From contig NZ_FOXI01000003.1 in NCBI RefSeq assembly GCF_900115675.1, positions 124,001 through 188,000 on the forward strand: a stretch of 64,000 nt of DNA, read 5' to 3'. Below are positions 1-64,000 of the stretch, in pieces (position 1 is the first letter of the stretch; every line of letters begins with the position of its first letter). Under the pieces are notes generated by a model that was not told the origin of the DNA, did not search any database, and saw only the letters and a program-made list of their open reading frames with translations. Source of the stretch: Halolamina pelagica. Its GTDB lineage: Archaea; Halobacteriota; Halobacteria; Halobacteriales; Haloferacaceae. Made by a program: the position numbers and the translations under genes.

Positions 1-984
1 GGCGGCGGCGTCGAGCTGGTCGGGGTGGTTGGTCGCGGCCACCGTGAGCACCTCGTCGCGCACCAGCGAGATGTCGTCGATGCTCTTGAGGAGGGTGTTG
101 ACCGCGCGCTTGAGCGCGGCGTGCTCGTCGGACTTCCGGGTCTTGGCGACGGAGTCGAACTCGTCGATGAACAGGATACACGGCGAGAGCCGCTTGGCGA
201 CCTCGAACGTCTTCTCGACGTTCTTGGCCGTCTCGCCGAGGTACTGGCTGGTCACCATCGAGAGCTTCACCTCGACGAACGGGAGCCCCAGCTCGTGGGC
301 CAGCCCCCGGGAGATGGTGGTCTTCCCGGTGCCGGGCGGGCCGACGAAGAGGATCTTCCCGATCTCGCTCAGGCCGATGCTGGCGAGGTAGTCGCGGTTC
401 TCGATCGCGGTGACGATCTTCTCGACCTCGTCGTTCTGGTCGTTCGTGAGCACCAGATCGTCGAGGGTCGTCTCGATCTCCTCGGGCGCGAGGATGTGGA
501 CGAGGTCGAGCATCTCGGCGTCGTCGTCCTCGTCGAAGTACTCGTCGAGCAGGGAGTCGATCCAGACGCGGTCGGCCTGGATGGGCTGGTTGTCCTCGCG
601 GGCCGCCTCGCGACTGACGTCGACGTCGACGTCGCCGGCGTTCTCGGCGGCGTAGGCCAGCGTCGGGTTGGCGGCGAGGCGGTCCTCGTCGCCGTGATCG
701 AGGTACCACTCGAGCGCCATGTCGGGCTGGGTCAGCGAGATCTCGCCGGAGAACTCCGTCCGCTGGGTGAAGAGCAGATCCGAGACGGCGTCCCACGGGT
801 GATCGACGCTGGTGGCGGTGCGCGCGCGGTCCTGCGTGACCGTCAGCGGGCGCTCGATCGACCCGTCGGACCAGAACACCTGCCGGTAGCGGGGCGGGAG
901 GTCGTCCTCGTCGAGGTCGTCCTCCTCGGTGTACGTGTGTGCAGTCAACAGGAACTCTACGACGTCGACGGCGGGGTCGCTCAT
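1..984 (-). CDS. AAA+ family ATPase (3' end outside window)
   Basis: The first 328 residues are present; the C-terminus runs off the left edge. Residues 1-170 are an acidic N-terminal region I do not recognise. An AAA+ core follows, with Walker A GPPGTGKT at about 215-222, Walker B/DExx ILFIDEFDS near 260-268, and a sensor-1 stretch AATNHPDQLD at the cut end. This is the classical AAA clade (Cdc48/FtsH/PAN-like core, single domain visible). The family remodels or unfolds protein substrates with ATP, but the substrate is unknown here. The ATG start at 984 lies 26 bp after the stop of the upstream Agl23-like gene on the same strand, so the two may be co-transcribed. Confident on the ATPase, not on the role. 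Confidence 0.85.
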   Translation of the reverse strand, partial: MSDPAVDVVEFLLTAHTYTEEDDLDEDDLPPRYRQVFWSDGSIERPLTVTQDRARTATSVDHPWDAVSDLLFTQRTEFSGEISLTQPDMALEWYLDHGDEDRLAANPTLAYAAENAGDVDVDVSREAAREDNQPIQADRVWIDSLLDEYFDEDDDAEMLDLVHILAPEEIETTLDDLVLTNDQNDEVEKIVTAIENRDYLASIGLSEIGKILFVGPPGTGKTTISRGLAHELGLPFVEVKLSMVTSQYLGETAKNVEKTFEVAKRLSPCILFIDEFDSVAKTRKSDEHAALKRAVNTLLKSIDDISLVRDEVLTVAATNHPDQLDAAA

Positions 985-1010
985 CCCGATAATGTTGCCG
1001 CCCCAGTCGG

Positions 1011-2834
1011 TTAAGCGCGTCGGACCCCCACCACTGATCGGGAGTGGACGGACCTGTTCGTTCCGCCACGGTCCAGTCGGGACTCGTCGACGAACATCAC
1101 GACCGCCTGCTCGTGGTAGAGCCCGAGGTCGTAGCGCGTCCGCTCGTAGCCCCGTTCTCCCAGCACCGCCGCCGCCGCCTCGGCCTCGCTGGGGTCGGCG
1201 AACACGACCGGCGGGATCGACGCCCGATCGTCCAGCGCGTCGGCGCCGCGGGCGTACGACGACGGCGCGTCGGCGCGCTCGACGTACCACGCCATCGGCA
1301 GGCGGTTCAGCCACCACCCGAGCCAGTTCTCGCCCTCGCCGGGGGGCGCCGTGTCGATGGACTCGTTGGGCAGGTAGTACTCCTCGCCGTAGAACAGCAC
1401 GCCGTCGTCGGCGGCGGCGTCGACGGTCGCCCGCATCGGCGACAGATCGTCGGACGGCTGGGCCGACTGTGCGAGCACGTTCACGTACAGCGGCGGCGTG
1501 ATCGAGGAGACAGCCAGCACCAGCGGCACCTGCACCGCCGAGAGCACCACCAGCGCGGCGAGCGCGTAGCGGGCGTACCGCCGGCGGGCGTCGGCGTCCG
1601 GGAGGTCGAAACCGAACTCCCACGCCCGTCCGCGAACGAGCGCGACCCACCCGACGGCGGCGGGGACGAGCAGCGGCACCGCGAGGTGGATCGAGATCCA
1701 CGGCGCGGGGATGTCCGTCGCCAGCGGGTAGCCGAGCATCGACGCGGCGCCCCACGCGACCAGCGGGACGACCAGCGGCCGCGACGGCGAGCGGAGCTCC
1801 CGGACGAACGCGTAGCCGGCGCCGACGGCGACGGGGAGCGCGCCCACGAGCAGGTAGCCCCAGAGCTTCCCTGCGTAGATCGGGTAGGAGTGGCTCCGAC
1901 CGCCGGTCCAGAGGCTCGAACTGAACGTCTCCCACGTGCCGACGGTGGCGCGCTCGATCAGCGCGACCCAGCCGACGTCACCCGCCAACGCGGCGCTGAG
2001 GGAAGGGTCGCCCGCGGGCCCGCGAGGGGCGAGGAAGAAGACGATCGGGACGAGCGCGGCGAGCAGCGCCAACGGAACCGCCGGGAGGTGGCGGGCGGCG
2101 ACGGCTCGCGTTCGGGCGAGCGAACTACGGAGCGCCGCCGTCGCCGCAGTTCGCGGCGCGCTCTCGTCGTGCCACGGGAGCAGGGGAACGACCGCGGGCC
2201 AGCCGACCGCGACCGCCGCCGTGCCGACCGCGCAGGCGGCGTACAGCAGCACGTTCTCCTTCGTCGGGACCGCGAGCCCGGCGAGGAGGCCGGCGGCGAC
2301 GACGTGGCGTCGACGCTCGGTCGCGAGCGCCCGGACCGCGAAGCCCAGCGCGAACAGGGCGAAGACGGCGAGCGGTACGTCCGAGCGCATGAACCGCGAG
2401 TAGTAGACGAGGCCGGGCGTGACCGCCAGCAGCGCGGCGAGCGCCACGGTCTCGGCGTTCGAGAGGCCGACGTGGGGGAACCGAGCGCGGTCGGTGGCGG
2501 TCGTCGACGACTCGCCGGGCCGGCGGAACAGCAGCGCCGACAGCGGCGCGAGGCCGCCGATGACGGTGACGGGGAGCCGGGCGGTGAACGCCGTCGGGCC
2601 GAGGTGTTCGAACAGCGGGGCGACGACCAGCGGGACGAACGGCCCGTGGATGATCGGCCGGTAGGCGAAGCCGGCGCCGCGGACGTACCGCAGCGTCCAG
2701 TAGGCGACGCGGGCCTCGTCCCAGTGCATGGTTCGGTCGCCCAGCGCGACCAGCCGGAGGAGGAGGGCGAGCGCGGTCAGCGCCAGCACGGCCGCGGTCG
2801 GCCGACGGCGCATCCAGCGAGCGGGGCGGGACAC
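1011..2834 (-). CDS. agl23: Agl23-like membrane protein (GT-C fold, TIGR03663 type)
   Basis: A 607-aa polytopic membrane protein. After a short basic N-terminus come a first membrane helix and a conserved acidic loop (HWDEARVAYWTLRY, about residues 38-51). This is the arrangement of GT-C glycosyltransferases of the ArnT/PMT type, where the loop acid is catalytic. At least ten hydrophobic segments follow, then a soluble C-terminal part. The family is annotated in Haloferax as flippase-associated Agl23, linked to N-glycosylation and lipid-linked sugar handling; that link is family knowledge. The start used is GTG at 2834. An ATG seven codons later (2813) is an alternative. It lies divergent from the thiolase, separated by a 114-bp promoter region. 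Confidence 0.75.
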   Translation of the reverse strand: MSRPARWMRRRPTAAVLALTALALLLRLVALGDRTMHWDEARVAYWTLRYVRGAGFAYRPIIHGPFVPLVVAPLFEHLGPTAFTARLPVTVIGGLAPLSALLFRRPGESSTTATDRARFPHVGLSNAETVALAALLAVTPGLVYYSRFMRSDVPLAVFALFALGFAVRALATERRRHVVAAGLLAGLAVPTKENVLLYAACAVGTAAVAVGWPAVVPLLPWHDESAPRTAATAALRSSLARTRAVAARHLPAVPLALLAALVPIVFFLAPRGPAGDPSLSAALAGDVGWVALIERATVGTWETFSSSLWTGGRSHSYPIYAGKLWGYLLVGALPVAVGAGYAFVRELRSPSRPLVVPLVAWGAASMLGYPLATDIPAPWISIHLAVPLLVPAAVGWVALVRGRAWEFGFDLPDADARRRYARYALAALVVLSAVQVPLVLAVSSITPPLYVNVLAQSAQPSDDLSPMRATVDAAADDGVLFYGEEYYLPNESIDTAPPGEGENWLGWWLNRLPMAWYVERADAPSSYARGADALDDRASIPPVVFADPSEAEAAAAVLGERGYERTRYDLGLYHEQAVVMFVDESRLDRGGTNRSVHSRSVVGVRRA

Positions 2835-2948
2835 GTTCGAGGGCGTCTACGCGGCGCTGTAAGTACTTTCTCCGTCGGGGGCGGAAACCCTCGACCACGC
2901 ACGTCGCGTTCGGTCGGATTTATGCCCGTCCCGAACCCAGCCCGAGGT

Positions 2949-4085
2949 ATGTCGACACCTGTCGTCGTACACGCGCGCCGGACCCCGCAGGGCAAGGAGG
3001 ACGGCGTCTTCGCGGAGACCAGAAGCGAGGACCTCTCGGTCCCGCTGATCGAGGACGCGCTGGAGACCACCGGCGTCGACCCCGAGCAGGTCGAGGACCT
3101 GATGTGGGGCGTCGCCCAGCAGCGCGGCGAGCAGGACAACAACGTCGCCCGCGTGATCGCGCTGCTCTCCCCGCTCGGCGAGGGGACGCCGGCGACCAGC
3201 ATCAACCGCTGGTGTGCCTCCTCGATGCAGGCGATCATCTCCGCCGCCGACGCCGTCGCCGCCGGCAACCGCGACTGCATCGTCGCCGGCGGCGTCGAGA
3301 ACATGAGCCGCGTGCCGATGGACGGCGACTCCTACGAGTACCTCCACCCCGAACTCGGCGAGCAGTACAACGTCTTCCAGCTCCAGATGGGGATGACCGC
3401 CGAGAAGGTCGCCGAGGAGTACGACGTGAGCCGGGAGAAGCAGGACGAGTACGCCGCTCGCAGCCAGCAGCGCGCGACCGAAGCCACGGAGTCGGGGCGC
3501 TTCGACGACGAGATCGTCCCGATCGAGACCGACGACGGCGTCGTCGAGGAGGACGAGGGGATCCGCCCGGGCACGACCGCGGAGAAGCTGGCGGACCTCT
3601 CGCCCGTGTTCACCGGCGACGGGACCGTGACCGCGGGCAACTCCAGCCAGATCTCCGACGGGGCGTCGCTGGTGATGGTCACCTCGAAGGCGTTCGCCGA
3701 GGAGAACGACCTCGAGATCATGGCCGAGATCGGCACGAACGAGGTCGCGGGCGTCGATCCGACGGTGATGGGGATCGGGCCCGTGCCGGCGACTGAGGGG
3801 CTGCTGGAGCGGGCCGGGACGGAGATCGAGGACTACGACCTCGTGGAACTCAACGAGGCCTTCGCCTCCCAGTGTGTGTACGCCCAGCGCGAACTCGGGA
3901 TCCCGGACGACAAGTTCAACGTCAACGGCGGCGCGATCGCGATCGGTCACCCCCTCGGCGCGAGCGGGGCGCGGCTGCCCGTGACGCTGCTGCACGAGAT
4001 GGAGAAGCGCGGCGATTCGCGGGGGCTGGCGACGCTCTGTGTCGGCTTCGGGCAGGGCGCCGCGATCGAGTTCCTGATGGAGTAG
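2949..4085 (+). CDS. Acetyl-CoA C-acyltransferase (thiolase)
   Basis: A 378-aa thiolase that condenses or cleaves acyl-CoA in the cytoplasm. All three catalytic elements are visible: nucleophile Cys89 in INRWCASSM, the C-terminal GHPLGASGAR histidine loop, and the second cysteine in CVGFGQGAA. The usual CxGGGQG is here CVGFGQG, with Phe replacing a Gly. The length is normal for the degradative/biosynthetic thiolase II family. I start at ATG 2949 (MSTPVVVHARRTP) because family alignment begins there. The open frame runs far upstream only because it is antisense to agl23. A TATA-like TTTATG lies about 27-30 bp before the ATG, suggesting a nearly leaderless transcript. The natural substrate (acetoacetyl-CoA or longer 3-ketoacyl-CoA) cannot be read from sequence. 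Confidence 0.92.
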   Translation: MSTPVVVHARRTPQGKEDGVFAETRSEDLSVPLIEDALETTGVDPEQVEDLMWGVAQQRGEQDNNVARVIALLSPLGEGTPATSINRWCASSMQAIISAADAVAAGNRDCIVAGGVENMSRVPMDGDSYEYLHPELGEQYNVFQLQMGMTAEKVAEEYDVSREKQDEYAARSQQRATEATESGRFDDEIVPIETDDGVVEEDEGIRPGTTAEKLADLSPVFTGDGTVTAGNSSQISDGASLVMVTSKAFAEENDLEIMAEIGTNEVAGVDPTVMGIGPVPATEGLLERAGTEIEDYDLVELNEAFASQCVYAQRELGIPDDKFNVNGGAIAIGHPLGASGARLPVTLLHEMEKRGDSRGLATLCVGFGQGAAIEFLME

Positions 4086-4087
4086 GG

Positions 4088-4122
4088 CTTTTCCCGGCGA
4101 TTTTCGGTTTTCTTTGTTGAGT
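4088..4122 (+). terminator. Oligo-T rich terminator after thiolase
   Basis: Directly after the thiolase stop come three T-runs in about 35 bp (cTTTTcc, gaTTTTcg, ggTTTTcTTTg), conspicuous in this very GC-rich DNA. Archaeal RNA polymerase terminates on oligo-T in the non-template strand without a hairpin, so this is a likely terminator. Confidence 0.5.
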
Positions 4123-4130
4123 ATCGTTCG

Positions 4131-4447
4131 ACCGCGACGGCGAACAGCAACAGCAGCTCGATGCTTGGCACCTTGCGACCGCACGGCTCCGCACAGCCCA
4201 CAGACCTCCCCAGCCGACTTCTTCCCTCGCTAGCGCTCGGTCAGTCGTCCCTCGTGCCTGCTCGTCCACGGAGGGACTCGCGCTTCACGCCGACAGCGAC
4301 CGCGGTTCGGTGGCGGTGGACGCCTCGCGTCGGCGACCTGTCGCCGACGCGGGGGGAGGGGTGGGGACTCGGTGCCGCGCCGGGCTTCGTGCCCGGCGCC
4401 CTGCGGTCGCAAGTGTGCTACGAACGACCTGCTGTTGCCGTCGCGGT
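4131..4447. repeat. Non-coding element with ~50-bp imperfect terminal inverted repeats
   Basis: The left arm 4131-4183 and right arm 4402-4447 are imperfect inverted copies. Both read ACCGCGACGGC, then AACAGCAGsTCG, then CTTGCGACCGCA in the same order, with one insertion of about 7 bp in the left arm. The ~220-bp interior is GC-rich with further small inverted repeats (GTCGGCGACctGTCGCCGAC type near 4330-4350) and no credible ORF. No transposase is present. This could be a MITE-like or structured-RNA element. It fills most of the 491-bp gap between the thiolase and the next gene. Confidence 0.55.
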
Positions 4448-4512
4448 TGCTGTCTCAGTTGCCAACGGTCGAGCTATTGTCGCCGTCGCGGTTGCCGTTC
4501 CAGTCACCAATC
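4425..4512. repeat. Two tandem ~43-bp degenerate repeats
   Basis: Copies at 4425-4467 and 4470-4512 align over their whole length with the identical core GCCGTCGCGGTTGC and about a dozen substitutions. The first copy overlaps the right arm of the inverted-repeat element, so the repeat may have arisen by local duplication of that arm. No coding role is visible. Confidence 0.5.
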
Positions 4513-4576
4513 ACCGAACCGGCCATCAGTGATCGTCACCAGAATCGTTTTCTCCCGTCCCACCGGCCACCAACGT

Positions 4577-5488
4577 ATGGCCATCGGCGACGTTCAGGCA
4601 GTCACGGGAACCGAGAACGTCCACTACGTCGACACCGGGATGTACGACGTGCCCGAGTACGGCTCGGTGTACGTCATCGACGGCGAGCGCACCGCCGTCG
4701 TCGACTCCGGCACCGGCGGCGACTACGAGCGGATCGCCGACGCGCTGGACGAACTCGGCATCGACGAACTGGACGCGGTGATCCTCACCCACGTCCACCT
4801 CGATCACGCCGGCGGCGCCGGCCACCTGCTCGCGGCCCACCCGGACGCGCAGGCATACATCCACGAGCGCGGCGCGCGACACCTGATCGAGCCCGACCGA
4901 CTCGTCGCCGGCACCAAAGACGCCGTCGGCGACCAGTGGCAGTACTACGCCGAACCCGAGCCGATCCCGGAGGAGCGCGTGACCCGCCTCGCGGACGGCG
5001 ACGAAGTGGATCTCGGCGACCGCACCCTCGTCGCTCACGAGGCGCCGGGGCACGCGCCCCACCAGCACGTGTTCCACGACGCCGACGCGGGGATCGTGTT
5101 CACCGGCGACGCCGCGGGGCTGTACGTCCCGGCGGTGGACTCGATCCGGGAGACGACGCCGCCGCCGCAGTTCGACCTGGATCAGGCTCGCCGGGACGTG
5201 TCGACCATTGTGGACCTCGAACCGGAGATCCTGGCGTTCTCGCACTTCGGCCCGCGGGCGTTCGACGAGGCGTTCCTGAACGGCTACAAGCGCACGCTGA
5301 TGGAGTGGGTCGAGGCGGTTCGACGGAAGCGGGCGGAGTTGGGTGACGACGACGCGGTGATCGAACACTTCGTGGCTCACGCCGACGAGATGGCGGGTGC
5401 CGAGGTCTGGGGCCAGCGTAAGGCCGAGGCGGAGGCGCGGCTTAACGCTCGGGGGGTTTTGGCGTATCTGGGGGAGGGGGAAGAGTAG
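4577..5488 (+). CDS. MBL-fold metallo-hydrolase
   Basis: A 303-aa metallo-beta-lactamase-fold protein. The dinuclear metal site motif THVHLDHAGG is at residues 71-80. Further metal ligands are expected at the APGHAPHQ histidine (~155-162), the TGDAAG aspartate (~177) and the SHFGPRAF histidine (~220). The family hydrolyses thioesters, phosphodiesters or lactones; the substrate is not predictable here. The start at ATG 4577 (MAIGDVQAV) was chosen because upstream in-frame sequence belongs to the repeat region and has no coding character. Its C-terminal helical segment (~235-303) resembles other archaeal MBL hydrolases. It stands alone in its orientation, facing the DUF1102 array convergently. 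Confidence 0.85.
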   Translation: MAIGDVQAVTGTENVHYVDTGMYDVPEYGSVYVIDGERTAVVDSGTGGDYERIADALDELGIDELDAVILTHVHLDHAGGAGHLLAAHPDAQAYIHERGARHLIEPDRLVAGTKDAVGDQWQYYAEPEPIPEERVTRLADGDEVDLGDRTLVAHEAPGHAPHQHVFHDADAGIVFTGDAAGLYVPAVDSIRETTPPPQFDLDQARRDVSTIVDLEPEILAFSHFGPRAFDEAFLNGYKRTLMEWVEAVRRKRAELGDDDAVIEHFVAHADEMAGAEVWGQRKAEAEARLNARGVLAYLGEGEE

Positions 5489-5551
5489 TTGAACTCTGAG
5501 TATCTCTCAAAACCGAGTTCGGCAGAGAATGAAGTGGAACGAAAATACGTC

Positions 5552-6112
5552 CTAGATGGACTCCGCGTGGACAGTCATCGTCCCGTCCAGAACGTCACCC
5601 TCATCGACATCATCGGCGTCCGAGAGGTCGATCGTGAGGCCGATACGCAGTCCGCTACCCACACCGGTCGCCCAGGAAGCGCTGAACGCATTCGATTCGC
5701 CGACGAGGCTCGTCTCGCGGCCGAAATTCCCCGCGATGGGGTAGACATCCACGTATTCGTCTAGATCGTCGCTCAGCGTGAACCAGATCTCGACCGGCTC
5801 GGTGCCCTGGTTCGTAATCGAGAACACGTCGTCGAAGTGGTTAGTCGAGTTCGGATTGACACCCTGCCCGCCTGCATCGTTCGAGCCGAACTTGATCTCG
5901 AGCTCGTCGTCGTTGATCGACGCGTACTCGTAGTTGTTGTCCGGCGAGTTACCGAGATCCGTGCCGAAACTGAGGTATGCACTCGCGTCGTCTGCAACCT
6001 CAACGGAGAGGCTACGCTCTGCGCTCGTTGCGGAGAACGCCCCCGTCCCAATGCCTGCCGCACCGGCGGCAGTAATCGATCCCAGACCAGCGATGAACTT
6101 TCGTCGTTCCAT
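5552..6112 (-). CDS. DUF1102-type secreted protein, copy 1
   Basis: A 186-aa exported protein, last of a tandem paralogue array. The N-terminus MERRKFIAGLGSITAAG has the RRKF twin-arginine-like motif and a hydrophobic stretch. It is followed by the array's signature GTGAFSATSAERSLSVEVA and DDASAYL. A mid-protein block GVNPNSTNHFDDVFSITNQG is shared with the other copies. The predicted fold is a beta-sandwich, and no catalytic motif is visible. ATG 6112 is preferred over the longer frame because the signal peptide and the conserved leader begin there. Its own promoter/leader is a near copy of the one before copy 4. The function is unknown. A fibre or envelope role, by analogy with TasA/camelysin-type secreted beta proteins, is only an inference. 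Confidence 0.8.
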   Translation of the reverse strand: MERRKFIAGLGSITAAGAAGIGTGAFSATSAERSLSVEVADDASAYLSFGTDLGNSPDNNYEYASINDDELEIKFGSNDAGGQGVNPNSTNHFDDVFSITNQGTEPVEIWFTLSDDLDEYVDVYPIAGNFGRETSLVGESNAFSASWATGVGSGLRIGLTIDLSDADDVDEGDVLDGTMTVHAESI

Positions 6113-6207
6113 TGTTGTAGTACCTCGCGCCCCCGAGCTCCTTCGGGAACGCTTCATCTACCACATACTCCCGGTGGTAAGTAGTATTGAGTTAGCTGAC
6201 AGGATTC
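6055..6207 (-). repeat. Duplicated signal-peptide + leader + promoter block (copy A)
   Basis: About 150 bp covering the start of DUF1102 copy 1 and its upstream region is nearly identical to 8312-8465. The identity includes the start codon context, a leader hairpin (CCCGA at 6132-6136 with TCGGG at 6143-6147 on the + strand) and the stretches gcttcatctaccacatac and gtaagtagtattgag. This points to recent duplication or gene conversion and to a shared promoter. Confidence 0.75.
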
Positions 6208-6488
6208 AATGCGGTCCTGTCGCTTTGTCCTACAGGGTATGGGTACTGTTGATAAGCAATGAGTAACGGCTACCAGATTCGATTATGCTATCAGACTCCC
6301 CCTGAAACCCGTATATGTCGGAGTATCGCTACTTCTCCTATTCCGTTGGTAACTGCCGGTCATCGACGACGGTTGCCCATCGGTGGTACACGGTACACAC
6401 TTCGATTTCTACCTTTCGGGAAAAGGAAGGGAAAAAGTAGTCGAATACGGTTGGATGGCGTATTTGCAGCAGAAAGTGTAGGTAGGGA
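6208..6488. other. AT-rich non-coding spacer within DUF1102 array
   Basis: About 280 bp visibly richer in A/T than the rest of the window, with stretches such as gggaaaaggaagggaaaaag (near 6420-6440) and several runs like cgtatatg. I find no ORF with coding character on either strand, no tRNA and no repeat unit. It may hold the 3' end or terminator of the degraded copy 2, or remains of another gene. Confidence 0.5.
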
Positions 6489-7155
6489 TCACTCAGGAGA
6501 GACAGCCGGTGTCAGCACGTTGGCAAGCGACGACTGTTCAGCGGTAGCGTGAATGATCGGCCCTTGTCCGTCTTTGAGCACGCGGCTCCCAGCGCTGCCC
6601 TCTGGCGTGTCGACGACGAGCGCAATGTCGATATAGTCACCGACGCCGAGTTCGACCGCGGCGGTGTCGACACCTGCGTCGTACTGCGGCTGACACTGTC
6701 GGCCGTCACCCTTCAGGGCGCCGAAGTCGCCTTTGGAGTTCGCGAGACTGATCGCCGTCGCGTCGTCGCTCCACGACCCGACGTAGAACGCGTGCTGTTT
6801 ACTCCCGTTCCGACCACCGTCCTCGCTAGCCAGATGTACACCAGCTGGGTCCCCTAGTTCTCGATCCGGAACAAGTCAGCGACAGTTGTTACGGCGCCGA
6901 GGTTCACGCCGTTGCCGAGCAGGTCGTGGTTGCTGTCTGAGAGATCGGTCGAAAGGACTCCGGTTTCTGATTCAACGTAGGCGGCGTTGCCGCTCCCTGG
7001 AACAGCGGTTATTGCGAGGAACGCGTTCGCGTCGGCGGCGGTTTTGATGGTGAGACTGCGGTCCGCCGAGACGCTGGTGAACGCACCCGTTCCGACGGCG
7101 ACGGCGCTCGTCGCTACGAGTGATCCGACGCCGTGAGCAAAGTGCGTCGTTTCAT
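6489..7155 (-). pseudogene. Degraded DUF1102 paralogue (copy 2)
   Basis: Three lesions break an otherwise recognisable paralogue. (1) The start MKRRTLLT at 7155 goes out of frame just before GVGSLVATSAVAVGTGAF, consistent with a 1-base deletion near 7131. (2) After LFRIEN an in-frame TAG at 6854-6856 stands where intact copies have Gln in N-Q-G-T. (3) The reading frame then shifts near 6830, after which an open frame continues (LASEDGGRNGSKQHAF to LTPAVSPE) to a stop at 6489. The block GTGAFTSVSADRSLTI and DANAFLAI matches the intact copies. It sits between copy 3 (59 bp upstream) and copy 1. Confidence 0.8.
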
Positions 7156-7214
7156 ACTGACCCCCTCGCTGGAAATCCACCGGCGGAGTCGAACCGCCGA
7201 GCGGGCGGGGTGGG

Positions 7215-7745
7215 TTAGTCGTCGGGCTGATCGGCGATGATGGTCAGCGTCTCGTCGAACTCACCAATGCTTGAACCGTGGGTGTCGATGTAGAGCCCTA
7301 CGCTGATACTGTCTCCAACGTTGAGGATCGGGGGTTCGTCTCTAAGGACACCATTATGGCCGACGAGCGCGAGATCGTTGAGCGCGCCGCCGCCGTAGGT
7401 GCTGTACACTTCCACTGTCTGGGTCCCGTGGTTCGAGATTTCGAGGAGGTCGTGGAACTCGTAGACTGAGTCGACACCGACGCCCTGAGCATCGGCGTTC
7501 TCGCCCTCATCGTCCCCGGGAATCTCAAACTCGACCACTTCTCCGTTGGTCGATGACCGACCCGTCTCGCCCCCGAGCCCGTCATCCGATATCGGACTCA
7601 TTCGAAGGAATGCGTAGGCGTCATCGGCGAGACCGACGCTAACGGAGCGTTCAGCACTCACACTGGAGAACGCGCCAGTGCTAACTGCAAGGCTCCCGCC
7701 GCCGACGAGCGCTCCGAGGCCGGTTAGGAGTCTACGCCGTTGCAT
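7215..7745 (-). CDS. DUF1102-type secreted protein, copy 3
   Basis: A 176-aa intact paralogue. The N-terminus MQRRRLLTGLGALVGG is a twin-arginine-like signal, followed by STGAFSSVSAERSVSVGLA and DDAYAFL. The shared middle block appears as GVGVDSVYEFHDLLEISNHG, and the rest is acidic and beta-rich. Its ATG (7745) is 15 bp after the stop of copy 4, so copies 4 and 3 look like one transcript. No enzymatic residues are recognised. Probably exported and exposed at the cell surface. Confidence 0.8.
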   Translation of the reverse strand: MQRRRLLTGLGALVGGGSLAVSTGAFSSVSAERSVSVGLADDAYAFLRMSPISDDGLGGETGRSSTNGEVVEFEIPGDDEGENADAQGVGVDSVYEFHDLLEISNHGTQTVEVYSTYGGGALNDLALVGHNGVLRDEPPILNVGDSISVGLYIDTHGSSIGEFDETLTIIADQPDD

Positions 7746-7760
7746 ATGGGGTAATCCTCC

Positions 7761-8369
7761 CTACAGTCCGATGTCGCTCGGCTGGTCTCCCGCAGTGAAG
7801 GTAATCGTCCCGTTGACGAAGTCTTCGCTGGCGTCCGCATCCGGCGTCACGAAGAAGCCGACGTTCTCCAGCGATTCACCCGGCTCAAGCACGGGGAGGT
7901 TCTTCGCAGCGGCGGTATCGAGGTTAGTGATACCGTCGTTGTCGGGGGTTCCGTAGTCGCCGGCAATATCACCCAACTGCGAGACATCGTCGTCTTCGTG
8001 GTAGAGTGCACCTTTCGCCGGTCCGAAGCTCTGTCGGTGGCCAACGATGACGGTGTTGGTTCCTTGGTTAGTGATCTTGAGCAGGTCGTCAAAGATCGTA
8101 GTCGAGTCTCGGTTCACACCGCCTCCAGAACCAGGACTGTCGGTATTGGTGAAGTCAAGCGTGACTGTGCCATTTCCGCCATCTTCGACGTAGTCGTCCG
8201 CGTTATCCCCGCTCATTGCCTCGATAGCGAGGAAGGCGTTCGAGTCGTCTGCTGTGTCAACTGTCAGGCCACGGTTCGCCTGCACACTCGTGAACGCGCC
8301 CGTACCAATGCCCGCTGCGCCAGCAGCGGTGAGCGATCCCAGACCAGCGATGAACTTTCGTCGATCCAT
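7761..8369 (-). CDS. DUF1102-type secreted protein, copy 4
   Basis: A 202-aa intact paralogue and promoter-proximal gene of the array. The signal segment MDRRKFIAGLGSLTAAG is nearly identical to copy 1, then GTGAFTSVQANRGLTVDTA and DDSNAFLAI. The middle block VNRDSTTIFDDLLKITNQG is conserved, and the C-terminal third has the pattern LEPGESLENVGFFV. The high identity of the first ~20 codons and the leader to copy 1, against strong divergence later, suggests gene conversion at the 5' end. The function is unknown; an exported beta-sandwich protein is the most that can be said. Confidence 0.8.
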   Translation of the reverse strand: MDRRKFIAGLGSLTAAGAAGIGTGAFTSVQANRGLTVDTADDSNAFLAIEAMSGDNADDYVEDGGNGTVTLDFTNTDSPGSGGGVNRDSTTIFDDLLKITNQGTNTVIVGHRQSFGPAKGALYHEDDDVSQLGDIAGDYGTPDNDGITNLDTAAAKNLPVLEPGESLENVGFFVTPDADASEDFVNGTITFTAGDQPSDIGL

Positions 8370-8465
8370 TGTCGTAGTACCTCGCGCCCCCGGTCTTCCG
8401 GGAACGCTTCATCTACCACATACCCCCCTTTGTAAGTAGTATTGAGGCGACTGACACGATTCAGA
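8312..8465 (-). repeat. Duplicated signal-peptide + leader + promoter block (copy B)
   Basis: Partner of 6055-6207. The leader hairpin is kept by different bases: CCCGG at 8389-8393 pairs with CCGGG at 8398-8402 (loop TCTT on the + strand). The other copy pairs CCCGA with TCGGG. The flanking 8466-8739 region, up to the acyl-CoA synthetase start, shows no gene I can support. Confidence 0.75.
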
Positions 8466-8739
8466 CCGAACCAGTAAGCGACCCGAAATGTCTCCGACCC
8501 GGCCTGAGAACCACCCACGAACCAACAGCCCCGGTCTGACACCGCCTCAAGCGGCTCTTGAGACGGCCGCCGAAACCGCTTCAGTCGGTCGTTTTCCCCG
8601 CTACCCCGCCGATCGAGAAACAACCTCGAACAACTGGCGCCACGTTGCCGAATCGGCATCGACGCTCGCCGGATCAACCCCGAGCAACACCCCCGACGTG
8701 TACGGAACTTTATGGTCGCTGCCGACGGATACCGGCGGT

Positions 8740-10713
8740 ATGGATATTCGCGAGGCCGAGCGGGGGTTCGACCACCCCGTGATCGACGACGACACGCTGC
8801 CGGCGATGTTCGAGGCCAGCGCCGAGCGTAACGCCGCGGAGGTGGCCCAGCGCTACAAGGGGGGGATCTACGACCGCTCGCTGGTCGCCGAGGGCGTGAT
8901 CCCCGAGGCGCCCGCGGGCGATTTCGCCGACCTGCGCTACGAGGAGACCCAAGCGATCGTCAGGAACCTCGCGGCCGGCTTCCGCGACCTCGGCGTCGAG
9001 GCCGGCGACCGCGTGGGGCTGTTCGCCGACACCCGGATGGAGTGGGCCCAGGCGGACTTCGGCGTGCTCGCGGCGGGCGGCGTCGTCAACACCGTCTACA
9101 GCGGCTCCTCGGAGCGCCAGACCGAGTACCTGCTGGGCGACGCCGGCGCCGACGGCGTCGTCGTCGAGAACGGCGACCTGCTGCACAAGGTGTTGAACGT
9201 CGAGGACGACCTCGACCTCTCCTTCGTCGTCGTGATCGACCAACCCGCCGACGGCAGCGGCGCCGCGGCGGCGATCCGGGACCGCGACGACGTGTTCACG
9301 CTGGGCCAGCTCCACGACCGCGGCGCCGAGGCGTTCGACGAGGATGCCTACGAGGGCTGGCTCGACGAGCGCGATCCCGACGACCTCGCGAGCCTCGTCT
9401 ACACCTCCGGCACCACCGGCCAGCCGAAGGGCGTGAAACTCACCCACCACAACTTCCGGTCGAACGTGAACCAGTGTTTCCGGCGGTTCGGCCCCCGGCC
9501 CGACCGCGATCCCGACATGCCGACGACCGACACCGACACCGTCGCACTCTCCTTCCTCCCGCTGGCGCACGTGTTCGAGCGGCTCTCCGGTCACTTCCTG
9601 ATGTTCGCGGCCGGGGCGACCATCGCTTACGCCGAGAGCCCGGACACGCTGCGGGAGGACTTCAAGCTCGTCGAGCCGACGACGTTCACGAGCGTGCCGC
9701 GCGTGTACGAGAAGCTCTACGCCGCGGTGCGCGAGCAGGCCAGCGAGTCGCCGCTCAAACAGCGGATCTTCGAGTGGGCCGTCGACGTGGCCCGCGAGTA
9801 CGAGCGGACCGACGACCCCGGCACGCTGCTCTCGCTGAAACACGACGTCGGCGACAAGCTCGTGTACTCGAGCGTCCGCGAGGCGCTCGGGGACAACGTC
9901 GACTTCTTCGTCTCCGGCGGCGGCAGCCTCTCGGAGGACCTCTGCCGGCTGTTCCACGGGATGGGGATTCCCATCCTCGAGGGGTACGGCCTCACGGAGA
10001 CGGCGCCGGTGCTGAGCGTCAATCCCATCGAGGACCCCAAGCCCGGCACGATCGGTCCGCCGGTCGTCGACGTGGAGACGGACCTCGACGAGTCCATCGG
10101 CGTGATGGGCGACGAGATCGAGGGCGAGACCGGCGAACTGCTCGTGCGCGGCCCAAACGTCACCGACGGCTACTGGGAGAAGCCCGACGAGACCGCCGAC
10201 GCGTTCGAGGAGGCGGAGGACGGCGGCGAGCCGTGGTTCCGGACCGGCGACGTGGTCGAGATCCGCCCCGACGGCTACATCGCGTTCCGCGAGCGGGCGA
10301 AACAGCTGCTGAAGCTCTCGACGGGAAAGATGGTGCCGCCGGGGCCCATCGAGGACGCCTTCGCCGACAACGAACTGATCGAGCAGGCGATGGTCGTCGG
10401 CGACGCCCGGAAGTTCGTCGGCGCGCTGATCGTCCCGGCGTTCGACGCGGTCCGGGCCTGGGGCGAGCGCGAGGGGCTCGACCTCCCCGCGGACGACGAC
10501 GAACTCTGCCACGACGACCGCGTGCGCGACCGGATCCAGGCGGAGGTCGAGGCGATCAACGAGAGCTTCGAGAGCCACGAGCAGATCAAGCAGTTCCGAC
10601 TCGTGCCCGAGGAGTTCACTCCCGAGAACGACCTGCTGACGCCGACGATGAAGAAGAAACGCCGGAAGATCCTGGATCGCTGGAGCGACGAGGTCGAAGA
10701 CCTCTACGAGTAA
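8740..10713 (+). CDS. Long-chain acyl-CoA synthetase (AMP-binding)
   Basis: A 657-aa ANL-superfamily ligase that activates fatty acid to acyl-AMP and then acyl-CoA. The P-loop-like motif YTSGTTGQPKG is at residues 221-231, GYGLTETAPV marks the adenylate-binding A5 region, and WFRTGDVVEIRPDGY the A8 hinge. The C-terminal domain ends in MKKKRRKIL with the conserved Lys region. Length and the inserted region fit the long-chain (FadD15/ACSL-like) group. The start is ATG 8740 (MDIREAERGF). A TTTATGG box about 27 bp upstream supports leaderless initiation there, and the upstream in-frame extension lacks coding character. Confidence 0.9.
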   Translation: MDIREAERGFDHPVIDDDTLPAMFEASAERNAAEVAQRYKGGIYDRSLVAEGVIPEAPAGDFADLRYEETQAIVRNLAAGFRDLGVEAGDRVGLFADTRMEWAQADFGVLAAGGVVNTVYSGSSERQTEYLLGDAGADGVVVENGDLLHKVLNVEDDLDLSFVVVIDQPADGSGAAAAIRDRDDVFTLGQLHDRGAEAFDEDAYEGWLDERDPDDLASLVYTSGTTGQPKGVKLTHHNFRSNVNQCFRRFGPRPDRDPDMPTTDTDTVALSFLPLAHVFERLSGHFLMFAAGATIAYAESPDTLREDFKLVEPTTFTSVPRVYEKLYAAVREQASESPLKQRIFEWAVDVAREYERTDDPGTLLSLKHDVGDKLVYSSVREALGDNVDFFVSGGGSLSEDLCRLFHGMGIPILEGYGLTETAPVLSVNPIEDPKPGTIGPPVVDVETDLDESIGVMGDEIEGETGELLVRGPNVTDGYWEKPDETADAFEEAEDGGEPWFRTGDVVEIRPDGYIAFRERAKQLLKLSTGKMVPPGPIEDAFADNELIEQAMVVGDARKFVGALIVPAFDAVRAWGEREGLDLPADDDELCHDDRVRDRIQAEVEAINESFESHEQIKQFRLVPEEFTPENDLLTPTMKKKRRKILDRWSDEVEDLYE

Positions 10714-10731
10714 TCGACCGCGGTAGCCACG

Positions 10732-10737
10732 TTTAAA
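10732..10737 (+). promoter_or_regulatory. TATA box TTTAAA before antiporter leader ORF
   Basis: A perfect TTTAAA lies 18 bp after the acyl-CoA synthetase stop. It is centred about 27 bp before the GTG at 10762, the spacing expected for a leaderless haloarchaeal transcript starting at that GTG. Confidence 0.6.
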
Positions 10738-10761
10738 CCGCACCCCCCGCTTCGTTCGAAC

Positions 10762-10800
10762 GTGAGGGCGAACAGCGTCGTCGAAGGCGGGGTGCCGTAG
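10762..10800 (+). CDS. 12-codon upstream ORF abutting antiporter start
   Basis: GTG at 10762 opens a 12-codon frame (V-R-A-N-S-V-V-E-G-G-V-P) whose TAG stop is immediately followed by the antiporter ATG (TAG|ATG). The TATA box at 10732 is placed for transcription starting at this GTG. If translated, the antiporter would start by termination-reinitiation. It could also simply be untranslated leader. Confidence 0.35.
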   Translation: MRANSVVEGGVP

Positions 10801-12678
10801 ATGGCCGGGAACGAGGCAGCCGTGCTGATCGCGGTCGTTGCGGGCGTCATCGGTATCGGCGTGATCGCACAGGTGCTCTCGGACCGCTTCCAGATCCCGA
10901 GCATCGTGTTCCTGATCGCGGCGGGCATCCTGCTCGGCCCGGAAGTGACCGGGCTGCTCAACCCCGAATCCTTCGGGACGCCGGCGCTGTCGGCCATCGT
11001 CGGGCTCTCGGTCGCGATCATCGTCTTCGAGGGCGCGTTCCACCTCCGGATCGACGAGATCCGGGAGGCGCCGAAGACCGCGTTCCGGCTGGTGACCGTC
11101 GGCGCCCTGATCGCGCTGGTGGGGACCGGGCTCGCCGTTCACTACCTGCTCGGCGTCGGCTGGCTCGTCTCGTTCCTCGTCGGTTCGCTGCTGATCGCGA
11201 CCGGGCCGACCGTTATCGCCCCCATCCTCGACGTGGTCCCGGTCCGGGACCGGGTCGGGATCGCGCTCGACACCGAGGGGATCGTCAACGACGTGACCGC
11301 CGCCATCACCGCGGTCGTGATCTTCGAGGTCATCACGACCGGGGCGTCGGGTCCGAGCGCGCTCGTCACGCTGTTCGCCGAGCGGCTCGGCTACGGGCTG
11401 CTGGTCGGCATCGCCGTCGCCGGACTGCTGTACTACGCGCTCCAGTACGTCGACCTCTCGCCCGGCAACGCGCCGCGGAACGCGCGCCTGCTCGTGCTCG
11501 CGGGGGCGCTCGTCGCCTACGCGGCCGCGAACTACCTCGCCAGCGAGGCCGGCGTCGCCGCCGTCGCCGTCGCGGGCATCCTCCTCGGCAACGCCGACGT
11601 GCCGTACGAGGACGAGATCGCGGCGTTCAAAGGCGACGTGACGCTGATCGTGCTCTCCTTCGTGTTCATCACGCTCGCCGCCCTGCTCAAGTTCTCGGCA
11701 CTGCTCGAACTCGGGGTGGCGGGGGTCGGCGTCGTGGTCGTCGTCGCGCTCGTCCTGCGGCCGCTACTGGTGTTCGTCTCCAGTGCGGGCGACCGTTTCA
11801 CCCAGGAGGAGAAGCTGTTCATGAGCTTCGTCGGCCCGCGCGGGATCATCCCCGCGTCCGTGGCGACGCTGTTCGCCATCGAACTGCGGAGCGATGCGGT
11901 CGGGATGCCGGCGGCCGCCGACGTGCTGGTCGGAACCGTCTTCCTGACCATCCTGCTGACAGTCGTGTTCGAGGCGGGGCTGGCCCGCCAGATCGCGGAG
12001 AAACTCAACGTCATACCCATGCGAGTCATCATCGTCGGGGGCGGGTCGGTCGGGCGCGAGCTCGCGACCCGCCTCGAAGACCGAGGCGAGAACGTCGTCA
12101 TCGTGGAGAAAGAACAGGAGCGGATCGAGGAGGCCCGAAACGCCGGGTTCGCCGTCCATCACGGCGACGGCTCCGACACCGAGGTACTCAAGTCCGCGGG
12201 CGCGGACAACGCCAAGATCATCGTCGCCGCGACCGGCGACGACGACGCGAACCTGCTGATCTCCCAGCTCTCCCAGTCGAAGTTCTCGCCGGATCGCGTG
12301 ATCGCCCGGACGAACAACCCCGAGAACGTCGACGCCTTCGAGGAGCTGGGGGTCCGCACCATCGCCCCCGCGATGGCCACCGCACAGGCCATGGACGACT
12401 ACATCGAGCGCCCGTCGATGGCGAGCTGGATGCAGGGGATCGGCGAGTCCGGCGACGTCCAGGAGATCGAGGTCACCGCCGACCCGCTGATCGGCCAGTC
12501 CATCAAGGAACTCGGCCCGCAACTCCCCGAGGGCTGCCTGATCGGGCTGGTCTCCCGGGAGGAGGAGACGTTCGTTCCCGAGGCCGACTTCACGCTCCAA
12601 CGGGGCGACCGCGTCACCTTCATCGGCCGGAAGGAGTCGGTCCGCGAGGCGATGAAGTGGGCCCACCCCGAGGAGTAG
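10801..12678 (+). CDS. Cation:proton antiporter with TrkA domains
   Basis: A 625-aa fusion. Residues 1-400 carry about 12 membrane helices of the CPA antiporter fold, with the acidic pair EGIVND (Asn163-Asp164) typical of CPA1/NhaP-type Na+(K+)/H+ exchangers. From Met407 a TrkA-N/RCK nucleotide-binding domain follows (VIIVGGGSVGREL, a GxGxxG-type fold, then E for ribose binding and HGDGSD). A TrkA-C domain from about 545 ends the protein. RCK domains usually gate transport by binding NAD(H), ATP or c-di-AMP; which ligand is unknown. Ion homeostasis is the expected role in a salt-in halophile. Confidence 0.88.
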   Translation: MAGNEAAVLIAVVAGVIGIGVIAQVLSDRFQIPSIVFLIAAGILLGPEVTGLLNPESFGTPALSAIVGLSVAIIVFEGAFHLRIDEIREAPKTAFRLVTVGALIALVGTGLAVHYLLGVGWLVSFLVGSLLIATGPTVIAPILDVVPVRDRVGIALDTEGIVNDVTAAITAVVIFEVITTGASGPSALVTLFAERLGYGLLVGIAVAGLLYYALQYVDLSPGNAPRNARLLVLAGALVAYAAANYLASEAGVAAVAVAGILLGNADVPYEDEIAAFKGDVTLIVLSFVFITLAALLKFSALLELGVAGVGVVVVVALVLRPLLVFVSSAGDRFTQEEKLFMSFVGPRGIIPASVATLFAIELRSDAVGMPAAADVLVGTVFLTILLTVVFEAGLARQIAEKLNVIPMRVIIVGGGSVGRELATRLEDRGENVVIVEKEQERIEEARNAGFAVHHGDGSDTEVLKSAGADNAKIIVAATGDDDANLLISQLSQSKFSPDRVIARTNNPENVDAFEELGVRTIAPAMATAQAMDDYIERPSMASWMQGIGESGDVQEIEVTADPLIGQSIKELGPQLPEGCLIGLVSREEETFVPEADFTLQRGDRVTFIGRKESVREAMKWAHPEE

Positions 12679-12742
12679 CGAGACGGCTCGCCGCCGCACC
12701 GGTGGCGCGACGTTTTTGTCCGCTGAACCACGACGTTCGGTG

Positions 12743-13135
12743 ATGGCGCTTTCCCGCCGTTCGTTCCTGCCCCTCCCGGTCGCCGTCGCACTCGCCGGCT
12801 GTACGTCGCTGACCAACGACGCGGTCGAGATGGCCATCGAGAACCGCAGCGGCGGCGCGCGCGACGTGACCGCGACGGCGACGCCGGTCGCCGAGTACGA
12901 CGCCGACGACCCGCCGGACCCGGACTTCGAGGGGACGGTCCCGCCCGGCTCCCGCCAGTTGGTGCCGGACGTGGCCCCCTCGCCCGAGGAGGGTGCGGAG
13001 CCCATCCCGACCCGGGTCCACGTCGTCACCGGCCCGTACGAGGCGATCGAGACCCTCGACGTGACCGGCACCGGGACCATCGACGTGCGGATCACCCGAA
13101 ACGGGCTGGAGATGTTCTTCGCGGGCCAGGACTGA
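12743..13135 (+). CDS. Putative Tat lipoprotein
   Basis: A 130-aa protein with MALSRRSFLPLPVAVALAGC. This carries a twin-arginine SRRSFL motif, a hydrophobic core and a lipobox LAGC with the lipidated Cys at about residue 20. This is the standard haloarchaeal Tat-lipoprotein signal. The mature part is small, acidic and probably beta-rich, with no recognised domain. ATG 12743 is preferred over an upstream in-frame ATG because it puts the RR motif in the correct place. It stands between the antiporter and serS; no functional link is evident. Confidence 0.7.
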   Translation: MALSRRSFLPLPVAVALAGCTSLTNDAVEMAIENRSGGARDVTATATPVAEYDADDPPDPDFEGTVPPGSRQLVPDVAPSPEEGAEPIPTRVHVVTGPYEAIETLDVTGTGTIDVRITRNGLEMFFAGQD

Positions 13136-13273
13136 CGGAGTTGGTTCGTGGCGTGCCCGTGATCGCTCCGGACTGGTCCAGCGGCAGCAACCCGGCACAC
13201 CCCCGGGAACGGCGACTGCAACCTCCTCCCACGGACCCGACACGGTTTTCCCGAATCACCGAGAAGCCCGCCC

Positions 13274-14647
13274 ATGATCAGCCGACAGACCCTCCGAGAG
13301 GAACCGGAGCGCGTCCGGGACGCGCTCGACGCGAAGGGCGTCGACGACGTGGACCTCGACGAGGTCCTCGAGATCTACGACGAGTGGCGCGACCTCAAGG
13401 CCGAGGGCGACGACCTCCGCCACGAGCGCAACGAGGTCAGCCGGAAGATCGGCGAACTCAAACGCGACGGGAAGGAGGAGGCGGCCGAGGAGGCCATCGA
13501 GCGCTCGAGCGAACTCAAGGAACGCCTCCAGGAGGTCGAGGAGCGCGCCGACGAACTCGAAGCCGACCTCGACGAGCGCATGATGCGGCTCCCGATGCTC
13601 CCCGACGACGACGTCCCGCGGGGCGCCGACGAGAGCGAGAACGTCGAGCGCCGACGCGAGGGATTCGACGACCTGCGTGACCTCCCCGACGAGGTGACGC
13701 CCCACTACGACCTCGGCGAGGAGCTCGACATCCTCGACTTCGAGCGCGGCGCGAAGGTCAGCGGCGGCGGCTACTACTTCGCAAAGGGCGAGGGCGCCCG
13801 CCTCGAGCACGCGCTGATCCAGTTCTTCCTCGAGACCCACCGCGAACAGGGGTACACCGACGTGTTCCCCCCGATCCCGGTGAACAGCCGGTCGATGGAG
13901 GGCACCGGCCAGTTCCCGAAGTTCACCGAGGACGCCTACCGGGTCGAGGGCAGCCACGACGAACCGTACGACGACGACGACCTGTGGCTGCTCCCGACCG
14001 CGGAAGTCCCCGTCACGAACCTCCACCGCGACGAGATCCTGCTCGACGACGACCTGCCGCTGAAGTACCAGGCGTACTCGCCGAACTTCCGGCAGGAGGC
14101 CGGCGAGCACGGCACCGAGACCCGGGGGATCGTCCGGGTCCACCAGTTCAACAAGGTCGAACTGGTCAACTTCGTCCGACCCGAGGAGAGCGAGGAGCGC
14201 TTCGAGGGGCTCGTCTCGGAGGCCGAGTCGGTGCTGCAGGCGCTGGGCCTGCCGTACCGCATCCTCGAGATGTGCACGGGCGATCTGGGCTTCACGCAGG
14301 CCAAGAAGTACGACATCGAGGTCTGGGCGCCCGGCGACGACATGGCGGAGGGCCCCGAGCAGGGCGGCCGGTGGCTCGAAGTCTCGTCGGTGTCGAACTT
14401 CCGGGAGTTCCAGGCCCGGCGTGCCGGGATCCAGTACCGCCCCGAGCAGCACGAGAGCGCCGAATACCTCCACACGCTCAACGGCTCGGGCGTCGCCGTC
14501 CCGCGGGTGGTGGTGGCGATCCTGGAGTACTACCAGAACGAGGACGGCACCGTCGACGTGCCCGAGGTGCTGCAGCCCTACATGGGCGGCCAGGAAGTCA
14601 TCGAAGGGCGGGAGCCGGTCGGTGAGAGCGCCGTCGGCGACGAGTAG
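13274..14647 (+). CDS. serS: Seryl-tRNA synthetase
   Basis: A 457-aa class II aminoacyl-tRNA synthetase charging tRNA-Ser. The N-terminal antiparallel coiled-coil arm (about residues 30-105, repeated charged E/R/K/L heptads) binds the long variable arm of tRNA-Ser. Motif 2 is FRQEAGEHGTETRG, and motif 3 is in the C-terminal part near NGSGVAVPR. This is the common (bacterial/eukaryal-like) SerRS, not the methanogen type. A stem-loop follows its stop codon directly. Confidence 0.97.
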   Translation: MISRQTLREEPERVRDALDAKGVDDVDLDEVLEIYDEWRDLKAEGDDLRHERNEVSRKIGELKRDGKEEAAEEAIERSSELKERLQEVEERADELEADLDERMMRLPMLPDDDVPRGADESENVERRREGFDDLRDLPDEVTPHYDLGEELDILDFERGAKVSGGGYYFAKGEGARLEHALIQFFLETHREQGYTDVFPPIPVNSRSMEGTGQFPKFTEDAYRVEGSHDEPYDDDDLWLLPTAEVPVTNLHRDEILLDDDLPLKYQAYSPNFRQEAGEHGTETRGIVRVHQFNKVELVNFVRPEESEERFEGLVSEAESVLQALGLPYRILEMCTGDLGFTQAKKYDIEVWAPGDDMAEGPEQGGRWLEVSSVSNFREFQARRAGIQYRPEQHESAEYLHTLNGSGVAVPRVVVAILEYYQNEDGTVDVPEVLQPYMGGQEVIEGREPVGESAVGDE

Positions 14648-14704
14648 CGAGGTGGGAAAACTCCGCGAGGGAGCTTGGCGACGGAGCGGAGGCAAACTAC
14701 CTCG
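14648..14704 (+). terminator. Nested stem-loop abutting serS stop
   Basis: The outer stem CGAGGT (14648-14653) pairs with ACCTCG (14699-14704), and the inner stem CTCCGC (14661-14666) pairs with GCGGAG (14686-14691). It starts at the base after the TAG. It could be a terminator or 3'-end processing structure. The rest of the gap to 14935 (about 230 bp) shows no gene or repeat that I can support. Confidence 0.45.
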
Positions 14705-14935
14705 AAGCGAGCGGTGAGCGGAGTGACCCGCGAGTGGCGGGGTACGCGTCTTACGGTCGTCTTACAGCGCCCGACCGCAGGTTACGGTGGTTCTCTGTCG
14801 AGACTCGCGATACGGGTCACGGCGCTCCGGTGGCCGTCGATGCTCTCGTGTTGAGGTCCCCTTCGTCGAGGCGCGGCGTCGGTTCGGTGTGGCGCCGCCG
14901 CTCATGCGCCGCGTTTCACTTCGTAGAGCCGCGGC

Positions 14936-15271
14936 TCATTTCGTAAACGTCCGCAGGTCCACGATCTCCCCCTCCGCGACGGTGAACAGATCCACGAACG
15001 CGAACAGCTCCTCGCCGTCGTCGGCGAACAGCCGGCCGTGGGCGGCGACCTCGTCGTCGTCGCCCTCCGGGCGGAACAGCGTGTCAACGGCGTGGACGGT
15101 GTCGGTTCGCGGTCGGTCCTCCACCATGAACTCGACGAACCGGTCGCGGCCCTCGATGGTCCGGTCGCCCCGGTCGTGGCGGAACTCGGGCGCGAGTACG
15201 GCCCCGAGGCCGTCGGCGTCCATCGCGTCGATGGCCTCGTAGTAGCGCTCGACCAGCTCGGTGTGGCTCAT
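14936..15271 (-). CDS. SnoaL/NTF2-like protein
   Basis: A 111-aa protein of the nuclear transport factor 2-like (SnoaL) cone fold. It begins [18 protein letters not shown], the helix-1 signature, followed by alternating strands ([40 protein letters not shown]). Members are small isomerases, cyclases or ligand-binding proteins. No catalytic Asp/His pair can be assigned with certainty. It is divergent from tsr3, with 69 bp of shared upstream region. Confidence 0.75.
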
Positions 15272-15340
15272 ACGCCACGTCGGGGGAGCGGCCCCAAGAA
15301 GGGTCGGGGAGCATTTGTCGCTCCGGCGCGCAGTTCGGGT

Positions 15341-15838
15341 GTGGACCTGCACGTCCGGTACGAGGGCGACGACGACCCCGAGAAGTGCACCGCCCGGAAG
15401 CTCGCGCGGTTCGACCTCGCGGAGCTCCACCGATCGGACCGCGCGACACCCTACGGAGTCGTGCTCAACCCCCACGCCGAACGTGCGCTCTCGCCCGCGG
15501 ACCGCGACGCCGCCGCGCACGCACTGGTCGCGCTCGACTGCTCCTGGGAGTCCGCCGGCGAGAAGCAGTTCACCATCGACGGCGACCACCGCGCGCTCCC
15601 CTACCTCGTCGCCGCCAACCCAGTGAACTTCGGGAAGCCGATGCAGTTGACGACCGTCGAGGCGTTCGCCGGCGCGCTGGTGATCCTGGGCGAGAAACCG
15701 CAGGCCGAGCAGATCCTCTCGAAGTTCACCTGGGGCGAGACGTTCCTCGAACTCAACGAGGAGCCGCTACGACGCTACAGCGAGTGCGAGGACTCCGGGG
15801 AGGTCGTGGCGATCCAGCAGGAGTATTTGGACCGATAA
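15341..15838 (+). CDS. tsr3: Tsr3-type rRNA aminocarboxypropyltransferase (DUF367)
   Basis: A 165-aa homologue of Tsr3, which transfers the 3-amino-3-carboxypropyl group of SAM to a modified uridine in small-subunit rRNA. The RLI-like N-terminal segment ([20 protein letters not shown]) and the central substrate region ([34 protein letters not shown]) are the conserved DUF367 blocks. The start is GTG 15341, just before the first conserved strand. An upstream in-frame stretch is antisense to the SnoaL gene and unlikely to be translated. Confidence 0.88.
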
Positions 15839-15929
15839 ACTCCATTCGACGATAGAGAACACCGTTTTCGTGCCCTCATGAGGGTAGCCCACCAGTCGAT
15901 TTACCTTCGGTGGCCCACTACCGGTAACT

Positions 15930-17099
15930 ATGGCGAGCTTCCAGATCGGGCGGATCTACGGGATCCCGATCAAGATCGACGTGACGTTCCTGTTGGTGCT
16001 GCCGCTGTTCGCGTGGGTGATCGGCTCGCAGGTCGGGTTCTGGGTCGACGTCCTCGGCATACTGCCCTCTACCGTGCCGGGGGCGGCGCCGTTGACCCAG
16101 GGGAACACGCCGTGGCTCATCGGGGCGGCGTCGGCGATCGGCCTGTTCGTCGGCGTGCTCCTGCACGAACTCGGCCACTCGCTGGTCGCGATGCGCTACG
16201 GCTTCGAGATCGACTCGATCAAGCTCTGGCTGCTCGGCGGCGTCGCCCAGTTCACCGAGATGCCCGAGGACTGGAAACAGGAGTTCACCGTCGCCGTCGC
16301 CGGCCCGATCGTGAGCGTCGCGGTGGGGGTGGTCTCCTACGCCGTGTTCACCTCGATCCCGGCCGAGCTCCCGGCCGTGCAGTTCGTGTTCGGCTACCTC
16401 GCGCTGGTGAACGTCATGCTGGCGGTGTTCAACATGCTGCCGGGGTTCCCGATGGACGGCGGGCGCGTGCTGCGCGCGCTGCTCGCGCGGAACCGCTCGC
16501 ACGCCCGTGCCACCCAGATCGCGACGGCGGTGGGCAAGGGGTTCGCGATCCTGCTCGGCTTCGTCGGGCTGCTCGGGTTCGACCTGATCCTGCTCGCGGT
16601 CGCCTTCTTCATCTACATGGGCGCCTCGAGCGAGGCCCAGCGCTCCGTCCTGAAGGCGGCGTTCGAGGGCGTGACCGTCCGGGAGATCATGACGCCCGCC
16701 GCGGAGCTCCGGACCGTCGACGAGGAGACCACGATCGCCGAACTCATCCAGCGCATGCTGCGCGAGCGCCACGTCGGCTACCCCGTCATGCGGAACGGGG
16801 AGTTCGTCGGGATGGTGACGCTGGAGGACACCCAGTCGGTGCCGGAAGTCGAGCGCGACGCCTACCTCGTCGAGGACGTGATGAAATACGACGTGCCCAC
16901 GCTCGACCCCGACAGCGAGGTGCTGGACGCCTTCGACGCGATGCAGTCCCACCGAACCGGACGGCTCCCGGTCACCGACGTCGAGGGGAACCTCGTCGGC
17001 CTGCTCTCCCAGACTGATCTGGTGATGGCGTTCAACATCTCCCAGACCAGCGGCGGGCTGGCCGGCCTGGGGGGGCAGGAGCTCCCGCCGCGGTCGTAG
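15930..17099 (+). CDS. Site-2 protease (M50) with CBS pair
   Basis: A 389-aa intramembrane zinc metalloprotease. The HELGH zinc site (His79, Glu80, His83) lies in a membrane helix. The second metal-ligand motif NMLPGFPMDGGR is about residues 168-179. Two CBS domains follow (about 245-300 and 310-370), which bind adenine nucleotides and probably regulate activity, as in SpoIVFB-type group III S2Ps. A TTTACC box about 27 bp upstream fits a leaderless start at ATG 15930. Its substrate is unknown; anti-sigma factor cleavage does not apply in archaea. Confidence 0.9.
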   Translation: MASFQIGRIYGIPIKIDVTFLLVLPLFAWVIGSQVGFWVDVLGILPSTVPGAAPLTQGNTPWLIGAASAIGLFVGVLLHELGHSLVAMRYGFEIDSIKLWLLGGVAQFTEMPEDWKQEFTVAVAGPIVSVAVGVVSYAVFTSIPAELPAVQFVFGYLALVNVMLAVFNMLPGFPMDGGRVLRALLARNRSHARATQIATAVGKGFAILLGFVGLLGFDLILLAVAFFIYMGASSEAQRSVLKAAFEGVTVREIMTPAAELRTVDEETTIAELIQRMLRERHVGYPVMRNGEFVGMVTLEDTQSVPEVERDAYLVEDVMKYDVPTLDPDSEVLDAFDAMQSHRTGRLPVTDVEGNLVGLLSQTDLVMAFNISQTSGGLAGLGGQELPPRS

Positions 17100-17194
17100 T
17101 TCCGGCGTCGCTGGCCGGCCGGCTCCCCCTTGTCACCGGCCGTTCCCCGAACGGACGCGTTTTTACGCGCTGGGCGGCTACACTCCCGTAATCG

Positions 17195-18160
17195 ATGACC
17201 TTCGAAGATCTCCCGACCACCCCACGGTCGGAGGAGCTCCTCGACAAGGCGTTCTCCCGGGCCGCCCGGACCGGACGCGCCAAGGAGCCCTACGAGGCCC
17301 AAGAGGCCATGCTGCGCACCGCCGGGAACATCCTCTCGGACAACCTCCAGAACGTCGCGACCGCGTGGCCGGACTTCGACTACGTCGACCCGTTCTACTA
17401 CGAGCTCGCCGACGCCATCGTCGACGTTGACCGCCTCCGACAGGCGCTGAGTGAGGTGACCTGGGCCGGCAACCAGATCGAGGACCTCCGCGACGAGTAC
17501 GCCTCGAAGATCCGGAACAGCGACACCGACACCGCACGGAAGCACCGCAAGCAGGCGTTCGCCCGGATGGCCGACATCATGGACGAGATCGAGGACGACC
17601 TGCTGGCCGTCGGCGAGGCCCGGGACGAGCTCAAGACGCTGCCGGACATCCGGCCGGACGAGCCGGCGATCGTCGTCGCGGGCTACCCCAACGTGGGGAA
17701 GTCCTCCTTCGTCAACGAGGTCACCAACGCGCGCAACGCGATCGAGTCCTACCCGTTCACGACGACGGCGGTCCACGTCGGCCACTTCGAGCGCGACCGG
17801 GTCCGCTACCAGATCGTCGACACCCCGGGGCTGCTCGACCGCCCGGAGGAGGACCGCAACGACATCGAGAAGCAGGCCGTCTCCGCGCTGCGCCACCTCG
17901 CCGACGCCGTGCTGTTCGTCGTCGACGCCTCCGGCCAGTGTGGCTACCCGCTCGACGCCCAACTCGAACTCCGCGCGGAACTCGCTTCGCAGTTCGACGC
18001 GCCGATGGTCACCGTCTGCAACAAGTCCGACGTGTCGACGGACGTGGACGCCGACGCCTACATGAGCGTGACCGAGGGCGAGAACGTCGACGAGGTGCTC
18101 GACACGGTGGTCGAGGCCGTCGACTGGACGCCGGACATCCCGCCCTCCCGGAACGCCTGA
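17195..18160 (+). CDS. NOG1-like GTP-binding protein
   Basis: A 321-aa OBG/NOG1-family GTPase. An N-terminal helical domain (1-155) precedes the G domain: G1 GYPNVGKSSF (~163-172), a DTPGLLDRP G3 motif, NKSD G4. In eukaryotes Nog1 acts in 60S subunit assembly. The archaeal form is shorter and lacks the long C-terminal extension, so 50S assembly is an inference from family. Its 3' end overlaps the convergent DUF389 gene by 103 bp. Confidence 0.9.
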   Translation: MTFEDLPTTPRSEELLDKAFSRAARTGRAKEPYEAQEAMLRTAGNILSDNLQNVATAWPDFDYVDPFYYELADAIVDVDRLRQALSEVTWAGNQIEDLRDEYASKIRNSDTDTARKHRKQAFARMADIMDEIEDDLLAVGEARDELKTLPDIRPDEPAIVVAGYPNVGKSSFVNEVTNARNAIESYPFTTTAVHVGHFERDRVRYQIVDTPGLLDRPEEDRNDIEKQAVSALRHLADAVLFVVDASGQCGYPLDAQLELRAELASQFDAPMVTVCNKSDVSTDVDADAYMSVTEGENVDEVLDTVVEAVDWTPDIPPSRNA

Positions 18161-19503
18161 GCCGCGTCGTCGCCGGCCCCCGCGCCGTCGCCCGCAGTCT
18201 CCACGGCGGCGTAGCGAACCGACACGGTGACCCCCTCCCCGCTACCTAACCCGAAACGCCCGTTGTCGATGGCGCCGATCCGCTCGGCCAGTCGATCGGC
18301 CAGCGCCGGGGGCTCCGTCCCCGGCGGGTAGCCGACCGTCACCATCACCCGCTCGGGGCTCCGGAACGGGAAGGCGGAGCCGTGTTCGACGTCGAAACTG
18401 ACCAGCGAGAGCGAGGGCTCCCCGGCGAGCAGCGACTCGGTCTCCTCGCGGGCCTGATCCGCGAACGCCGCACGCTCCATGGAGGCGTACGTCGCGCCCG
18501 CGAGCACGGAGGAGAGCACGAGCACCGTGACCGCGAGCGCGCCGATGCGCTTGATCGTGTCCTTCCGGGCGTCGCCGACGTTGAACCACTCCTCTGGCTG
18601 GTACCCTTGGTACCAGAACGTCGCCAGCGCGACCAGGTTGATGGAGAGGAAGTTCACCGCCACCAGCACCGCCGAGCCGACGATCGCCTCCGGCCGCCCC
18701 CACGCGATCCCGATGCCGACGACCGCGGTCGGGGGGACCAGCGCCGCGGCGATCATCACGCCGACCAGCGCCGAGGAGACCCCGGAGGAGAGCGAGAGCG
18801 CGCCCGCGAACCCGGCCGCGAGCGCGACCACCAGCGACGGAACGCCCGGCGAGAGCCGCTCGCGCACCTCGCCGATCGCGAACACCTCGGCCACGCCCAA
18901 CGGGACGACGTTGCCGAAACGTAGCAGCCCCGCGAACGCCGCGGCGCTCCCGACGGCGAGCACCGCACCGACCAACTGCAGCTTGATCCCGCGGACGAAC
19001 AGCTCCCGGTCGTCGACGACGGACCCGACGCTGGTGGCCATCGCCGGCCCGATCAGCGGGGCGATCACCATCGAACCGACGACGACCGCGGGCGAGTCGA
19101 TCAACAGCCCGGCGGTCGCGACAACGGCGCTGATCGCGGTCATCGCGAGGAAGGGGACCCAGTCGGGCGCCAGGTCGGACGCCCGGCTGACCAGTTCGTC
19201 CCGGGCGATGCGCTCGCCCTCCTCGCCCTCGGTCCACTCCTTCTCCAGTTGTTCGTAGCGCTCCGAGACGACCGTCTCGGCGTCGAGCACGACCGTGTAG
19301 GCGTCGCGGTCGATCCCGGTCTCCTCCCGGAGCTGGTCGAGTACCGGCTCGACGGCGTTGGTCGGCAGCGGGAACGAGACCAGCGCCGTGTAGCGCCGGC
19401 CGCTGACCTCGTCCGAGAGCGCATAGTCGATCCCGTTCTCGTCCAGCACCGAGAGCACGGCCTCGCGCTTCCCGGTGGGGATCATCACCTGTACGAGTCG
19501 CAC
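18058..19503 (-). CDS. DUF389/TIGR00341 family membrane protein
   Basis: A 481-aa protein. A soluble N-terminal region (1-130) with the family opening RLVQVMIPTGKREAVLSVLD is followed by 6-8 membrane helices with the DUF389 pattern (GLLIDSPAVVVGSMVIAPLI and ALVPPTAVVGIG). A soluble C-terminal domain ends it. The function is unknown for the family. The start is GTG 19503. The last ~35 codons run antisense into the NOG1 gene and look unconserved (Ser/Thr-rich), as if an earlier stop had been lost. Confidence 0.8.
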   Translation of the reverse strand: MRLVQVMIPTGKREAVLSVLDENGIDYALSDEVSGRRYTALVSFPLPTNAVEPVLDQLREETGIDRDAYTVVLDAETVVSERYEQLEKEWTEGEEGERIARDELVSRASDLAPDWVPFLAMTAISAVVATAGLLIDSPAVVVGSMVIAPLIGPAMATSVGSVVDDRELFVRGIKLQLVGAVLAVGSAAAFAGLLRFGNVVPLGVAEVFAIGEVRERLSPGVPSLVVALAAGFAGALSLSSGVSSALVGVMIAAALVPPTAVVGIGIAWGRPEAIVGSAVLVAVNFLSINLVALATFWYQGYQPEEWFNVGDARKDTIKRIGALAVTVLVLSSVLAGATYASMERAAFADQAREETESLLAGEPSLSLVSFDVEHGSAFPFRSPERVMVTVGYPPGTEPPALADRLAERIGAIDNGRFGLGSGEGVTVSVRYAAVETAGDGAGAGDDAAQAFREGGMSGVQSTASTTVSSTSSTFSPSVTLM

Positions 19504-19629
19504 GGGTGTGCCTCTCGGCGGCCGGGCAAATAGGCGGCGGTGGCGTCGATCGACGCAGTTCGCTATCGCCGTATACGATTCATGCCCCGACCCGTGAGGG
19601 TTAACCCCGCCAACCGGTTACCCACGGCC

Positions 19630-20253
19630 ATGTCCTTCGAGAACCGGCCGGACCGCGGGGACGAGGTCGTCCTCGTCGGCCGGTCGAACGTCGGGAAATC
19701 GACCCTGATGCGGGAGCTGACGGGTCACAGCTTCGACACCGGGGGGAAACCCGGGGTGACTCGCCAGCCGAACCACTACGACTGGGCCGGCCCGGACTTC
19801 ATGTTCACCGACCTCCCCGGGTTCGGCTTCATGTCCGGCGTCGAGGAGGGGAAACGCGAGCAGATCAAGACCGACGTGGTGCGCTACGTCGAGGAGAACG
19901 CCGAGAACATCCTCGCGGGCGTGCTGGTCGTCGACGGCAAGGCCGTGATCGACATCATCGACCGCCACCGCGGCAACGGCGACATCCCCCACGACGTGGA
20001 GATGTTCCACTTCCTGCAGGACGTGGGAATCGACCCGATCGTCGCGGTGAACAAGATGGACAAGGTGGACGACCGAGACGAGCGGCTGGACGACCTCTGC
20101 GATCGACTCGGGCTGTTCCCGCCGTGGCAGCAGTACCGGGAGACGATCTGTCCGATCACGGCCAAAACCGGCTCGATCGAGCCGCTGGAGGCGGCGCTGG
20201 CCAAGCGGTTCCGCGACGCCAAACGCGACGAACTGCTGCAGTTCGTCAGCTGA
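19630..20253 (+). CDS. engB: EngB/YihA-type GTP-binding protein
   Basis: A 207-aa TrmE-Era-EngA-EngB superfamily GTPase. G1 is GRSNVGKS (residues 17-24), the [10 protein letters not shown] switch precedes G3 DLPGFGF, and G4 is NKMD. In bacteria EngB is needed for large ribosomal subunit assembly; an archaeal equivalent role is assumed. ATG 19630 ([11 protein letters not shown]) is chosen because it places the G1 loop at the normal distance. It sits 40 bp upstream of mutS on the same strand, so read-through is possible. Confidence 0.9.
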
Positions 20254-20293
20254 GCGCGTAACGCTCTTCCGCCTCGGCCTCCCTCCTTCGGCC

Positions 20294-22957
20294 ATGTCTG
20301 CGGTCACCGGGCCCCCCTCGGAGCTCGACGAGCGCCGGGACGAGCTGACGCCGATGCTCCAGCAGTACGTCGACCGCTGCCGGGAGCACGACGACGCACT
20401 CGTGCTGTTCCGGGTGGGGGACTTCTACAAGACGTTCTGTGAGATCGCCGAGGAGGTCGCCCGGATCTGCGAGCTCACGATGATCGAGCGCGAGGACTCG
20501 ACGGGAACCTACACCGCGGCGGGGATCCCCGTCGACAACGCCGCGGAGTACGTCGAGCGCCTGCTCGACGCCGGCCACCGGATCGCGATCGCCGATCAGG
20601 TCGAGGACCCCAGCGAGACCAACGGGATCGTCGAGCGCGCGGTCACCCGGATCGTCACGTCCGGCACCGTCGTCGACGACGAACTGCTCTCGCCGGACTC
20701 GACGTACGTCGCGGCGGTCGTCGGCGGCGACGGGGGGACCGACGACGGCGAGTTCGCCGTCGCGAGCGTCGACGTGTCCACTGGCGAGTGTCGCGTCGCC
20801 GCCGCGCCCGACCGTGCCAGCGTGCGCGAGGAGGTCGCCCGCGTCGGGCCCGCGGAACTGCTCGCGGGCCCCGGCGCACCGGAACCCGACGCCGACTGCC
20901 CGATCACCGACTGGGACGACGACGCCTTCGCCGTCGATCGAGCCCGGGAGACGCTCGACGCCTACGCCGACCCGGACCGGTTCGCGACCGTCGAAGCCCG
21001 CGCCGTCGGCGGCCTGCTGGCCTACGCCGAGTACACCCAGGGCGACGACGGCGCGCTCGAGTACGTCTCGCGGGTGCAGCGCTACGACGCCGCGGACTGC
21101 CTGCGGCTCGACGCCGCCGCGCTCCGGAGCCTCGAACTGTTCGAGAACCGCGCGGGGGGCGAGCGCGAGAGCGACACGCTGTTCGAGACGATCAACGAGA
21201 CCGTCTGTGCGCTGGGACGCCGCCGGCTGGCGTCGTGGCTCCGCCGGCCGCTGGTCGATCGCCGCGCGACCGAGGCCCGCCTCGACGCCGTCGACGAACT
21301 CGCGACCCGGACGCTGCTTCGCGAGGAGCTCCGGGACGAACTGAGCGCCGCCTACGACCTCGAACGCCTCGTCTCGCGGGTCTCGCGCGAACGGGCGAAC
21401 GCCCGCGACCTGCGCTCGGTCGCGGGGACGCTCGCGATCGTCCCCGAGCTGAAGGAAGCGCTCGCGGACGCCGAGGCCGACCGCCTCGGGCGCCTCCGCG
21501 ACGACCTCGACGAGCTCGGAGCAACGCGAGAACTCATCGAGAACGCGATCGCCGAGGACCCGCCCCAGGAGATCACCGAGGGCGGGGTGATCCGCGACGG
21601 CTTTGACGACGAACTCGACGAGGTGCGGCGCACCGAGCGCGAGGGCCGGGCGTGGGTCGCCGACCTCGAAGCCAAGGAGCGCGAGCGAACCGGCATCGAC
21701 AACCTCGAAGTCGGGCACAACCAGGTCCACGGCTACTACATCGAGGTGACCGACAGCCACCTCGATTCGGTCCCCGAGGAGTACCGCCGGCGCCAGACGC
21801 TGAAGAACTCCGAGCGCTTCGTCACCCCCGAACTCCGCCGGCGCGAGGACGAGATCCTCGGCGCCGCCGAGCGCGCCGACGCGCTGGAGTACGAAATCTT
21901 CTGTGAGGTCCGAGCCGAGGTCGCCGACGCCGCCGACCGGTTGCAGGGGCTCGCCGACGCGCTCGCGACCCTCGACGCGCTGCTCTCGCTCGCCACGGTC
22001 GCCGTGGGGCCGGAGTTCTCCCGGCCGGCGTTCCACGACGGCGACCAGCCGCTCGAGATCGAGGCCGGGCGCCACCCCGTCGTCGCGCGGGCCCAGGACG
22101 AGTTCGTCCCCAACGACGCCGAGCTGCCGGCCGGGAGCGTCGCCCTCGTCACCGGCCCCAACATGAGCGGGAAATCGACGTACATGCGCCAGGTCGGGCT
22201 GATCAGCGTCCTCGCGCAGGCTGGCGGGTTCGTGCCCGCCGACTCCGCGAGCCTCCCCGTGTTGGACCGGGTGTTCACCCGCGTCGGCGCCAGCGACGAC
22301 ATCGCGGGCGGCCAGTCGACGTTCATGCGCGAGATGAGCGAACTCACGGACATCCTCCACGACGCCACCGAGGACTCCCTCGTCCTCCTCGACGAGGTGG
22401 GCCGCGGGACCTCGACGGCCGACGGCCTCGCGATCGCCCGCGCGGCCACGGAGTTCCTCCACGACGAGGTCGGCGCCCGCACGATGTTCGCGACCCACTA
22501 CCACGACCTGACTGCGCTGGCCGACGAGCGCGACGGCGTGTTCAACTTGCACTTCACCGCGATCCGGGACGGCGACGACGTGACGTTCCTCCACCGCGTC
22601 GACGAGGGGCCGTCCTCCTCCTCCTACGGCGTCGAGGTCGCGCGGATGGCGGGCGTCCCCGACGCCGTCGTCGAGCGCTCGCGAGCGTTGGTCGAGAGCG
22701 AGGACGAGGCCACGACCGATCCGGCACCGTCCGCTACACAGGCTGCGACCGACGGCGCCGGCGTCGACGCGGCCGGGACGGACGCCGACGCCTCGCCACC
22801 CCCGGGTCAGCAGACGCTCCCGGGGACCGAGCCGGACGGGGCGGCCGAACTCCAGGCGATCGCGGCCGAACTCCGGGGGCTCGACCTCGCGAGAACGACG
22901 CCGCTGGAGGCACTGAACCGGCTGCAGGAGCTCCAGGATCGCGTCACGGAGCGATGA
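20294..22957 (+). CDS. mutS: DNA mismatch repair protein MutS
   Basis: An 887-aa MutS1-type protein recognising mismatches and signalling to MutL. Domain I (1-115) holds the mismatch-reading motif, then connector, core/lever and clamp regions. The ABC-type ATPase begins near 600, with Walker A TGPNMSGKST (~619-628), the VGASDDIAGGQSTFM signature region and Walker B LVLLDEVGRG. The C-terminal tail ends in a dimerisation-like helix. The usual GDFYE motif is GDFYK here: the mismatch-wedging Phe44 is kept, but the Glu two residues on is Lys46. It overlaps mutL by 4 bp (ATGA), so the two are translated as a coupled pair. Confidence 0.95.
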   Translation: MSAVTGPPSELDERRDELTPMLQQYVDRCREHDDALVLFRVGDFYKTFCEIAEEVARICELTMIEREDSTGTYTAAGIPVDNAAEYVERLLDAGHRIAIADQVEDPSETNGIVERAVTRIVTSGTVVDDELLSPDSTYVAAVVGGDGGTDDGEFAVASVDVSTGECRVAAAPDRASVREEVARVGPAELLAGPGAPEPDADCPITDWDDDAFAVDRARETLDAYADPDRFATVEARAVGGLLAYAEYTQGDDGALEYVSRVQRYDAADCLRLDAAALRSLELFENRAGGERESDTLFETINETVCALGRRRLASWLRRPLVDRRATEARLDAVDELATRTLLREELRDELSAAYDLERLVSRVSRERANARDLRSVAGTLAIVPELKEALADAEADRLGRLRDDLDELGATRELIENAIAEDPPQEITEGGVIRDGFDDELDEVRRTEREGRAWVADLEAKERERTGIDNLEVGHNQVHGYYIEVTDSHLDSVPEEYRRRQTLKNSERFVTPELRRREDEILGAAERADALEYEIFCEVRAEVADAADRLQGLADALATLDALLSLATVAVGPEFSRPAFHDGDQPLEIEAGRHPVVARAQDEFVPNDAELPAGSVALVTGPNMSGKSTYMRQVGLISVLAQAGGFVPADSASLPVLDRVFTRVGASDDIAGGQSTFMREMSELTDILHDATEDSLVLLDEVGRGTSTADGLAIARAATEFLHDEVGARTMFATHYHDLTALADERDGVFNLHFTAIRDGDDVTFLHRVDEGPSSSSYGVEVARMAGVPDAVVERSRALVESEDEATTDPAPSATQAATDGAGVDAAGTDADASPPPGQQTLPGTEPDGAAELQAIAAELRGLDLARTTPLEALNRLQELQDRVTER

Positions 22958-24621
22958 GCGACGGGTCGGCGGACTCCCCGACGGTCGAGCGCCTCGACGA
23001 GGCGACGGTCGACCGGATCGCCGCCGGCGAGGTGATCACCCGGCCCGCACGGGTCGTGGGCGAACTGCTGGACAACGCGCTCGACGCGGGCGCCGACTCG
23101 ATCCGGGTCGAGGTCGACGGCGACGGCACCGAACGGCTCCGCGTCGCCGACAACGGCCACGGGATGAGCCGTCGGGACGCCGAACGGGCGGTCGAGCGCC
23201 ACGCGACCAGCAAACTCCGGGACGCCGACGAGCTGCCGGCGACGACCAGCCTCGGCTTCCGGGGCGAGGCGCTGCCCAGCATCGCCGAGGCGGGCCGGCT
23301 CGAACTGGTCACCAGCGACGGCAGCGAACACGGAACGCGGCTCGTCGTGGACGACGGCGAGGTACAGGTCACCGACGCCGGCCGGGCGCGCGGGACGACG
23401 GTGACAGTCCGGGACCTGTTCGCGGACCGCCCGGCACGGCGCGAGTCGCTGGGCGGCGCGGGCGCGGAGTTCGCGACGGTCTCCTCGCTGGTCGCGCGCT
23501 ACGCGCTCACGCGTCCGGACGTGTCGTTCTCGCTCGTCCACGACGGCCGCGAGGTGTTCGAGACGCCCGGCAGCGGCGCGTACGCCGACGCGCTGGCGGC
23601 GGTGTACGACCGCCACGTCGCCGCGCGGTCGACGACGTTCTCCCACGAGACGGCGCTCTCGGCCGGCGAGTTCGACGGGGCGACGATCCACGTCGACGGC
23701 GTCCTCGTCTACCCCTCGACGACGCGCTCGGACCGCTCGCACCTCCGAACCGCGATCAACGACCGGCCCGTCGTCGACGAGGGGATCCGCCGCGCGACCG
23801 AGCGCGGCTACGGCACGCTACTACCCGATGGCCGGCACCCCGTCGCGGCCGTCTCGGTCTCGCTGCCGCCCGAGAGCGTCGACGCGAACGTCCACCCCGC
23901 GAAGGCCGAGGTCGCGCTCTCGGTCCGCGACGCCGTCGAGGCGGCGGTCGAGACGGGCGTGAGCGACGCGCTCACCACTGCCGACCTCCGCCGCTCGGGC
24001 GAGGTGGCGATGGGGCTGGACGAGTCGCTCGCGCCCAAAGCGGGCGACTCCGCGCTTGCCGAGGCCGACGTTGTCGGGCAGTTCCGGGAGACGTACGTCC
24101 TCTGTGCGGAGGGCGACGAGCTGCTCGTCATCGACCAGCACGCCGCCCACGAGCGCGTGAACTACGAGCGCCTGCAGGCCGCGGTCGCGGGCGAAGCGAT
24201 CGAACGGGCCGACCTCTCGCCGCCGGAGACGGTCTCGCTCTCGCCCGGCGAGGCTGCGGTCGTCGAGTCACACGCCGACGACCTCGCGGCGCTGGGGTTC
24301 GACGCCGACCCGTTCGGCGGCACGACGGTGAAGCTCTCGGCGGTGCCGGCGCCGATGGGGTTGCCGGCCGACGCCGGGGCGTTCCGGGAGACCCTCGCGA
24401 CGCTGGCCGGCGGCGACGATCCGGCCGACGCCCGCGACGACGCGCTCGCTGCGCTGGCCTGCCACCCGTCGTTGAAGGCCGGCGACGCGCTGGACGCCGA
24501 CGACGCGCAGGCGCTCGTCGAGCGGTTGGGGCAGTGCGAGCAGCCGTTCGCCTGCCCGCACGGGCGGCCGACGGTGCTCAGCGTCAGCGAGGAGACGCTA
24601 GCGGCCGGGTTCGAACGCTAG
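22954..24621 (+). CDS. mutL: DNA mismatch repair protein MutL
   Basis: A 555-aa GHKL-ATPase and nicking endonuclease. The N-terminal ATP site has GELLDNALDAGA (general-base Glu and Mg-binding Asn both present), DNGHGM and GFRGEAL. The C-terminal domain carries the metal-binding endonuclease motif DQHAAHERVNYE, matching DQHA(x)2E(x)4E, at about 394-405. The CPHGRP motif near 534 completes the active site. It therefore belongs to the strand-nicking MutL class, as expected where MutH is absent. The start ATG overlaps the mutS stop. Confidence 0.96.
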   Translation: MSDGSADSPTVERLDEATVDRIAAGEVITRPARVVGELLDNALDAGADSIRVEVDGDGTERLRVADNGHGMSRRDAERAVERHATSKLRDADELPATTSLGFRGEALPSIAEAGRLELVTSDGSEHGTRLVVDDGEVQVTDAGRARGTTVTVRDLFADRPARRESLGGAGAEFATVSSLVARYALTRPDVSFSLVHDGREVFETPGSGAYADALAAVYDRHVAARSTTFSHETALSAGEFDGATIHVDGVLVYPSTTRSDRSHLRTAINDRPVVDEGIRRATERGYGTLLPDGRHPVAAVSVSLPPESVDANVHPAKAEVALSVRDAVEAAVETGVSDALTTADLRRSGEVAMGLDESLAPKAGDSALAEADVVGQFRETYVLCAEGDELLVIDQHAAHERVNYERLQAAVAGEAIERADLSPPETVSLSPGEAAVVESHADDLAALGFDADPFGGTTVKLSAVPAPMGLPADAGAFRETLATLAGGDDPADARDDALAALACHPSLKAGDALDADDAQALVERLGQCEQPFACPHGRPTVLSVSEETLAAGFER

Positions 24622-24710
24622 CCGGTCGGGGCGCGTGACCCGCCGCGACACGGAGGTCGCGTTGACGGAGCCGATGCCGTGGTCGTGTGTGAGAGATCAG
24701 GGCCGCGCGC

Positions 24711-24968
24711 TCACCACTCCTTGCAGTCCGGACAGACCAGCGCGTCCGGGTCGAGATCGGTCTCGTCGGCGGCGCCGCCCTCGCCGGCCCGCCAGCGCGT
24801 CTCGACGCTCTCGCCGCAGGCCGCACACGCGGCGCCGTCGGGCGTCGACGTGTAGGTGTACGTCGGCGTCGCCGGCGCGTCGTCGGTGGGGTCGTCAACG
24901 GTCGAGCCGTCCCCGGCCTCGTCGCCGTCCCGGCCCGCGAAATCGGAGAGGCTGGCGTCGTCGCTCAT
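24711..24968 (-). CDS. Small zinc-ribbon protein
   Basis: An 85-aa acidic protein. The first ~45 residues are low-complexity D/T/P-rich and probably disordered. The C-terminal half has two CxxC knuckles (CAACGES and CPDCKEW) spaced for one zinc ribbon, ending right after the second. No catalytic domain is visible. It is typical of haloarchaeal zinc-finger microproteins of unknown, possibly regulatory, role. It lies convergent to mutL. Confidence 0.65.
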   Translation of the reverse strand: MSDDASLSDFAGRDGDEAGDGSTVDDPTDDAPATPTYTYTSTPDGAACAACGESVETRWRAGEGGAADETDLDPDALVCPDCKEW

Positions 24969-25052
24969 GGGCCGAGGTTGGGGCCGGCGTGGGTTTAGCG
25001 TTGGCGTCCCGCAAGCGAACGCTTTTCACCCCTGACGGGCCGAGAGGCGGGC

Positions 25053-25547
25053 ATGGACCCCGGACATCCGCTGCAGGGCATGACCGACCTCTGGGACGAC
25101 ACCATCGAGGACATGGAGGCCACCGCGGCCGAGCTGCGGGACGACGGCTGGGAGACCGTCGAGGTCCACCCCGGCGCGGTGACGCCGCTGCCGCGGCTGG
25201 AGACCGAGGACGGCTACGAGGACGACCGCACGGGGTTCGACGTGCTCGTGCCGGGCAACGAGTTCTCCGAGGTACAGGAAGCCGTCGACGGCGCCGCGTT
25301 CGACGAGTACGAGGCGTACAACGCCCAGGCCAACGGCGTCGTGTTCGCGGTGATCGTGATGAAGGCCGCGGACGCCGGGCGGGCGGTGCTGATCCCCATC
25401 TACTACCGTGCCGACGAGGCGGTCGAGACGGTCCAGCGCATCGAGGCGGCCGGGGAGAGCCGGCTCTACGTTCGACCGCTCGACGACAGCGAGCGCGTGC
25501 TGTTCGTGCAACGGCAGCCCGCGGCGCTGTTGCCCGGTGGGGAGTAA
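25053..25547 (+). CDS. Conserved haloarchaeal protein, unknown function
   Basis: A 164-aa acidic soluble protein without recognised motif. It reads as mixed alpha/beta with a conserved-looking core (DVLVPGNEFSEVQ, YNAQANGVVFAVIVM, LIPIYYRADEA). No signal peptide or membrane segment. A TTTT-containing A/T patch about 30 bp before ATG 25053 may be its promoter. It is the first of a run of small same-strand genes around rps6e. Confidence 0.6.
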   Translation: MDPGHPLQGMTDLWDDTIEDMEATAAELRDDGWETVEVHPGAVTPLPRLETEDGYEDDRTGFDVLVPGNEFSEVQEAVDGAAFDEYEAYNAQANGVVFAVIVMKAADAGRAVLIPIYYRADEAVETVQRIEAAGESRLYVRPLDDSERVLFVQRQPAALLPGGE

Positions 25548-25622
25548 CGCCGCGTTCGGTCCACCCCTGCCGGAACAGGCGGTTTCGACGTGTTTTTCAG
25601 CCGCGGCCGAGAGTTCTCGGGT

Positions 25623-26018
25623 ATGGCCGAACTCAAGCTCGTCGTGTCGGATCCCGACACGGGCAACACGTATCAGACTGAGGTCGACGGACAGGACGCC
25701 AACCGGTTCCTCGGTCGATCGCTGGGCGAGGAGGTCGACGGCGACGTCGTCGGGCTCTCGGAGTCGACCCTGAAGCTCACGGGCGGCTCGGACGCCGCCG
25801 GCCGACCGATGCGGGAGGACGTCGCCGGCTCCGACCTCAAGCAACTGCTGCTCGAGGGCGGCGTCGGCTACCACCCCGAGAAGGACGGCGAGCGCCGACG
25901 CGTCACGGTCCGTGGCGCCGAGTTCAGCGAGGAGAGCGCGCAGGTCAACGCCATGGTCCTCGGCGACGAGGACGTCGCCGCCGCCTTCGGCGAGGGCGAC
26001 GACGAAGACGCCGAGTAA
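25623..26018 (+). CDS. rps6e: 30S ribosomal protein S6e
   Basis: A 131-aa archaeal/eukaryal small-subunit protein. The opening [18 protein letters not shown] and the [15 protein letters not shown] strand are diagnostic of S6e. The eukaryotic phosphorylated C-terminal extension is missing, as in all archaea. An in-frame ATG eleven codons upstream is rejected because the family starts at [11 protein letters not shown]. The next gene begins 18 bp downstream. Confidence 0.95.
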
Positions 26019-26036
26019 GTTCCCGCTCGCTTCTCG

Positions 26037-26480
26037 ATGTCCGACCGAATCCCCAGCGACCACGCCAGCGTTCACACCGAGCGGGCCGAGGTGGCCCGCA
26101 GCGGCGGCACGCGCCGGCCCTGTCTGCACCTGCCTGCCGATCTGGCCCTCGAACCGGGCTCGTTCGTCCGGCTCGTGATCGCCGGCGACGAGTACCACGC
26201 CGAGGTTCGCGAGGACCGCTCGGGGTTCCTGCTCCGAGGCGCTTACGACCTCAAAAGCGAGGCGCGCGACCCGGGCCGTGCCGAGAACCGACTGGTCGAG
26301 TGGCTGCGGGACGAGGGACGCGAGCCGGGCGACCCCGTCGAGATCGACGAGATCGAACCCGGCGAACGCTACGGCCTGCGGCTGCCGGGCGAGCGGACGT
26401 TCTACCGCGACACCAGCGGCCCCGGCGGGTCGCTGCAGGACATCGCGAGCGATCTGGACGGCGTCGACTCCGACGGCTGA
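26037..26480 (+). CDS. Conserved haloarchaeal protein (DUF7112-like)
   Basis: A 147-aa acidic soluble protein. It starts MSDRIPSDHASVHTERAEV, with a beta-rich middle (FVRLVIAGDEYHAEVRED) and the pattern RAENRLVEWLRDEGREPGDPVEIDEI. The latter resembles AbrB/SpoVT-like or SH3-like small beta folds, without a safe assignment. It follows rps6e by 18 bp, suggesting co-transcription. I attach the DUF7112 name only tentatively. Confidence 0.5.
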   Translation: MSDRIPSDHASVHTERAEVARSGGTRRPCLHLPADLALEPGSFVRLVIAGDEYHAEVREDRSGFLLRGAYDLKSEARDPGRAENRLVEWLRDEGREPGDPVEIDEIEPGERYGLRLPGERTFYRDTSGPGGSLQDIASDLDGVDSDG

Positions 26481-26535
26481 CCCCGATGCCGCGCCAACGC
26501 GGTCGCTTTTTCCCGGAGAAGCGCCTCCAGCCCGT

Positions 26536-26970
26536 ATGAGCAAACTCTCGGAGTTCCTCGCGGGCGAGCGCCTGGAGGACGTGGCGCTGTTCCTCGCGGA
26601 GGACCAGCTGGACGAGGCGGGGAAACTGGCAGACGCCGGCGAGGCGGTCGACGGCGGCGTCGTGCTCGTGCGCCCGGGCGAGCAGGGGCGGAAGCTGTTC
26701 AGCGCCGGCACCGGGCAGGACGCGATGGAGTTCGCGAAAGAAGCGATGGGCGAGGGCGGCAGCGTCGACGCCGACCTCGCCGGCGGCGAGTGTCCAGCCG
26801 GCGACGGTGACGAGCATCAGGTCCAGTACGTGTTCGCGTTCACGGAGGCCGAGAACCCCGATGTCGGCGGGCTGTACGCCGACGGCGACGTGATCCACGC
26901 CTACGCGAAGTGTGCCTGCGGGGAGTCGTACTCCGAGAAGTGGGTGGTCGGGAGTCGCTCCGGGGAGTAA
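26536..26970 (+). CDS. Conserved haloarchaeal protein (DUF5807-like)
   Basis: A 144-aa acidic protein. It opens MSKLSEFLAGERLEDVALFL and has a central GKLFSAGTGQDAMEFAKEAM-like helix (residues ~52-72) and a CxC-containing end (YAKCACGESYSEKW). The single cysteine knuckle could bind metal only with another ligand set. It probably belongs to the rps6e gene run. ATG 26536 is chosen because the sequence before it lies in another gene's frame. The function is unknown. Confidence 0.55.
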   Translation: MSKLSEFLAGERLEDVALFLAEDQLDEAGKLADAGEAVDGGVVLVRPGEQGRKLFSAGTGQDAMEFAKEAMGEGGSVDADLAGGECPAGDGDEHQVQYVFAFTEAENPDVGGLYADGDVIHAYAKCACGESYSEKWVVGSRSGE

Positions 26971-27048
26971 CCCCCCGCCCGTTCCCAGTTCCGCGGAATC
27001 GGCGGGACTGACTTTTCCCGTCGGCGCCTACATTGAGGTAGAGGCACG

Positions 27049-27210
27049 ATGGCTCTCACAACCCTCGAAGAGGAGTTCTTCGGAGAACCGTTGACGCCAG
27101 TGGAGCGTGTCCTCGCCGGGATCCCGGCCGTCCTCGGCGCCGTGGGGCACCTCCTCCTCGCCAGCACGGCCGTCCTGCTGCTGTACGTGCTGGTGACGGC
27201 TGGCGCCTGA
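27049..27210 (+). CDS. 53-aa single-pass membrane microprotein
   Basis: ATG 27049 opens a 53-codon frame: an acidic amphipathic start MALTTLEEEFFGEPLTPVER, then one long hydrophobic segment (about residues 22-50) ending in TAGA. The codons are third-position GC-rich, and gaggtag-like purines (GAGGTAGAGG) precede the ATG by about 8 bp, a plausible ribosome-binding site. A membrane anchor or a subunit partner is possible. It is followed by convergent DHH gene DNA. Confidence 0.5.
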   Translation: MALTTLEEEFFGEPLTPVERVLAGIPAVLGAVGHLLLASTAVLLLYVLVTAGA

Positions 27211-27267
27211 GAACCGGACACCCTCTCCGCCGTTTTCGAACGGGAGCCATCGAGAGTCGTATCCGCC

Positions 27268-28461
27268 CTACTCCTCCACTAGCTCCTCGAACGCCCGGCG
27301 GATCACGGTCCGCGCGGTCCGCCCCTCGCTGGTCCAGTGCTGGGCCATGTCCAGCATGTCGTCGTAGATGTCCGGCTTACAGCCAGCGGCCTTCGGGTGG
27401 CCGCCGCCGTTGACCTGGCCGGCGACCTCGTGGCAGCGCTCGAACCCCTCCGAGCCGCGGATCGACGCGCTCCCGGAGGGTTTGACGATCACCGCGGCGT
27501 CGCAGCCGTCCTTTCGCAGTGCCTCGGCGACCTCGTTCTGCGAGCAGCGCCCGTAGGTGAAGCCGACGGTCCAGTCGCCGATCTGCCGGCGGTTCGCCCG
27601 CGAGACCGCGGCCTCGATGCGCTGTTCCTTCTCCACCCGGCGGTGAGCGACGTAGTCGAGCACCGTCTCCGGGAGCGCGGCGCCGTACTCGCCGACGATC
27701 GTCGCGTACTCCTCGGGCCCGCTCCAGTAGGCGTAGTCCGCGAGGTCGTCGCTGCGGGCGTCCCGCTTGAGCCAGAGGTCGTGGTCCCGGGTGACCTCGG
27801 CGAGTTCGGCGTAGCGCTCGTCGAACTCGTAGTCGAGCGAGCGCAGCGCCACGTCGGTCGTGCACTCCTCCTCGCTGTCGCCGATCACGAGGTCGACGCC
27901 GGCGTCGCGAACGCTCCGTTCCAGGTCCGCGCCCCACTGGTGGTGGTCGAACCACCGGACTTCCCCGCCGAGGTCGACGAGCGTCTCGAGGTCCTCGGCG
28001 ATGTACTCGTAGCTGTCCGGGCAGATGTCGCAGACGAAGACGTCGGTCCCGACTTCGGCGTACGCCGCGACGAGTTCGAGCGACTCCTCGATGTCGCCGG
28101 GACCGGACGCGACGAGCGCGACCGTCGAGCGCTCGTGGGGTTCGGGCTCGTCGTCCTCCCCCTCGTCCGCCGGCTCCTCGTCAGCCTCGGGTTCCCCGTC
28201 GGCCATCTCCTCGGCCAGCGCCTCCTCGAAGGTGGCCACGTCGAGGGCGGCGTCGCGAGCCTCGCGGACGAGCGCGACACAGCCCAGCCCGTCGGCGTCG
28301 GAGTCGGTGATCACGACCGCCTCGGCGCCGTCGACGGCCTCGGCGACGCGCTCCTCGGTGCGGTCCTCCTCCAGCGAGTCGGGGTAGAAAAAGCCCTTCC
28401 CGGGCAGCAGCGAGCGGCGGTGCAGCGAGAGGTCGTCGACCTCGATGAGTTCGTCGTCCAT
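27268..28461 (-). CDS. DHH/DHHA1 phosphoesterase
   Basis: A 397-aa DHH-superfamily protein acting on phosphodiesters with Mn2+. The motifs are an N-terminal ITDSDADGLG (metal-binding Asp), a WFDHHQWG block as the DHH motif, and the C-terminal DHHA1 domain GGGHPKAAG. A long acidic insertion (~90-115, E/D-rich) is a halophile feature. Archaeal relatives include RecJ-like nucleases and oligonucleotide or cyclic-dinucleotide hydrolases. Nothing here decides between them. Confidence 0.85.
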   Translation of the reverse strand: MDDELIEVDDLSLHRRSLLPGKGFFYPDSLEEDRTEERVAEAVDGAEAVVITDSDADGLGCVALVREARDAALDVATFEEALAEEMADGEPEADEEPADEGEDDEPEPHERSTVALVASGPGDIEESLELVAAYAEVGTDVFVCDICPDSYEYIAEDLETLVDLGGEVRWFDHHQWGADLERSVRDAGVDLVIGDSEEECTTDVALRSLDYEFDERYAELAEVTRDHDLWLKRDARSDDLADYAYWSGPEEYATIVGEYGAALPETVLDYVAHRRVEKEQRIEAAVSRANRRQIGDWTVGFTYGRCSQNEVAEALRKDGCDAAVIVKPSGSASIRGSEGFERCHEVAGQVNGGGHPKAAGCKPDIYDDMLDMAQHWTSEGRTARTVIRRAFEELVEE

Positions 28462-28504
28462 ACCCGAGAGTCGGCGAGCCGGGGTATAAGCGCCGTGGAA
28501 CGGG

Positions 28505-28975
28505 CTACGCGGTCGCCTCGCCGCCGCCCGTGTCGTCGGCTCCCTCGGCCTCCCCCTCCAGCTGTCGGACGGTCAGCACCGGCACCGGACAGCGCCGCAC
28601 GACGCTCTCGGCGACGCCGCCGATCAGGTAGCGGTTCTCGCCGTGGCGCCCCCGGGTCCCGGTCGCGACCACGTCGGCGTCGACCTCGCGGGCGTAGTCG
28701 GAGATGGTCGCGGCCGGCCGGCCCTCGCGGACCGCCGTGGTGACTGGCTGCTCGGCGCGCGTGGCCACGTCGGCGACGGCGTCCTCGCCGTCGTCGCGGA
28801 GCCCCTCGCGGAGCTCCGCCCGGATGCTCTCGGGGGAGGACTCCACCTCCCCCTCGTCGACGACGAACAGCGCGTGCACGTCGGCGTCGAACCGCTCGGC
28901 GAAATCCAGCGCCACGTCGACGGCACGCCGGACGCTCGCGGAGCCGTCGGTGGCGATGACTAGGGTGTCGAACAC
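28505..28975 (-). CDS. Universal stress protein (UspA family)
   Basis: A 156-aa single Usp domain: VIATDGSASVRRAVDVALDF at the start and the ATP-binding signature GTRGRHGENRYLIGGVAES, matching G-2x-G-9x-G(S). Such proteins bind ATP and respond to stress. The start is GTG 28975, with a GTTATG box about 25 bp before it. It is 43 bp upstream of the DHH gene on the same strand. Confidence 0.92.
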   Translation of the reverse strand: MFDTLVIATDGSASVRRAVDVALDFAERFDADVHALFVVDEGEVESSPESIRAELREGLRDDGEDAVADVATRAEQPVTTAVREGRPAATISDYAREVDADVVATGTRGRHGENRYLIGGVAESVVRRCPVPVLTVRQLEGEAEGADDTGGGEATA

Positions 28976-29087
28976 AGTCGTTCGTTCGCCCGGGAGGACA
29001 TAACTCCGACGGCGTGCGCCGCGGCGGCGCGTCGACGGGCGTCGCGCTCTCAGAAGCTACTTCCGGGTGCCGCCCCCCTCGTCGGCT

Positions 29088-30374
29088 ATGCGCACCGACA
29101 TCGGCAACGCGCTGGGCGGGGAGCCGGCCCTGACCCGCGACGCCCTCGACGAACTGGACGCCGACGTGGCCGCGGCCCACGAGCGGATCGCGGCCGGGAT
29201 GGCCGACGACGAGTTCGGCTACGCCGCGCTCAACCTGCCAGAGACGGCCGACCCCGACCGAATCAGGACTGCGGTCGCCCCCTTCGCCGACAGCGCGGCG
29301 GTCCTCACGGTCGGCATCGGCGGCAGCGCCCTCGGCGCCGCGACGCTCGCGAACGCGCTGGAGAGCGACGTGGACGCCTACTTCCTCGACAACGTCGACC
29401 CCGAGCACACCTCCCGGCTGCTCGACGGCCTCGATCTCTCGCGAACCGCCGTGAACGTCGTCTCGAACTCCGGGACGACCGCCGAGACGCTCTCGAACTT
29501 CCTCGTGGTTCGCGAAGCGATGGACTCGGCGGGCGTCAACTGGACCGAACGGACGTTCGTGACCACTGGGCCGGAGGGGAACCTCCGGAACCTTGCCGAG
29601 AAGCACGACCTGCCGGCGCTCGACGTGCCGGCGGGTGTCCCCGGCCGGTTCTCGGTGCTCTCGACGGTCGGCCTCGCGGTCGCGGCGATCCAGGGTCACG
29701 ACGTCGACGCCGTGCTCGCCGGCGCCGCCGACGAGCGCGAGCGGCTGGCGGGGTCGCTGTACGACTCGCCCGCCTACGCTTACGGGGCGACGACCTACGC
29801 GCTCGCCGAGCGCGGCGCCGTCACGAACGCGTTCATGCCCTACGCCGAGTCCCTGGAGACGTTCGCCGAGTGGTTCGCGCAACTCTGGGCCGAGAGTCTC
29901 GGGAAGGACGGGCAGGGACAGACCCCGGCCCGCGCGCTCGGCGCGACCGACCAGCACTCACAGCTCCAACTCTACCGCGCCGGGCCGCGGGACAAGCTGG
30001 TGACGCTCGTCCGGCCGACCGAACGCGCGGACCGCGACGTCCCGGAGACCGATCTGGAGGGGCTCTCCTACCTCGGCGGCCAGTCGCTCGGCACCTTGCT
30101 CGACGCGGAGTTCGAGGCGACCGAGGCGAGCCTCACGGCCGCGGACTGCCCGAACGTCCGCCTCGAGATCGACCGCGTCGACGAGCGCGGCCTGGGCGAA
30201 CTGCTGTTCGGCATGGAGGCCGCCTGCGTCTGCTACGGCGAACTCGCGGACCTCTCGACGTTCACCCAGCCCGCGGTCGAGTGGGGCAAAAGGGCCGCCC
30301 GCGGCCTGCTCGGCGGCGGCGAGTTCGAGGAGGCCGAGGCGGTCCGCGGGAAGGACCGGCTGGTCGTGGAGTAG
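29088..30374 (+). CDS. pgi: Glucose-6-phosphate isomerase
   Basis: A 428-aa enzyme interconverting glucose-6-P and fructose-6-P. This is the classical PGI superfamily and not the cupin type of other archaea. Visible are GIGGSALGAATL and SNSGTTAETLSNF (phosphate binding), and the catalytic Lys region GQTPARALGATDQHSQ. It is shorter than the 550-aa bacterial form, as is usual in haloarchaea. ATG 29088 (MRTDIGNALGG) was chosen over one seven codons upstream for its family match. Confidence 0.93.
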   Translation: MRTDIGNALGGEPALTRDALDELDADVAAAHERIAAGMADDEFGYAALNLPETADPDRIRTAVAPFADSAAVLTVGIGGSALGAATLANALESDVDAYFLDNVDPEHTSRLLDGLDLSRTAVNVVSNSGTTAETLSNFLVVREAMDSAGVNWTERTFVTTGPEGNLRNLAEKHDLPALDVPAGVPGRFSVLSTVGLAVAAIQGHDVDAVLAGAADERERLAGSLYDSPAYAYGATTYALAERGAVTNAFMPYAESLETFAEWFAQLWAESLGKDGQGQTPARALGATDQHSQLQLYRAGPRDKLVTLVRPTERADRDVPETDLEGLSYLGGQSLGTLLDAEFEATEASLTAADCPNVRLEIDRVDERGLGELLFGMEAACVCYGELADLSTFTQPAVEWGKRAARGLLGGGEFEEAEAVRGKDRLVVE

Positions 30375-30452
30375 CGGCTTGGGTCGTGCCGGGTCGGGGC
30401 CTCGACGCCCGCGACCGTCACCGCTTTGCCGCCCGACCCGCTGGCTCCGGTA

Positions 30453-31175
30453 ATGAGCCAGCCCGCACAGCCCTCGACGATGGGGTCGAAGGCCCTCCGG
30501 ACGTTCCAGGCGCTGGTGCTGTTCGTCGCGGCGATCGTCGGCGGCAGCGTCGGCGTCTCGGTGTGGGCCGGCGCCGCGCCGGCGCTGGGCGTCGCCGAGG
30601 GGACGACCGCCTACGAGATCGCCAACACGGTCGCGCAGTTCGCGGGGCTGGTGGCGCCGGTCGGGCTGTTCGTCGCCGCCGCGGGCGACCGGGAGCTGCT
30701 CTCGTGGGGGCGGCCCGACCGCCGGCAGGCGGCGATCGCGGTGGGCGCCGTCGTCGTGCTCTACCTCGGCCAGATCGCGCTGATCACGGCGTTCTCGCAG
30801 TTCGACGTGTCGCCCTCCCAGAACCCCGCGGTCGACCCCTCCGGGCGAGAGGCCGCGTACTTCCTCCTGATGGTTCCCGTCTCGCTGTTCGTGGTCGGGC
30901 CCGCGGAGGAGCTACTGGTGCGCGGCGGGATCCAGGGGCTCCTGAAGCGGGCTTGGGGCCCGTGGCCCGGTATCGTCGGCGCGAGCGCGCTGTTCGGGTC
31001 GCTGCACTACATCGGCGGCGGCAGCGGCGCGCTGGCGTACGTGGTGCTCTCCTTCCTGCTCGGGACGCTACTGGGGTATCTGTACGAGCGGACGGGGAAC
31101 CTGGTCGTGCCGATGGTGGCCCACGGCGGCTACAACGCGGTCATCTACGCGATCCAGTACGTAACGTTCGGCTGA
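30453..31175 (+). CDS. CPBP intramembrane metalloprotease
   Basis: A 240-aa polytopic membrane protein of the CPBP (Abi/CAAX protease) family. The EE dyad (PAEELLVRGGIQGLL, followed by FGSLHYIGGG) and the last helix with a conserved His are in order. The family includes prenyl-protein proteases and bacteriocin-immunity proteins; the substrate is unknown. Eight or so helices span residues 20-235. The stop lies 3 bp from the stop of the convergent nob1. Confidence 0.88.
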   Translation: MSQPAQPSTMGSKALRTFQALVLFVAAIVGGSVGVSVWAGAAPALGVAEGTTAYEIANTVAQFAGLVAPVGLFVAAAGDRELLSWGRPDRRQAAIAVGAVVVLYLGQIALITAFSQFDVSPSQNPAVDPSGREAAYFLLMVPVSLFVVGPAEELLVRGGIQGLLKRAWGPWPGIVGASALFGSLHYIGGGSGALAYVVLSFLLGTLLGYLYERTGNLVVPMVAHGGYNAVIYAIQYVTFG

Positions 31176-31178
31176 GAA

Positions 31179-31637
31179 TCAGGCGGGGTTCTTCCGCGAG
31201 AGGTCGCTGCCACAGATCGGGCAGCGCTCGCGGTCGTCGTCGAACTCGCGGCCACAGCCCGCACACTGGAACTTCCAGTCGCGCTCCTCCTCGATCCCGT
31301 CGCGGGCGATCACCTGGACGTCGACGTCGAGCTTCTCGGCGACGTTCTGCATCGCGTAGTCGTCGGTCACGAGCGTCGCGTCGAGTTCGAACGCGGTCGC
31401 GAGCAGGCGCGTGTCGGTGTCGGAGAGCTCGTCGGCGTCGCCGGTCTCGCCGGCGGCCCGGCGCACGCGGTCGACGGTCTCGTCGGCCGGGAGGTGGAGC
31501 TCCATCCCGGCGCCCTCCATCGCGTCGAAGCGGTACTCGTTCCCGCCCTCGAGTTCCTCCTTGACGAGCGGGATCGAGACCTGCTCCTCGTCGGTGTGGT
31601 ACTCGTGGATGAACGCCGACGTGTCGAGGACCTGCAT
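31179..31637 (-). CDS. nob1: Endoribonuclease Nob1
   Basis: A 152-aa PIN-domain nuclease that cleaves the 3' end of 16S pre-rRNA in 30S maturation. PIN acids are visible (LDTSAF with Asp5, and TRLLATAFELDATLVTDDYA). The C-terminal zinc ribbon CAGCGREF ... CPICGSDL (from ~125) is diagnostic of Nob1. Its ATG follows the PRC-barrel gene stop directly, with no spacer. Confidence 0.93.
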   Translation of the reverse strand: MQVLDTSAFIHEYHTDEEQVSIPLVKEELEGGNEYRFDAMEGAGMELHLPADETVDRVRRAAGETGDADELSDTDTRLLATAFELDATLVTDDYAMQNVAEKLDVDVQVIARDGIEEERDWKFQCAGCGREFDDDRERCPICGSDLSRKNPA

Positions 31638-31883
31638 CTATCGCTGGATGACGATGTAGTCCTTCACGGCCTGCACCCGGGAGACGGGAACCCGGAACCG
31701 GCCGCCCTCGTCGCGCTCGAAGTTGATCTTGCCACGCGGGGTGTCCTCGTTGGGCGAGACCAGCAGGTCGTGGAGTTCGCCGGTCTTGAGGTCCATCGTG
31801 ATGTTGTACAGCATGCCGAGCTCGGTGCCGTCCGAGCCCATGACTGCCTTCCCCGAGAGGTTCTCGGCGAGTATGTCGGCCAT
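31638..31883 (-). CDS. PRC-barrel domain protein
   Basis: An 81-aa single PRC-barrel domain (MADILAENLSGKAVMGSDG; ITMDLKTGELHDLLV; GRFRVPVSRVQAVKDYI). The fold is related to RimM's ribosome-binding domain. Fused end-to-start with nob1 (stop and next ATG adjacent), which suggests a role in ribosome or RNA maturation. ATG 31883 is chosen because the long upstream extension lacks coding character. It is divergent from aIF2. Confidence 0.82.
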   Translation of the reverse strand: MADILAENLSGKAVMGSDGTELGMLYNITMDLKTGELHDLLVSPNEDTPRGKINFERDEGGRFRVPVSRVQAVKDYIVIQR

Positions 31884-32035
31884 ACGGCCCAACACAGGCC
31901 GTAGTGTGATAAACGCCACGGGGCCGACGTCGGCGGCGGGTGGGGTCGACGACCGATCACGCCGTGGAGAGTCGAAACAGGTAACTGGCGTCCGCGATTC
32001 GATGAAACCAAGAGACGTTCTCTCGGTGATTTTCG

Positions 32036-33847
32036 ATGCCTGACGCCAACAACGCCGACGCCAGCGCCGACCCCGGATCGCTCCGGACACCCATCGTCGC
32101 CGTGCTCGGCCACGTCGACCACGGGAAGACGAGTTTGCTCGACAAGATCCGCGGCTCGGCCGTCAGCGAGGGCGAGGCCGGCGCCATCACGCAGCACATC
32201 GGCGCCACCGCCGTCCCGCTGGACACCGTGTCGTCGATGGCCGGCGAGCTCGTGGTGGCCGACGACTTCGACCTCCCGGGCCTGCTCTTCATCGACACGC
32301 CCGGCCACCACTCGTTCTCGACGCTGCGGGCCCGCGGGGGCGCGCTCGCGGACATCGCCGTCCTCGTCGTCGACGTGAACGACGGGTTCCAGCCCCAGAC
32401 CGAGGAGGCGCTGGACATCCTCCAGCGCACGGGGACGCCCTTCGTCGTCGCCGCGAACAAGATCGACACGACGCCGGGCTGGAACCCCAACCCCAAGGCG
32501 CCGGTCCAGGAGACCTACGAGGCCCAGACCGACCGCGCCCGGGAGCGGCTGGACGAGAACCTCTACGAGATCATCGGCCAGCTCTCGGACGGGGGGTTCT
32601 CGGCGGACCTCTACTGGCGGGTCCAGAACTTCCAGAACAACATCGGCGTCGTCCCGGTCTCGGCGATGACCGGCGAGGGGATCCCCGACCTGCTCGCGGT
32701 GCTGATGGGGCTCTCCCAGCGCTACATGAAGGAGGAGATGGAGGTCGACCTCGCGGGTCCCGGGAAGGGGACCGTCCTCGAAGTGAAGGACGAGAAGGGG
32801 TTCGGTGCCACGCTGGACGTGGTGCTCTACGACGGCACCGTGGAGGAGGGCGACCGCATCGTCGTCGGCGGCGTCGAGGGCCCGATCGTCACGGAGGTCC
32901 GCGCGCTCCTGCGCCCGCGGGCGCTCTCGGAGATCCGCACGGAGGCGGAGTTCGAGCGCCTCGACGCCGTGCAGGCCGCCTCGGGCGTGAAGCTCGCGGC
33001 GCCGAACCTCGACGACGCGATGGCCGGCGCGCCGGTCCGCGTGGTCCGCGGGCGGCCGCTGGAGGACGTGATCGAGGAGGTCGAGGCGGAGCTCTCCGAG
33101 ATCGAGGTCGACACCGAGGACGAGGGCGTCGTCGTCAAGGCCGACACGTTGGGGAGCCTGGAGGCGATGGCCAACGCGCTCCGGGAGTCCGAGATCCCCA
33201 TCCTGCGGGCGGAGGTCGGCGACGTGGCGCCGCGTGACGTGGCGGTCGCGAGCACCGCCAACGAGGCCGAGCACCGCGTGATCCTCGGCTTCAACGTGGA
33301 CGTGCTCCCCGACGCCGAGCGGGAACTCGACCAGCAGGGCGTGAAGCTGTTCAACGACGACGTGATCTACCAGTTGGTCGAGGACTACGAGTCGTTCGTC
33401 GAGGAGCGCGAGCGCGAACAGCAGGAGACCGTGCTGGACAAGATCCACCGCCCTGCCCGCTTCCGGATCCTGGAGGACCACACGTTCCGGCAGAACAACC
33501 CCGCGGTCGTCGGCGTCGAGATCCTCGCCGGCACGATCGAGAACAACCGCCGGGTCGCGAAGTTCGAGGACGGCGAGTCGACCCGGGTGGGCGAACTCTC
33601 GGGGATGCAGGAACAGGGCGACGACGTGGACGAGGCCCGCGCCGGCAGCCGGGTCAGCGTCGCCATCGACGGGCCGACGGTGGGGCGGGACATCGAGGAG
33701 GGCGACGAACTCTGGATCGACCTGCCGGAGAAACACGCGAAGATCCTGGAGCAGGAGCTGAAAGAGGAGATCCCGGCCGACGAGCGCGAGGCGCTGAACG
33801 CGTACCTGGAGAAGATGCGGAAGCGGGACCCGTTCTGGGGGAAGTGA
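32036..33847 (+). CDS. infB: Translation initiation factor aIF2/eIF5B (InfB)
   Basis: A 603-aa archaeal homologue of eIF5B, the GTPase that joins ribosomal subunits at initiation. G1 is GHVDHGKT (residues 25-32), with DTPGHHSF and NKID further on. Domain II and a long linker helix (~330-470) precede the C-terminal domain IV. There is no large N-terminal extension as in eukaryotes. The gene is followed within 5 bp by a nested stem-loop element. ATG 32036. Confidence 0.96.
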   Translation: MPDANNADASADPGSLRTPIVAVLGHVDHGKTSLLDKIRGSAVSEGEAGAITQHIGATAVPLDTVSSMAGELVVADDFDLPGLLFIDTPGHHSFSTLRARGGALADIAVLVVDVNDGFQPQTEEALDILQRTGTPFVVAANKIDTTPGWNPNPKAPVQETYEAQTDRARERLDENLYEIIGQLSDGGFSADLYWRVQNFQNNIGVVPVSAMTGEGIPDLLAVLMGLSQRYMKEEMEVDLAGPGKGTVLEVKDEKGFGATLDVVLYDGTVEEGDRIVVGGVEGPIVTEVRALLRPRALSEIRTEAEFERLDAVQAASGVKLAAPNLDDAMAGAPVRVVRGRPLEDVIEEVEAELSEIEVDTEDEGVVVKADTLGSLEAMANALRESEIPILRAEVGDVAPRDVAVASTANEAEHRVILGFNVDVLPDAERELDQQGVKLFNDDVIYQLVEDYESFVEEREREQQETVLDKIHRPARFRILEDHTFRQNNPAVVGVEILAGTIENNRRVAKFEDGESTRVGELSGMQEQGDDVDEARAGSRVSVAIDGPTVGRDIEEGDELWIDLPEKHAKILEQELKEEIPADEREALNAYLEKMRKRDPFWGK

Positions 33848-33851
33848 CACC

Positions 33852-33920
33852 GATCACGGCTCGCGACCCGCGACGGCCTCCGTGCCCCGGCGACAGAGCC
33901 CACGCCGCGGCTGTGTAAAA
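33852..33920 (+). repeat. Nested stem-loop element, degenerate copy (element A)
   Basis: Starts 5 bp after the aIF2 stop. It shares with the copies at 43.42 and 58.06 kb the GCGACC box (33863-33868), a loop CTCCGT (33878-33883) flanked by GGC/GCC, and a GTGTAAAA tail. The outer stem is weak (ATCACGGC to GCCGCGGC), and the CGGAG downstream has decayed to CAGAG. Nothing else is seen in the rest of the gap to 34037. Confidence 0.5.
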
Positions 33921-34037
33921 CCCAGCGCCGGCCGCTGTCTTCTACGCGGTCGTCGATACAGCGACGGCGCCGACGCCGAAGCGGTCGCTGGTCGGTTACC
34001 GGTCGGAGAACGCAGAACCGCAGAAACCGTTACTCGG

Positions 34038-34412
34038 CTATCGAGCGACCGGGACCGGATCGTCGCCCATCGCGTGCATCACCTGTGCGGCGGCGCTGGC
34101 CGCGAGCCCCTTCGCCACCTCGTCGCGGTCGGCGTCGTCGAGCCCCGCCTTGATGTCCTCGGCGTCGGGCTGGAACCCCGCGCTCACGGGGTGCCCGGCC
34201 GGCGGGCGGACCGCGACGGTCGCCTCCGGCCCGTTCGAGCCGTAGGTGAGTTCGGAACCGACGATGTACCCCTCGGGCAGGTAGGACTCGGTGCGGGAGA
34301 CGATCCCCGCGACGGCGCGACGCAGTCCTCGCTTCTCGTCCGGCGAGAGTTCGACGTTGTTCGACGACCCCCCCATTATCCCCGGGGCCCCGGCGTAATC
34401 AGTCCCGTTCAT
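34038..34412 (-). CDS. DUF5811-like haloarchaeal protein
   Basis: A 124-aa soluble acidic protein with the pattern LSPDEKRGLRRAVAGIVSRT, PEGYIVGSELTYG, ATVAVRPPAGHPVSAGF and LAASAAAQVMHAMGD. This resembles a haloarchaea-only family I know as DUF5811. No catalytic residues or known fold are assigned. It lies 83 bp after the DUF2298 gene stop region and faces aIF2 convergently. Confidence 0.6.
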   Translation of the reverse strand: MNGTDYAGAPGIMGGSSNNVELSPDEKRGLRRAVAGIVSRTESYLPEGYIVGSELTYGSNGPEATVAVRPPAGHPVSAGFQPDAEDIKAGLDDADRDEVAKGLAASAAAQVMHAMGDDPVPVAR

Positions 34413-34495
34413 GTCGTCGTTGCTTGGCGGTATCCACTGATAAAGTCACCGGCGGGGGAACGCGCTCGATTCGGGCGACCGTGTCGCCGACGGGA

Positions 34496-36871
34496 TCAGG
34501 ATCCGTCGTCCGAGTCGTCCGGGAGCGCCGACTGGTCGACCTCGTAGATCGTCACCGCGTCCTCCCGGAACGCGACCGAGAACGCGTCACGGTCGAACGA
34601 CCGCATCGCGTCGCCGTACAACTCCTTCTCGTTCGGCCCGACGTAGACGTAGGTCACGTCGTAGCGGGCGAGCAACTCCGCGGCGCGGTCCCAGTCGCCG
34701 GCGTAGATGGTGTCGACGTGTCGCACCCGGCGCTCGTAGGCGTCCATGCCCCGGTACTCGGCCTGGTGGTCCCAGCCGACGACGGTCGGGAGCCCCGAGA
34801 ACGTCGACGCCGGGCTCGTCCAGCCGTAGGAGCCGCCCGGCACCTCGACGATCGTCGGCCGGCCCTGTCGGTCCGCGAGCCACTGCAGCGCCTCGTACTC
34901 GTTGGCGTGGAAGTTCTGGACCGCCTTCGTCCCGTCGAGCGAGGGGTCGTAGTGCCCGCCCTCGACGGGCCCGCCGACCTCGGCGGCGAACATCATCACC
35001 GGGAACACCGCGGTGGTGAGGACGACGCCGACGACCAGCGCGACGGTGAGCGCCGAGGTCAGCGCGGCCTCGGTGTCGGGCGACGGCGTCGCGTCGGCGC
35101 CCAGCGCCTCGACCTGCGACGCCAGTCGACCGCCGTGGCGGTGGAGCAGGGCGACCGACGCGGCGGCCGCGCCGGCGGCGCCGAGCGTCCACGCCTGCAC
35201 GCCCACCTTCAGCGACGTGTTCCAGCGCGGGTTGTCGATCAGCGGGAGGCGCGCGTGGGCCAGTTCGAGCGCGGCCAGCAGCCCCGCCCCGGCGACCAGC
35301 AGTACCGTCCCGAAGCCCGCCCGCCCCGACCGCACGAGCAGCCAGCCGGCGACGATCAGCGTCCCCAGCAGCGCCAGCACGGCGAGGTTCTCGACGAGCA
35401 GCGCCGCCCCGAAGGCGCCGAGGACGAGCAGCCCGGCGACGCCGAGCCACGGCGCCGGGAGGTCGTCGACCGCCGGCCAGCCGCGGGTCGCGACGTGGGC
35501 GGCGAAGGCGGTCATCAGGGCGCCGTACATGACGAGGAACGCGGGCAGCGGGCTCCGGGGCGGGAAGAAGCCGACCCCCTCGTTGCTCGGCACGTGGCCG
35601 AAGATCAGGAACGGCGAGGCGATCGCGATCCCGATCAGCAGCACCACGCCGCCGGCGACTGCCGCCAGCACGACCCGCCAGAGTTCGTGGGCGAGCCACT
35701 CCCCGCGGTTTTCGGGCGCCGAGGCGGGTCGCAGGCGGTCGGCGAGTGAATCGGGCAGGAGCGTCGCCGGGTGGGCGTCGGCGGCGCCGACGGCCAGCGC
35801 CGCCAGCCCCGCGGCGGTCGGGAGCGACCACGTGTTCATGAAGCCGAACAGGCCGGCGACGGCGCCGAGCCCGCCGAAGACGAGCGCGAGGCGGCGCTTC
35901 CGCTCGGCTTCCGGGGTCGCGTAGTACGCCAGCGCCAGCGCGCCGGCGAAGAGCACGTAGGGGTTCGCGAACGTGTGGCCGTGGAGGTCGGCCTTGACGA
36001 AGGAGTACAGCGGCACCTCCTGGATCGTCCCGGGGATCACGTAGCGAGTGTACCACCAGCCCCAGTCGAGCGGCTGGGAGAGGTTCTCGACCGTCGACGC
36101 GAGATCGCCGCCCTCGAAGCGCTGGGCGACGAAGCCGAACGCGGCCCGCTCGACGACGCCGCGGACCGACTCGGGGAGGTACGGCGTCGCGAGCCTGACG
36201 GCCGTCGTCGCCGCGCCGCCGAGCGCGACGAAGAAGGCGCCCGCGGCGCCGCCGAGCCGGGGGGAGTACCCCCGGCGCCCGACCACGGCGCTGCCGACGC
36301 CGTAGGCGACGACGAACAGCATGCCGTAGAACGTCGCGATGCCGAGGTTGAAGCCGTAGCGCATCGCCGTCCCCGTCAGCATCGCGAGGCTGGCGACCTG
36401 GAGTTGGGTGCCGTAGTAGTACCGCAGCGGCTCCCCGGCGAACCACATGTCCTCCGGCGGGAGGCTCTCGGCGCGTTCGAGCGTGTTGACCAGCGCGAAG
36501 TGGAGGAACTGCTCGCCGGCCTGGGGCGTGATCGCCGGGTCGGCCGCGCGGAACGCGAGCATGATCAGGAAGCCGACGACGAACACGCCGTACATCGCCG
36601 CTACCGACTGCCAGTCGGGGCGAGCGCCGTTCCGGTACGCGACGGCGGCGCCGGCGAGGATGATCCCGACCCCGAGCAGCAGCGTGTGGACGCCGAACGT
36701 GAGTTGGCCGATCCAGAAGACGGCGATCGCGAAGGGCACCAGCGCGGTCGGGAGGGCGAAGGCGGCGCCGTTCCGGGGGAGATGCCGGAACAGCGCCGCG
36801 GCGATCGGCGCGCCGAGCGCGGTGAACGCCGCGGCCACGAGGAGGTACGCGAATACGGGGGTCCACTCCAT
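34496..36871 (-). CDS. DUF2298 (YYY) glycosyltransferase-like membrane protein
   Basis: A 791-aa polytopic protein. At least 14 hydrophobic segments span residues 1-620, with the family YYY signature EPLRYYYGTQ (Tyr151-153). A soluble C-terminal region (from about 620) contains NFHANEYEALQWLADR and EVPGGSYGWTSPAS. The family is related to GT-C glycosyltransferases acting at the outer membrane face and often accompanies other glycosylation genes. No activity is proven. It heads a long minus-strand run with pdaD and the small membrane proteins downstream of panB. Confidence 0.8.
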   Translation of the reverse strand: MEWTPVFAYLLVAAAFTALGAPIAAALFRHLPRNGAAFALPTALVPFAIAVFWIGQLTFGVHTLLLGVGIILAGAAVAYRNGARPDWQSVAAMYGVFVVGFLIMLAFRAADPAITPQAGEQFLHFALVNTLERAESLPPEDMWFAGEPLRYYYGTQLQVASLAMLTGTAMRYGFNLGIATFYGMLFVVAYGVGSAVVGRRGYSPRLGGAAGAFFVALGGAATTAVRLATPYLPESVRGVVERAAFGFVAQRFEGGDLASTVENLSQPLDWGWWYTRYVIPGTIQEVPLYSFVKADLHGHTFANPYVLFAGALALAYYATPEAERKRRLALVFGGLGAVAGLFGFMNTWSLPTAAGLAALAVGAADAHPATLLPDSLADRLRPASAPENRGEWLAHELWRVVLAAVAGGVVLLIGIAIASPFLIFGHVPSNEGVGFFPPRSPLPAFLVMYGALMTAFAAHVATRGWPAVDDLPAPWLGVAGLLVLGAFGAALLVENLAVLALLGTLIVAGWLLVRSGRAGFGTVLLVAGAGLLAALELAHARLPLIDNPRWNTSLKVGVQAWTLGAAGAAAASVALLHRHGGRLASQVEALGADATPSPDTEAALTSALTVALVVGVVLTTAVFPVMMFAAEVGGPVEGGHYDPSLDGTKAVQNFHANEYEALQWLADRQGRPTIVEVPGGSYGWTSPASTFSGLPTVVGWDHQAEYRGMDAYERRVRHVDTIYAGDWDRAAELLARYDVTYVYVGPNEKELYGDAMRSFDRDAFSVAFREDAVTIYEVDQSALPDDSDDGS

Positions 36872-36942
36872 GGCTTAGCCCTACGGGCCAACCGTTTTCA
36901 CCTTTCTGGGACGCGGAGGGGCGCTCCGGGGTCGAAAACGGC

Positions 36943-37416
36943 TCAGCAGATCGGCTCGCTCTCGCCGTAGGTCGCCAGCACGACGACGCAGGTGTGCTCG
37001 CCGGGCGCGGCCTCGGCGCGCTCGATCAGCGTCTCCTCGTGGTCGAACGTCCAGTCCCGGAGCGCTCGGCCGGCGTCGAGGCCGGTTTCGAGTCGGTCGC
37101 GGACGTCGGACTCGGACTCGGCGTCGGCCTCGTAGAACAGCCCCGCCCCGGGCCCGGTCGCCCAGCCGATCCCGGCGGCGACGGTTTCGGGGCCGACCGT
37201 GCTGGCTTCCGCCTGCACGACGTTGAGGCGGTTGCCCGCGGGGCCGAGGTCGGGCGCTTCCTCGACCCGGACCACCTCGGCGTCGGCGGGGACGACCGAG
37301 GAGACGGGGACGAGGTTGTAGTTGTGGAGGTTCGCGTCGGCGAGGGCGGCGTCGTAGGCGGCCTTCTCGGTGGGCGCCGTGCCGGCGCCGCCCACGACGT
37401 GGATGGTGCTGCTCAC
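36943..37416 (-). CDS. pdaD: Pyruvoyl-dependent arginine decarboxylase
   Basis: A 157-aa self-processing enzyme making agmatine from arginine. Agmatine feeds polyamine synthesis and, in archaea, agmatidine modification of the tRNA-Ile2 anticodon. The cleavage site is the Ser-Ser pair in NLVPVSSVVPADAEV; the second Ser becomes the pyruvoyl group. The rest (GPAGNRLNVVQAEAST, GLFYEADAES) fits the alpha chain. Length matches the family. The start is ATG 37416. Confidence 0.9.
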   Translation of the reverse strand: MSSTIHVVGGAGTAPTEKAAYDAALADANLHNYNLVPVSSVVPADAEVVRVEEAPDLGPAGNRLNVVQAEASTVGPETVAAGIGWATGPGAGLFYEADAESESDVRDRLETGLDAGRALRDWTFDHEETLIERAEAAPGEHTCVVVLATYGESEPIC

Positions 37417-37455
37417 GGGAGAGATCGGTGCCGCGCCGAGAAAGGGGCTACGGAG

Positions 37456-37893
37456 TCAGCCGGGGTAGCGCGCGAACACTGCAAGCAGCCCGAGCGCCGC
37501 GAACACCACGGCCGCGGCGACGAAGCCGACGTAGCCGACGGCGACCGCCCCGAGCGCGAGCCGACCGTCCCAGCCGTCCCGTTCCCCGGGATCCCACCAG
37601 CCGAGCAGCGGCACGACGACGGCGAGGGCGATCCACGAACTGCCGAGCAGGCCGAGCGTCGCGGCCGCCAGCCACCCGAAGCCGACGTTGCCGGTCGCGA
37701 TTCCGGGGGCGAACGCGACGAGCACGTGGACGACGGCGTAGCCCGTCGCCGCGAGGACGTGGTTCGCGACGAGATTGCCCGTGGGTCGGTCGGCGAGCAG
37801 CCGCTTCGTCGCGTCGAACAGTAGCAGCGGCGAGAGCGCGGCCACGTCGAACAGCCAGACGCCGCCGAGAAGCAGGAGGGCGATCGGGTCCAT
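37456..37893 (-). CDS. Membrane protein, paralogue of 37940-38395
   Basis: A 145-aa protein with four or five hydrophobic segments. It starts MDPIALLLLGGVWLFD and contains the block RPTGNLVANHVLAATGYAVV. That block and a later WWDPGERDGWDGRLAL segment align with the neighbouring gene upstream, so the two are tandem duplicates. No residues suggest an enzyme. It lies 39 bp upstream of pdaD in the same direction. Confidence 0.6.
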   Translation of the reverse strand: MDPIALLLLGGVWLFDVAALSPLLLFDATKRLLADRPTGNLVANHVLAATGYAVVHVLVAFAPGIATGNVGFGWLAAATLGLLGSSWIALAVVVPLLGWWDPGERDGWDGRLALGAVAVGYVGFVAAAVVFAALGLLAVFARYPG

Positions 37894-37939
37894 GGGGAGG
37901 GCGGTGCCGGAGCCTGTAAGTGCTTTCCGGCGGCGCAGG

Positions 37940-38395
37940 CTACCAGGGGGCGTAGAACGCGATGGCGACGACGACGATGACCAGCAGCGCCACGCCGGTC
38001 GCGACGGCGTAGCCCACGAGCCCGACCGTCAGCGCGATACGGCCGTCGTACTCGCCTTCGGTTTTCGGCTCCCAGACGCCGCGCATCGGGAGCACGACCG
38101 CAACGGCGAGCCACCACAGCAGCGCGTTCGCGAGCGTGATGCCGGCGACCCACCGGAGTACGTCCTGCTCGAGGCTCCCCCCGTGGAGCGCGACGGCGGC
38201 CATGATCGCCGTCAGGTGGGTGGTAGCGAACGCCGTCGTGGCGAGGAGGTAGTTCGCGCCCAGCGACCCGGTCGGCCACCGGCGGCCCAGCCGTCGGACC
38301 GCACTGGAGAGCAGTACCGGGAGGAGGGCGACGGCGTCGAACGCAGCCAGGGCCAGCAGCCCCAGCAGGAGGTCGGGGACGATTCCGGGGACCAT
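37940..38395 (-). CDS. Membrane protein, paralogue of 37456-37893
   Basis: A 151-aa protein with four to five hydrophobic segments, colinear with its neighbour. WPTGSLGANYLLATTAF matches RPTGNLVANHVLAATGY, and VWEPKTEGEYDGRIALT matches WWDPGERDGWDGRLALG. The acidic loop motif DGR and the GAN/VAN segment are the best-conserved parts. The function is unknown. The gap to the next paralogue is 46 bp. Confidence 0.6.
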   Translation of the reverse strand: MVPGIVPDLLLGLLALAAFDAVALLPVLLSSAVRRLGRRWPTGSLGANYLLATTAFATTHLTAIMAAVALHGGSLEQDVLRWVAGITLANALLWWLAVAVVLPMRGVWEPKTEGEYDGRIALTVGLVGYAVATGVALLVIVVVAIAFYAPW

Positions 38396-38447
38396 GCCCG
38401 ACGCTGGCGTCGGCGCCGAGAAACGTTTTGTGGTGCGATCGACCGCG

Positions 38448-38804
38448 CTAGCGCTCCTGGACCGTGCGCTCGTCCAGCGCGATCAGTAGGCTCGCGGCGG
38501 CAAGGACGCCCGCCACCGGGAGCACGAAGATCCAGAGCGCCGCCTGCCAGACGCCGAGCAGCGCGAGTAGCAGCGCGCCGACGGCCGCGATCGCGGCCCG
38601 CCCGAGCACGGCGCCGGCGGTGCCGAGCGTGGCCGCGCCGCCGAGCGCGAGAAACAGCGCCAGCCGCGTATGCGTGTAGCCCGGCTGGTCGAGGTAGAAG
38701 CCGAGGACGCCGAGAAAGGCGAGCAGCGCTGCGGCCGCCAGCCCGCGGGCCGGCCGACTGCCCGTGATCGGCATCCCGCCGTCGTCCGGGCCCGACCGGC
38801 TCAT
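38448..38804 (-). CDS. Small multi-pass membrane protein
   Basis: A 118-aa protein. A polar N-terminus (1-17) precedes hydrophobic segments at about 20-40, 48-68, 70-90 and 92-110, then a short charged end. No known domain. Its ATG is only 6 bp after the panB stop, so it is probably co-transcribed with the proteasomal ATPase; a functional link is unproven. Confidence 0.55.
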   Translation of the reverse strand: MSRSGPDDGGMPITGSRPARGLAAAALLAFLGVLGFYLDQPGYTHTRLALFLALGGAATLGTAGAVLGRAAIAAVGALLLALLGVWQAALWIFVLPVAGVLAAASLLIALDERTVQER

Positions 38805-38810
38805 CCGCCG

Positions 38811-40037
38811 CTACTGGAACGCGACGGGACCGGTCGTCGGCCCCTCGCCGGAGGCCTGTTCGATCTTCTCGTGGGCGTCCCGGAAGTCGTCCATCCGGAC
38901 CTCCTCGCGCTCGTCGCGGATCGCGAACATGCCGGCCTCGGTCGTGAGCGCGGCGATGTCGGCGCCGGAGTACCCCTCCAGCTCCTCGGCGAGGTCGTCG
39001 AAGTCAACGTCGTGGCCGAGGTTGAGTTCGGCGGCGTGGATCTCGAGGATCCGGCGGCGGCCCTCCACGTCGGGCTTGGGCACCTCGATGAGGCGGTCGA
39101 AGCGGCCCGGTCGGAGAATCGCCTCGTCGAGCATGTCGAAGCGGTTGGTGGCGGCCATGATGCGCACCTCGCCGCGGTCGTCGAAGCCGTCCATCTCCGA
39201 GAGCAGCTGCATCATCGTCCGCTGGACCTCGGCGTCGCCGGAGGTCTTCGAGTCCGTCCGCGTGGTCGCGACGGCGTCGATCTCGTCGATGAAGATGACG
39301 GCGGGCTCGCGCTCGTTGGCCAGTTCGAACAGATCGCGGACGAGCCGGGCGCCCTCGCCGATGAACTTCCGGACGAGTTCGGAGCCGGCCATCTTGATGA
39401 ACGTCGCGTCGGTCTCGTTGGCGACGGCCTTCGCGAGCATCGTCTTCCCGGTGCCGGGCGGGCCGTGGAGCAGCACGCCGCTCGGGGGTTCGACGCCGAC
39501 CTCGCGGAACGTCTCGGCGTTGATCAGCGGGTCCTCGACGGCCTCGCGCACCTCGCGGATCTGGTCGTCGATGCCGCCGATGTCGGCGTAGGTCACGTCC
39601 GGCGACGCCTCGACCTCCATCGCCTGCGCCCGGGCGTCGGTCTCGTCGTCGAGCAGCTGCTGAACCGAGAAGGAGTCGTTGATAGCGACGCGATCGCCCG
39701 CCTCGACCTCCCCTTCGAGGGCGGGGGACAGTTCGGTGAGGACCTCCTGGTTGTTGCCGTGCTGCTTGATCACGACGCCGTCCTCGGTGAGCTCCTCGAC
39801 GGTCGCCAGGTAGAGCGAGGACGTCTTCAGCGTCTCGTTGCGTCGTTTGAGCTGGTCGACCTCGTCGCTGAGCTCCTCCTTACGCCCCTCGGCGTCCCGG
39901 AGGCGCTCGTCCAGCTCCTCGTTGACCTGAACGAGCCGCTCGAAGTGTTCCCGGATCGCCTCCAGTCGCTCGGCCTGGGACATCTCGGGATCCAGGTCGA
40001 GTCGGGGACGGTCGGGAAGGGAAGGACTGCGTGACAT
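38811..40037 (-). CDS. panB: Proteasome-activating nucleotidase
   Basis: A 408-aa AAA+ ATPase that unfolds proteins for the 20S proteasome. An N-terminal coiled coil (~20-72) is followed by an OB domain (~75-130), then the AAA core with GPPGTGKT (192-199), Walker B VIFIDEIDA, and AATNRFDML. Most PANs end in hydrophobic-Tyr-X to open the proteasome gate. This one ends VAFQ, with Phe in place of Tyr. A second PAN paralogue is normal in haloarchaea. A TTTACG box lies about 30 bp before the ATG. Confidence 0.92.
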   Translation of the reverse strand: MSRSPSLPDRPRLDLDPEMSQAERLEAIREHFERLVQVNEELDERLRDAEGRKEELSDEVDQLKRRNETLKTSSLYLATVEELTEDGVVIKQHGNNQEVLTELSPALEGEVEAGDRVAINDSFSVQQLLDDETDARAQAMEVEASPDVTYADIGGIDDQIREVREAVEDPLINAETFREVGVEPPSGVLLHGPPGTGKTMLAKAVANETDATFIKMAGSELVRKFIGEGARLVRDLFELANEREPAVIFIDEIDAVATTRTDSKTSGDAEVQRTMMQLLSEMDGFDDRGEVRIMAATNRFDMLDEAILRPGRFDRLIEVPKPDVEGRRRILEIHAAELNLGHDVDFDDLAEELEGYSGADIAALTTEAGMFAIRDEREEVRMDDFRDAHEKIEQASGEGPTTGPVAFQ

Positions 40038-40139
40038 CTCTCTGTACGGGTTTAGGGGTAGGCGTAAATGTGCCTTTGGGTCGGGGAATCCCCACGGACG
40101 CGTTCGAGCGCCCGGGGACGGCGACCCGAGTTCGGCGCG

Positions 40140-41939
40140 TTACTCCAGGTCCAGCAGCGCCGCGGCGTCGTCCAGCCGATCGTCGTACACCGAGAGCGCG
40201 GACTCGATCGGCTCGGGGCTGGTCATGTCGATGCCCGCGATCTCGAGCACGTCCATGGGGTACTCGCTGCCGCCGGCTTCGAGGGCGGCGCGGTAGTCGG
40301 CGGCCGCGGACTCGCCCTCCTCGCGGATCTTCTCGACGATGGCGACCGCCGCCGAGATGCCCGTGGAGTACTGGTAGACGTAGAAGTTGTAGTAGAAGTG
40401 GGGGATGCGCATCCACTCCTTGGCGATCAGGTCGTCCACGTCGGCGTTGGCGTAGAACTCCTCCTTCAGGCCGCCGTACACCTCGTCGAACGCGTCGGGG
40501 GTGAGCGGCTGGCCGTTCTCGGCGCGCTCGTGGACGCGCTGCTCGAAGTCAGCGAACATCGTCTGGCGGAACAGCGTCGAGCGGAACCGTTCGAGGTACT
40601 GGTCGAGCGCGTGGGCCCGGATCTCGTCGTCGTCGACGTTCTCCAGCAGGTAGTGGGTCAGGAGGGTCTCGTTGACCGTGCTCGCGACCTCGGCGACGAA
40701 GATCTCGTAGCTGGAGTACTGCCAGGGCTGTTCCTCGGCCGCGAGTTCGGAGTGCATCGAGTGGCCGAGCTCGTGGGCCAGCGTGTACATCGAACTCACG
40801 TCGTCCTGGTAGTTCATCAGGATGAACGGCTGGGTGTCGTACGTCCCCGAGGAGAACGCGCCCGAGCGCTTCCCGCGGTTCTCGTACACGTCGACCCAAC
40901 GGCTCTCCAGGCCCTGCTCCATCCGGGCCTGGTACTCCTCGCCCAGCGGCGCGACGGCCTCGACGACCCACTCCTTGGCCTGCTCGTAGGTCACGTCGGG
41001 GCCCTCCTCGCCTGTCAGGGACATGTAGACGTCGTGCATCCCGAGTTCGTCGACGCCCAGCGCCTGCCGCTTGAGGTCGGCGTGGCGCTGGAGGGAGTCG
41101 AGGTTGTCGTGGACGGTGTCGACCAGGTTGTCGTACACCGCGGTCGGGACGTTGGTGTCGTCGAGGGCGGCCTCGCGGGCGGTGTCGTAGTTGCGCGCCT
41201 CCGCCAGCTTCACGTCTTTCTTCACGGAGTTCTGCAGCGAGGTGCCGACGCTGTTGCGGTAGTCGTCCCAGGTCTCGTAGTACTGCTCGTAGGTCTCGCG
41301 GCGGAACTCACGGTTCTCGTGTTTCTGGAGCTTCGTGAAGTTGCTCTGGGTGATCTCGACCTCCTCGCCGTCGGGCTTCTCGACGGTGGGGAACGTGAGG
41401 TCGGCGTTCGAGAGCATCCCGTAGATGTCGGAGGGCGCGTTGGTGATCTCCGAGAGGTCGGCTAGCAGCTCCTCGACCTCCGCCGAGCGCGTGTGGGGCT
41501 TCATCCGCAGCGCGTCGTCGAAGAAGTGCTCGTACTCCTCGAGTTCGGGCTCCTCAGCCATCAGCGCCTCGACCTCCTCCCAGTCGAGTTCCTGGAGCTC
41601 GGGCTCGAGGTAACTGGTCGCGCTGGAGGCCTCGGACTGCAGCGACTCAGCCTTGGCCGAGATCGCTTGGTACTCCTGGTTCCGGGTGTCCTCAGCCGAC
41701 CGCAGGCGGGCGTAGGCCGCGACTTTCGCCACGTCGCGCATCACGGTCTCGTACTGCTCGAGGAGTTCGACGAGCGTCTCGGCGCTCTCGGTCGCGCGGC
41801 CCTCGTAGTCGCGCAGGTCGTCGACGCGCTCCTCCACGTCGTCGTAGGCCTCCTGCCACGTCTCCTCGTCGGGGAAGATGGATGCCAGATCCCACTTGTA
41901 CTCCTCGTCGATATCCTCGCGCTCGGGGACAGTGCTCAT
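40140..41939 (-). CDS. pepF: Oligoendopeptidase F
   Basis: A 599-aa M3-family zinc metallopeptidase degrading short peptides in the cytoplasm. The zinc site HELGH is at residues 389-393 within LAHELGHSMHSELAAEE, with the third ligand Glu about 25 residues on. The N-terminal two thirds are helical, as in PepF. ATG 41939 (MSTVPEREDIDEEY) is preferred over an in-frame start 36 codons upstream, which has poor coding character. Divergent from the M28 peptidase. Confidence 0.92.
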   Translation of the reverse strand: MSTVPEREDIDEEYKWDLASIFPDEETWQEAYDDVEERVDDLRDYEGRATESAETLVELLEQYETVMRDVAKVAAYARLRSAEDTRNQEYQAISAKAESLQSEASSATSYLEPELQELDWEEVEALMAEEPELEEYEHFFDDALRMKPHTRSAEVEELLADLSEITNAPSDIYGMLSNADLTFPTVEKPDGEEVEITQSNFTKLQKHENREFRRETYEQYYETWDDYRNSVGTSLQNSVKKDVKLAEARNYDTAREAALDDTNVPTAVYDNLVDTVHDNLDSLQRHADLKRQALGVDELGMHDVYMSLTGEEGPDVTYEQAKEWVVEAVAPLGEEYQARMEQGLESRWVDVYENRGKRSGAFSSGTYDTQPFILMNYQDDVSSMYTLAHELGHSMHSELAAEEQPWQYSSYEIFVAEVASTVNETLLTHYLLENVDDDEIRAHALDQYLERFRSTLFRQTMFADFEQRVHERAENGQPLTPDAFDEVYGGLKEEFYANADVDDLIAKEWMRIPHFYYNFYVYQYSTGISAAVAIVEKIREEGESAAADYRAALEAGGSEYPMDVLEIAGIDMTSPEPIESALSVYDDRLDDAAALLDLE

Positions 41940-42096
41940 CGTGATGGCGTAGTGTCGGATTCGGTGGTAAGTCTTCGCACTCACACCCGCGAGACCGCAG
42001 GAGACGGCCGTATTTGCCGGCACCGTTCGGGGCGTCGTCGTCGGCAACCATCGGCGCCCCGGAACGCCTTTGGACCGCCCTCACACACGCCGGAAC

Positions 42097-43416
42097 ATGG
42101 ACGGATTCGACGCCGCGATCGGGCGCACGTGGACCGACGAGACGCCGGGGGCGTTCCTGACCGACCTGACGGCCATCGGGAGCCGGATGGGCGGCAGCGA
42201 AGGGGAGGCGCGGGCCGCCGCGATCGTCGCCGACGCGTTCCGCGACGCCGGGGTCGAGGACGTCGCGCAGGACCCCTTCGAGATGCAGGCCTGGCACCGC
42301 GGGGACTCCTCGCTCCGCGTCCGATCGCCGGTCGAGCGGGAGTTCGAGACGGTCGCGCTTCCGTACTCACCGGCCGGCGAGGTGGAGGGCGAACTCGTCG
42401 ACGCCGGCTACGGCACGCCCGAGGAGATCGACGAACTCGACGTCGAGGGGAAGATCGTCGTCGCCTCGACGACGACGCCGGAGGGCGGGCGGTTCATCCA
42501 CCGGATGGAGAAGTTCGGCTACGCGGTCGGCCAGGGCGCCGCGGCGTTCGTCTTCGTCAACCACGTCCCCGGCCAACTGCCGCCGACGGGATCGCTCACG
42601 TTCGGCCGCGAGGCCGAGGCGCCCGCGGTGGGCGTGAGCAAGGAGACCGGCGCGTGGCTCACCGAGTTCGCGGCGGACGACACCCGCGTGCGGCTGACCG
42701 TCGAGGCCGAGACGACGGCGGGTCGGAGTCAGAACGTCCAGGGCCGACTCGGCCCCGAGACCGAGGAGGAACTGCTCCTGCTCGCGCACTACGACGGCCA
42801 CGACATCGCGGAGGGCGCGCTGGACAACGGCTGCGGGGTCGCCACGGTGCTCACCGCCGCCCGCGTGCTGGGCGAGGCCGAGGCCGACCTCGACCGCGGC
42901 GTGCGCGTCGTCGCCGTCGGCTGCGAGGAGGTGGGCCTGCTCGGCGCCGAACACCTCGCCGAGTCGGTCGACTTCGACGACGTGGCCGCGGTGGTGAACG
43001 TCGACGGCGGCGGCCGGTTCCGGGACCTGATCGCGCTGACGCACACCTCCGAGTCGACGGCCGCGGCGGTCGAGCGCGTGAGCGAGCGCGCGAACCACCC
43101 CATCGAGGTGGAGTCGGATCCCCACCCCTTCAGCGACCAGTGGCCGTTCGTCCGCGCGGGCGTGCCCTCGGTCCAACTCCACAGCGACAGCGGCGAGCGG
43201 GGGCGCGGCTGGGGGCACACCCACGCCGACACCCGGGACAAGGTCGACGAGCGGAACCTCCGGGAACACGGCGTCCTGACCGCGCTGCTGGTCGATGAAC
43301 TGGCGTCGATGGACGCGGACCGACTGGAGGAGGAGGAGCTGGCCGAGGCGTTCCGGGAACTGGAGTTCGAGACGGGGATGAAGGCGGCGTCGTTGTGGCC
43401 CGAAGGGTGGGAGTAG
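42097..43416 (+). CDS. M28 family metallopeptidase
   Basis: A 439-aa aminopeptidase-type M28 protein with an inserted PA-like segment (about 90-190). The two-zinc ligands can be placed: His/Asp in LLAHYDGHDIAEGALDNGCG, the general-base Glu in GCEEVGLLG, Asp in NVDGGG, and the last His in WGHTHADTRDK. There is no signal peptide, so it probably acts in the cytoplasm. ATG 42097 (MDGFDAAIGRT) was chosen over one nine codons upstream. Its stop is followed within 5 bp by two nested stem-loop elements. Confidence 0.85.
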   Translation: MDGFDAAIGRTWTDETPGAFLTDLTAIGSRMGGSEGEARAAAIVADAFRDAGVEDVAQDPFEMQAWHRGDSSLRVRSPVEREFETVALPYSPAGEVEGELVDAGYGTPEEIDELDVEGKIVVASTTTPEGGRFIHRMEKFGYAVGQGAAAFVFVNHVPGQLPPTGSLTFGREAEAPAVGVSKETGAWLTEFAADDTRVRLTVEAETTAGRSQNVQGRLGPETEEELLLLAHYDGHDIAEGALDNGCGVATVLTAARVLGEAEADLDRGVRVVAVGCEEVGLLGAEHLAESVDFDDVAAVVNVDGGGRFRDLIALTHTSESTAAAVERVSERANHPIEVESDPHPFSDQWPFVRAGVPSVQLHSDSGERGRGWGHTHADTRDKVDERNLREHGVLTALLVDELASMDADRLEEEELAEAFRELEFETGMKAASLWPEGWE

Positions 43417-43420
43417 AACC

Positions 43421-43482
43421 AACCACGGCTTGCGACCTGCCGCGCGCTCCGTCGCGCGGCTGCGGAGCGTAATGCCGTGGTT
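43421..43482 (+). repeat. Nested stem-loop element B1
   Basis: Outer stem AACCACGGC (43421-43429) pairs with GCCGTGGTT (43474-43482). Inside are the GCGACC box, an 8-bp inner stem GCCGCGCG (43439-43446) with CGCGCGGC (43453-43460), loop CTCCGT (43447-43452), and CGGAG (43463-43467), which is complementary to the loop. The tail is GTGTAACC. It begins 5 bp after the M28 peptidase stop. Confidence 0.7.
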
Positions 43483-43511
43483 GTGTAACCAACCACGGCG
43501 CGCGAAGCCAG

Positions 43512-43568
43512 TCACGGGGAGCGACCGGCGACGGCCTCCGTGCCGTCGTCGCGGAGCGGACCCCGTGA
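43512..43568 (+). repeat. Nested stem-loop element B2
   Basis: A second copy in tandem. Outer stem TCACGGGG (43512-43519) pairs with CCCCGTGA (43561-43568). It has the GCGACC box (43521-43526), an inner stem CGACGGC (43529-43535) with GCCGTCG (43542-43548), loop CTCCGT (43536-43541) and CGGAG (43552-43556). A direct repeat AACCAACCACGGC precedes B1 (43417) and recurs between B1 and B2 (43487). Confidence 0.7.
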
Positions 43569-43585
43569 ACTGCCGAGATCGCGAC

Positions 43586-44389
43586 TCACTCCCCGAGGCC
43601 TGAAAGGACCGTCTCCGCGACGCGAACGCGCTCCAGCGCGCTCACGCGCCGCTGACCGAACACGCCGTGGGCGCTCTCGACGGCCTCCTCGTCGACGGAG
43701 AACTCCACGTCGGGGTAGGTCACGCCCGTCAACACCAGCGGCTCGGGCGGCATCCGCGGCACGCCCGTCCCGCCCTGGAGTGACTCGTCGCTCAGCACCT
43801 CGTCGACCCGCGCGAGCGACTGGCCGTCGACGGCGACCTCGGTGAGGACGCCGACCAGTCGGCGGACGAACTCGCGGGGGAACCCGCCCGCCGAGACGGT
43901 GACGACGAGGAACTCCCCGTCGCGCTTGACCCGGAGGGTCACGTTGCGGACGGTCCCCCGCTCGTCGCTGGTGAGGTTGTGGAAGTCGTGCTCGCCGGCG
44001 AGTCTGTTCGCGGCCTCGCTCGCCGCGGCGTCGTCGGCGTCAGGGGCGTGGAGGTGGTAGGTGTAGGTGCGGCGGCTGGCCGAGTGCGTCGCGTGGAACT
44101 CGTCGGGCACGGCGGCGGCCGCCCACGCCCGGATCGACCCCGGCAGCCGACCGTTGAGCGCGGCCGGGGTGCACCAGTCGGGCGCCCCGAACGCGACCGT
44201 CTGGGCCACCGCGGAGACGCCGGCGTCGGTCCGCCCCGCGGCGGCGTACCCCGGCGGTGTCTCGCCGTCGTCGACGACGCCGCCGGCCTCGAGCGTCTCG
44301 AGCAGCGCCCCCTCGACGGTGGGGACGTCCGGCTGGCGCTGGAACCCGTAGAACGCTCGGCCGTCGTAGGCCAGTCTGAACGCGCGCAT
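43586..44389 (-). CDS. truA: tRNA pseudouridine synthase TruA
   Basis: A 267-aa enzyme forming pseudouridine at positions 38-40 of tRNA anticodon arms. The catalytic Asp56 lies in AAGRTDAGVSA. The opening MRAFRLAYDGRAFYGFQRQ is the TruA signature, and FVRRLVGVLTEVAVDG is the conserved helix near the C-terminus. It faces the stem-loop elements and the M28 gene convergently, with 17 bp between B2 and its stop. Confidence 0.95.
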   Translation of the reverse strand: MRAFRLAYDGRAFYGFQRQPDVPTVEGALLETLEAGGVVDDGETPPGYAAAGRTDAGVSAVAQTVAFGAPDWCTPAALNGRLPGSIRAWAAAAVPDEFHATHSASRRTYTYHLHAPDADDAAASEAANRLAGEHDFHNLTSDERGTVRNVTLRVKRDGEFLVVTVSAGGFPREFVRRLVGVLTEVAVDGQSLARVDEVLSDESLQGGTGVPRMPPEPLVLTGVTYPDVEFSVDEEAVESAHGVFGQRRVSALERVRVAETVLSGLGE

Positions 44390-44832
44390 CTACCGACTGC
44401 TCGTCGTAACTGGGGGTCGTCCGTCGACGTTCACGTCCCGGGTTTTCTGACCACGGATCAAAACGGTGCCGACCGCCCCGGCTGGAGGGGGCCGAATCCC
44501 GGGCGAACACCCCTCCTGTTCGAGTCGAAACACCCCCGATGCCCCGCGATCGAGTCGGCGCTGAATCACTTTCACTCCGGTTCGACCAACGTTATATCCG
44601 CCCCTCTCGTAATCCCACACGAGTGCCGCGACGGCGGCCACACGCCTCACACTATGCCCAGCAACAGCACCCACAGAGAACAAACTGGCTTGTACTACTC
44701 CAAGCCGACCGGGATCCAAACCGTTAATGCGGCCCCACTAGATAGAACTTCTCCGTCACAGATGTCCGATCTACACCCCACCAACGAGAGTCGAGTTCGG
44801 CCACAGGGCGCCGCGTTCGAGGTGAGCGCGCA
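44390..44832 (+). promoter_or_regulatory. Long structured upstream region of nrdJ
   Basis: 443 bp without a supported full gene. It holds a hairpin GGAGGGG (44485-44491) with CCCCTCC (44511-44517), an adjacent short palindrome-like GTTCGAGTCGAAAC, the block ctttcactccggttcgacc (44572-44590), and a TATATC box (~44592). The TATA is far from nrdJ, implying a long leader or an intervening ORF. It looks like a candidate control region for ribonucleotide reductase. It does not contain a cobalamin riboswitch B12 box that I can find. Confidence 0.45.
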
Positions 44833-44836
44833 GTGA
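44762..44836 (+). CDS. 24-codon upstream ORF overlapping nrdJ start
   Basis: ATG 44762 opens 24 codons (MSDLHPTNESRVRPQGAAFE and four more), whose TGA overlaps the nrdJ GTG (GTGA at 44833-44836). The same frame could begin at ATG 44654 (60 aa, MPSNSTHREQTGLYY), but that part has codon use unlike a haloarchaeal gene (AGA, CTA, AAT). Translation coupling to nrdJ is plausible but unproven. Confidence 0.3.
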   Translation: MSDLHPTNESRVRPQGAAFEVSAQ

Positions 44837-47800
44837 GCACGCCCGATCTCGGCGCCGACGAGCTAACCCTGCCGATCAAGCGCACCGACGGGGAGACGCT
44901 CGAGGACCGACTCACCGACAACGCCTACGAGAACATCCTGCCGGCCCGCTACCTCCGGAAGAACGCCGACGGCGAGGTCACCGAGGACCAGGAGGAGCTG
45001 TTCGCCCGCGTCGCCAAGAACATCGCGCTGGCCGAGGCCGTCTACGAGGCCGAGAAGCGCGACGTCGAGGTGACGGTCACGCCCGACCAGCTCAAGCCCG
45101 ACCACCCGCGCCGCGACGAACTCGCCGCGGAAGTGTTCGGCAAGGGGTTCGACGCCGACGCCGACACCGAGACCGTCCTCACCGAACACAACGTCAACAA
45201 GTTCGCCTACGACACCGTCGTCCCCGAACTCGACGCGGAGCTCGCCGACGCCGTCCGCGAGACGCGTCAGGAGTTCGAGACGCTGATGACGGATCTCTCC
45301 TTCATGCCGAACTCGCCGACGCTGATGAACGCCGGCGACGAACTCCAGCAGCTCTCTGCCTGTTTCGTCGACTCGCCCGCCGATGACATCACCGACATCC
45401 ACCAGACGGCCAAGGAGGCCGCCGAAGTGTTCCAGTCCGGCGGCGGCATGGGCTACGCGTTCTGGAAGCTCCGACCCTACGGCGACTCCGTGGGCTCGAC
45501 CGGCGGCATCGCCTCCGGGCCCATCACGTTCATGCGGACGTTCGACCAGATGTGCGAGACCATCGCGCAGGGCGGCGCACGCCGCGGTGCCCAGATGGGC
45601 GTCATGCGCGTCTCGCACCCGGACGTGATCCAGTTCATCCACGCCAAGAACAAGGACGTGAGCCTCGCGAACACGCTGCGGCTCAACGACCCCGACGACT
45701 TCACGCACAACTCCTTCGCGGACGCGCTGGAGGAGGCCCGCGAACTCATCGACGACGAGGGTCGCGTCCCCGAGCACCTCCGGAACGCCGTCGAGGGCCA
45801 CCTCTCGAACTTCAACATCTCCGTCGGCGTCACCGACGACTTCATGGAGGCGCTCAAGAACGACGAGGAGTTCACCTTCACCAACCCCCGGACGGAGGAG
45901 CCCCACATCGCCACGCCGGAGACGAAGGAGCTCTACGACATGTTCGGACTCGGCGAGCACGTCGAGGTCGGCGAGGAGCTCTCCGTGCCCGCGGAGCTGC
46001 TCTGGGAGCAGCTCATCGAGGGCGCCCACGAGAACGGCGAACCGGGCGTCATCTACCTCGAGCGCGTGAACAAGCGCCACTCCTTCGACGTGGAGGAGCA
46101 CCCGGACCACCGCATCCTCGCGACGAACCCCTGCGGGGAGCAGCCACTGGAGGAGTACGAGGCCTGTAACCTCGGCCACATCAACCTCTCGACGCTCGCC
46201 GCGCAGGACGCGCCGGACTGGCGCGTCTGGGCCGACGAGCACGCCGACGAGTACGACAGCCACGAGGACGCCGTCTCGGCGTTCCTCGACGAGGCGATGA
46301 ACTGGGAGGACTTCGACCACCGCATCGCGTACGGCACGCGCTTCCTCGAGAACGTGGTCACGATGTCGGACTTCCCGGTCGACGAGATCGAGCAGAAGGT
46401 CCGGGAGATGCGCAAGATCGGCCTCGGCGTCATGGGGCTGGCCCAGCTCTACATCCAGCTGGGCGTCCGCTACGGCACCGACGACGCCGACGAGATCGCC
46501 CGCCAGCTGATGACCCACATCAACCACGGGTCGAAGGACGCCAGCCACGAACTCGCCGAGGAGCGCGGCGTCTTCTCTGACTGGGGCGACTCGAAGTACG
46601 CCGACCCGACGTCCTACCCCGACTGGTTCGAGCACCACACGGGCGAGGACCCACAGGAGTGGGAAGACGGCTACCCGCTGCGCAACCACAACACGACGAC
46701 CATCGCGCCGACGGGCACCACGTCGATGATCGGCAACACGACGGGTGGCTGTGAGCCCATCTACAACGTCGCCTACTACAAGAACGTCTCCGGCGACGTG
46801 CAGGGCGACGAGATGCTCGTCGAGTTCGACGACTACTTCCTCCGTGCGCTGGAGGACAACGACCTCGACGTCGAGGCGGTCAAGGAGGAGGCCCAGGAGC
46901 AGATGGCCAACAACGAGTTCGACGGCGTCGAGGGGCTGGAGACGGTCCCGACCGCGCTGGGCGAACTGTTCGTGGTCACCGGCGACTTGGACGCCAAGCA
47001 GCACGCCTCGATCCAGTGTGCGGCGCAGGCGGGCGTCGACTCCGCCATCTCGAAGACGGTCAACGCGCCCAACGACGCCAGCCTCGAGGACGCCAAGGAG
47101 GCGTTCGAGTTCGTCTACGACAACGGCGGCAAGGGCGTCACCTACTACCGCGACGGCACTCGCTCGAAGCAGGTGCTCACCACTCGCGCGGACAACACCG
47201 AGTTCGCCGACGAGGACGAGGCCGCGGAGCTGCTGGTCGAGCAGATCACCGAGGTCTTCGGCGGCATCGAGGGCTTCCTCGACAACGAGGACGTGCAGGC
47301 CGCACTCGACACGCAGGTCGAGAGCCTGCTCGCGGAGGCCGACGGCGACGACACGCCCCTCGGCCGCAAGCGCCCGCGTCCGGACGTGCTCCACGGCGTG
47401 ACCCAGCGCATCGACACCGGCTACGGGAAGCTCTACGTCAACATCAACGAGGACCCGAACACCGGCGAGCCGTTCGAGCTGTTCGCCAACATCGGCAACT
47501 CCGGCGGCTTCACCGCTTCCTTCACCGAGGCGCTCGCCAAGACCATCTCCACCTCGCTGCGCTCGGGCGTCGACCCCGAGGAGATCGCCAGCGAACTGCA
47601 GGGCATCCGCAGCCCGAAGGTGGCGTGGGACAAGGGCGAGCAGATCCAGTCGATCCCGGACGCCATCGGGACGGCGATGCGCCGGTACCTCGACGGCGAG
47701 ATCGACAAGGGGATCCCCCAGCAGCAGACGATCGACGAACTCGACGACGAGGCGGCCGACGCCTCCACCGACGGCGGGGCGACGACCGAGCCGCCCTCCG

Positions 47801-47979
47801 AGCCGACGGCGATCGACGTCGACGCCGAGCCCGACGCCGAGGAGGCGGCGTCGGAGGACGCCACGGGCGACCTGATCGCCTCCGGCGAGAGCCCGGAGTG
47901 TCCGGAGTGTGGCTCGATGAGCCTCTACTACTCCGAGGGCTGCAAGACCTGCGAGTCCTGCGGCTGGTCGGAGTGCTGA
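44833..47979 (+). CDS. nrdJ: Adenosylcobalamin-dependent ribonucleotide reductase
   Basis: A 1048-aa class II RNR reducing NTPs or NDPs with B12. Active-site features: an ACFVDSP cysteine near residue 176, the FQSGGGMGYAFWKLRP loop, NPCGEQPLEEYEACNLGH with substrate/radical Cys-Asn-Glu residues, and PTGTTSMIGNTTGGCEPI. The C-terminal redox/zinc tail has CPECGS, CKTCESCGWSEC cysteines, preceded by a TrpD-like acidic linker (~960-1015). The GTG start follows the conserved LTLPIKRTDGETL N-terminus closely. It is convergent to the histidine kinase with a 27-bp gap. Confidence 0.95.
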   Translation: MSTPDLGADELTLPIKRTDGETLEDRLTDNAYENILPARYLRKNADGEVTEDQEELFARVAKNIALAEAVYEAEKRDVEVTVTPDQLKPDHPRRDELAAEVFGKGFDADADTETVLTEHNVNKFAYDTVVPELDAELADAVRETRQEFETLMTDLSFMPNSPTLMNAGDELQQLSACFVDSPADDITDIHQTAKEAAEVFQSGGGMGYAFWKLRPYGDSVGSTGGIASGPITFMRTFDQMCETIAQGGARRGAQMGVMRVSHPDVIQFIHAKNKDVSLANTLRLNDPDDFTHNSFADALEEARELIDDEGRVPEHLRNAVEGHLSNFNISVGVTDDFMEALKNDEEFTFTNPRTEEPHIATPETKELYDMFGLGEHVEVGEELSVPAELLWEQLIEGAHENGEPGVIYLERVNKRHSFDVEEHPDHRILATNPCGEQPLEEYEACNLGHINLSTLAAQDAPDWRVWADEHADEYDSHEDAVSAFLDEAMNWEDFDHRIAYGTRFLENVVTMSDFPVDEIEQKVREMRKIGLGVMGLAQLYIQLGVRYGTDDADEIARQLMTHINHGSKDASHELAEERGVFSDWGDSKYADPTSYPDWFEHHTGEDPQEWEDGYPLRNHNTTTIAPTGTTSMIGNTTGGCEPIYNVAYYKNVSGDVQGDEMLVEFDDYFLRALEDNDLDVEAVKEEAQEQMANNEFDGVEGLETVPTALGELFVVTGDLDAKQHASIQCAAQAGVDSAISKTVNAPNDASLEDAKEAFEFVYDNGGKGVTYYRDGTRSKQVLTTRADNTEFADEDEAAELLVEQITEVFGGIEGFLDNEDVQAALDTQVESLLAEADGDDTPLGRKRPRPDVLHGVTQRIDTGYGKLYVNINEDPNTGEPFELFANIGNSGGFTASFTEALAKTISTSLRSGVDPEEIASELQGIRSPKVAWDKGEQIQSIPDAIGTAMRRYLDGEIDKGIPQQQTIDELDDEAADASTDGGATTEPPSEPTAIDVDAEPDAEEAASEDATGDLIASGESPECPECGSMSLYYSEGCKTCESCGWSEC

Positions 47980-48006
47980 GCTAGCGCAGTTCCCCTTCTC
48001 GCGGTA

Positions 48007-49401
48007 CTACTCCTCGGCCCGCGGCAGCGAGACCGTGATCCGGTTCCCGCGTTCCTCGCCGGCCTCGACCGAGACGGTGCCGTTCGACAGCTCCACGGCC
48101 CAGTAGACGAGCCAGAACCCCAGGCCGCTGCTGTGGTAGACGCTCGTCATGTCGTGGTCGCCCGTGAGCACGTCGGACTCGTACGACGGGATCGGCGTGT
48201 GGTCGTCCTCGACGACGAGTTCGGCGTTCCCGCCCGCGTGGCGCAGCGTGACCGTCACCCGTGGCTGGTCGTCGTCGCTGTGCCGGATCGCGTTCTCCAG
48301 CAGTTCCGTCACCGCCAGTTCCAACTCGGGGCGGCTGACGACGACGGTCGGTTCGAGCGACTCGACCTCGATCACGCACTCGGCGTGCCGGTCGCGGACG
48401 CACTCGACGCTCTCCTCGACGACGCGGCGGAGGTCGATCGGTTCACTGGTCTGCTGGCCGGTGATCAGGTCGATCACCTCGCGTTCCTTCTCCGCGGTCT
48501 CGAGGAGCTGCTTCCCGACCCGACGGATGGTCTCGGTGTGTTCGGACGGCCCCGACTGCTCGCCGTCGATGAGGTCGGCCTGACCGAGGATGACGTTGAG
48601 ATCGTTCCGGAGGTTGTGTCTGAGGAGGTTGTCCATCACGACCAGCTGGCGCTCGCGGCGGCGCCGTTCGGTCACGTCCCTGGTGAACCCCGTGATCCGG
48701 ACCACCTCGCCGTCCCGAACGATCGGCTCCCCCTGCACCCAGACCCACCGTTCGTACGCCTCCTCGGGGTTGACGCGGTACTCGATCTCCACCGACTCGC
48801 CGGCCGAGAGGCGGGCCATCGCGTCCCGAACATCGTCGCGGTCGTCCGGGTGGACCGTGTCGAGGAACGTGCTGGGGTCGGCCCGGTACGTCTCGGTATC
48901 CATCCCGTACACCGTCTCGAAGGCGGCGTTGACGAACAGCACCTCGGACCACTCGGCGTCGACCATCCAGAGCACGTCCGGGGAGACCGTGGCGATCTCC
49001 TCCAGGCGCGTGGCGGTCTCCATCCGTTCGCGCTCGGCCTCCACACGGTCGGTCACGTCGCGGGAGCTGACGACGTAGCCGTCGAGTCGGTCGTCGACGA
49101 GGTTGTACATCCGGCTCTCCAGCCAGACCCAGCCCCCGTCGCTGGTCCGGTGGCGGTACTCGACGGTCTCCTCGACGAGCGTGTCGCGCTCGATCGCGCG
49201 GTCGAACGCCGCACGGGCCTCGTCGACGTCCGCGGGGTGGATGTACTCGAAGGCGTTCTCGCCGATCAGCTCACACGGCTCGAAGCCGAGGATCCGCTCA
49301 GCCGCCTGGTTGGCGTACGTGAACGTCCCGTCGGCGTCGAGGAGGGCGATCTTGTCCTGGGTGTGATCCAGGAGGAGTCCGAGTGATTCGGACTGCTTCA
49401 T
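48007..49401 (-). CDS. PAS-PAS sensor histidine kinase
   Basis: A 464-aa soluble kinase without membrane segments, so it senses a cytoplasmic signal. PAS1 spans about 10-120 and PAS2 about 125-245 (each ends in a DVTxR motif). The HisKA-like helix has the phosphorylated His252 in LLRHNLRNDLNVI. The ATPase N-box (TELLENAIRH), a G1-like VVEDDHTPIP (a variant of the usual DDGPGIP) and G2 SSGLGFWLV complete the HATPase domain. No response regulator is next to it. ATG 49401 was chosen because the very long upstream frame is antisense to other genes. Confidence 0.9.
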   Translation of the reverse strand: MKQSESLGLLLDHTQDKIALLDADGTFTYANQAAERILGFEPCELIGENAFEYIHPADVDEARAAFDRAIERDTLVEETVEYRHRTSDGGWVWLESRMYNLVDDRLDGYVVSSRDVTDRVEAERERMETATRLEEIATVSPDVLWMVDAEWSEVLFVNAAFETVYGMDTETYRADPSTFLDTVHPDDRDDVRDAMARLSAGESVEIEYRVNPEEAYERWVWVQGEPIVRDGEVVRITGFTRDVTERRRRERQLVVMDNLLRHNLRNDLNVILGQADLIDGEQSGPSEHTETIRRVGKQLLETAEKEREVIDLITGQQTSEPIDLRRVVEESVECVRDRHAECVIEVESLEPTVVVSRPELELAVTELLENAIRHSDDDQPRVTVTLRHAGGNAELVVEDDHTPIPSYESDVLTGDHDMTSVYHSSGLGFWLVYWAVELSNGTVSVEAGEERGNRITVSLPRAEE

Positions 49402-49487
49402 CGTCCCTAAATTAACCCGTGTGGGGATAACTCTCACGCAACGACGAGTTTTTCGAACCTGTCGTTCCCCCGCGATATTCCCGGGCG

Positions 49488-50993
49488 TTACGGCTCGATC
49501 GACTTCCGGACCCACCCGGTCGCTCCCGAGGGGCGAGTGCCGGCCTGCGCCTCGCTCTGTCGATCCCCGTTGCCGTCGATGGCTCGGACCACCACCTCGT
49601 GGTCGCTGCTCGCCTCGTACTCGTGTTCCCACATCCGCCACGCGTCGGCGGCCTCGCCGTCCGGTTCGGGCTCCTCGGCGTCGAGCGGCACCGCGCCCGG
49701 CAGCGGCTCCGACAGCGTCGCCTCGGTCCAGCTGTCGCCGCCGTCGGTCGACACCTCGACGGCGCTGATCCCGTCGGTCCCGGCGTAGGCGTGCCCGCCG
49801 ACCCGGACCGTGCTGCCCTCGACGGTGGTGCTGTGGAGTTTGGCGACGGTTTTCACCTCGCCGGTGCCCTCCCAGCCCCGCTGCTCCCAGTAGCCGTCCT
49901 CGGGCTCGGTCCGGATCTCGATGTCGGTGAGCCACTTGGCGTTGGTCTCGCCCCAGTGGCCGGGGACGAGCGTGCGCAGCGGCGCGCCGTGGCCCCGCGG
50001 GAGCGGCCGGCCGTTCATCCCCCACGCCAGCAGGCCGCCGTCCAGCGCCTCGCGGGGGAACGAGACGAAGTAGTCGTCGGCGCCGTGGAGCGTGACACAG
50101 CAGCTCTCGGGGGCGCCCGCCTCGTCGAGCACCGTCGAGACGGGGACGCCGTCCCAGAGCGCGGTGTCGATCTTCGTCCCGTTCAGCGGGTCGCTCACAC
50201 AGCGCAGCGTGACGAAGCGGCGCTCGGCGTCGAACTCCTGAAGCTCCGAGAGCGTGAACGTCCGCTCTTCGGGCACCTCGCCGGTGACGGTGAGGTCCCA
50301 GTCGCCCGGCCCGAGTTTCGGGTCGACCGAGGCGATGTCGACGGTGTAGAACCCGTCCGAGACGAGCGGATCGGCGTCGGGCAGCGAGAGCGAGCGTTCG
50401 TCGGCGGCCGACAGCAGCTCGGCGGCGCCGGGGTCCGGCGGTTCGCGGGCCGTGCCCTCCGTCGACGCCGGCTCGCGGAGGCGGATCGCACTCGCCGCCA
50501 GCGCGGCGACGGCCGCGCCGCCGGCCTGGAGCAGGCGACGGCGCCCCGGCGGCGTCTCGCGGCCGGTCGGCCGGCCCAGGTCCAGCGTGGCGTTCGCGGC
50601 GGCGACGGCGAGCGCGCCCGCGATGCCGGCGCCCAGCGCGCCGAGGAGGCTGCCGGAGAGCACCAGCGTGAGCCCGCCGACGAGCCCGAGCGTCGCGAGC
50701 GCTCGATTGCGCGTGCCCTCGACGTATCGCCCCGCGAGCCCTGTCAGCGCCGCGTAGGCGCCGAGCAGCAGGACGCCGGTCGTGGCCACGAGCAGCGGCT
50801 GGGCCAGCTCCCCGAGCGATCTGACGTTGACGGCGACGAACGCGGGGGCCGCGTCGCGGACGAGCGCGGCCGCGCCGGCGCCGACGAACGCCGGGCTGTC
50901 GCCGGCGGCCAGCAGGGAGCCGGCGACGGCGGCGACCCCGGCGAGGACGCCGACCCCGGCTTCGACCAACTGCGCGCTGCTCGGGCGGTTCAT
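49488..50993 (-). CDS. Membrane-anchored molybdopterin oxidoreductase (sulfite oxidase fold)
   Basis: A 501-aa fusion. Residues 1-140 hold four or so membrane helices. A second twin-arginine-like segment RRRLLQAGGAAVAALAAS follows at 151-168. Then comes the sulfite-oxidase Moco domain: DWDLTVTGEV, FVTLRCVSDPLNG with Mo-ligand Cys265, GHWGETNAKWL. A C-terminal Moco dimerisation-like beta domain ends it. The fold transfers oxygen or reduces sulfoxides and nitrate; the substrate is unknown. The catalytic part presumably faces outside. The order, helices before an internal RR motif, is unusual. Confidence 0.82.
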   Translation of the reverse strand: MNRPSSAQLVEAGVGVLAGVAAVAGSLLAAGDSPAFVGAGAAALVRDAAPAFVAVNVRSLGELAQPLLVATTGVLLLGAYAALTGLAGRYVEGTRNRALATLGLVGGLTLVLSGSLLGALGAGIAGALAVAAANATLDLGRPTGRETPPGRRRLLQAGGAAVAALAASAIRLREPASTEGTAREPPDPGAAELLSAADERSLSLPDADPLVSDGFYTVDIASVDPKLGPGDWDLTVTGEVPEERTFTLSELQEFDAERRFVTLRCVSDPLNGTKIDTALWDGVPVSTVLDEAGAPESCCVTLHGADDYFVSFPREALDGGLLAWGMNGRPLPRGHGAPLRTLVPGHWGETNAKWLTDIEIRTEPEDGYWEQRGWEGTGEVKTVAKLHSTTVEGSTVRVGGHAYAGTDGISAVEVSTDGGDSWTEATLSEPLPGAVPLDAEEPEPDGEAADAWRMWEHEYEASSDHEVVVRAIDGNGDRQSEAQAGTRPSGATGWVRKSIEP

Positions 50994-51088
50994 ACGGTCG
51001 AAGTGGGGCTCCGCGAGGGAAAGCGTTCCCCCAGTGGCACGTTCGGTCCCCCGTAACTGCTTTCTCGCCGGGGGCTCGACTGCCGGGT

Positions 51089-51226
51089 GTGAGCGATCCG
51101 GAGCAGGAGGTCACGGCGCCGGGGCGACCCTGTCCCCACTGCGGCGAGACGATGGTCCACCGCCACTGCGAGTACGTCTGCCCCCAGCACGGCGTCGTCT
51201 TCGACTGTGCGGACACGTTCTACTGA
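51089..51226 (+). CDS. Zinc-finger microprotein (CPxCG type)
   Basis: A 45-aa protein from GTG 51089: an acidic start, then PCPHCGETMVHRHCEYVCPQ, HGVVFDCADTFY. Cysteines and histidines are spaced for one or two zinc sites (CPHC, C-x-x-x-C, H, C). It resembles the haloarchaeal HVO_2523-like zinc finger group; that name is tentative. Such microproteins have been linked to motility and biofilm control in Haloferax. It is divergent from the molybdopterin enzyme. Confidence 0.65.
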   Translation: MSDPEQEVTAPGRPCPHCGETMVHRHCEYVCPQHGVVFDCADTFY

Positions 51227-51380
51227 CCGCGCGACGGGTTCTACCGACCGCGAGATCGGTTCAATCGATGTCACCGCACCGCACAGTTAAGGCACTCCGG
51301 GTCCAACTGCCGGTACGGCACTGACTTTTCGCTCGGCGTCGACGGCGCGGGCCGCGGCCGGCGAGGGTCACCGCATCTCC

Positions 51381-52334
51381 ATGGTCGAACAACGACAGCT
51401 CGCCCGAAGTAAACGGATCCACCGCGAGACTGGCAAGACGTTCTACGTCGCGACGCGCTTCCTTCCGGAGCGCGTGCGTCACCCGACGTACGTGCTGTAC
51501 GCCTTCTTCCGCGTCGCCGACGAGGTCGTCGACGGCGACAACGACCTCGACCCCGAGGAGCGGACCGAGCGCCTGGAGTCGTTCCGGCGCGCGGCGCTGG
51601 GCCAGGAACCGACCGACGACCCCGTGCTCGCAGCGTTCGCGGAGATCCGCGAGCGCCACGACATCCCCGAGTCGGACGTGAACACGTTCGTCGACGCGAT
51701 GGCGACCGACGTGGAGAAGGCACGCTACGAGACATACGGGGAGCTCCGCGAGTACATGGACGGCTCCGCGGCCGCCGTCGGGCGGATGATGACCGCCGTG
51801 ATGGCGCCGGACCGCGCCGAGGCGGCGCTCCCCGCGGCGACGGCGCTGGGCGAGGCGTTCCAGCTGACCAACTTCGTCCGCGACGTGCGCGAGGACGTGA
51901 TCGAGCGCGACCGGATCTACCTCCCCGCGGAGACGCTTGAGGCCCACGGCGCCAGCCACGAGCAGATCGCCCGCCTGGAGTTCGACGAGAACGTCGCCGA
52001 CGCGGTACGGGCCGAGCTCACCCGGGCGGAGGCGCTCTACCGGGACGGCGTCGCCGGCATCGAGCTACTCCCGAAGGACTGCCAGTTCCCGGTGCTGCTG
52101 GCGGCGATCCTCTACGCCGACCACCACCGACTGATCCGCGATCGCGACTACGACGTGGTGTCGGCGACGCCCTCGCTGTCGACGCCGCGGAAGCTCTGGC
52201 TCGCCGCCCGGGCCCGGCTGGCGTGGTGGCGCAACCCCGACCCACTCGCCGTGTTCCGCTCCGTCAGCGCGGTCCCGAGCGACGAGACCGACCACCGGCT
52301 CCAACGGGCGACCGGGCGGCTGCCGGTTCCCTGA
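51381..52334 (+). CDS. crtB: Phytoene synthase
   Basis: A 317-aa trans-isoprenyl diphosphate synthase (head-to-head). It condenses two geranylgeranyl diphosphates to phytoene, first committed step of carotenoids. Both Asp-rich substrate sites are visible: ADEVVDGDNDLD (near 50-60) and NFVRDVREDVIERDRIYLP (near 165-183). Other squalene/phytoene synthase residues are also in place. It is transcribed away from the crtD-lyeJ-cruF operon, with the HNH gene between. Confidence 0.92.
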   Translation: MVEQRQLARSKRIHRETGKTFYVATRFLPERVRHPTYVLYAFFRVADEVVDGDNDLDPEERTERLESFRRAALGQEPTDDPVLAAFAEIRERHDIPESDVNTFVDAMATDVEKARYETYGELREYMDGSAAAVGRMMTAVMAPDRAEAALPAATALGEAFQLTNFVRDVREDVIERDRIYLPAETLEAHGASHEQIARLEFDENVADAVRAELTRAEALYRDGVAGIELLPKDCQFPVLLAAILYADHHRLIRDRDYDVVSATPSLSTPRKLWLAARARLAWWRNPDPLAVFRSVSAVPSDETDHRLQRATGRLPVP

Positions 52335-52343
52335 GCCGGCTTC

Positions 52344-53252
52344 TCAGTTCGGCGGCCACCAGTCCAGCGACTCGTTTCTGCTCGCGAGGTACTCGTCGGC
52401 GACGCCCGCTTCCCGGAGTCGATCGAGGCGCTCGCCGTGGCGCGCCCGGAGGCTCTCCCGCATCCAGCGGTCGTCGGGATCGTACTCGGGGTTCACCCAG
52501 AGTCGCCCGGCCTCGTCGAACGTCCAGAGCGCGGCGTCGAACGCGAAGTGGTGGGTCCAGTTCAGCAGGAGCGCGTTGCCGGGGTCCTCGGCGACGTCGG
52601 GGCGCTCGCTCCGCGGGAGGACGTGCGAGACCGTGAGCAGGCTCCGGTGGTCGATCTCGGTGACCGCACAGCGCCCGTCGAAGCGATCGTACACCGACTG
52701 CTTGAACGACTCCGAGACGCGCACCCCGGCCCGGGTCCGGGTGACGGTCCGACCCGCGGTGTCGTCGGTTTCGAACGGTGGCGGCGGCGGTTCGGGGGCG
52801 TCGACGCCCGTCCCGGTTTCGGAACCGTCGACGTGGCGCATCTCGAACTCCAACACCTCGCGCTCGCCGTCCGGGTCGGCGACCATCTCGTGGCCCTCGA
52901 CGGTGACCTGTCCGCGGTACTCCCAGCCCGGGTCGTCGCCGGCCGTGTAGAAGAAGTAGATCGGAACGGGCTCGCGCTCGGCCCCGATCAGCGCCGCGTT
53001 CCCCAGCGAGTCGGGCGACTGGTCGCCCTTGTCGGGCAGCCCCTCGCCGACGTAGGTGAACGTCCCGTCGGAGACGTCGTCGTCGTACGGTCCGTCCTCG
53101 CGGGCGAACAGCAGAACGTAGCGGTCGCCCTCGTCGTCGTTCCGGACGTTGATGCCCGAGACCCGGTAGCCGAAGCCGGTGTCGAACAGCGCCTCGATGT
53201 CGGCCTGTTCGTAGCGCTCGCCGCGGGCGATCTCGGGGTGGGGATGCTCCAT
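52344..53252 (-). CDS. HNH endonuclease with SRA/YDG-like N-terminal domain
   Basis: A 302-aa putative nuclease. Residues 15-110 read like an SRA/YDG domain (SGINVRNDD, YDDDVSDGTFTYVGEG, GNAAL). Such domains recognise modified cytosine in DNA. An acidic linker follows. The HNH_2-type nuclease (~185-250) has Cys195 (CAVTEIDHRSLL), His210 (SHVLPR) and Asn226, with NWTHHFAFD around His234-235. The arrangement is that of modification-dependent (type IV, McrA-like) restriction enzymes. It is 9 bp from the crtB stop and has no visible methyltransferase partner. Nuclease call firm; SRA call by pattern only. Confidence 0.7.
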   Translation of the reverse strand: MEHPHPEIARGERYEQADIEALFDTGFGYRVSGINVRNDDEGDRYVLLFAREDGPYDDDVSDGTFTYVGEGLPDKGDQSPDSLGNAALIGAEREPVPIYFFYTAGDDPGWEYRGQVTVEGHEMVADPDGEREVLEFEMRHVDGSETGTGVDAPEPPPPPFETDDTAGRTVTRTRAGVRVSESFKQSVYDRFDGRCAVTEIDHRSLLTVSHVLPRSERPDVAEDPGNALLLNWTHHFAFDAALWTFDEAGRLWVNPEYDPDDRWMRESLRARHGERLDRLREAGVADEYLASRNESLDWWPPN

Positions 53253-53290
53253 CGACGGTGGCTCCAGCCTCGGCGGGCCGACTGTTCAAG

Positions 53291-54154
53291 CTACCGACGG
53301 GTGTCCGCCACCCACGGCAGCATCCCCGCGTCGAACCGGTCGGTCCGGAGCAGGCCGACGCCGATGCCGGCGGCGACGACGGCGGGGAGCCAGTTGCCGT
53401 AGATGGCGTTGACGCCGCCCCAGAGCAGGACGAAGCTCACCATGTCGTCGAGCGCGAACTCGCAGGCCTCCAGCCGCGCACCCAGCGCGGCCCGGTCGAA
53501 CGTGGCGTCGAGGACCACTACCGCGACTGTCGCCGAGAGCACCCAGCCCGCGTAGTTCGACAGCGGGACGCCGTAGAACGCGCCGCCGCCCGCGTAGGAC
53601 CAGAACCCCAGCGCGACGGCGCCGGGATCGAGCACCACGTCCATCGCCAGCACGAGCGCGATGACCGAGAGCAGGCGCGGCAGCGCGCGGTCGGCGAGGG
53701 TGCCGAGCAGGAGCAGACAGAGCAGGTAGGCGTTCGCGACGATGGGGAGGAAGAACACGGGGAGCGCCAGCGGGACGCCGCCGAGCATCGGCCCGAGCGA
53801 GACCCCGTACTCGAAGAAGCCGTAGGGCCAGCCCGTAGTGACGCCGCCGATCTCGATGGCGTAGGAGTACGCCGCCAGCGCGGCGACGCCCAGCGCCGCC
53901 CGGCGGTCGACCACGGGGAGGACGCCGACGACGAGCGGCGAGCGCATCACCAGCACGCCGGTCAGCACGAGCAGCGGGTTGAACGCCAGCGGCTCGGGGA
54001 GCCAGCCCTCCGCGCTGGCGACCAGCGAGAGCGCGCCGACCGCGGGGAACACGACCGCGATGGTGAAGCGGTTCTCGCGGATGAGTCGCTCCAGGGCCGC
54101 TTCCCACGACCGGCGATCCGCGGGGTCGTCGGGCAGCCACGCGGCGACGCTCAC
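53291..54154 (-). CDS. cruF: Bisanhydrobacterioruberin hydratase CruF
   Basis: A 287-aa polytopic membrane enzyme. In haloarchaea CruF hydrates bisanhydrobacterioruberin in the last step to bacterioruberin. The family pattern is seen in WPYGFFEYGVSLGPMLGGV, LDPGAVALGFWSYAGGGAFY and YGVPLSNYAGWVL. GTG 54154 is the start; it overlaps the lyeJ stop (GTGA), so translation is coupled. Third gene of the carotenoid operon. Confidence 0.88.
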   Translation of the reverse strand: MSVAAWLPDDPADRRSWEAALERLIRENRFTIAVVFPAVGALSLVASAEGWLPEPLAFNPLLVLTGVLVMRSPLVVGVLPVVDRRAALGVAALAAYSYAIEIGGVTTGWPYGFFEYGVSLGPMLGGVPLALPVFFLPIVANAYLLCLLLLGTLADRALPRLLSVIALVLAMDVVLDPGAVALGFWSYAGGGAFYGVPLSNYAGWVLSATVAVVVLDATFDRAALGARLEACEFALDDMVSFVLLWGGVNAIYGNWLPAVVAAGIGVGLLRTDRFDAGMLPWVADTRR

Positions 54155-54993
54155 GCGGGCACCCCCACGAGGCGGAGCAGGCCGCCGACGGTCATCACCA
54201 TCCCCACGACGCCGTTGACGACCGGGAACCACCAGTACGCGCGATCCACGTCGACGCCGGCGCCGACGGTCGCGAGCAGGAGCAGGGGGTAGACCGCGAG
54301 CAGCGCGCCGAGCCGGGGGTCGAGCAGGCCGAAGGCGACCGCGGCGAGCGTCCAGCAGCCCCCGCAGTAGAGGTAGGTCCGCGTCTCGCCCAGCAGGGTC
54401 GCCGTGGTCTCGATTCCGGCCGCGCGGTCGGGCTCGATGTCCGGGATCGCGGAGTAGGTGTGCATCCCCATCGTCCAGAGCCAGCCGCCCACGAGCGCTT
54501 CCGCGGGCGGGTGCGTCCCCGCGATCGCGGCGTAGGCGGCCGCGCCCGGGAGGAGGTAGAGCCCGTTCGAGAGCGAGTCCAGCAGCGGGCGGGCCTTGAA
54601 CCGCAGCGGCGGCGCGCTGTAGGCGGTCGCGAGCGCGAGGAAGCCGGCGAGGTAGGGCCACGCGACCCGCGGCGTGAGCGGGAACAGCGCCAGCCCGAGC
54701 AGCCCCGCGGCGGCGACGACGGCCGTGACCGCCGGCGAGTCGCGCCAGCGCGCCTCCGGGCTTCCCTCGCCCGATTTCTTCGGGTTCTCGGCGTCGATCT
54801 CGCGGTCGAACCGGTCGTTGACCCCGTAGAGGTAGACGTTCGCCGGGAGCAGGAAGTAGAGGAAGAGGACGGCTGAGAGGGGGGCGAGCAGGGCGCCGAC
54901 CGAGTCGGCGGCGTAGGCGACGCCGACGAGGACGGGCCCGGCGGTGTAGAGCCAGAACCGCGGGCGCGAGAGCGTCAGCAGGTAGCGCAGCAT
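54151..54993 (-). CDS. lyeJ: Lycopene elongase/1,2-hydratase LyeJ (UbiA family)
   Basis: A 280-aa UbiA-type prenyltransferase. In bacterioruberin synthesis it adds C5 units to lycopene and hydrates the ends, giving C50 carotenoid. Asp-rich motif 1 NDRFDREIDAENPKKSG (~59-75) and motif 2 SAIPDIEPDRAAGIETT are both present, among eight to nine helices. Its ATG overlaps the crtD stop by one base (TGATG). Confidence 0.9.
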   Translation of the reverse strand: MLRYLLTLSRPRFWLYTAGPVLVGVAYAADSVGALLAPLSAVLFLYFLLPANVYLYGVNDRFDREIDAENPKKSGEGSPEARWRDSPAVTAVVAAAGLLGLALFPLTPRVAWPYLAGFLALATAYSAPPLRFKARPLLDSLSNGLYLLPGAAAYAAIAGTHPPAEALVGGWLWTMGMHTYSAIPDIEPDRAAGIETTATLLGETRTYLYCGGCWTLAAVAFGLLDPRLGALLAVYPLLLLATVGAGVDVDRAYWWFPVVNGVVGMVMTVGGLLRLVGVPA

Positions 54994-56552
54994 CAGGCTT
55001 CGCGGTCGGCGACCGACTCGGCGGTCAGTTGGCCGCTGATCAGGCACATCGGGACGCCGATCCCGGGGGTGGTGTAGGAGCCGGTGAAGTACAGCCCCGG
55101 CACCTCGCTGGAGGCGTGGGAGGGCCGGAGCAGCGCGGTCTGTTTCAGGGTGTGTGCGAGGCCGAGTGCCGAGCCCTGCACGCTGTTGTACCGCGCGCCG
55201 AACTCCGAGACCGAGAACGTCTCCTCGACGACGATGCGGTCCCGCAGGTCGGTGCCGGTGTTGTCGGCGATGTCGTCGAGCACGGTCTCTCTGTACGCCT
55301 CGCGGGTCTCCTCGTCGTCGTCGAGGCCGGGGGCGATCGGGACGAGCGCGAAGAGGTTCGAGTGGCCCTCGGGGGCGACGGAGTCGTCGGTCTTCGAGGG
55401 GGCACAGAGGTAGTACGCCGGGTCGTCGGGCCAGGCCGGCTCGTCGAAGATCGTCTCGAAGTGCTGGTCCCACTCGGTCGGCAGGACGAGCGTGTGGTGG
55501 GCCAGTTCCGGCAGGTCGCCCTCGACGCCCATGTAGAGGAGGAACGCCGAGGGGGCGTAGGTGCGCGAGTCCCAGTACTCCTCGCCGTACTGCCGTTTGC
55601 GCTCGGGGAGGAGCTCCTGCTCGGTGTGGGCGTAGTCGGCGTCGCTGACGACGAGATCGGCGAGTTCGTAGCCGCCCGAACCGACGCGCCAGTCCTCGTG
55701 GCGATCGCTCGGGGCGAAGTCGGCGGGGTCGGCGGCGTCGTAGTCGACCTTGAAGCCGCCGCGCTGGCCGTGGATCTGCTGGACGTCGGCGCCGGCACGG
55801 TACTCCACGCCGAGTTCCTCCCCGAGGTCGACGAGGCCGTCGATGACGGCCGCGAGGCCGCCCTCGGGGTAGTAGACGCCCAACTCGAAGTCGACGTGGC
55901 TCATGAGGTTGTACAGCGCCGGCGTGTTGTGGGGCGACCCCCCGAGGAAGACGAGGGTGTACTGCATCACCTGCTGGAGCTTCGGGTGGTCGAAGTACTC
56001 CTCGACGTGGTCCTGCATCGACCCGAGGAGGGCGAGCCCGCGGGCCTGCTTCCCCACGTCGGGGTCGAGGTAGTCCCTGAGTCGGGGCCGGTCCTCGTAG
56101 ACGAAGTGCTCCATCCCGACCTCGTAGGTGTACTCGGACTCGTCGAGGTAGTCCCGGAGCGCGTCGCCGGCACCCTCCTCGTACGCCTCGAAGCGCTCGA
56201 CGTTCGTCTCGATGTCGGGCGCGAGATCCATCGAGTCGCCGTCCTTCCACTGGATCCGGTAGTGGGGGTCGAGCCGGTTCAGTTCGTAGTAGTCGCGCAC
56301 GTCGCGGTCGAAGTGGCCGAAGAACCGCTCGAACACGTCGGGCATCAGGTACCACGACGGGCCCATGTCGAACCGGAACCCGTCGCGCTCCATCACGCTC
56401 GCGCGGCCGCCCAACTGCTCGTTGCGTTCGAGCAGGGTCACGTCGGCGCCCGCGTCGGCGAGGTAGCAGGCCGTCGAGAGCCCGCCGACGCCGCCGCCGA
56501 TGACGACGATATCGCGGCCGGCGAGGGAAGCGAGGTCCGGGGAAACGTCCAT
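54993..56552 (-). CDS. crtD: Carotenoid 3,4-desaturase CrtD (CrtI family)
   Basis: A 519-aa FAD-dependent desaturase of the CrtI/CrtD family. The dinucleotide fold is IVVIGGGVGGLSTACYLADAG (~15-35) followed by ERNEQLGGRAS. The C-terminal FAD-contact motif is TGSYTTPGIGVPMCLISGQ. Its place ahead of lyeJ and cruF matches the characterised bacterioruberin cluster of Haloarcula japonica, so I call it CrtD and not phytoene desaturase CrtI. A TTTTAAG box about 27 bp before the ATG gives a leaderless promoter for the operon. Confidence 0.85.
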   Translation of the reverse strand: MDVSPDLASLAGRDIVVIGGGVGGLSTACYLADAGADVTLLERNEQLGGRASVMERDGFRFDMGPSWYLMPDVFERFFGHFDRDVRDYYELNRLDPHYRIQWKDGDSMDLAPDIETNVERFEAYEEGAGDALRDYLDESEYTYEVGMEHFVYEDRPRLRDYLDPDVGKQARGLALLGSMQDHVEEYFDHPKLQQVMQYTLVFLGGSPHNTPALYNLMSHVDFELGVYYPEGGLAAVIDGLVDLGEELGVEYRAGADVQQIHGQRGGFKVDYDAADPADFAPSDRHEDWRVGSGGYELADLVVSDADYAHTEQELLPERKRQYGEEYWDSRTYAPSAFLLYMGVEGDLPELAHHTLVLPTEWDQHFETIFDEPAWPDDPAYYLCAPSKTDDSVAPEGHSNLFALVPIAPGLDDDEETREAYRETVLDDIADNTGTDLRDRIVVEETFSVSEFGARYNSVQGSALGLAHTLKQTALLRPSHASSEVPGLYFTGSYTTPGIGVPMCLISGQLTAESVADREA

Positions 56553-56602
56553 GCGCTGAACAGGGGGGCGTGGGGCTTAAAACGGGCGACGCTGGCAGAG
56601 CG

Positions 56603-56989
56603 TCAGGGGGTCGCGACCGACTCGTCGGCGGTGGCCGTTCCCCACGCCAGCAGCGCCATCGAGATCGTCAGCAACAGGCCCCAGAGGTACGCCGTGAGCA
56701 GCGCCGGCGGGAAGACGGCCTCCATCAGCACCGTCGCGGGCAGCAGCCACTGGCCGGCGATGAACCCCCAGACGGCGACCTGTCGGCGGGTTCCGGAGAG
56801 CGCCGTCCGCTCGATGGCGAACCCGGTCACGACGGCGAGGATCGACAGGATCCCGAAGTGGGCGTGGCCGCCGACAGAGACCGCCGGGAGTCCCGGCCCC
56901 ATCGGCGAGATCATGTACGACTGGATGATCCCCCAGATCATCTGGATCGTCAATGCGACGTAGCCGGACACGCGAAGGGTGCGTGACAT
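56603..56989 (-). CDS. Small four-helix membrane protein
   Basis: A 128-aa protein with four or five hydrophobic segments and the conserved-looking VGGHAHFGILSILAVVTG loop/helix. GHAHFG recalls membrane oxidoreductase or styrene-oxide-isomerase-type proteins, but I make no assignment. ATG 56989 or a start seven codons earlier (57010) is possible. It sits just upstream of the carotenoid operon in the same direction (50 bp), with its own stop before the crtD promoter. Confidence 0.55.
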   Translation of the reverse strand: MSRTLRVSGYVALTIQMIWGIIQSYMISPMGPGLPAVSVGGHAHFGILSILAVVTGFAIERTALSGTRRQVAVWGFIAGQWLLPATVLMEAVFPPALLTAYLWGLLLTISMALLAWGTATADESVATP

Positions 56990-57091
56990 GTACGCTCCAG
57001 GGTACGTCACCGTTCACTTAATCGTTCTGGTAGGTCGTGCTTCACCCGCCGCAACGGACACCGCTAAGTCGCCGTCGGCCCACCTGTCCGT

Positions 57092-57763
57092 ATGGAGAAC
57101 ACCACAGTCGTCGTCACCGGCGCCGGCGGGGCGATCGGCGGCGCGCTGGTCGAGGCGTTCGCCGCCGACGGGGCGACAGTGCTCGCGGGCGTCCACCACG
57201 ACGAGGGGCGCTTCGACGAGTCCGACGGCGTCGAGACCATGCGCGTCGACGCTCGCGACGAGTTCGACGTGGAGTTCCTGATGGAGCGCGCGGCGAAAGT
57301 CGGGGACGAAATCGACCTCGTGGTCCCCTGTGCGGCGGTGTTCCACGGCGCTCCCGGCGAGCAGCAGTTGGCCGAGGAGAGCTACGCCGCCTTCGACGAC
57401 CAGTTCCGGACCAACGCCCGCGGCGTCTTCGTCGCGATCAAGGAGGCACTCCCCCACCTCGCCGCCGACGCGCGGGTGCTCGTCCCCTCGGGGTCGGTCG
57501 CTGCGGACGCCGAGCCGGGCTACGGCGGCTACGCGGTCTCGAAGGCCGCGGCGGAGGCGGTCGCCCGGCAGTTCGCCGTCGAGATCGACCACCCCGTCGG
57601 CGTCGTCGACCCCGGCGTCGTCGACAGCGACCTCACGGGCGGACGGGGCCGCGACCCCGAGGACGTGGTCGGGCTGTTCCGCTGGGCGGCGACGGAAACG
57701 CCGGCGGACGACCTGGACGGGGAGCGCCTCGGCCTCGCCGAGTGGAAGCGGGCGACGCGGTAG
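57092..57763 (+). CDS. SDR family NAD(P)-dependent oxidoreductase
   Basis: A 223-aa short-chain dehydrogenase. The nucleotide-binding TGAGGAIG (variant of TGxxxGIG) is at 9-16, the catalytic YAVSK pair is near 150, and a Ser lies before it in VPSGSVAAD. It is shorter than usual because the substrate-binding C-terminal loop is short. The substrate is unknown. It is followed 49 bp later by the DUF5816 gene on the same strand. Confidence 0.85.
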   Translation: MENTTVVVTGAGGAIGGALVEAFAADGATVLAGVHHDEGRFDESDGVETMRVDARDEFDVEFLMERAAKVGDEIDLVVPCAAVFHGAPGEQQLAEESYAAFDDQFRTNARGVFVAIKEALPHLAADARVLVPSGSVAADAEPGYGGYAVSKAAAEAVARQFAVEIDHPVGVVDPGVVDSDLTGGRGRDPEDVVGLFRWAATETPADDLDGERLGLAEWKRATR

Positions 57764-57812
57764 CGACCCGGGGAGCCGTACGTTCTTCACCCCCCACCGC
57801 CTTGGATCGGCC

Positions 57813-58058
57813 ATGCAACTGGAGGCCATCCGGACGGCGGAGGGCGAGACCGTGTACGTCGACTCCACCGACGGCGAGAAGGGGTCGAAGGGGATCTTCT
57901 TCGTCGCCTACGTCTCCGAGGCGGGCGAGGAGCGCTGGGGCTACTTCTGTGGGAACTGCGAGACGACCGACAACGCGGTGGACCCGATGGGCCGGATCGA
58001 GTGCAACGTCTGCGGGAACGCGAAGAAGCCGGACGAGTGGGACGCGGCGCACGAGTGA
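57813..58058 (+). CDS. DUF5816-like zinc-ribbon protein
   Basis: An 81-aa haloarchaeal protein: a beta-hairpin-like first half (GETVYVDSTDGEKGSKGIFF) and a C-terminal zinc ribbon with FCGNCETTDN and CNVCGNAKKPDEW. No catalytic motif. ATG 57813. Its stop codon is embedded in the first arm of a nested stem-loop element, so the element lies at the 3' end of its mRNA. The role is unknown. Confidence 0.65.
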   Translation: MQLEAIRTAEGETVYVDSTDGEKGSKGIFFVAYVSEAGEERWGYFCGNCETTDNAVDPMGRIECNVCGNAKKPDEWDAAHE

Positions 58059-58119
58059 ACCGCGGCGCACGACCAGCCGACGACCTCGTGTCGTCGGCAC
58101 GGAGACTTCGCCGCGGTTC
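58057..58119 (+). repeat. Nested stem-loop element C1
   Basis: Outer stem GAACCGCGGCG (58057-58067) pairs perfectly with CGCCGCGGTTC (58109-58119). An inner stem GCCGACGAC (58076-58084) pairs with GTCGTCGGC (58090-58098), loop CTCGT. ACGGAG lies at 58099-58104, and CACGACC replaces the GCGACC box. It overlaps the DUF5816 stop codon. Confidence 0.7.
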
Positions 58120-58129
58120 GCACGAATAA

Positions 58130-58184
58130 TCTCGGCGAACGACCGCGGTGACCTCCGTGTCACGGGTTCGGAGACTCTGCCGAG
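58130..58184 (+). repeat. Nested stem-loop element C2
   Basis: Outer stem TCTCGGC pairs with GCCGAGA near 58130-58185. Inner stem GTGAC (58148-58152) pairs with GTCAC (58159-58163), loop CTCCGT (58153-58158), CGGAG at 58169-58173 and an ACGAGTAA tail. It is tandem with C1; the two lie between convergent genes. Confidence 0.65.
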
Positions 58185-58234
58185 AGTTTCACGAGTAACC
58201 GACGGCGTACGGCTTGCCCCGCGCGCCGCCGCGC

Positions 58235-59551
58235 TCAGAACGTCGCCTCGATCCCCGTCGCCAGCGCGTCGACGGCCTCATCGATATCGGCGCGGTCGAT
58301 ACACAGCGGCGGCGAGCAGAGCACCTGCGTGTCCGGCCGGCCGGAGCCGAACAGCACGCCGTGGTCTGTCGCGACCTCGCGCACGTCCTCGACGGGGTTG
58401 TCGGCGTCGCGCTCGACCCGCGGATCGACGAACGGCTCGCCGGTTTCCGGGTCGCCGAACTCGACCGACCAGAGGAGGCCGCGGCCGTGCACGTCGGCCA
58501 CCGCCCCGTAGCGCGCTTCGAGCTCGCGGAGCCGTTGCTCCAGGTACGGCGCCAGCTCCCGACAGTTCTCGATCAGGCCGTCGGCGTAGGCGTCCATCGC
58601 GGCGTTGCCCGCGGCGCAGGCCACGGGGTGGCCGGCGAACGTCTGCCCCAGCGGGTGGCCGTCCGCGCGGATCTCGGCGGCGATCTCCTCGTCGGCGAGC
58701 ACCCCCGCAAGCGGCGCGTACGCGCTCGTGACGCCCTTCGCGAAGGTGATCATGTCCGGCTCGACGCCCTCGGTCCCGATCCCGAACCAGTCGCCACACC
58801 GGCCGAACCCCGAGATCACCTCGTCGGCGATCAGGAGCACGTCGTACTCGTCGCAGATCTCCCGCACTCGCTCGAAGTAGCCCGGCGGCGCCGGGTAGGC
58901 GCCGGAGGTGCCGGCGACGGGTTCGGTGAGCACGGCCGCGACGGAGTCGGGCCCCTCGTTTTTGATCACGAACTCCAGGTGGTCGGCGGCCTGCTGACCG
59001 ATCTCATCGGGCGTGTCGCCGTCGAAGGGGGAGTTGTGGACCATCGGCGGCAGGAACTTCCCGACGCCGGTGGTGGCGGCGTGGCGCTCGACCACCGATC
59101 GGGTCTCTGGATCACCCGAGAGCCCGCCGGCGGCGTACGTCGAGCCGTGGTAGGAGCGCCAGCGCGTCAACACCGTCGACGCGTCCTGGTACTCGCGGGC
59201 GATCTGGATCGCCGACTCGTTGGCCTCGCTGCCGGAGATGGAGAAGAACACGTCGTTCAGGCTGCCCGGCGCGCGGTCGGCCAGCCGCGCCGCGAGCTCG
59301 TCGCGGGCCGGGGTGGTTTTCGAGGAGGAGACGTAGGGGATCTCGCGGGCCTGCTGGGTCATCGCGTCGACGATCGGCGCACAGGAGTGACCGGCGTTGA
59401 CGCAGTAGAGCTGTGCCATGAAGTCCAGGTACTCGTCCCCGGCGTCGTCGGTGACGCGTGCCCCCTCGCCCGACGTGAGCGAGAGCACGTCGGCGTCGTC
59501 GTCGCCTGCGTACCAGTGCGGGATGTTCCGTGACCGGTCCGTCCGTGCCAT
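58235..59551 (-). CDS. Class III PLP aminotransferase
   Basis: A 438-aa PLP-dependent class III aminotransferase (ornithine/GABA/omega-amino acid type). Visible are the SGSEANESAIQIAREY cofactor phosphate loop, DEVISGFGRCGDWF, and the Schiff-base Lys in ITFAKGVTSAYAPL (around residue 270). The substrate cannot be read; omega-amino acid or beta-alanine:pyruvate type is likely. It stands alone between the stem-loop elements and the divergent EamA gene. Confidence 0.88.
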   Translation of the reverse strand: MARTDRSRNIPHWYAGDDDADVLSLTSGEGARVTDDAGDEYLDFMAQLYCVNAGHSCAPIVDAMTQQAREIPYVSSSKTTPARDELAARLADRAPGSLNDVFFSISGSEANESAIQIAREYQDASTVLTRWRSYHGSTYAAGGLSGDPETRSVVERHAATTGVGKFLPPMVHNSPFDGDTPDEIGQQAADHLEFVIKNEGPDSVAAVLTEPVAGTSGAYPAPPGYFERVREICDEYDVLLIADEVISGFGRCGDWFGIGTEGVEPDMITFAKGVTSAYAPLAGVLADEEIAAEIRADGHPLGQTFAGHPVACAAGNAAMDAYADGLIENCRELAPYLEQRLRELEARYGAVADVHGRGLLWSVEFGDPETGEPFVDPRVERDADNPVEDVREVATDHGVLFGSGRPDTQVLCSPPLCIDRADIDEAVDALATGIEATF

Positions 59552-59656
59552 ACCGCCACAAGGGAGAACCCGTGGTTAACTCTGTCTCTCGGGCCACTCC
59601 GACCTCCCGTCAGTCGAGAACGAAGCGTTTCTCCGTCCCGTTCGGCTTCCATCGAC

Positions 59657-60070
59657 GTGCTCAACCTCGGGACCGTGCTCGCGTTCGGTGCGCTGGTGTT
59701 GTTCGGCGGCTGGGCGGTGGCTGCGGGCGTCGCGACCCGGTCGCTGTCGGCCGTGAACGCCGTCTTCCTCTCGTACGTGGCGAGCCTGACGCTCGTCGGC
59801 GGCTACGTGCTCTCGGTACGCCGGCCGATCAGCGGCACCGGGACGGACGTGGCGTTCGCGTTGCTGTCGGGGGCCTTTCTCGCGATCGGGAGCATCAGCT
59901 TCTACGCCGCGCTCGAGCGGGGGAGCGTCGCGATCGTGTCGGCGATCGCCGCACTGTACTTCGTCGTCCCCGTGGTCGTCGGCGTCCTCTACTTCGAGGC
60001 CGACCTCAGCACGGCGAACGTCGCCGGCATCGGGCTGGCGATCGTGGCCGTCGTCCTCATCGCGTCCTGA
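59657..60070 (+). CDS. Half-size EamA family membrane protein
   Basis: A 137-aa protein with four or five hydrophobic segments and the EamA/DMT end pattern (YFVVPVVVGVLYFEADLSTANVAGIGLAIVAV split over helices 4-5). Typical DMT transporters have two EamA repeats (10 helices); this is a single repeat. It would need to dimerise, like small multidrug-resistance proteins. The start is GTG 59657. The transported compound is unknown. Confidence 0.7.
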   Translation: MLNLGTVLAFGALVLFGGWAVAAGVATRSLSAVNAVFLSYVASLTLVGGYVLSVRRPISGTGTDVAFALLSGAFLAIGSISFYAALERGSVAIVSAIAALYFVVPVVVGVLYFEADLSTANVAGIGLAIVAVVLIAS

Positions 60071-60112
60071 CGCGGGCTCGGTGCAGTCGGTCGACCCGGC
60101 CGTCGATGCCGA

Positions 60113-61834
60113 CTACGGGTGGGCGTAGTACGCCACCGACTCCCCGTCGGCGACCTGCTCGTCGACCCGCACGAAGCCGACGCGCTCGAACTGCAGCATC
60201 TCGTCGGCGCCGTAGTCGGCGTAGCCCGGCTCCGCGTGGCCGGTCTCGTCGCCGTTCATCGTCCGCAGGCGCACGGGAACGCTCTCGGCGGCCGGCACCC
60301 AGTGGATCACGTCCACGTCGCCGCTTTTCACGACCGCGAGGTCGTCGTCGGTGTACTCGAGGCCGTCGGCGGTGCGCTTCACGGGGCCGAACCCCTTGAG
60401 CCAGACCTTCCCGCCCTCCGCGGGCAGGTCCTGCTCCTCGACGAGCACGGCGTCGCCGACCGGGATGTCGCGGTCGCCGCGGTCCTCGTGGTCGGGGTGC
60501 AGCGGCGGGTTTGCCACGTCGGGGCCGCCAGCGACCGGGAGTTCGACGCCGTCGCGGACGAAGAACCGTCGGTCGGCGTCGTCGTCGACGATCTCGCGGT
60601 TGTTCGCGTACACCGCCGACATCGCCAGGTCCACGTCGGAGGTCGAGAGCCCGAGTTCGAGCATCGCGTCGACGAGCGCTTGGCCCCGAATCCCGCGGCG
60701 GCGCACGGAGGCGATCGTCGGCGCGCGGGGGTCGTCCCAGCCCGAGAGCTCGCCGTTCTCGATCTTCCCGATGATGGTCGACGTGCTCATCTTCACGTCG
60801 TAGGCGTCGATCTGGACGTGGCCCCAGTGCAGGACTTCGGGGTACTCCCAGCCGAAGTAGTCGTAGACGAACCGCTGGCGCTTCGCGGAGTCCTGCAGGT
60901 CGATCCCGCGGATGATGTGCGTGACGCCGGTGAGGTGGTCGTCGATGCCGGACTGGAAGTCGAGCATCGGCCAGCAGCGGTACTGTTCGGCCTCCTCGCG
61001 CGGGTGTGGCGTGTCGACCATCCGGAACGCGACCCAGTCACGCAGCGCGGGGTTCTTGTGCTCGATGTCGGTCTTGACTCGGAGGACCATCTCGCCGGAA
61101 CTGTACTCGCCGGCGACCATGTCGTCGAACTCCCCGTGGACCGTCTCGACGTCCTTGTCCCGGTGCGGGCAGGCCTCGGCTTCGTTCTTGAGGTTCGAGA
61201 ACGTCTCGCCCGAGCAGGAGCAGGTGTAGGCGCCGCCCTCGTCGATGAGGTTCCGGGCGTGCTCGTAGTACGTCTCGACGCGGTCGGAGGCTTTCAGCAC
61301 CTCGTCGGGCGTGAACCCGAGGTAGTCGATGTCGTCGAGGATGGCGTCGTAGGCGTCGAGGTCCGGCCGCTTGGTCTCGGGGTCGGTGTCGTCGAACCGC
61401 ACGATGAAGTGGCCGTCGTACACCTCCTCGGTGTAGGTGCCCATCACCGCCGGCATCCGGGCGTGGCCCAGGTGCCACGGGCCGTTGGGGTTCGGCGCCG
61501 CGCGCATCCGGATCTCGTCGTACTCCTCGGCGTTCGGGAGGTCCGGGAGGAGCTGGTCGTCCTCCTCCTCCTCGGCCATCAGTTCCTCGTAGAGGTCGGC
61601 GTCGAGTTCCTGCAGGCGTGCCTCCTGCTCCTCGGCGTCCATCCCGTTGACTCGCGAGACGACCGGGGCGACGACGCCCGCGATCTCGTCGCCGTGCTGG
61701 CGGAAGTCGGGGTTCTCGCCCATGAGCGGCCCCATTATCGGGCCGACCTCGGCGTCGCTGCCGTGTTCGAGCGCGTTGAACAGGGCGTGCTTCTCGGCCT
61801 CCCGTTCGACCCGCTCGCGGAGATCCTCGTCCAT
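60113..61834 (-). CDS. gltX: Glutamyl-tRNA synthetase (archaeal)
   Basis: A 573-aa class I enzyme charging tRNA-Glu. The HIGH motif is HLGHAR (121-126), the KMSKS motif appears as VKMSTS (near 350), and a zinc-like cluster CSCSGETF ... CPHR lies between. It belongs to the archaeal/eukaryal GluRS class with a beta-barrel anticodon domain. It may be non-discriminating (also charging tRNA-Gln) in archaea using GatDE; not decidable here. ATG 61834. Confidence 0.93.
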   Translation of the reverse strand: MDEDLRERVEREAEKHALFNALEHGSDAEVGPIMGPLMGENPDFRQHGDEIAGVVAPVVSRVNGMDAEEQEARLQELDADLYEELMAEEEEDDQLLPDLPNAEEYDEIRMRAAPNPNGPWHLGHARMPAVMGTYTEEVYDGHFIVRFDDTDPETKRPDLDAYDAILDDIDYLGFTPDEVLKASDRVETYYEHARNLIDEGGAYTCSCSGETFSNLKNEAEACPHRDKDVETVHGEFDDMVAGEYSSGEMVLRVKTDIEHKNPALRDWVAFRMVDTPHPREEAEQYRCWPMLDFQSGIDDHLTGVTHIIRGIDLQDSAKRQRFVYDYFGWEYPEVLHWGHVQIDAYDVKMSTSTIIGKIENGELSGWDDPRAPTIASVRRRGIRGQALVDAMLELGLSTSDVDLAMSAVYANNREIVDDDADRRFFVRDGVELPVAGGPDVANPPLHPDHEDRGDRDIPVGDAVLVEEQDLPAEGGKVWLKGFGPVKRTADGLEYTDDDLAVVKSGDVDVIHWVPAAESVPVRLRTMNGDETGHAEPGYADYGADEMLQFERVGFVRVDEQVADGESVAYYAHP

Positions 61835-61897
61835 TACCGGATCGTACTGCCCGGCGTCGCAAAAAGGGGTGTGAAACGCGGGAGCGGGGATTTCTCT

Positions 61898-63367
61898 CTA
61901 CTCCCGGTGATGCGCGTCCCACTTCCCGAGGGAGCGCCGATAGAGGCCCATCCCGACACCCCCCAACACCACCCCACCTGCACCGAGCGCCGCCAACAGT
62001 CCGGCCGACACCGGCGCGAACGCGAACGCGACCACCAGAATCGGCACCAGCGGCACCGCAATCGCGGCGCCGAAGGCGGCGTACAGCCCGGTGTCGAACA
62101 GGAACTCGTTGGGCGACATGCCGGCGAGGTAGATCGTCAGCCCGAACACGTAGCAGGCGACGCCGACGAGCACGACGGCGCCGACGACGGCCTCGCCCGG
62201 CGGCGTCCCACGCCAGAGGACGCCGACGGCGTAGAACGCTAGCCCCACCGCGGGCCCGAGCAGCAGGAACGCCCGGAGCTTCCCGTGGAACACGGACGCG
62301 GCGTCGAGGGGCTGGGCGAGGTAGCTCCCCACGTCGTCGTTCGTGGTGAGCCAGTTGTACGTCGTGAACCCAGTCAGCCCCAGCACCGCGCCGAAGGAGA
62401 TCCCGACCGAGGGCGCGACGCCGGTGATGTCCGCCGCGAGGTCGACGAGCCCCGCGGTGACGCCGAGCAGCACCGCGGCGGAGAACAGCACCTTCCCGAA
62501 GCCGCCGGAACTGCGGTGGACGTCGAGCAGGGTCTTCGTGGCCACGGGGTCGTCGACGCGGGCGAGCCAGCGGCGGAAGTCCGGGCCGACGGAGCGGTCC
62601 GCGGACTGGACCTGTGGGTCGAACGTCGCCGCGCCGACAGCGTAGGAGCCGAGGATCAGCACGGCGGCGGCGCCGGCGCTCGTGACCCCGGGGTTCAGGT
62701 AGAGGCCGTAGGGCGTGTAGGCGAGCACCGGCACGCCGGCGTACCACGCGGCACCGACGCCGCCAGCGAGGGCGACCACCAGCAGGCGGCTAGGGGCGCC
62801 CGTCGCCGAGAGTCCCACGCCGGCGATGGTGAGGCCGATGCCGAGTACGAACGTCGCGGTCAGCGTGGCCCAGAGCAGCGGGATCGCCGCGAGGCCGATC
62901 CCGGCGCCGGAAAGCGCCGCGGGCGCGACGCCGACCGCCATCGGGAGCAGGAACAGCGCGGCGTAGTAGCACACGTCCTTGAGGACGAAGATCCCCAGCA
63001 GACGGCCCTGCGAGAGCGGCAGCGTTCGAGCGGAGAAGACGATCAGCGTCGTCTCGCCCAGCACGTTCGCCACCGCGTCGCGGCCGACGAAGCCGATCGA
63101 GCCGGTGTGGAGGCCGAAGACGAACGCCAGGGCGTGGAGGCCGGCGACGACGGCACCGGGATCGGTGCCCGAAAAGTCCAGTAGCCAGACCGTGCCGGCG
63201 ACCAGCGCGACGATCAGCAGCGGGAACGCGCCGAAGCGGCCGCCGCCGAGCAGTTCGCTGTGGAGGCGCCACTCCTCGCGCAGCATCTCGCGGAACACCA
63301 CCTCGTCGCGCTCCCACTGTGTGGGGGTGTCAGCGGCGTCGCCGGCGGGCGGCTCCGTCTCACTCAT
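61898..63367 (-). CDS. ABC transporter permease
   Basis: A 489-aa membrane protein with about 12 hydrophobic segments and an acidic N-terminal tail. It overlaps the upstream ATP-binding gene by 8 bp, so the two are one operon. The fold is of the ABC-2 / Fap- or Nat-like exporter class with a two-cluster helix pattern (residues ~50-220 and ~290-470). The substrate is unknown; export of lipid, peptide or toxin is possible. Confidence 0.8.
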   Translation of the reverse strand: MSETEPPAGDAADTPTQWERDEVVFREMLREEWRLHSELLGGGRFGAFPLLIVALVAGTVWLLDFSGTDPGAVVAGLHALAFVFGLHTGSIGFVGRDAVANVLGETTLIVFSARTLPLSQGRLLGIFVLKDVCYYAALFLLPMAVGVAPAALSGAGIGLAAIPLLWATLTATFVLGIGLTIAGVGLSATGAPSRLLVVALAGGVGAAWYAGVPVLAYTPYGLYLNPGVTSAGAAAVLILGSYAVGAATFDPQVQSADRSVGPDFRRWLARVDDPVATKTLLDVHRSSGGFGKVLFSAAVLLGVTAGLVDLAADITGVAPSVGISFGAVLGLTGFTTYNWLTTNDDVGSYLAQPLDAASVFHGKLRAFLLLGPAVGLAFYAVGVLWRGTPPGEAVVGAVVLVGVACYVFGLTIYLAGMSPNEFLFDTGLYAAFGAAIAVPLVPILVVAFAFAPVSAGLLAALGAGGVVLGGVGMGLYRRSLGKWDAHHRE

Positions 63368-64000
63368 CGCGCTCCCACTCCTCCCCGGCGTCGACGTTCT
63401 CGACGAAGGCGTCGAGCAGCGTCTCGTCGGCGCCCAGTTCCGCGGGCTCGACCTCCGCGACCAGTTCGCCGGCGTTGACGATCCCCACCCGCGAGCAGAG
63501 TTCGGCGGCGACCTCGACGTTGTGGGTGGAGACGACGACGGTGTTGCCTGCCTCGCGGTAGCGCCGCAGGAATCGCTTGACGCGCTCCTGGACGATCGGA
63601 TCGAGGTTGGCGAGCGGTTCGTCGATGAACACCACCTCGGGCTCGTGGAGGAACGCGCCGGCGATCATCGTCTTCTGCTGCTGGCCCCGCGAGAGATCCG
63701 TCGAGAGCGTGTCGAGCTTCTCGGTGAAGGAGAGGCGGTCGGCCCACGTCTCGGTTCGCGCGTCCACCGCGTCGTCGGCCATCCCCCGGACGGCGCCGAC
63801 GAACTGGAAGTACTCCCGCGGCGTCGAGAAGCTGGGCGGCGACTCCTTCTCGGGGAGGATCCCGACGCGCTCGCGGACGCCCAGGGGGTCGATCTCGGGG
63901 TCGACGCCGAGTACTGTTGCCGACCCCGAGTCGGCGACGATCTGGCCGGTCAACACCTCCATGGCGGTCGTCTTGCCGGCGCCGTTGGGGCCGAGCAGCC
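63360..64000 (-). CDS. ABC transporter ATP-binding protein (5' end outside window)
   Basis: About 213 residues are present. Walker A LLGPNGAGKTTAMEVL is at the window edge, then the signature helix-region LSRGQQQK (variant of LSGGQ), Walker B VVFIDEPLANLD and the switch His in VSTHN. The N-terminal ~35 residues are cut. Its 3' end overlaps the permease start by 8 bp. Together they make a two-component exporter (ATPase + permease, working as a dimer). Confidence 0.9.
   Translation of the reverse strand, partial: LLGPNGAGKTTAMEVLTGQIVADSGSATVLGVDPEIDPLGVRERVGILPEKESPPSFSTPREYFQFVGAVRGMADDAVDARTETWADRLSFTEKLDTLSTDLSRGQQQKTMIAGAFLHEPEVVFIDEPLANLDPIVQERVKRFLRRYREAGNTVVVSTHNVEVAAELCSRVGIVNAGELVAEVEPAELGADETLLDAFVENVDAGEEWERDE

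Follow-up and report, generated by a model that had tools for sequence, protein, structure and literature searches.

Several described systems share part of the design of the elements reported here. Eukaryotic SECIS elements and other tandem-G.A hairpins of the 3'-UTR consist of two helices, an internal loop with tandem G.A and a fixed apical loop. Integron attC sites are imperfect hairpins that combine fixed boxes with variable stems and lie right behind the stop codon of a gene. The bacterial REP and BIME elements of the GTAG and CGTC types are multi-copy palindromes near genes, which sometimes touch the stop codon and form mosaic or tandem groups; a link to RAYT genes defines the GTAG REPs, while the CGTC REPs are without RAYT (PMC3733652). 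REPs of E. coli that lie within 15 nt of a stop are reported to downregulate translation (PMC12306157, with reference to earlier work). Finally, hairpin-cluster terminators of bacteria place several successive hairpins behind the stop at operon ends (PMC8355165). Hairpins in 3'-UTRs and palindromic repeats are known as such, but the structured 3'-UTR repeat family presented below matched nothing described.

The window, a stretch of 64,000 nt from the Halolamina pelagica genome (G000), carries an M28-family peptidase gene (42097–43416, + strand, from the ORF list and a codon-based gene call; Pfam PF04389, E=1.1e-37), for which an alternative start is possible at 42070 and whose stop codon is the TAG at 43414–43416. 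Immediately 3' of this stop and in sense lies unit 1 (43417–43486, +), which scored 85.9 bits with covariance model R1 and gave a fold z-score of -5.2 against shuffles. Its outer stem pairs CAACCACGGC with GCCGTGGTTG, the outer arms being AACCACGGC (43421–43429) and GCCGTGGTT (43474–43482), and it contains the boxes GCGACC (43432–43437) and CGGAGC (43463–43468) and the inner-stem loop CTCCGT (43447–43452). Unit 2 (43506–43575, +; 68.3 bits; fold z-score -4.7) repeats this plan with a different outer stem, TCACGGGG (43512–43519) and CCCCGTGA (43561–43568), with GCGACC at 43521–43526, the loop CTCCGT at 43536–43541 and CGGAGC at 43552–43557. The two units are separated by a remnant, the truncated 5' arm of a third unit (AACCAACCACGGCGCGCGA, 43487–43505, +), recognised as a direct repeat. 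Two copies of one architecture of stems, GCGACC, CTCCGT and CGGAG, in sense and right behind the peptidase stop, had been claimed from the letters alone by a sequence-only reading, and both are present as described. The pattern GCGACC-N6..12-CTCCGT-N6..12-CGGAGC matched twice in the window as compared with no match in 100 shuffles; when slightly wider gaps were allowed, the 3.16-Mb genome as a whole gave five matches, and the reversed control pattern gave none. Sequence comparison showed a matching unit pair with a similar truncated arm in H. rubra (L035), and the truncated arm is therefore probably older than the split between that species and this one. The M28 peptidase orthologue in G004 also carries an array.

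Besides this pair, the window holds four further units at three places, all on the + strand. One unit (33848–33916; 53.4 bits) directly follows the TGA of the gene for translation initiation factor IF-2 (aIF5B type, Pfam), and the orthologue in G006 has an array at the same gene. Another (58054–58122; 46.2 bits) overlaps the TGA of a DUF5816 gene (gene call and Pfam) and is followed by a second tandem unit (58124–58191; 38.7 bits); an orthologous array was found in G006. The last is a diverged unit (24620–24688; 44.7 bits), the first two bases of which are the last two of the mutL TAG (gene call; Pfam MutL_C).

Model R1 was built from 37 units, and neighbouring species supplied dozens of extra copies. 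At least 67 units were detected with it in the H. pelagica genome, and all seven Halolamina genomes carry the element, with lower bounds that range from at least 18 to at least 100 units per genome; E-values are rough. Outside Halolamina, a sample of the family covering 28 genera yielded a single match in one genome, and a shallow order-wide covariance scan of 293 genomes from 87 genera, in which 17 candidates per genome were scored, yielded no match outside the genus. A strict pattern searched in ~85,000 named species genomes was present only in Halolamina rubra, H. salifodinae, H. pelagica and one Rhodococcus, the last of which we judge to be a chance match, and viral contigs had no match to it. 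No unit reached the gathering threshold of any family in Rfam release 15; a SymR match under the gathering score, inside truA, was taken as chance. The open-licence papers on Halolamina and haloarchaea contained no account of such repeats. These results define an element family of ~69–70 nt, apparently undescribed before, of which almost all Halolamina genomes carry tens of copies.

Stop-docked arms were also compared in three other genera. Arms of at least 8 bp that start 0–6 nt after stops were not in excess in G016 and G060; the counts were only 9 of 94 against 5% in G018, and 10 of 78 against 3% in Halolamina (small samples throughout). Analogues in the three other genera were rejected on that comparison.

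The consensus of the units, read from the stop, is RCC-RRYCACGGC-NN-GYGACC-N9-CNCCGK-N9-NC-GGARC-N4-GCCGTGRYY-GTGTG. It comprises an outer stem of 10 bp, an internal loop with tandem G.A, an inner stem of 9 bp and the loop CNCCGK. When the 37 units were aligned freely with MAFFT, 15 of the 22 pairs displayed double changes, and 154 double-changed cells were counted as compared with 41 after shuffling and no more than 26 after sliding the partners by 1–3 columns; 76 units aligned to the model gave 342 against 103. The sequence-only reading had proposed a selected structure of no recognised class, and had made its RNA-structure idea depend on further copies in the genome and on covarying stems. 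With at least 67 copies, covarying stems and no Rfam family, that proposal held.

The internal loop has the form 5'-GY-GA-S / S-GA-RC-3', where GA/GA is nearly invariant and the flanking pairs covary (C-G to T-A, C-G to G-C), and this combination is the signature of predicted tandem G.A pairs. Such pairs exist on the sense strand only, as the opposite strand would show C.T mismatches. A kink-turn is marked by tandem G.A beside an unpaired 3-nt bulge; this motif was rejected, since the third base of the supposed bulge is paired with the other strand and covaries with its partner (C-G 50, G-C 6). The sequence-only reading had also suggested that CGGAG pairs with the CTCCG loop, as a pseudoknot or a competing hairpin. 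This idea failed, because the variants CCGAG and CGCCGT/CTCCGG occur without a matching change in the partner; the CGGAG-side box is instead opposed to the 5' box, GY-GA-S against S-GA-RC, through the tandem G.A mismatches.

Inner stems contain 71 G-U pairs as compared with 23 A-C mismatches (p=7e-7, in a model alignment slightly biased to G-U), and this excess, together with the sense-only tandem G.A, argues for a folded sense RNA. Of the RNA and the DNA cruciform that had been offered as alternatives, the RNA is thus favoured, and a cruciform in double-stranded DNA is unlikely because both features are specific to the sense strand. A site acting at the DNA level, that is, a cruciform or single-stranded DNA hairpin to which a protein binds, would agree with stems that are strictly Watson-Crick in 88% of their cells and with an outer stem that has no excess of G-U over A-C (59 vs 50). 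Against the inner-stem G-U excess, the strand-specific tandem G.A, an orientation tied to the gene and the docking on stop codons, we regard it as highly improbable.

The position of 119 arrays from five genomes was determined with our own codon-based gene caller on genome stretches, which may misplace starts and miscall short genes. In 87 of the 119 arrays, the last base of a sense gene's stop falls at unit position 0–5, mostly at position 2, and the outer stem of these stop-docked arrays starts 1–3 nt after the stop. Among the remainder, the stop lies inside the unit in four arrays, and the others are farther off or have no detected sense gene; about a quarter of the arrays do not adjoin a detected stop, and 6 of the 52 arrays in G000 and G001 lack a sense gene upstream. 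Exceptional units at L107, L121 and L128 follow another hairpin repeat that is itself close behind the stop. Units at L110, L126 (14648, +), L133 and L134 have no called sense gene before them; they lie 40–44 nt upstream of a divergently oriented gene and are exceptions to the 3'-UTR rule.

All three stop codons, TAA, TAG and TGA, are found before units. The stop is native to the gene: PCNA ends in ...APRIQSE/D and IF-2 in ...DPFWGK whether the element is present or not, and these identical ends ruled out, for both genes, an element that supplies the stop or truncates the gene. The mapped arrays lie between genes, often between convergent ones, and a co-directional next gene is never less than 15 nt from an array behind a called sense gene (median 97 nt). 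Since the next genes are convergent or at least 15 nt away, the units are located at the ends of transcription units. The carriers are mostly core genes, including MCM, PCNA, HerA, archease, SOD, pyrophosphatase, L15e, ATP synthase B, aconitase, HMG-CoA synthase and a Hef-type nuclease, and, within the window, MutL, IF-2 and the M28 peptidase. The MCM helicase gene of this species, at L107:250–3924, contains an intein with a LAGLIDADG domain.

This location is what would be expected of a signal for transcription termination or 3'-end processing used in place of the ordinary archaeal U-tract terminator, and T-rich sequence often directly follows the same native stop in sister species that have no element, as at several IF-2 and PCNA orthologues. 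The unit, however, has no U-tract of its own, and a stretch with at least 5 T in 8 nt was found within 60 nt behind 24% of the arrays, which equals the 24% of ordinary terminal genes; U-tracts are therefore neither contained nor clearly replaced, and replacement was rejected. Archaeal termination is also ascribed to U-tracts with aCPSF1 (PMC8716108 and PMC7515710). The units share their successive hairpins behind the stop at operon ends with the bacterial hairpin-cluster terminators (PMC8355165), but differ in having fixed sequence boxes, covarying stems and no U-tract. We hold the terminator reading to be unlikely.

The close docking could also indicate a translation brake, in which termination or recycling is slowed by a hairpin no more than 15 nt from the stop and the gene yields less product as a result. 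The distance of 1–3 nt falls in the 15-nt range reported in PMC12306157, from earlier work, for REP downregulation in E. coli, and both kinds of element place a hairpin within that range. The Halolamina units are docked far more tightly, and have a fixed loop, a G.A internal loop, arrays and housekeeping carriers. Good expression is to be expected of many of these carriers, which as core genes (L15e, ATP synthase B, SOD, IF-2) form an odd set to brake, and a brake leaves the tandem arrays, the conserved loop and the G.A motif unexplained. A translation brake is therefore a doubtful explanation.

Tandem arrays have a period of 69–75 nt, most often 72 nt. Their linkers (for example TTTTGA and CAGTA) match the last bases and the stop of their own gene at 3.53 of 7 positions, as compared with 3.05 for other genes, which was above 1000 of 1000 random draws. 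Given this resemblance to the end of the adjoining gene, the arrays probably grow by a tandem duplication that takes in the stop. Arrays were present in at least two species at 29 orthologous gene clusters, some of which may merge paralogues, and orthologous arrays were more alike (0.74) than others (0.66). Among 5773 pairs of dispersed copies, a single one was at least 90% identical, and recent dispersal was rejected on this count. From these comparisons, the history of the family reads as vertical inheritance with compensatory change, with no sign of recent dispersal. The IF-2 array is intact in G000 and G006, and an apparent decayed unit (CCCAGCCCCCACG...GAAGCGTGATACCGCGACGGTGTAACGCC) stands behind the IF-2 stop in G001 (L257). 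The PCNA array occurs only in G000 among the three Halolamina genomes viewed. Several genes, PCNA and IF-2 among them, do without the array in sister species, so the element is not essential at each site.

High copy number and a mainly extragenic position are shared with REP elements, given at least 67 units in G000 and the mapped arrays between genes. No GTAG or CGTC tag was found at the end of the palindrome, and the consensus ends in RCC...GTGTG. The Halolamina unit further differs from REP and BIME elements in its length (~70 nt vs 20–40 nt for REPs), its archaeal host, the missing RAYT linkage, stems that are unrelated between copies but covary, and its sense orientation to the adjoining gene. 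A search for RAYT (PF01797) gave no match in G001 and G002 (the latter 79% complete) and only fragments in G004, and mobility through RAYT was set aside since two genomes that hold units have no such gene.

A REP- or MITE-like selfish repeat would nevertheless account for a multi-copy, genus-restricted, tandem element whose presence varies among species. Copies would have been scattered by a past hairpin-recognising transposase, with the best survival just behind genes, and the structure would have been kept by the enzyme rather than by the host. REPs near genes are common and those of the GTAG type can provide a stop codon (PMC3733652); a REP-like second repeat family, bounded by CGTC, is found in the same genomes. 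A repeat without host function would likewise be consistent with the genus restriction and the variable copy number. The near absence of closely similar dispersed pairs and the greater likeness of orthologous arrays argue against such a repeat, and G001 and G002 have no Y1 transposase and G004 has only fragments, yet these genomes hold at least 18, at least 70 and at least 63 units, respectively. Boxes and shape are common to the copies and stems are not, and random insertion would not be expected to give a sense orientation with docking on native in-frame TAA, TAG and TGA stops. The selfish repeat is hence possible but improbable.

The second Halolamina repeat consists of twin perfect hairpins with loops of 3–4 nt and a TGCCA joint, bounded by CGTC...GACG and found in either orientation, as in CGTC-GACGAGAGCGAAGCTCTCGTC-TGCCA-ACCAGAAATCGGAGATTTCTGGT-GACG; it is like the dimers of CGTC-type REPs. 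It was seen at L107:3941, L121:4021, L165:1442–1566, L176:1465–1517, L212, L281 and L285, and also inside stop-docked (type-A) units at L171, L187, L213, L214 and L217. At L203:1369–1494, L213:1566–1690, L214:1425–1549 and L217:1381–1505 of G006 it is nested in the inner hairpin of stop-docked units, which it stretches to ~125 nt with the boxes on either side intact.

The overall plan of two helices, tandem G.A, a fixed loop and a 3'-UTR position is shared with SECIS elements. The Halolamina units differ from these in their haloarchaeal host, in a loop CNCCGK in place of the SECIS apical A motif and in having no recoded UGA: all three stops precede units, and the protein ends are native in the two genes checked. 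Integron attC sites share the imperfect hairpin, fixed boxes, variable stems and adjacency to the stop, but the Halolamina units are dispersed along the chromosome and retained at orthologous core genes rather than placed in gene-cassette arrays. Their base reads CCRRYCACGGC/GCCGTGRYYGTG and does not carry the attC core sites RYYYAAC/GTTRRRY.

On balance, we consider it moderately likely that these are Halolamina-specific, cis-acting RNA elements of the mRNA 3'-UTR, folded in sense and docked on the stop, whose action at the 3' end of the mRNA is coupled to translation. Each unit would fold as sense-strand RNA into a two-tier hairpin with its outer stem 1–3 nt past the stop, the fixed loop CNCCGK and the G.A motif would be read by a protein, and the element may thereby mark and protect the 3' end of the mRNA; a role at the transcript end is possible. 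The 5' arm of the outer stem, at about +1 to +13, would be covered by a ribosome standing on the stop, in its mRNA channel, so that the stem could fold only when the stop is vacant. Folding would then compete with termination, which favours a translation-coupled 3'-end element. More speculatively, and with little confidence, the terminating ribosome may hold the outer stem open, while at a vacant stop a dedicated RNA-binding protein would recognise the G.A and loop site displayed by the fold and determine the fate of the mRNA, with tandem copies as a tunable dose.

Structured 3'-UTR signals of archaea are poorly known. In this family each genome provides tens of natural replicates; arrays of different length can serve as a dose series made by nature, and sister species supply the empty-site controls. 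Although these structured RNAs are limited to one genus, their carriers include core genes such as PCNA, MCM, IF-2 and L15e. It opens the question of whether a structure that starts inside the footprint of the terminating ribosome controls 3' ends, decay or termination in archaea.
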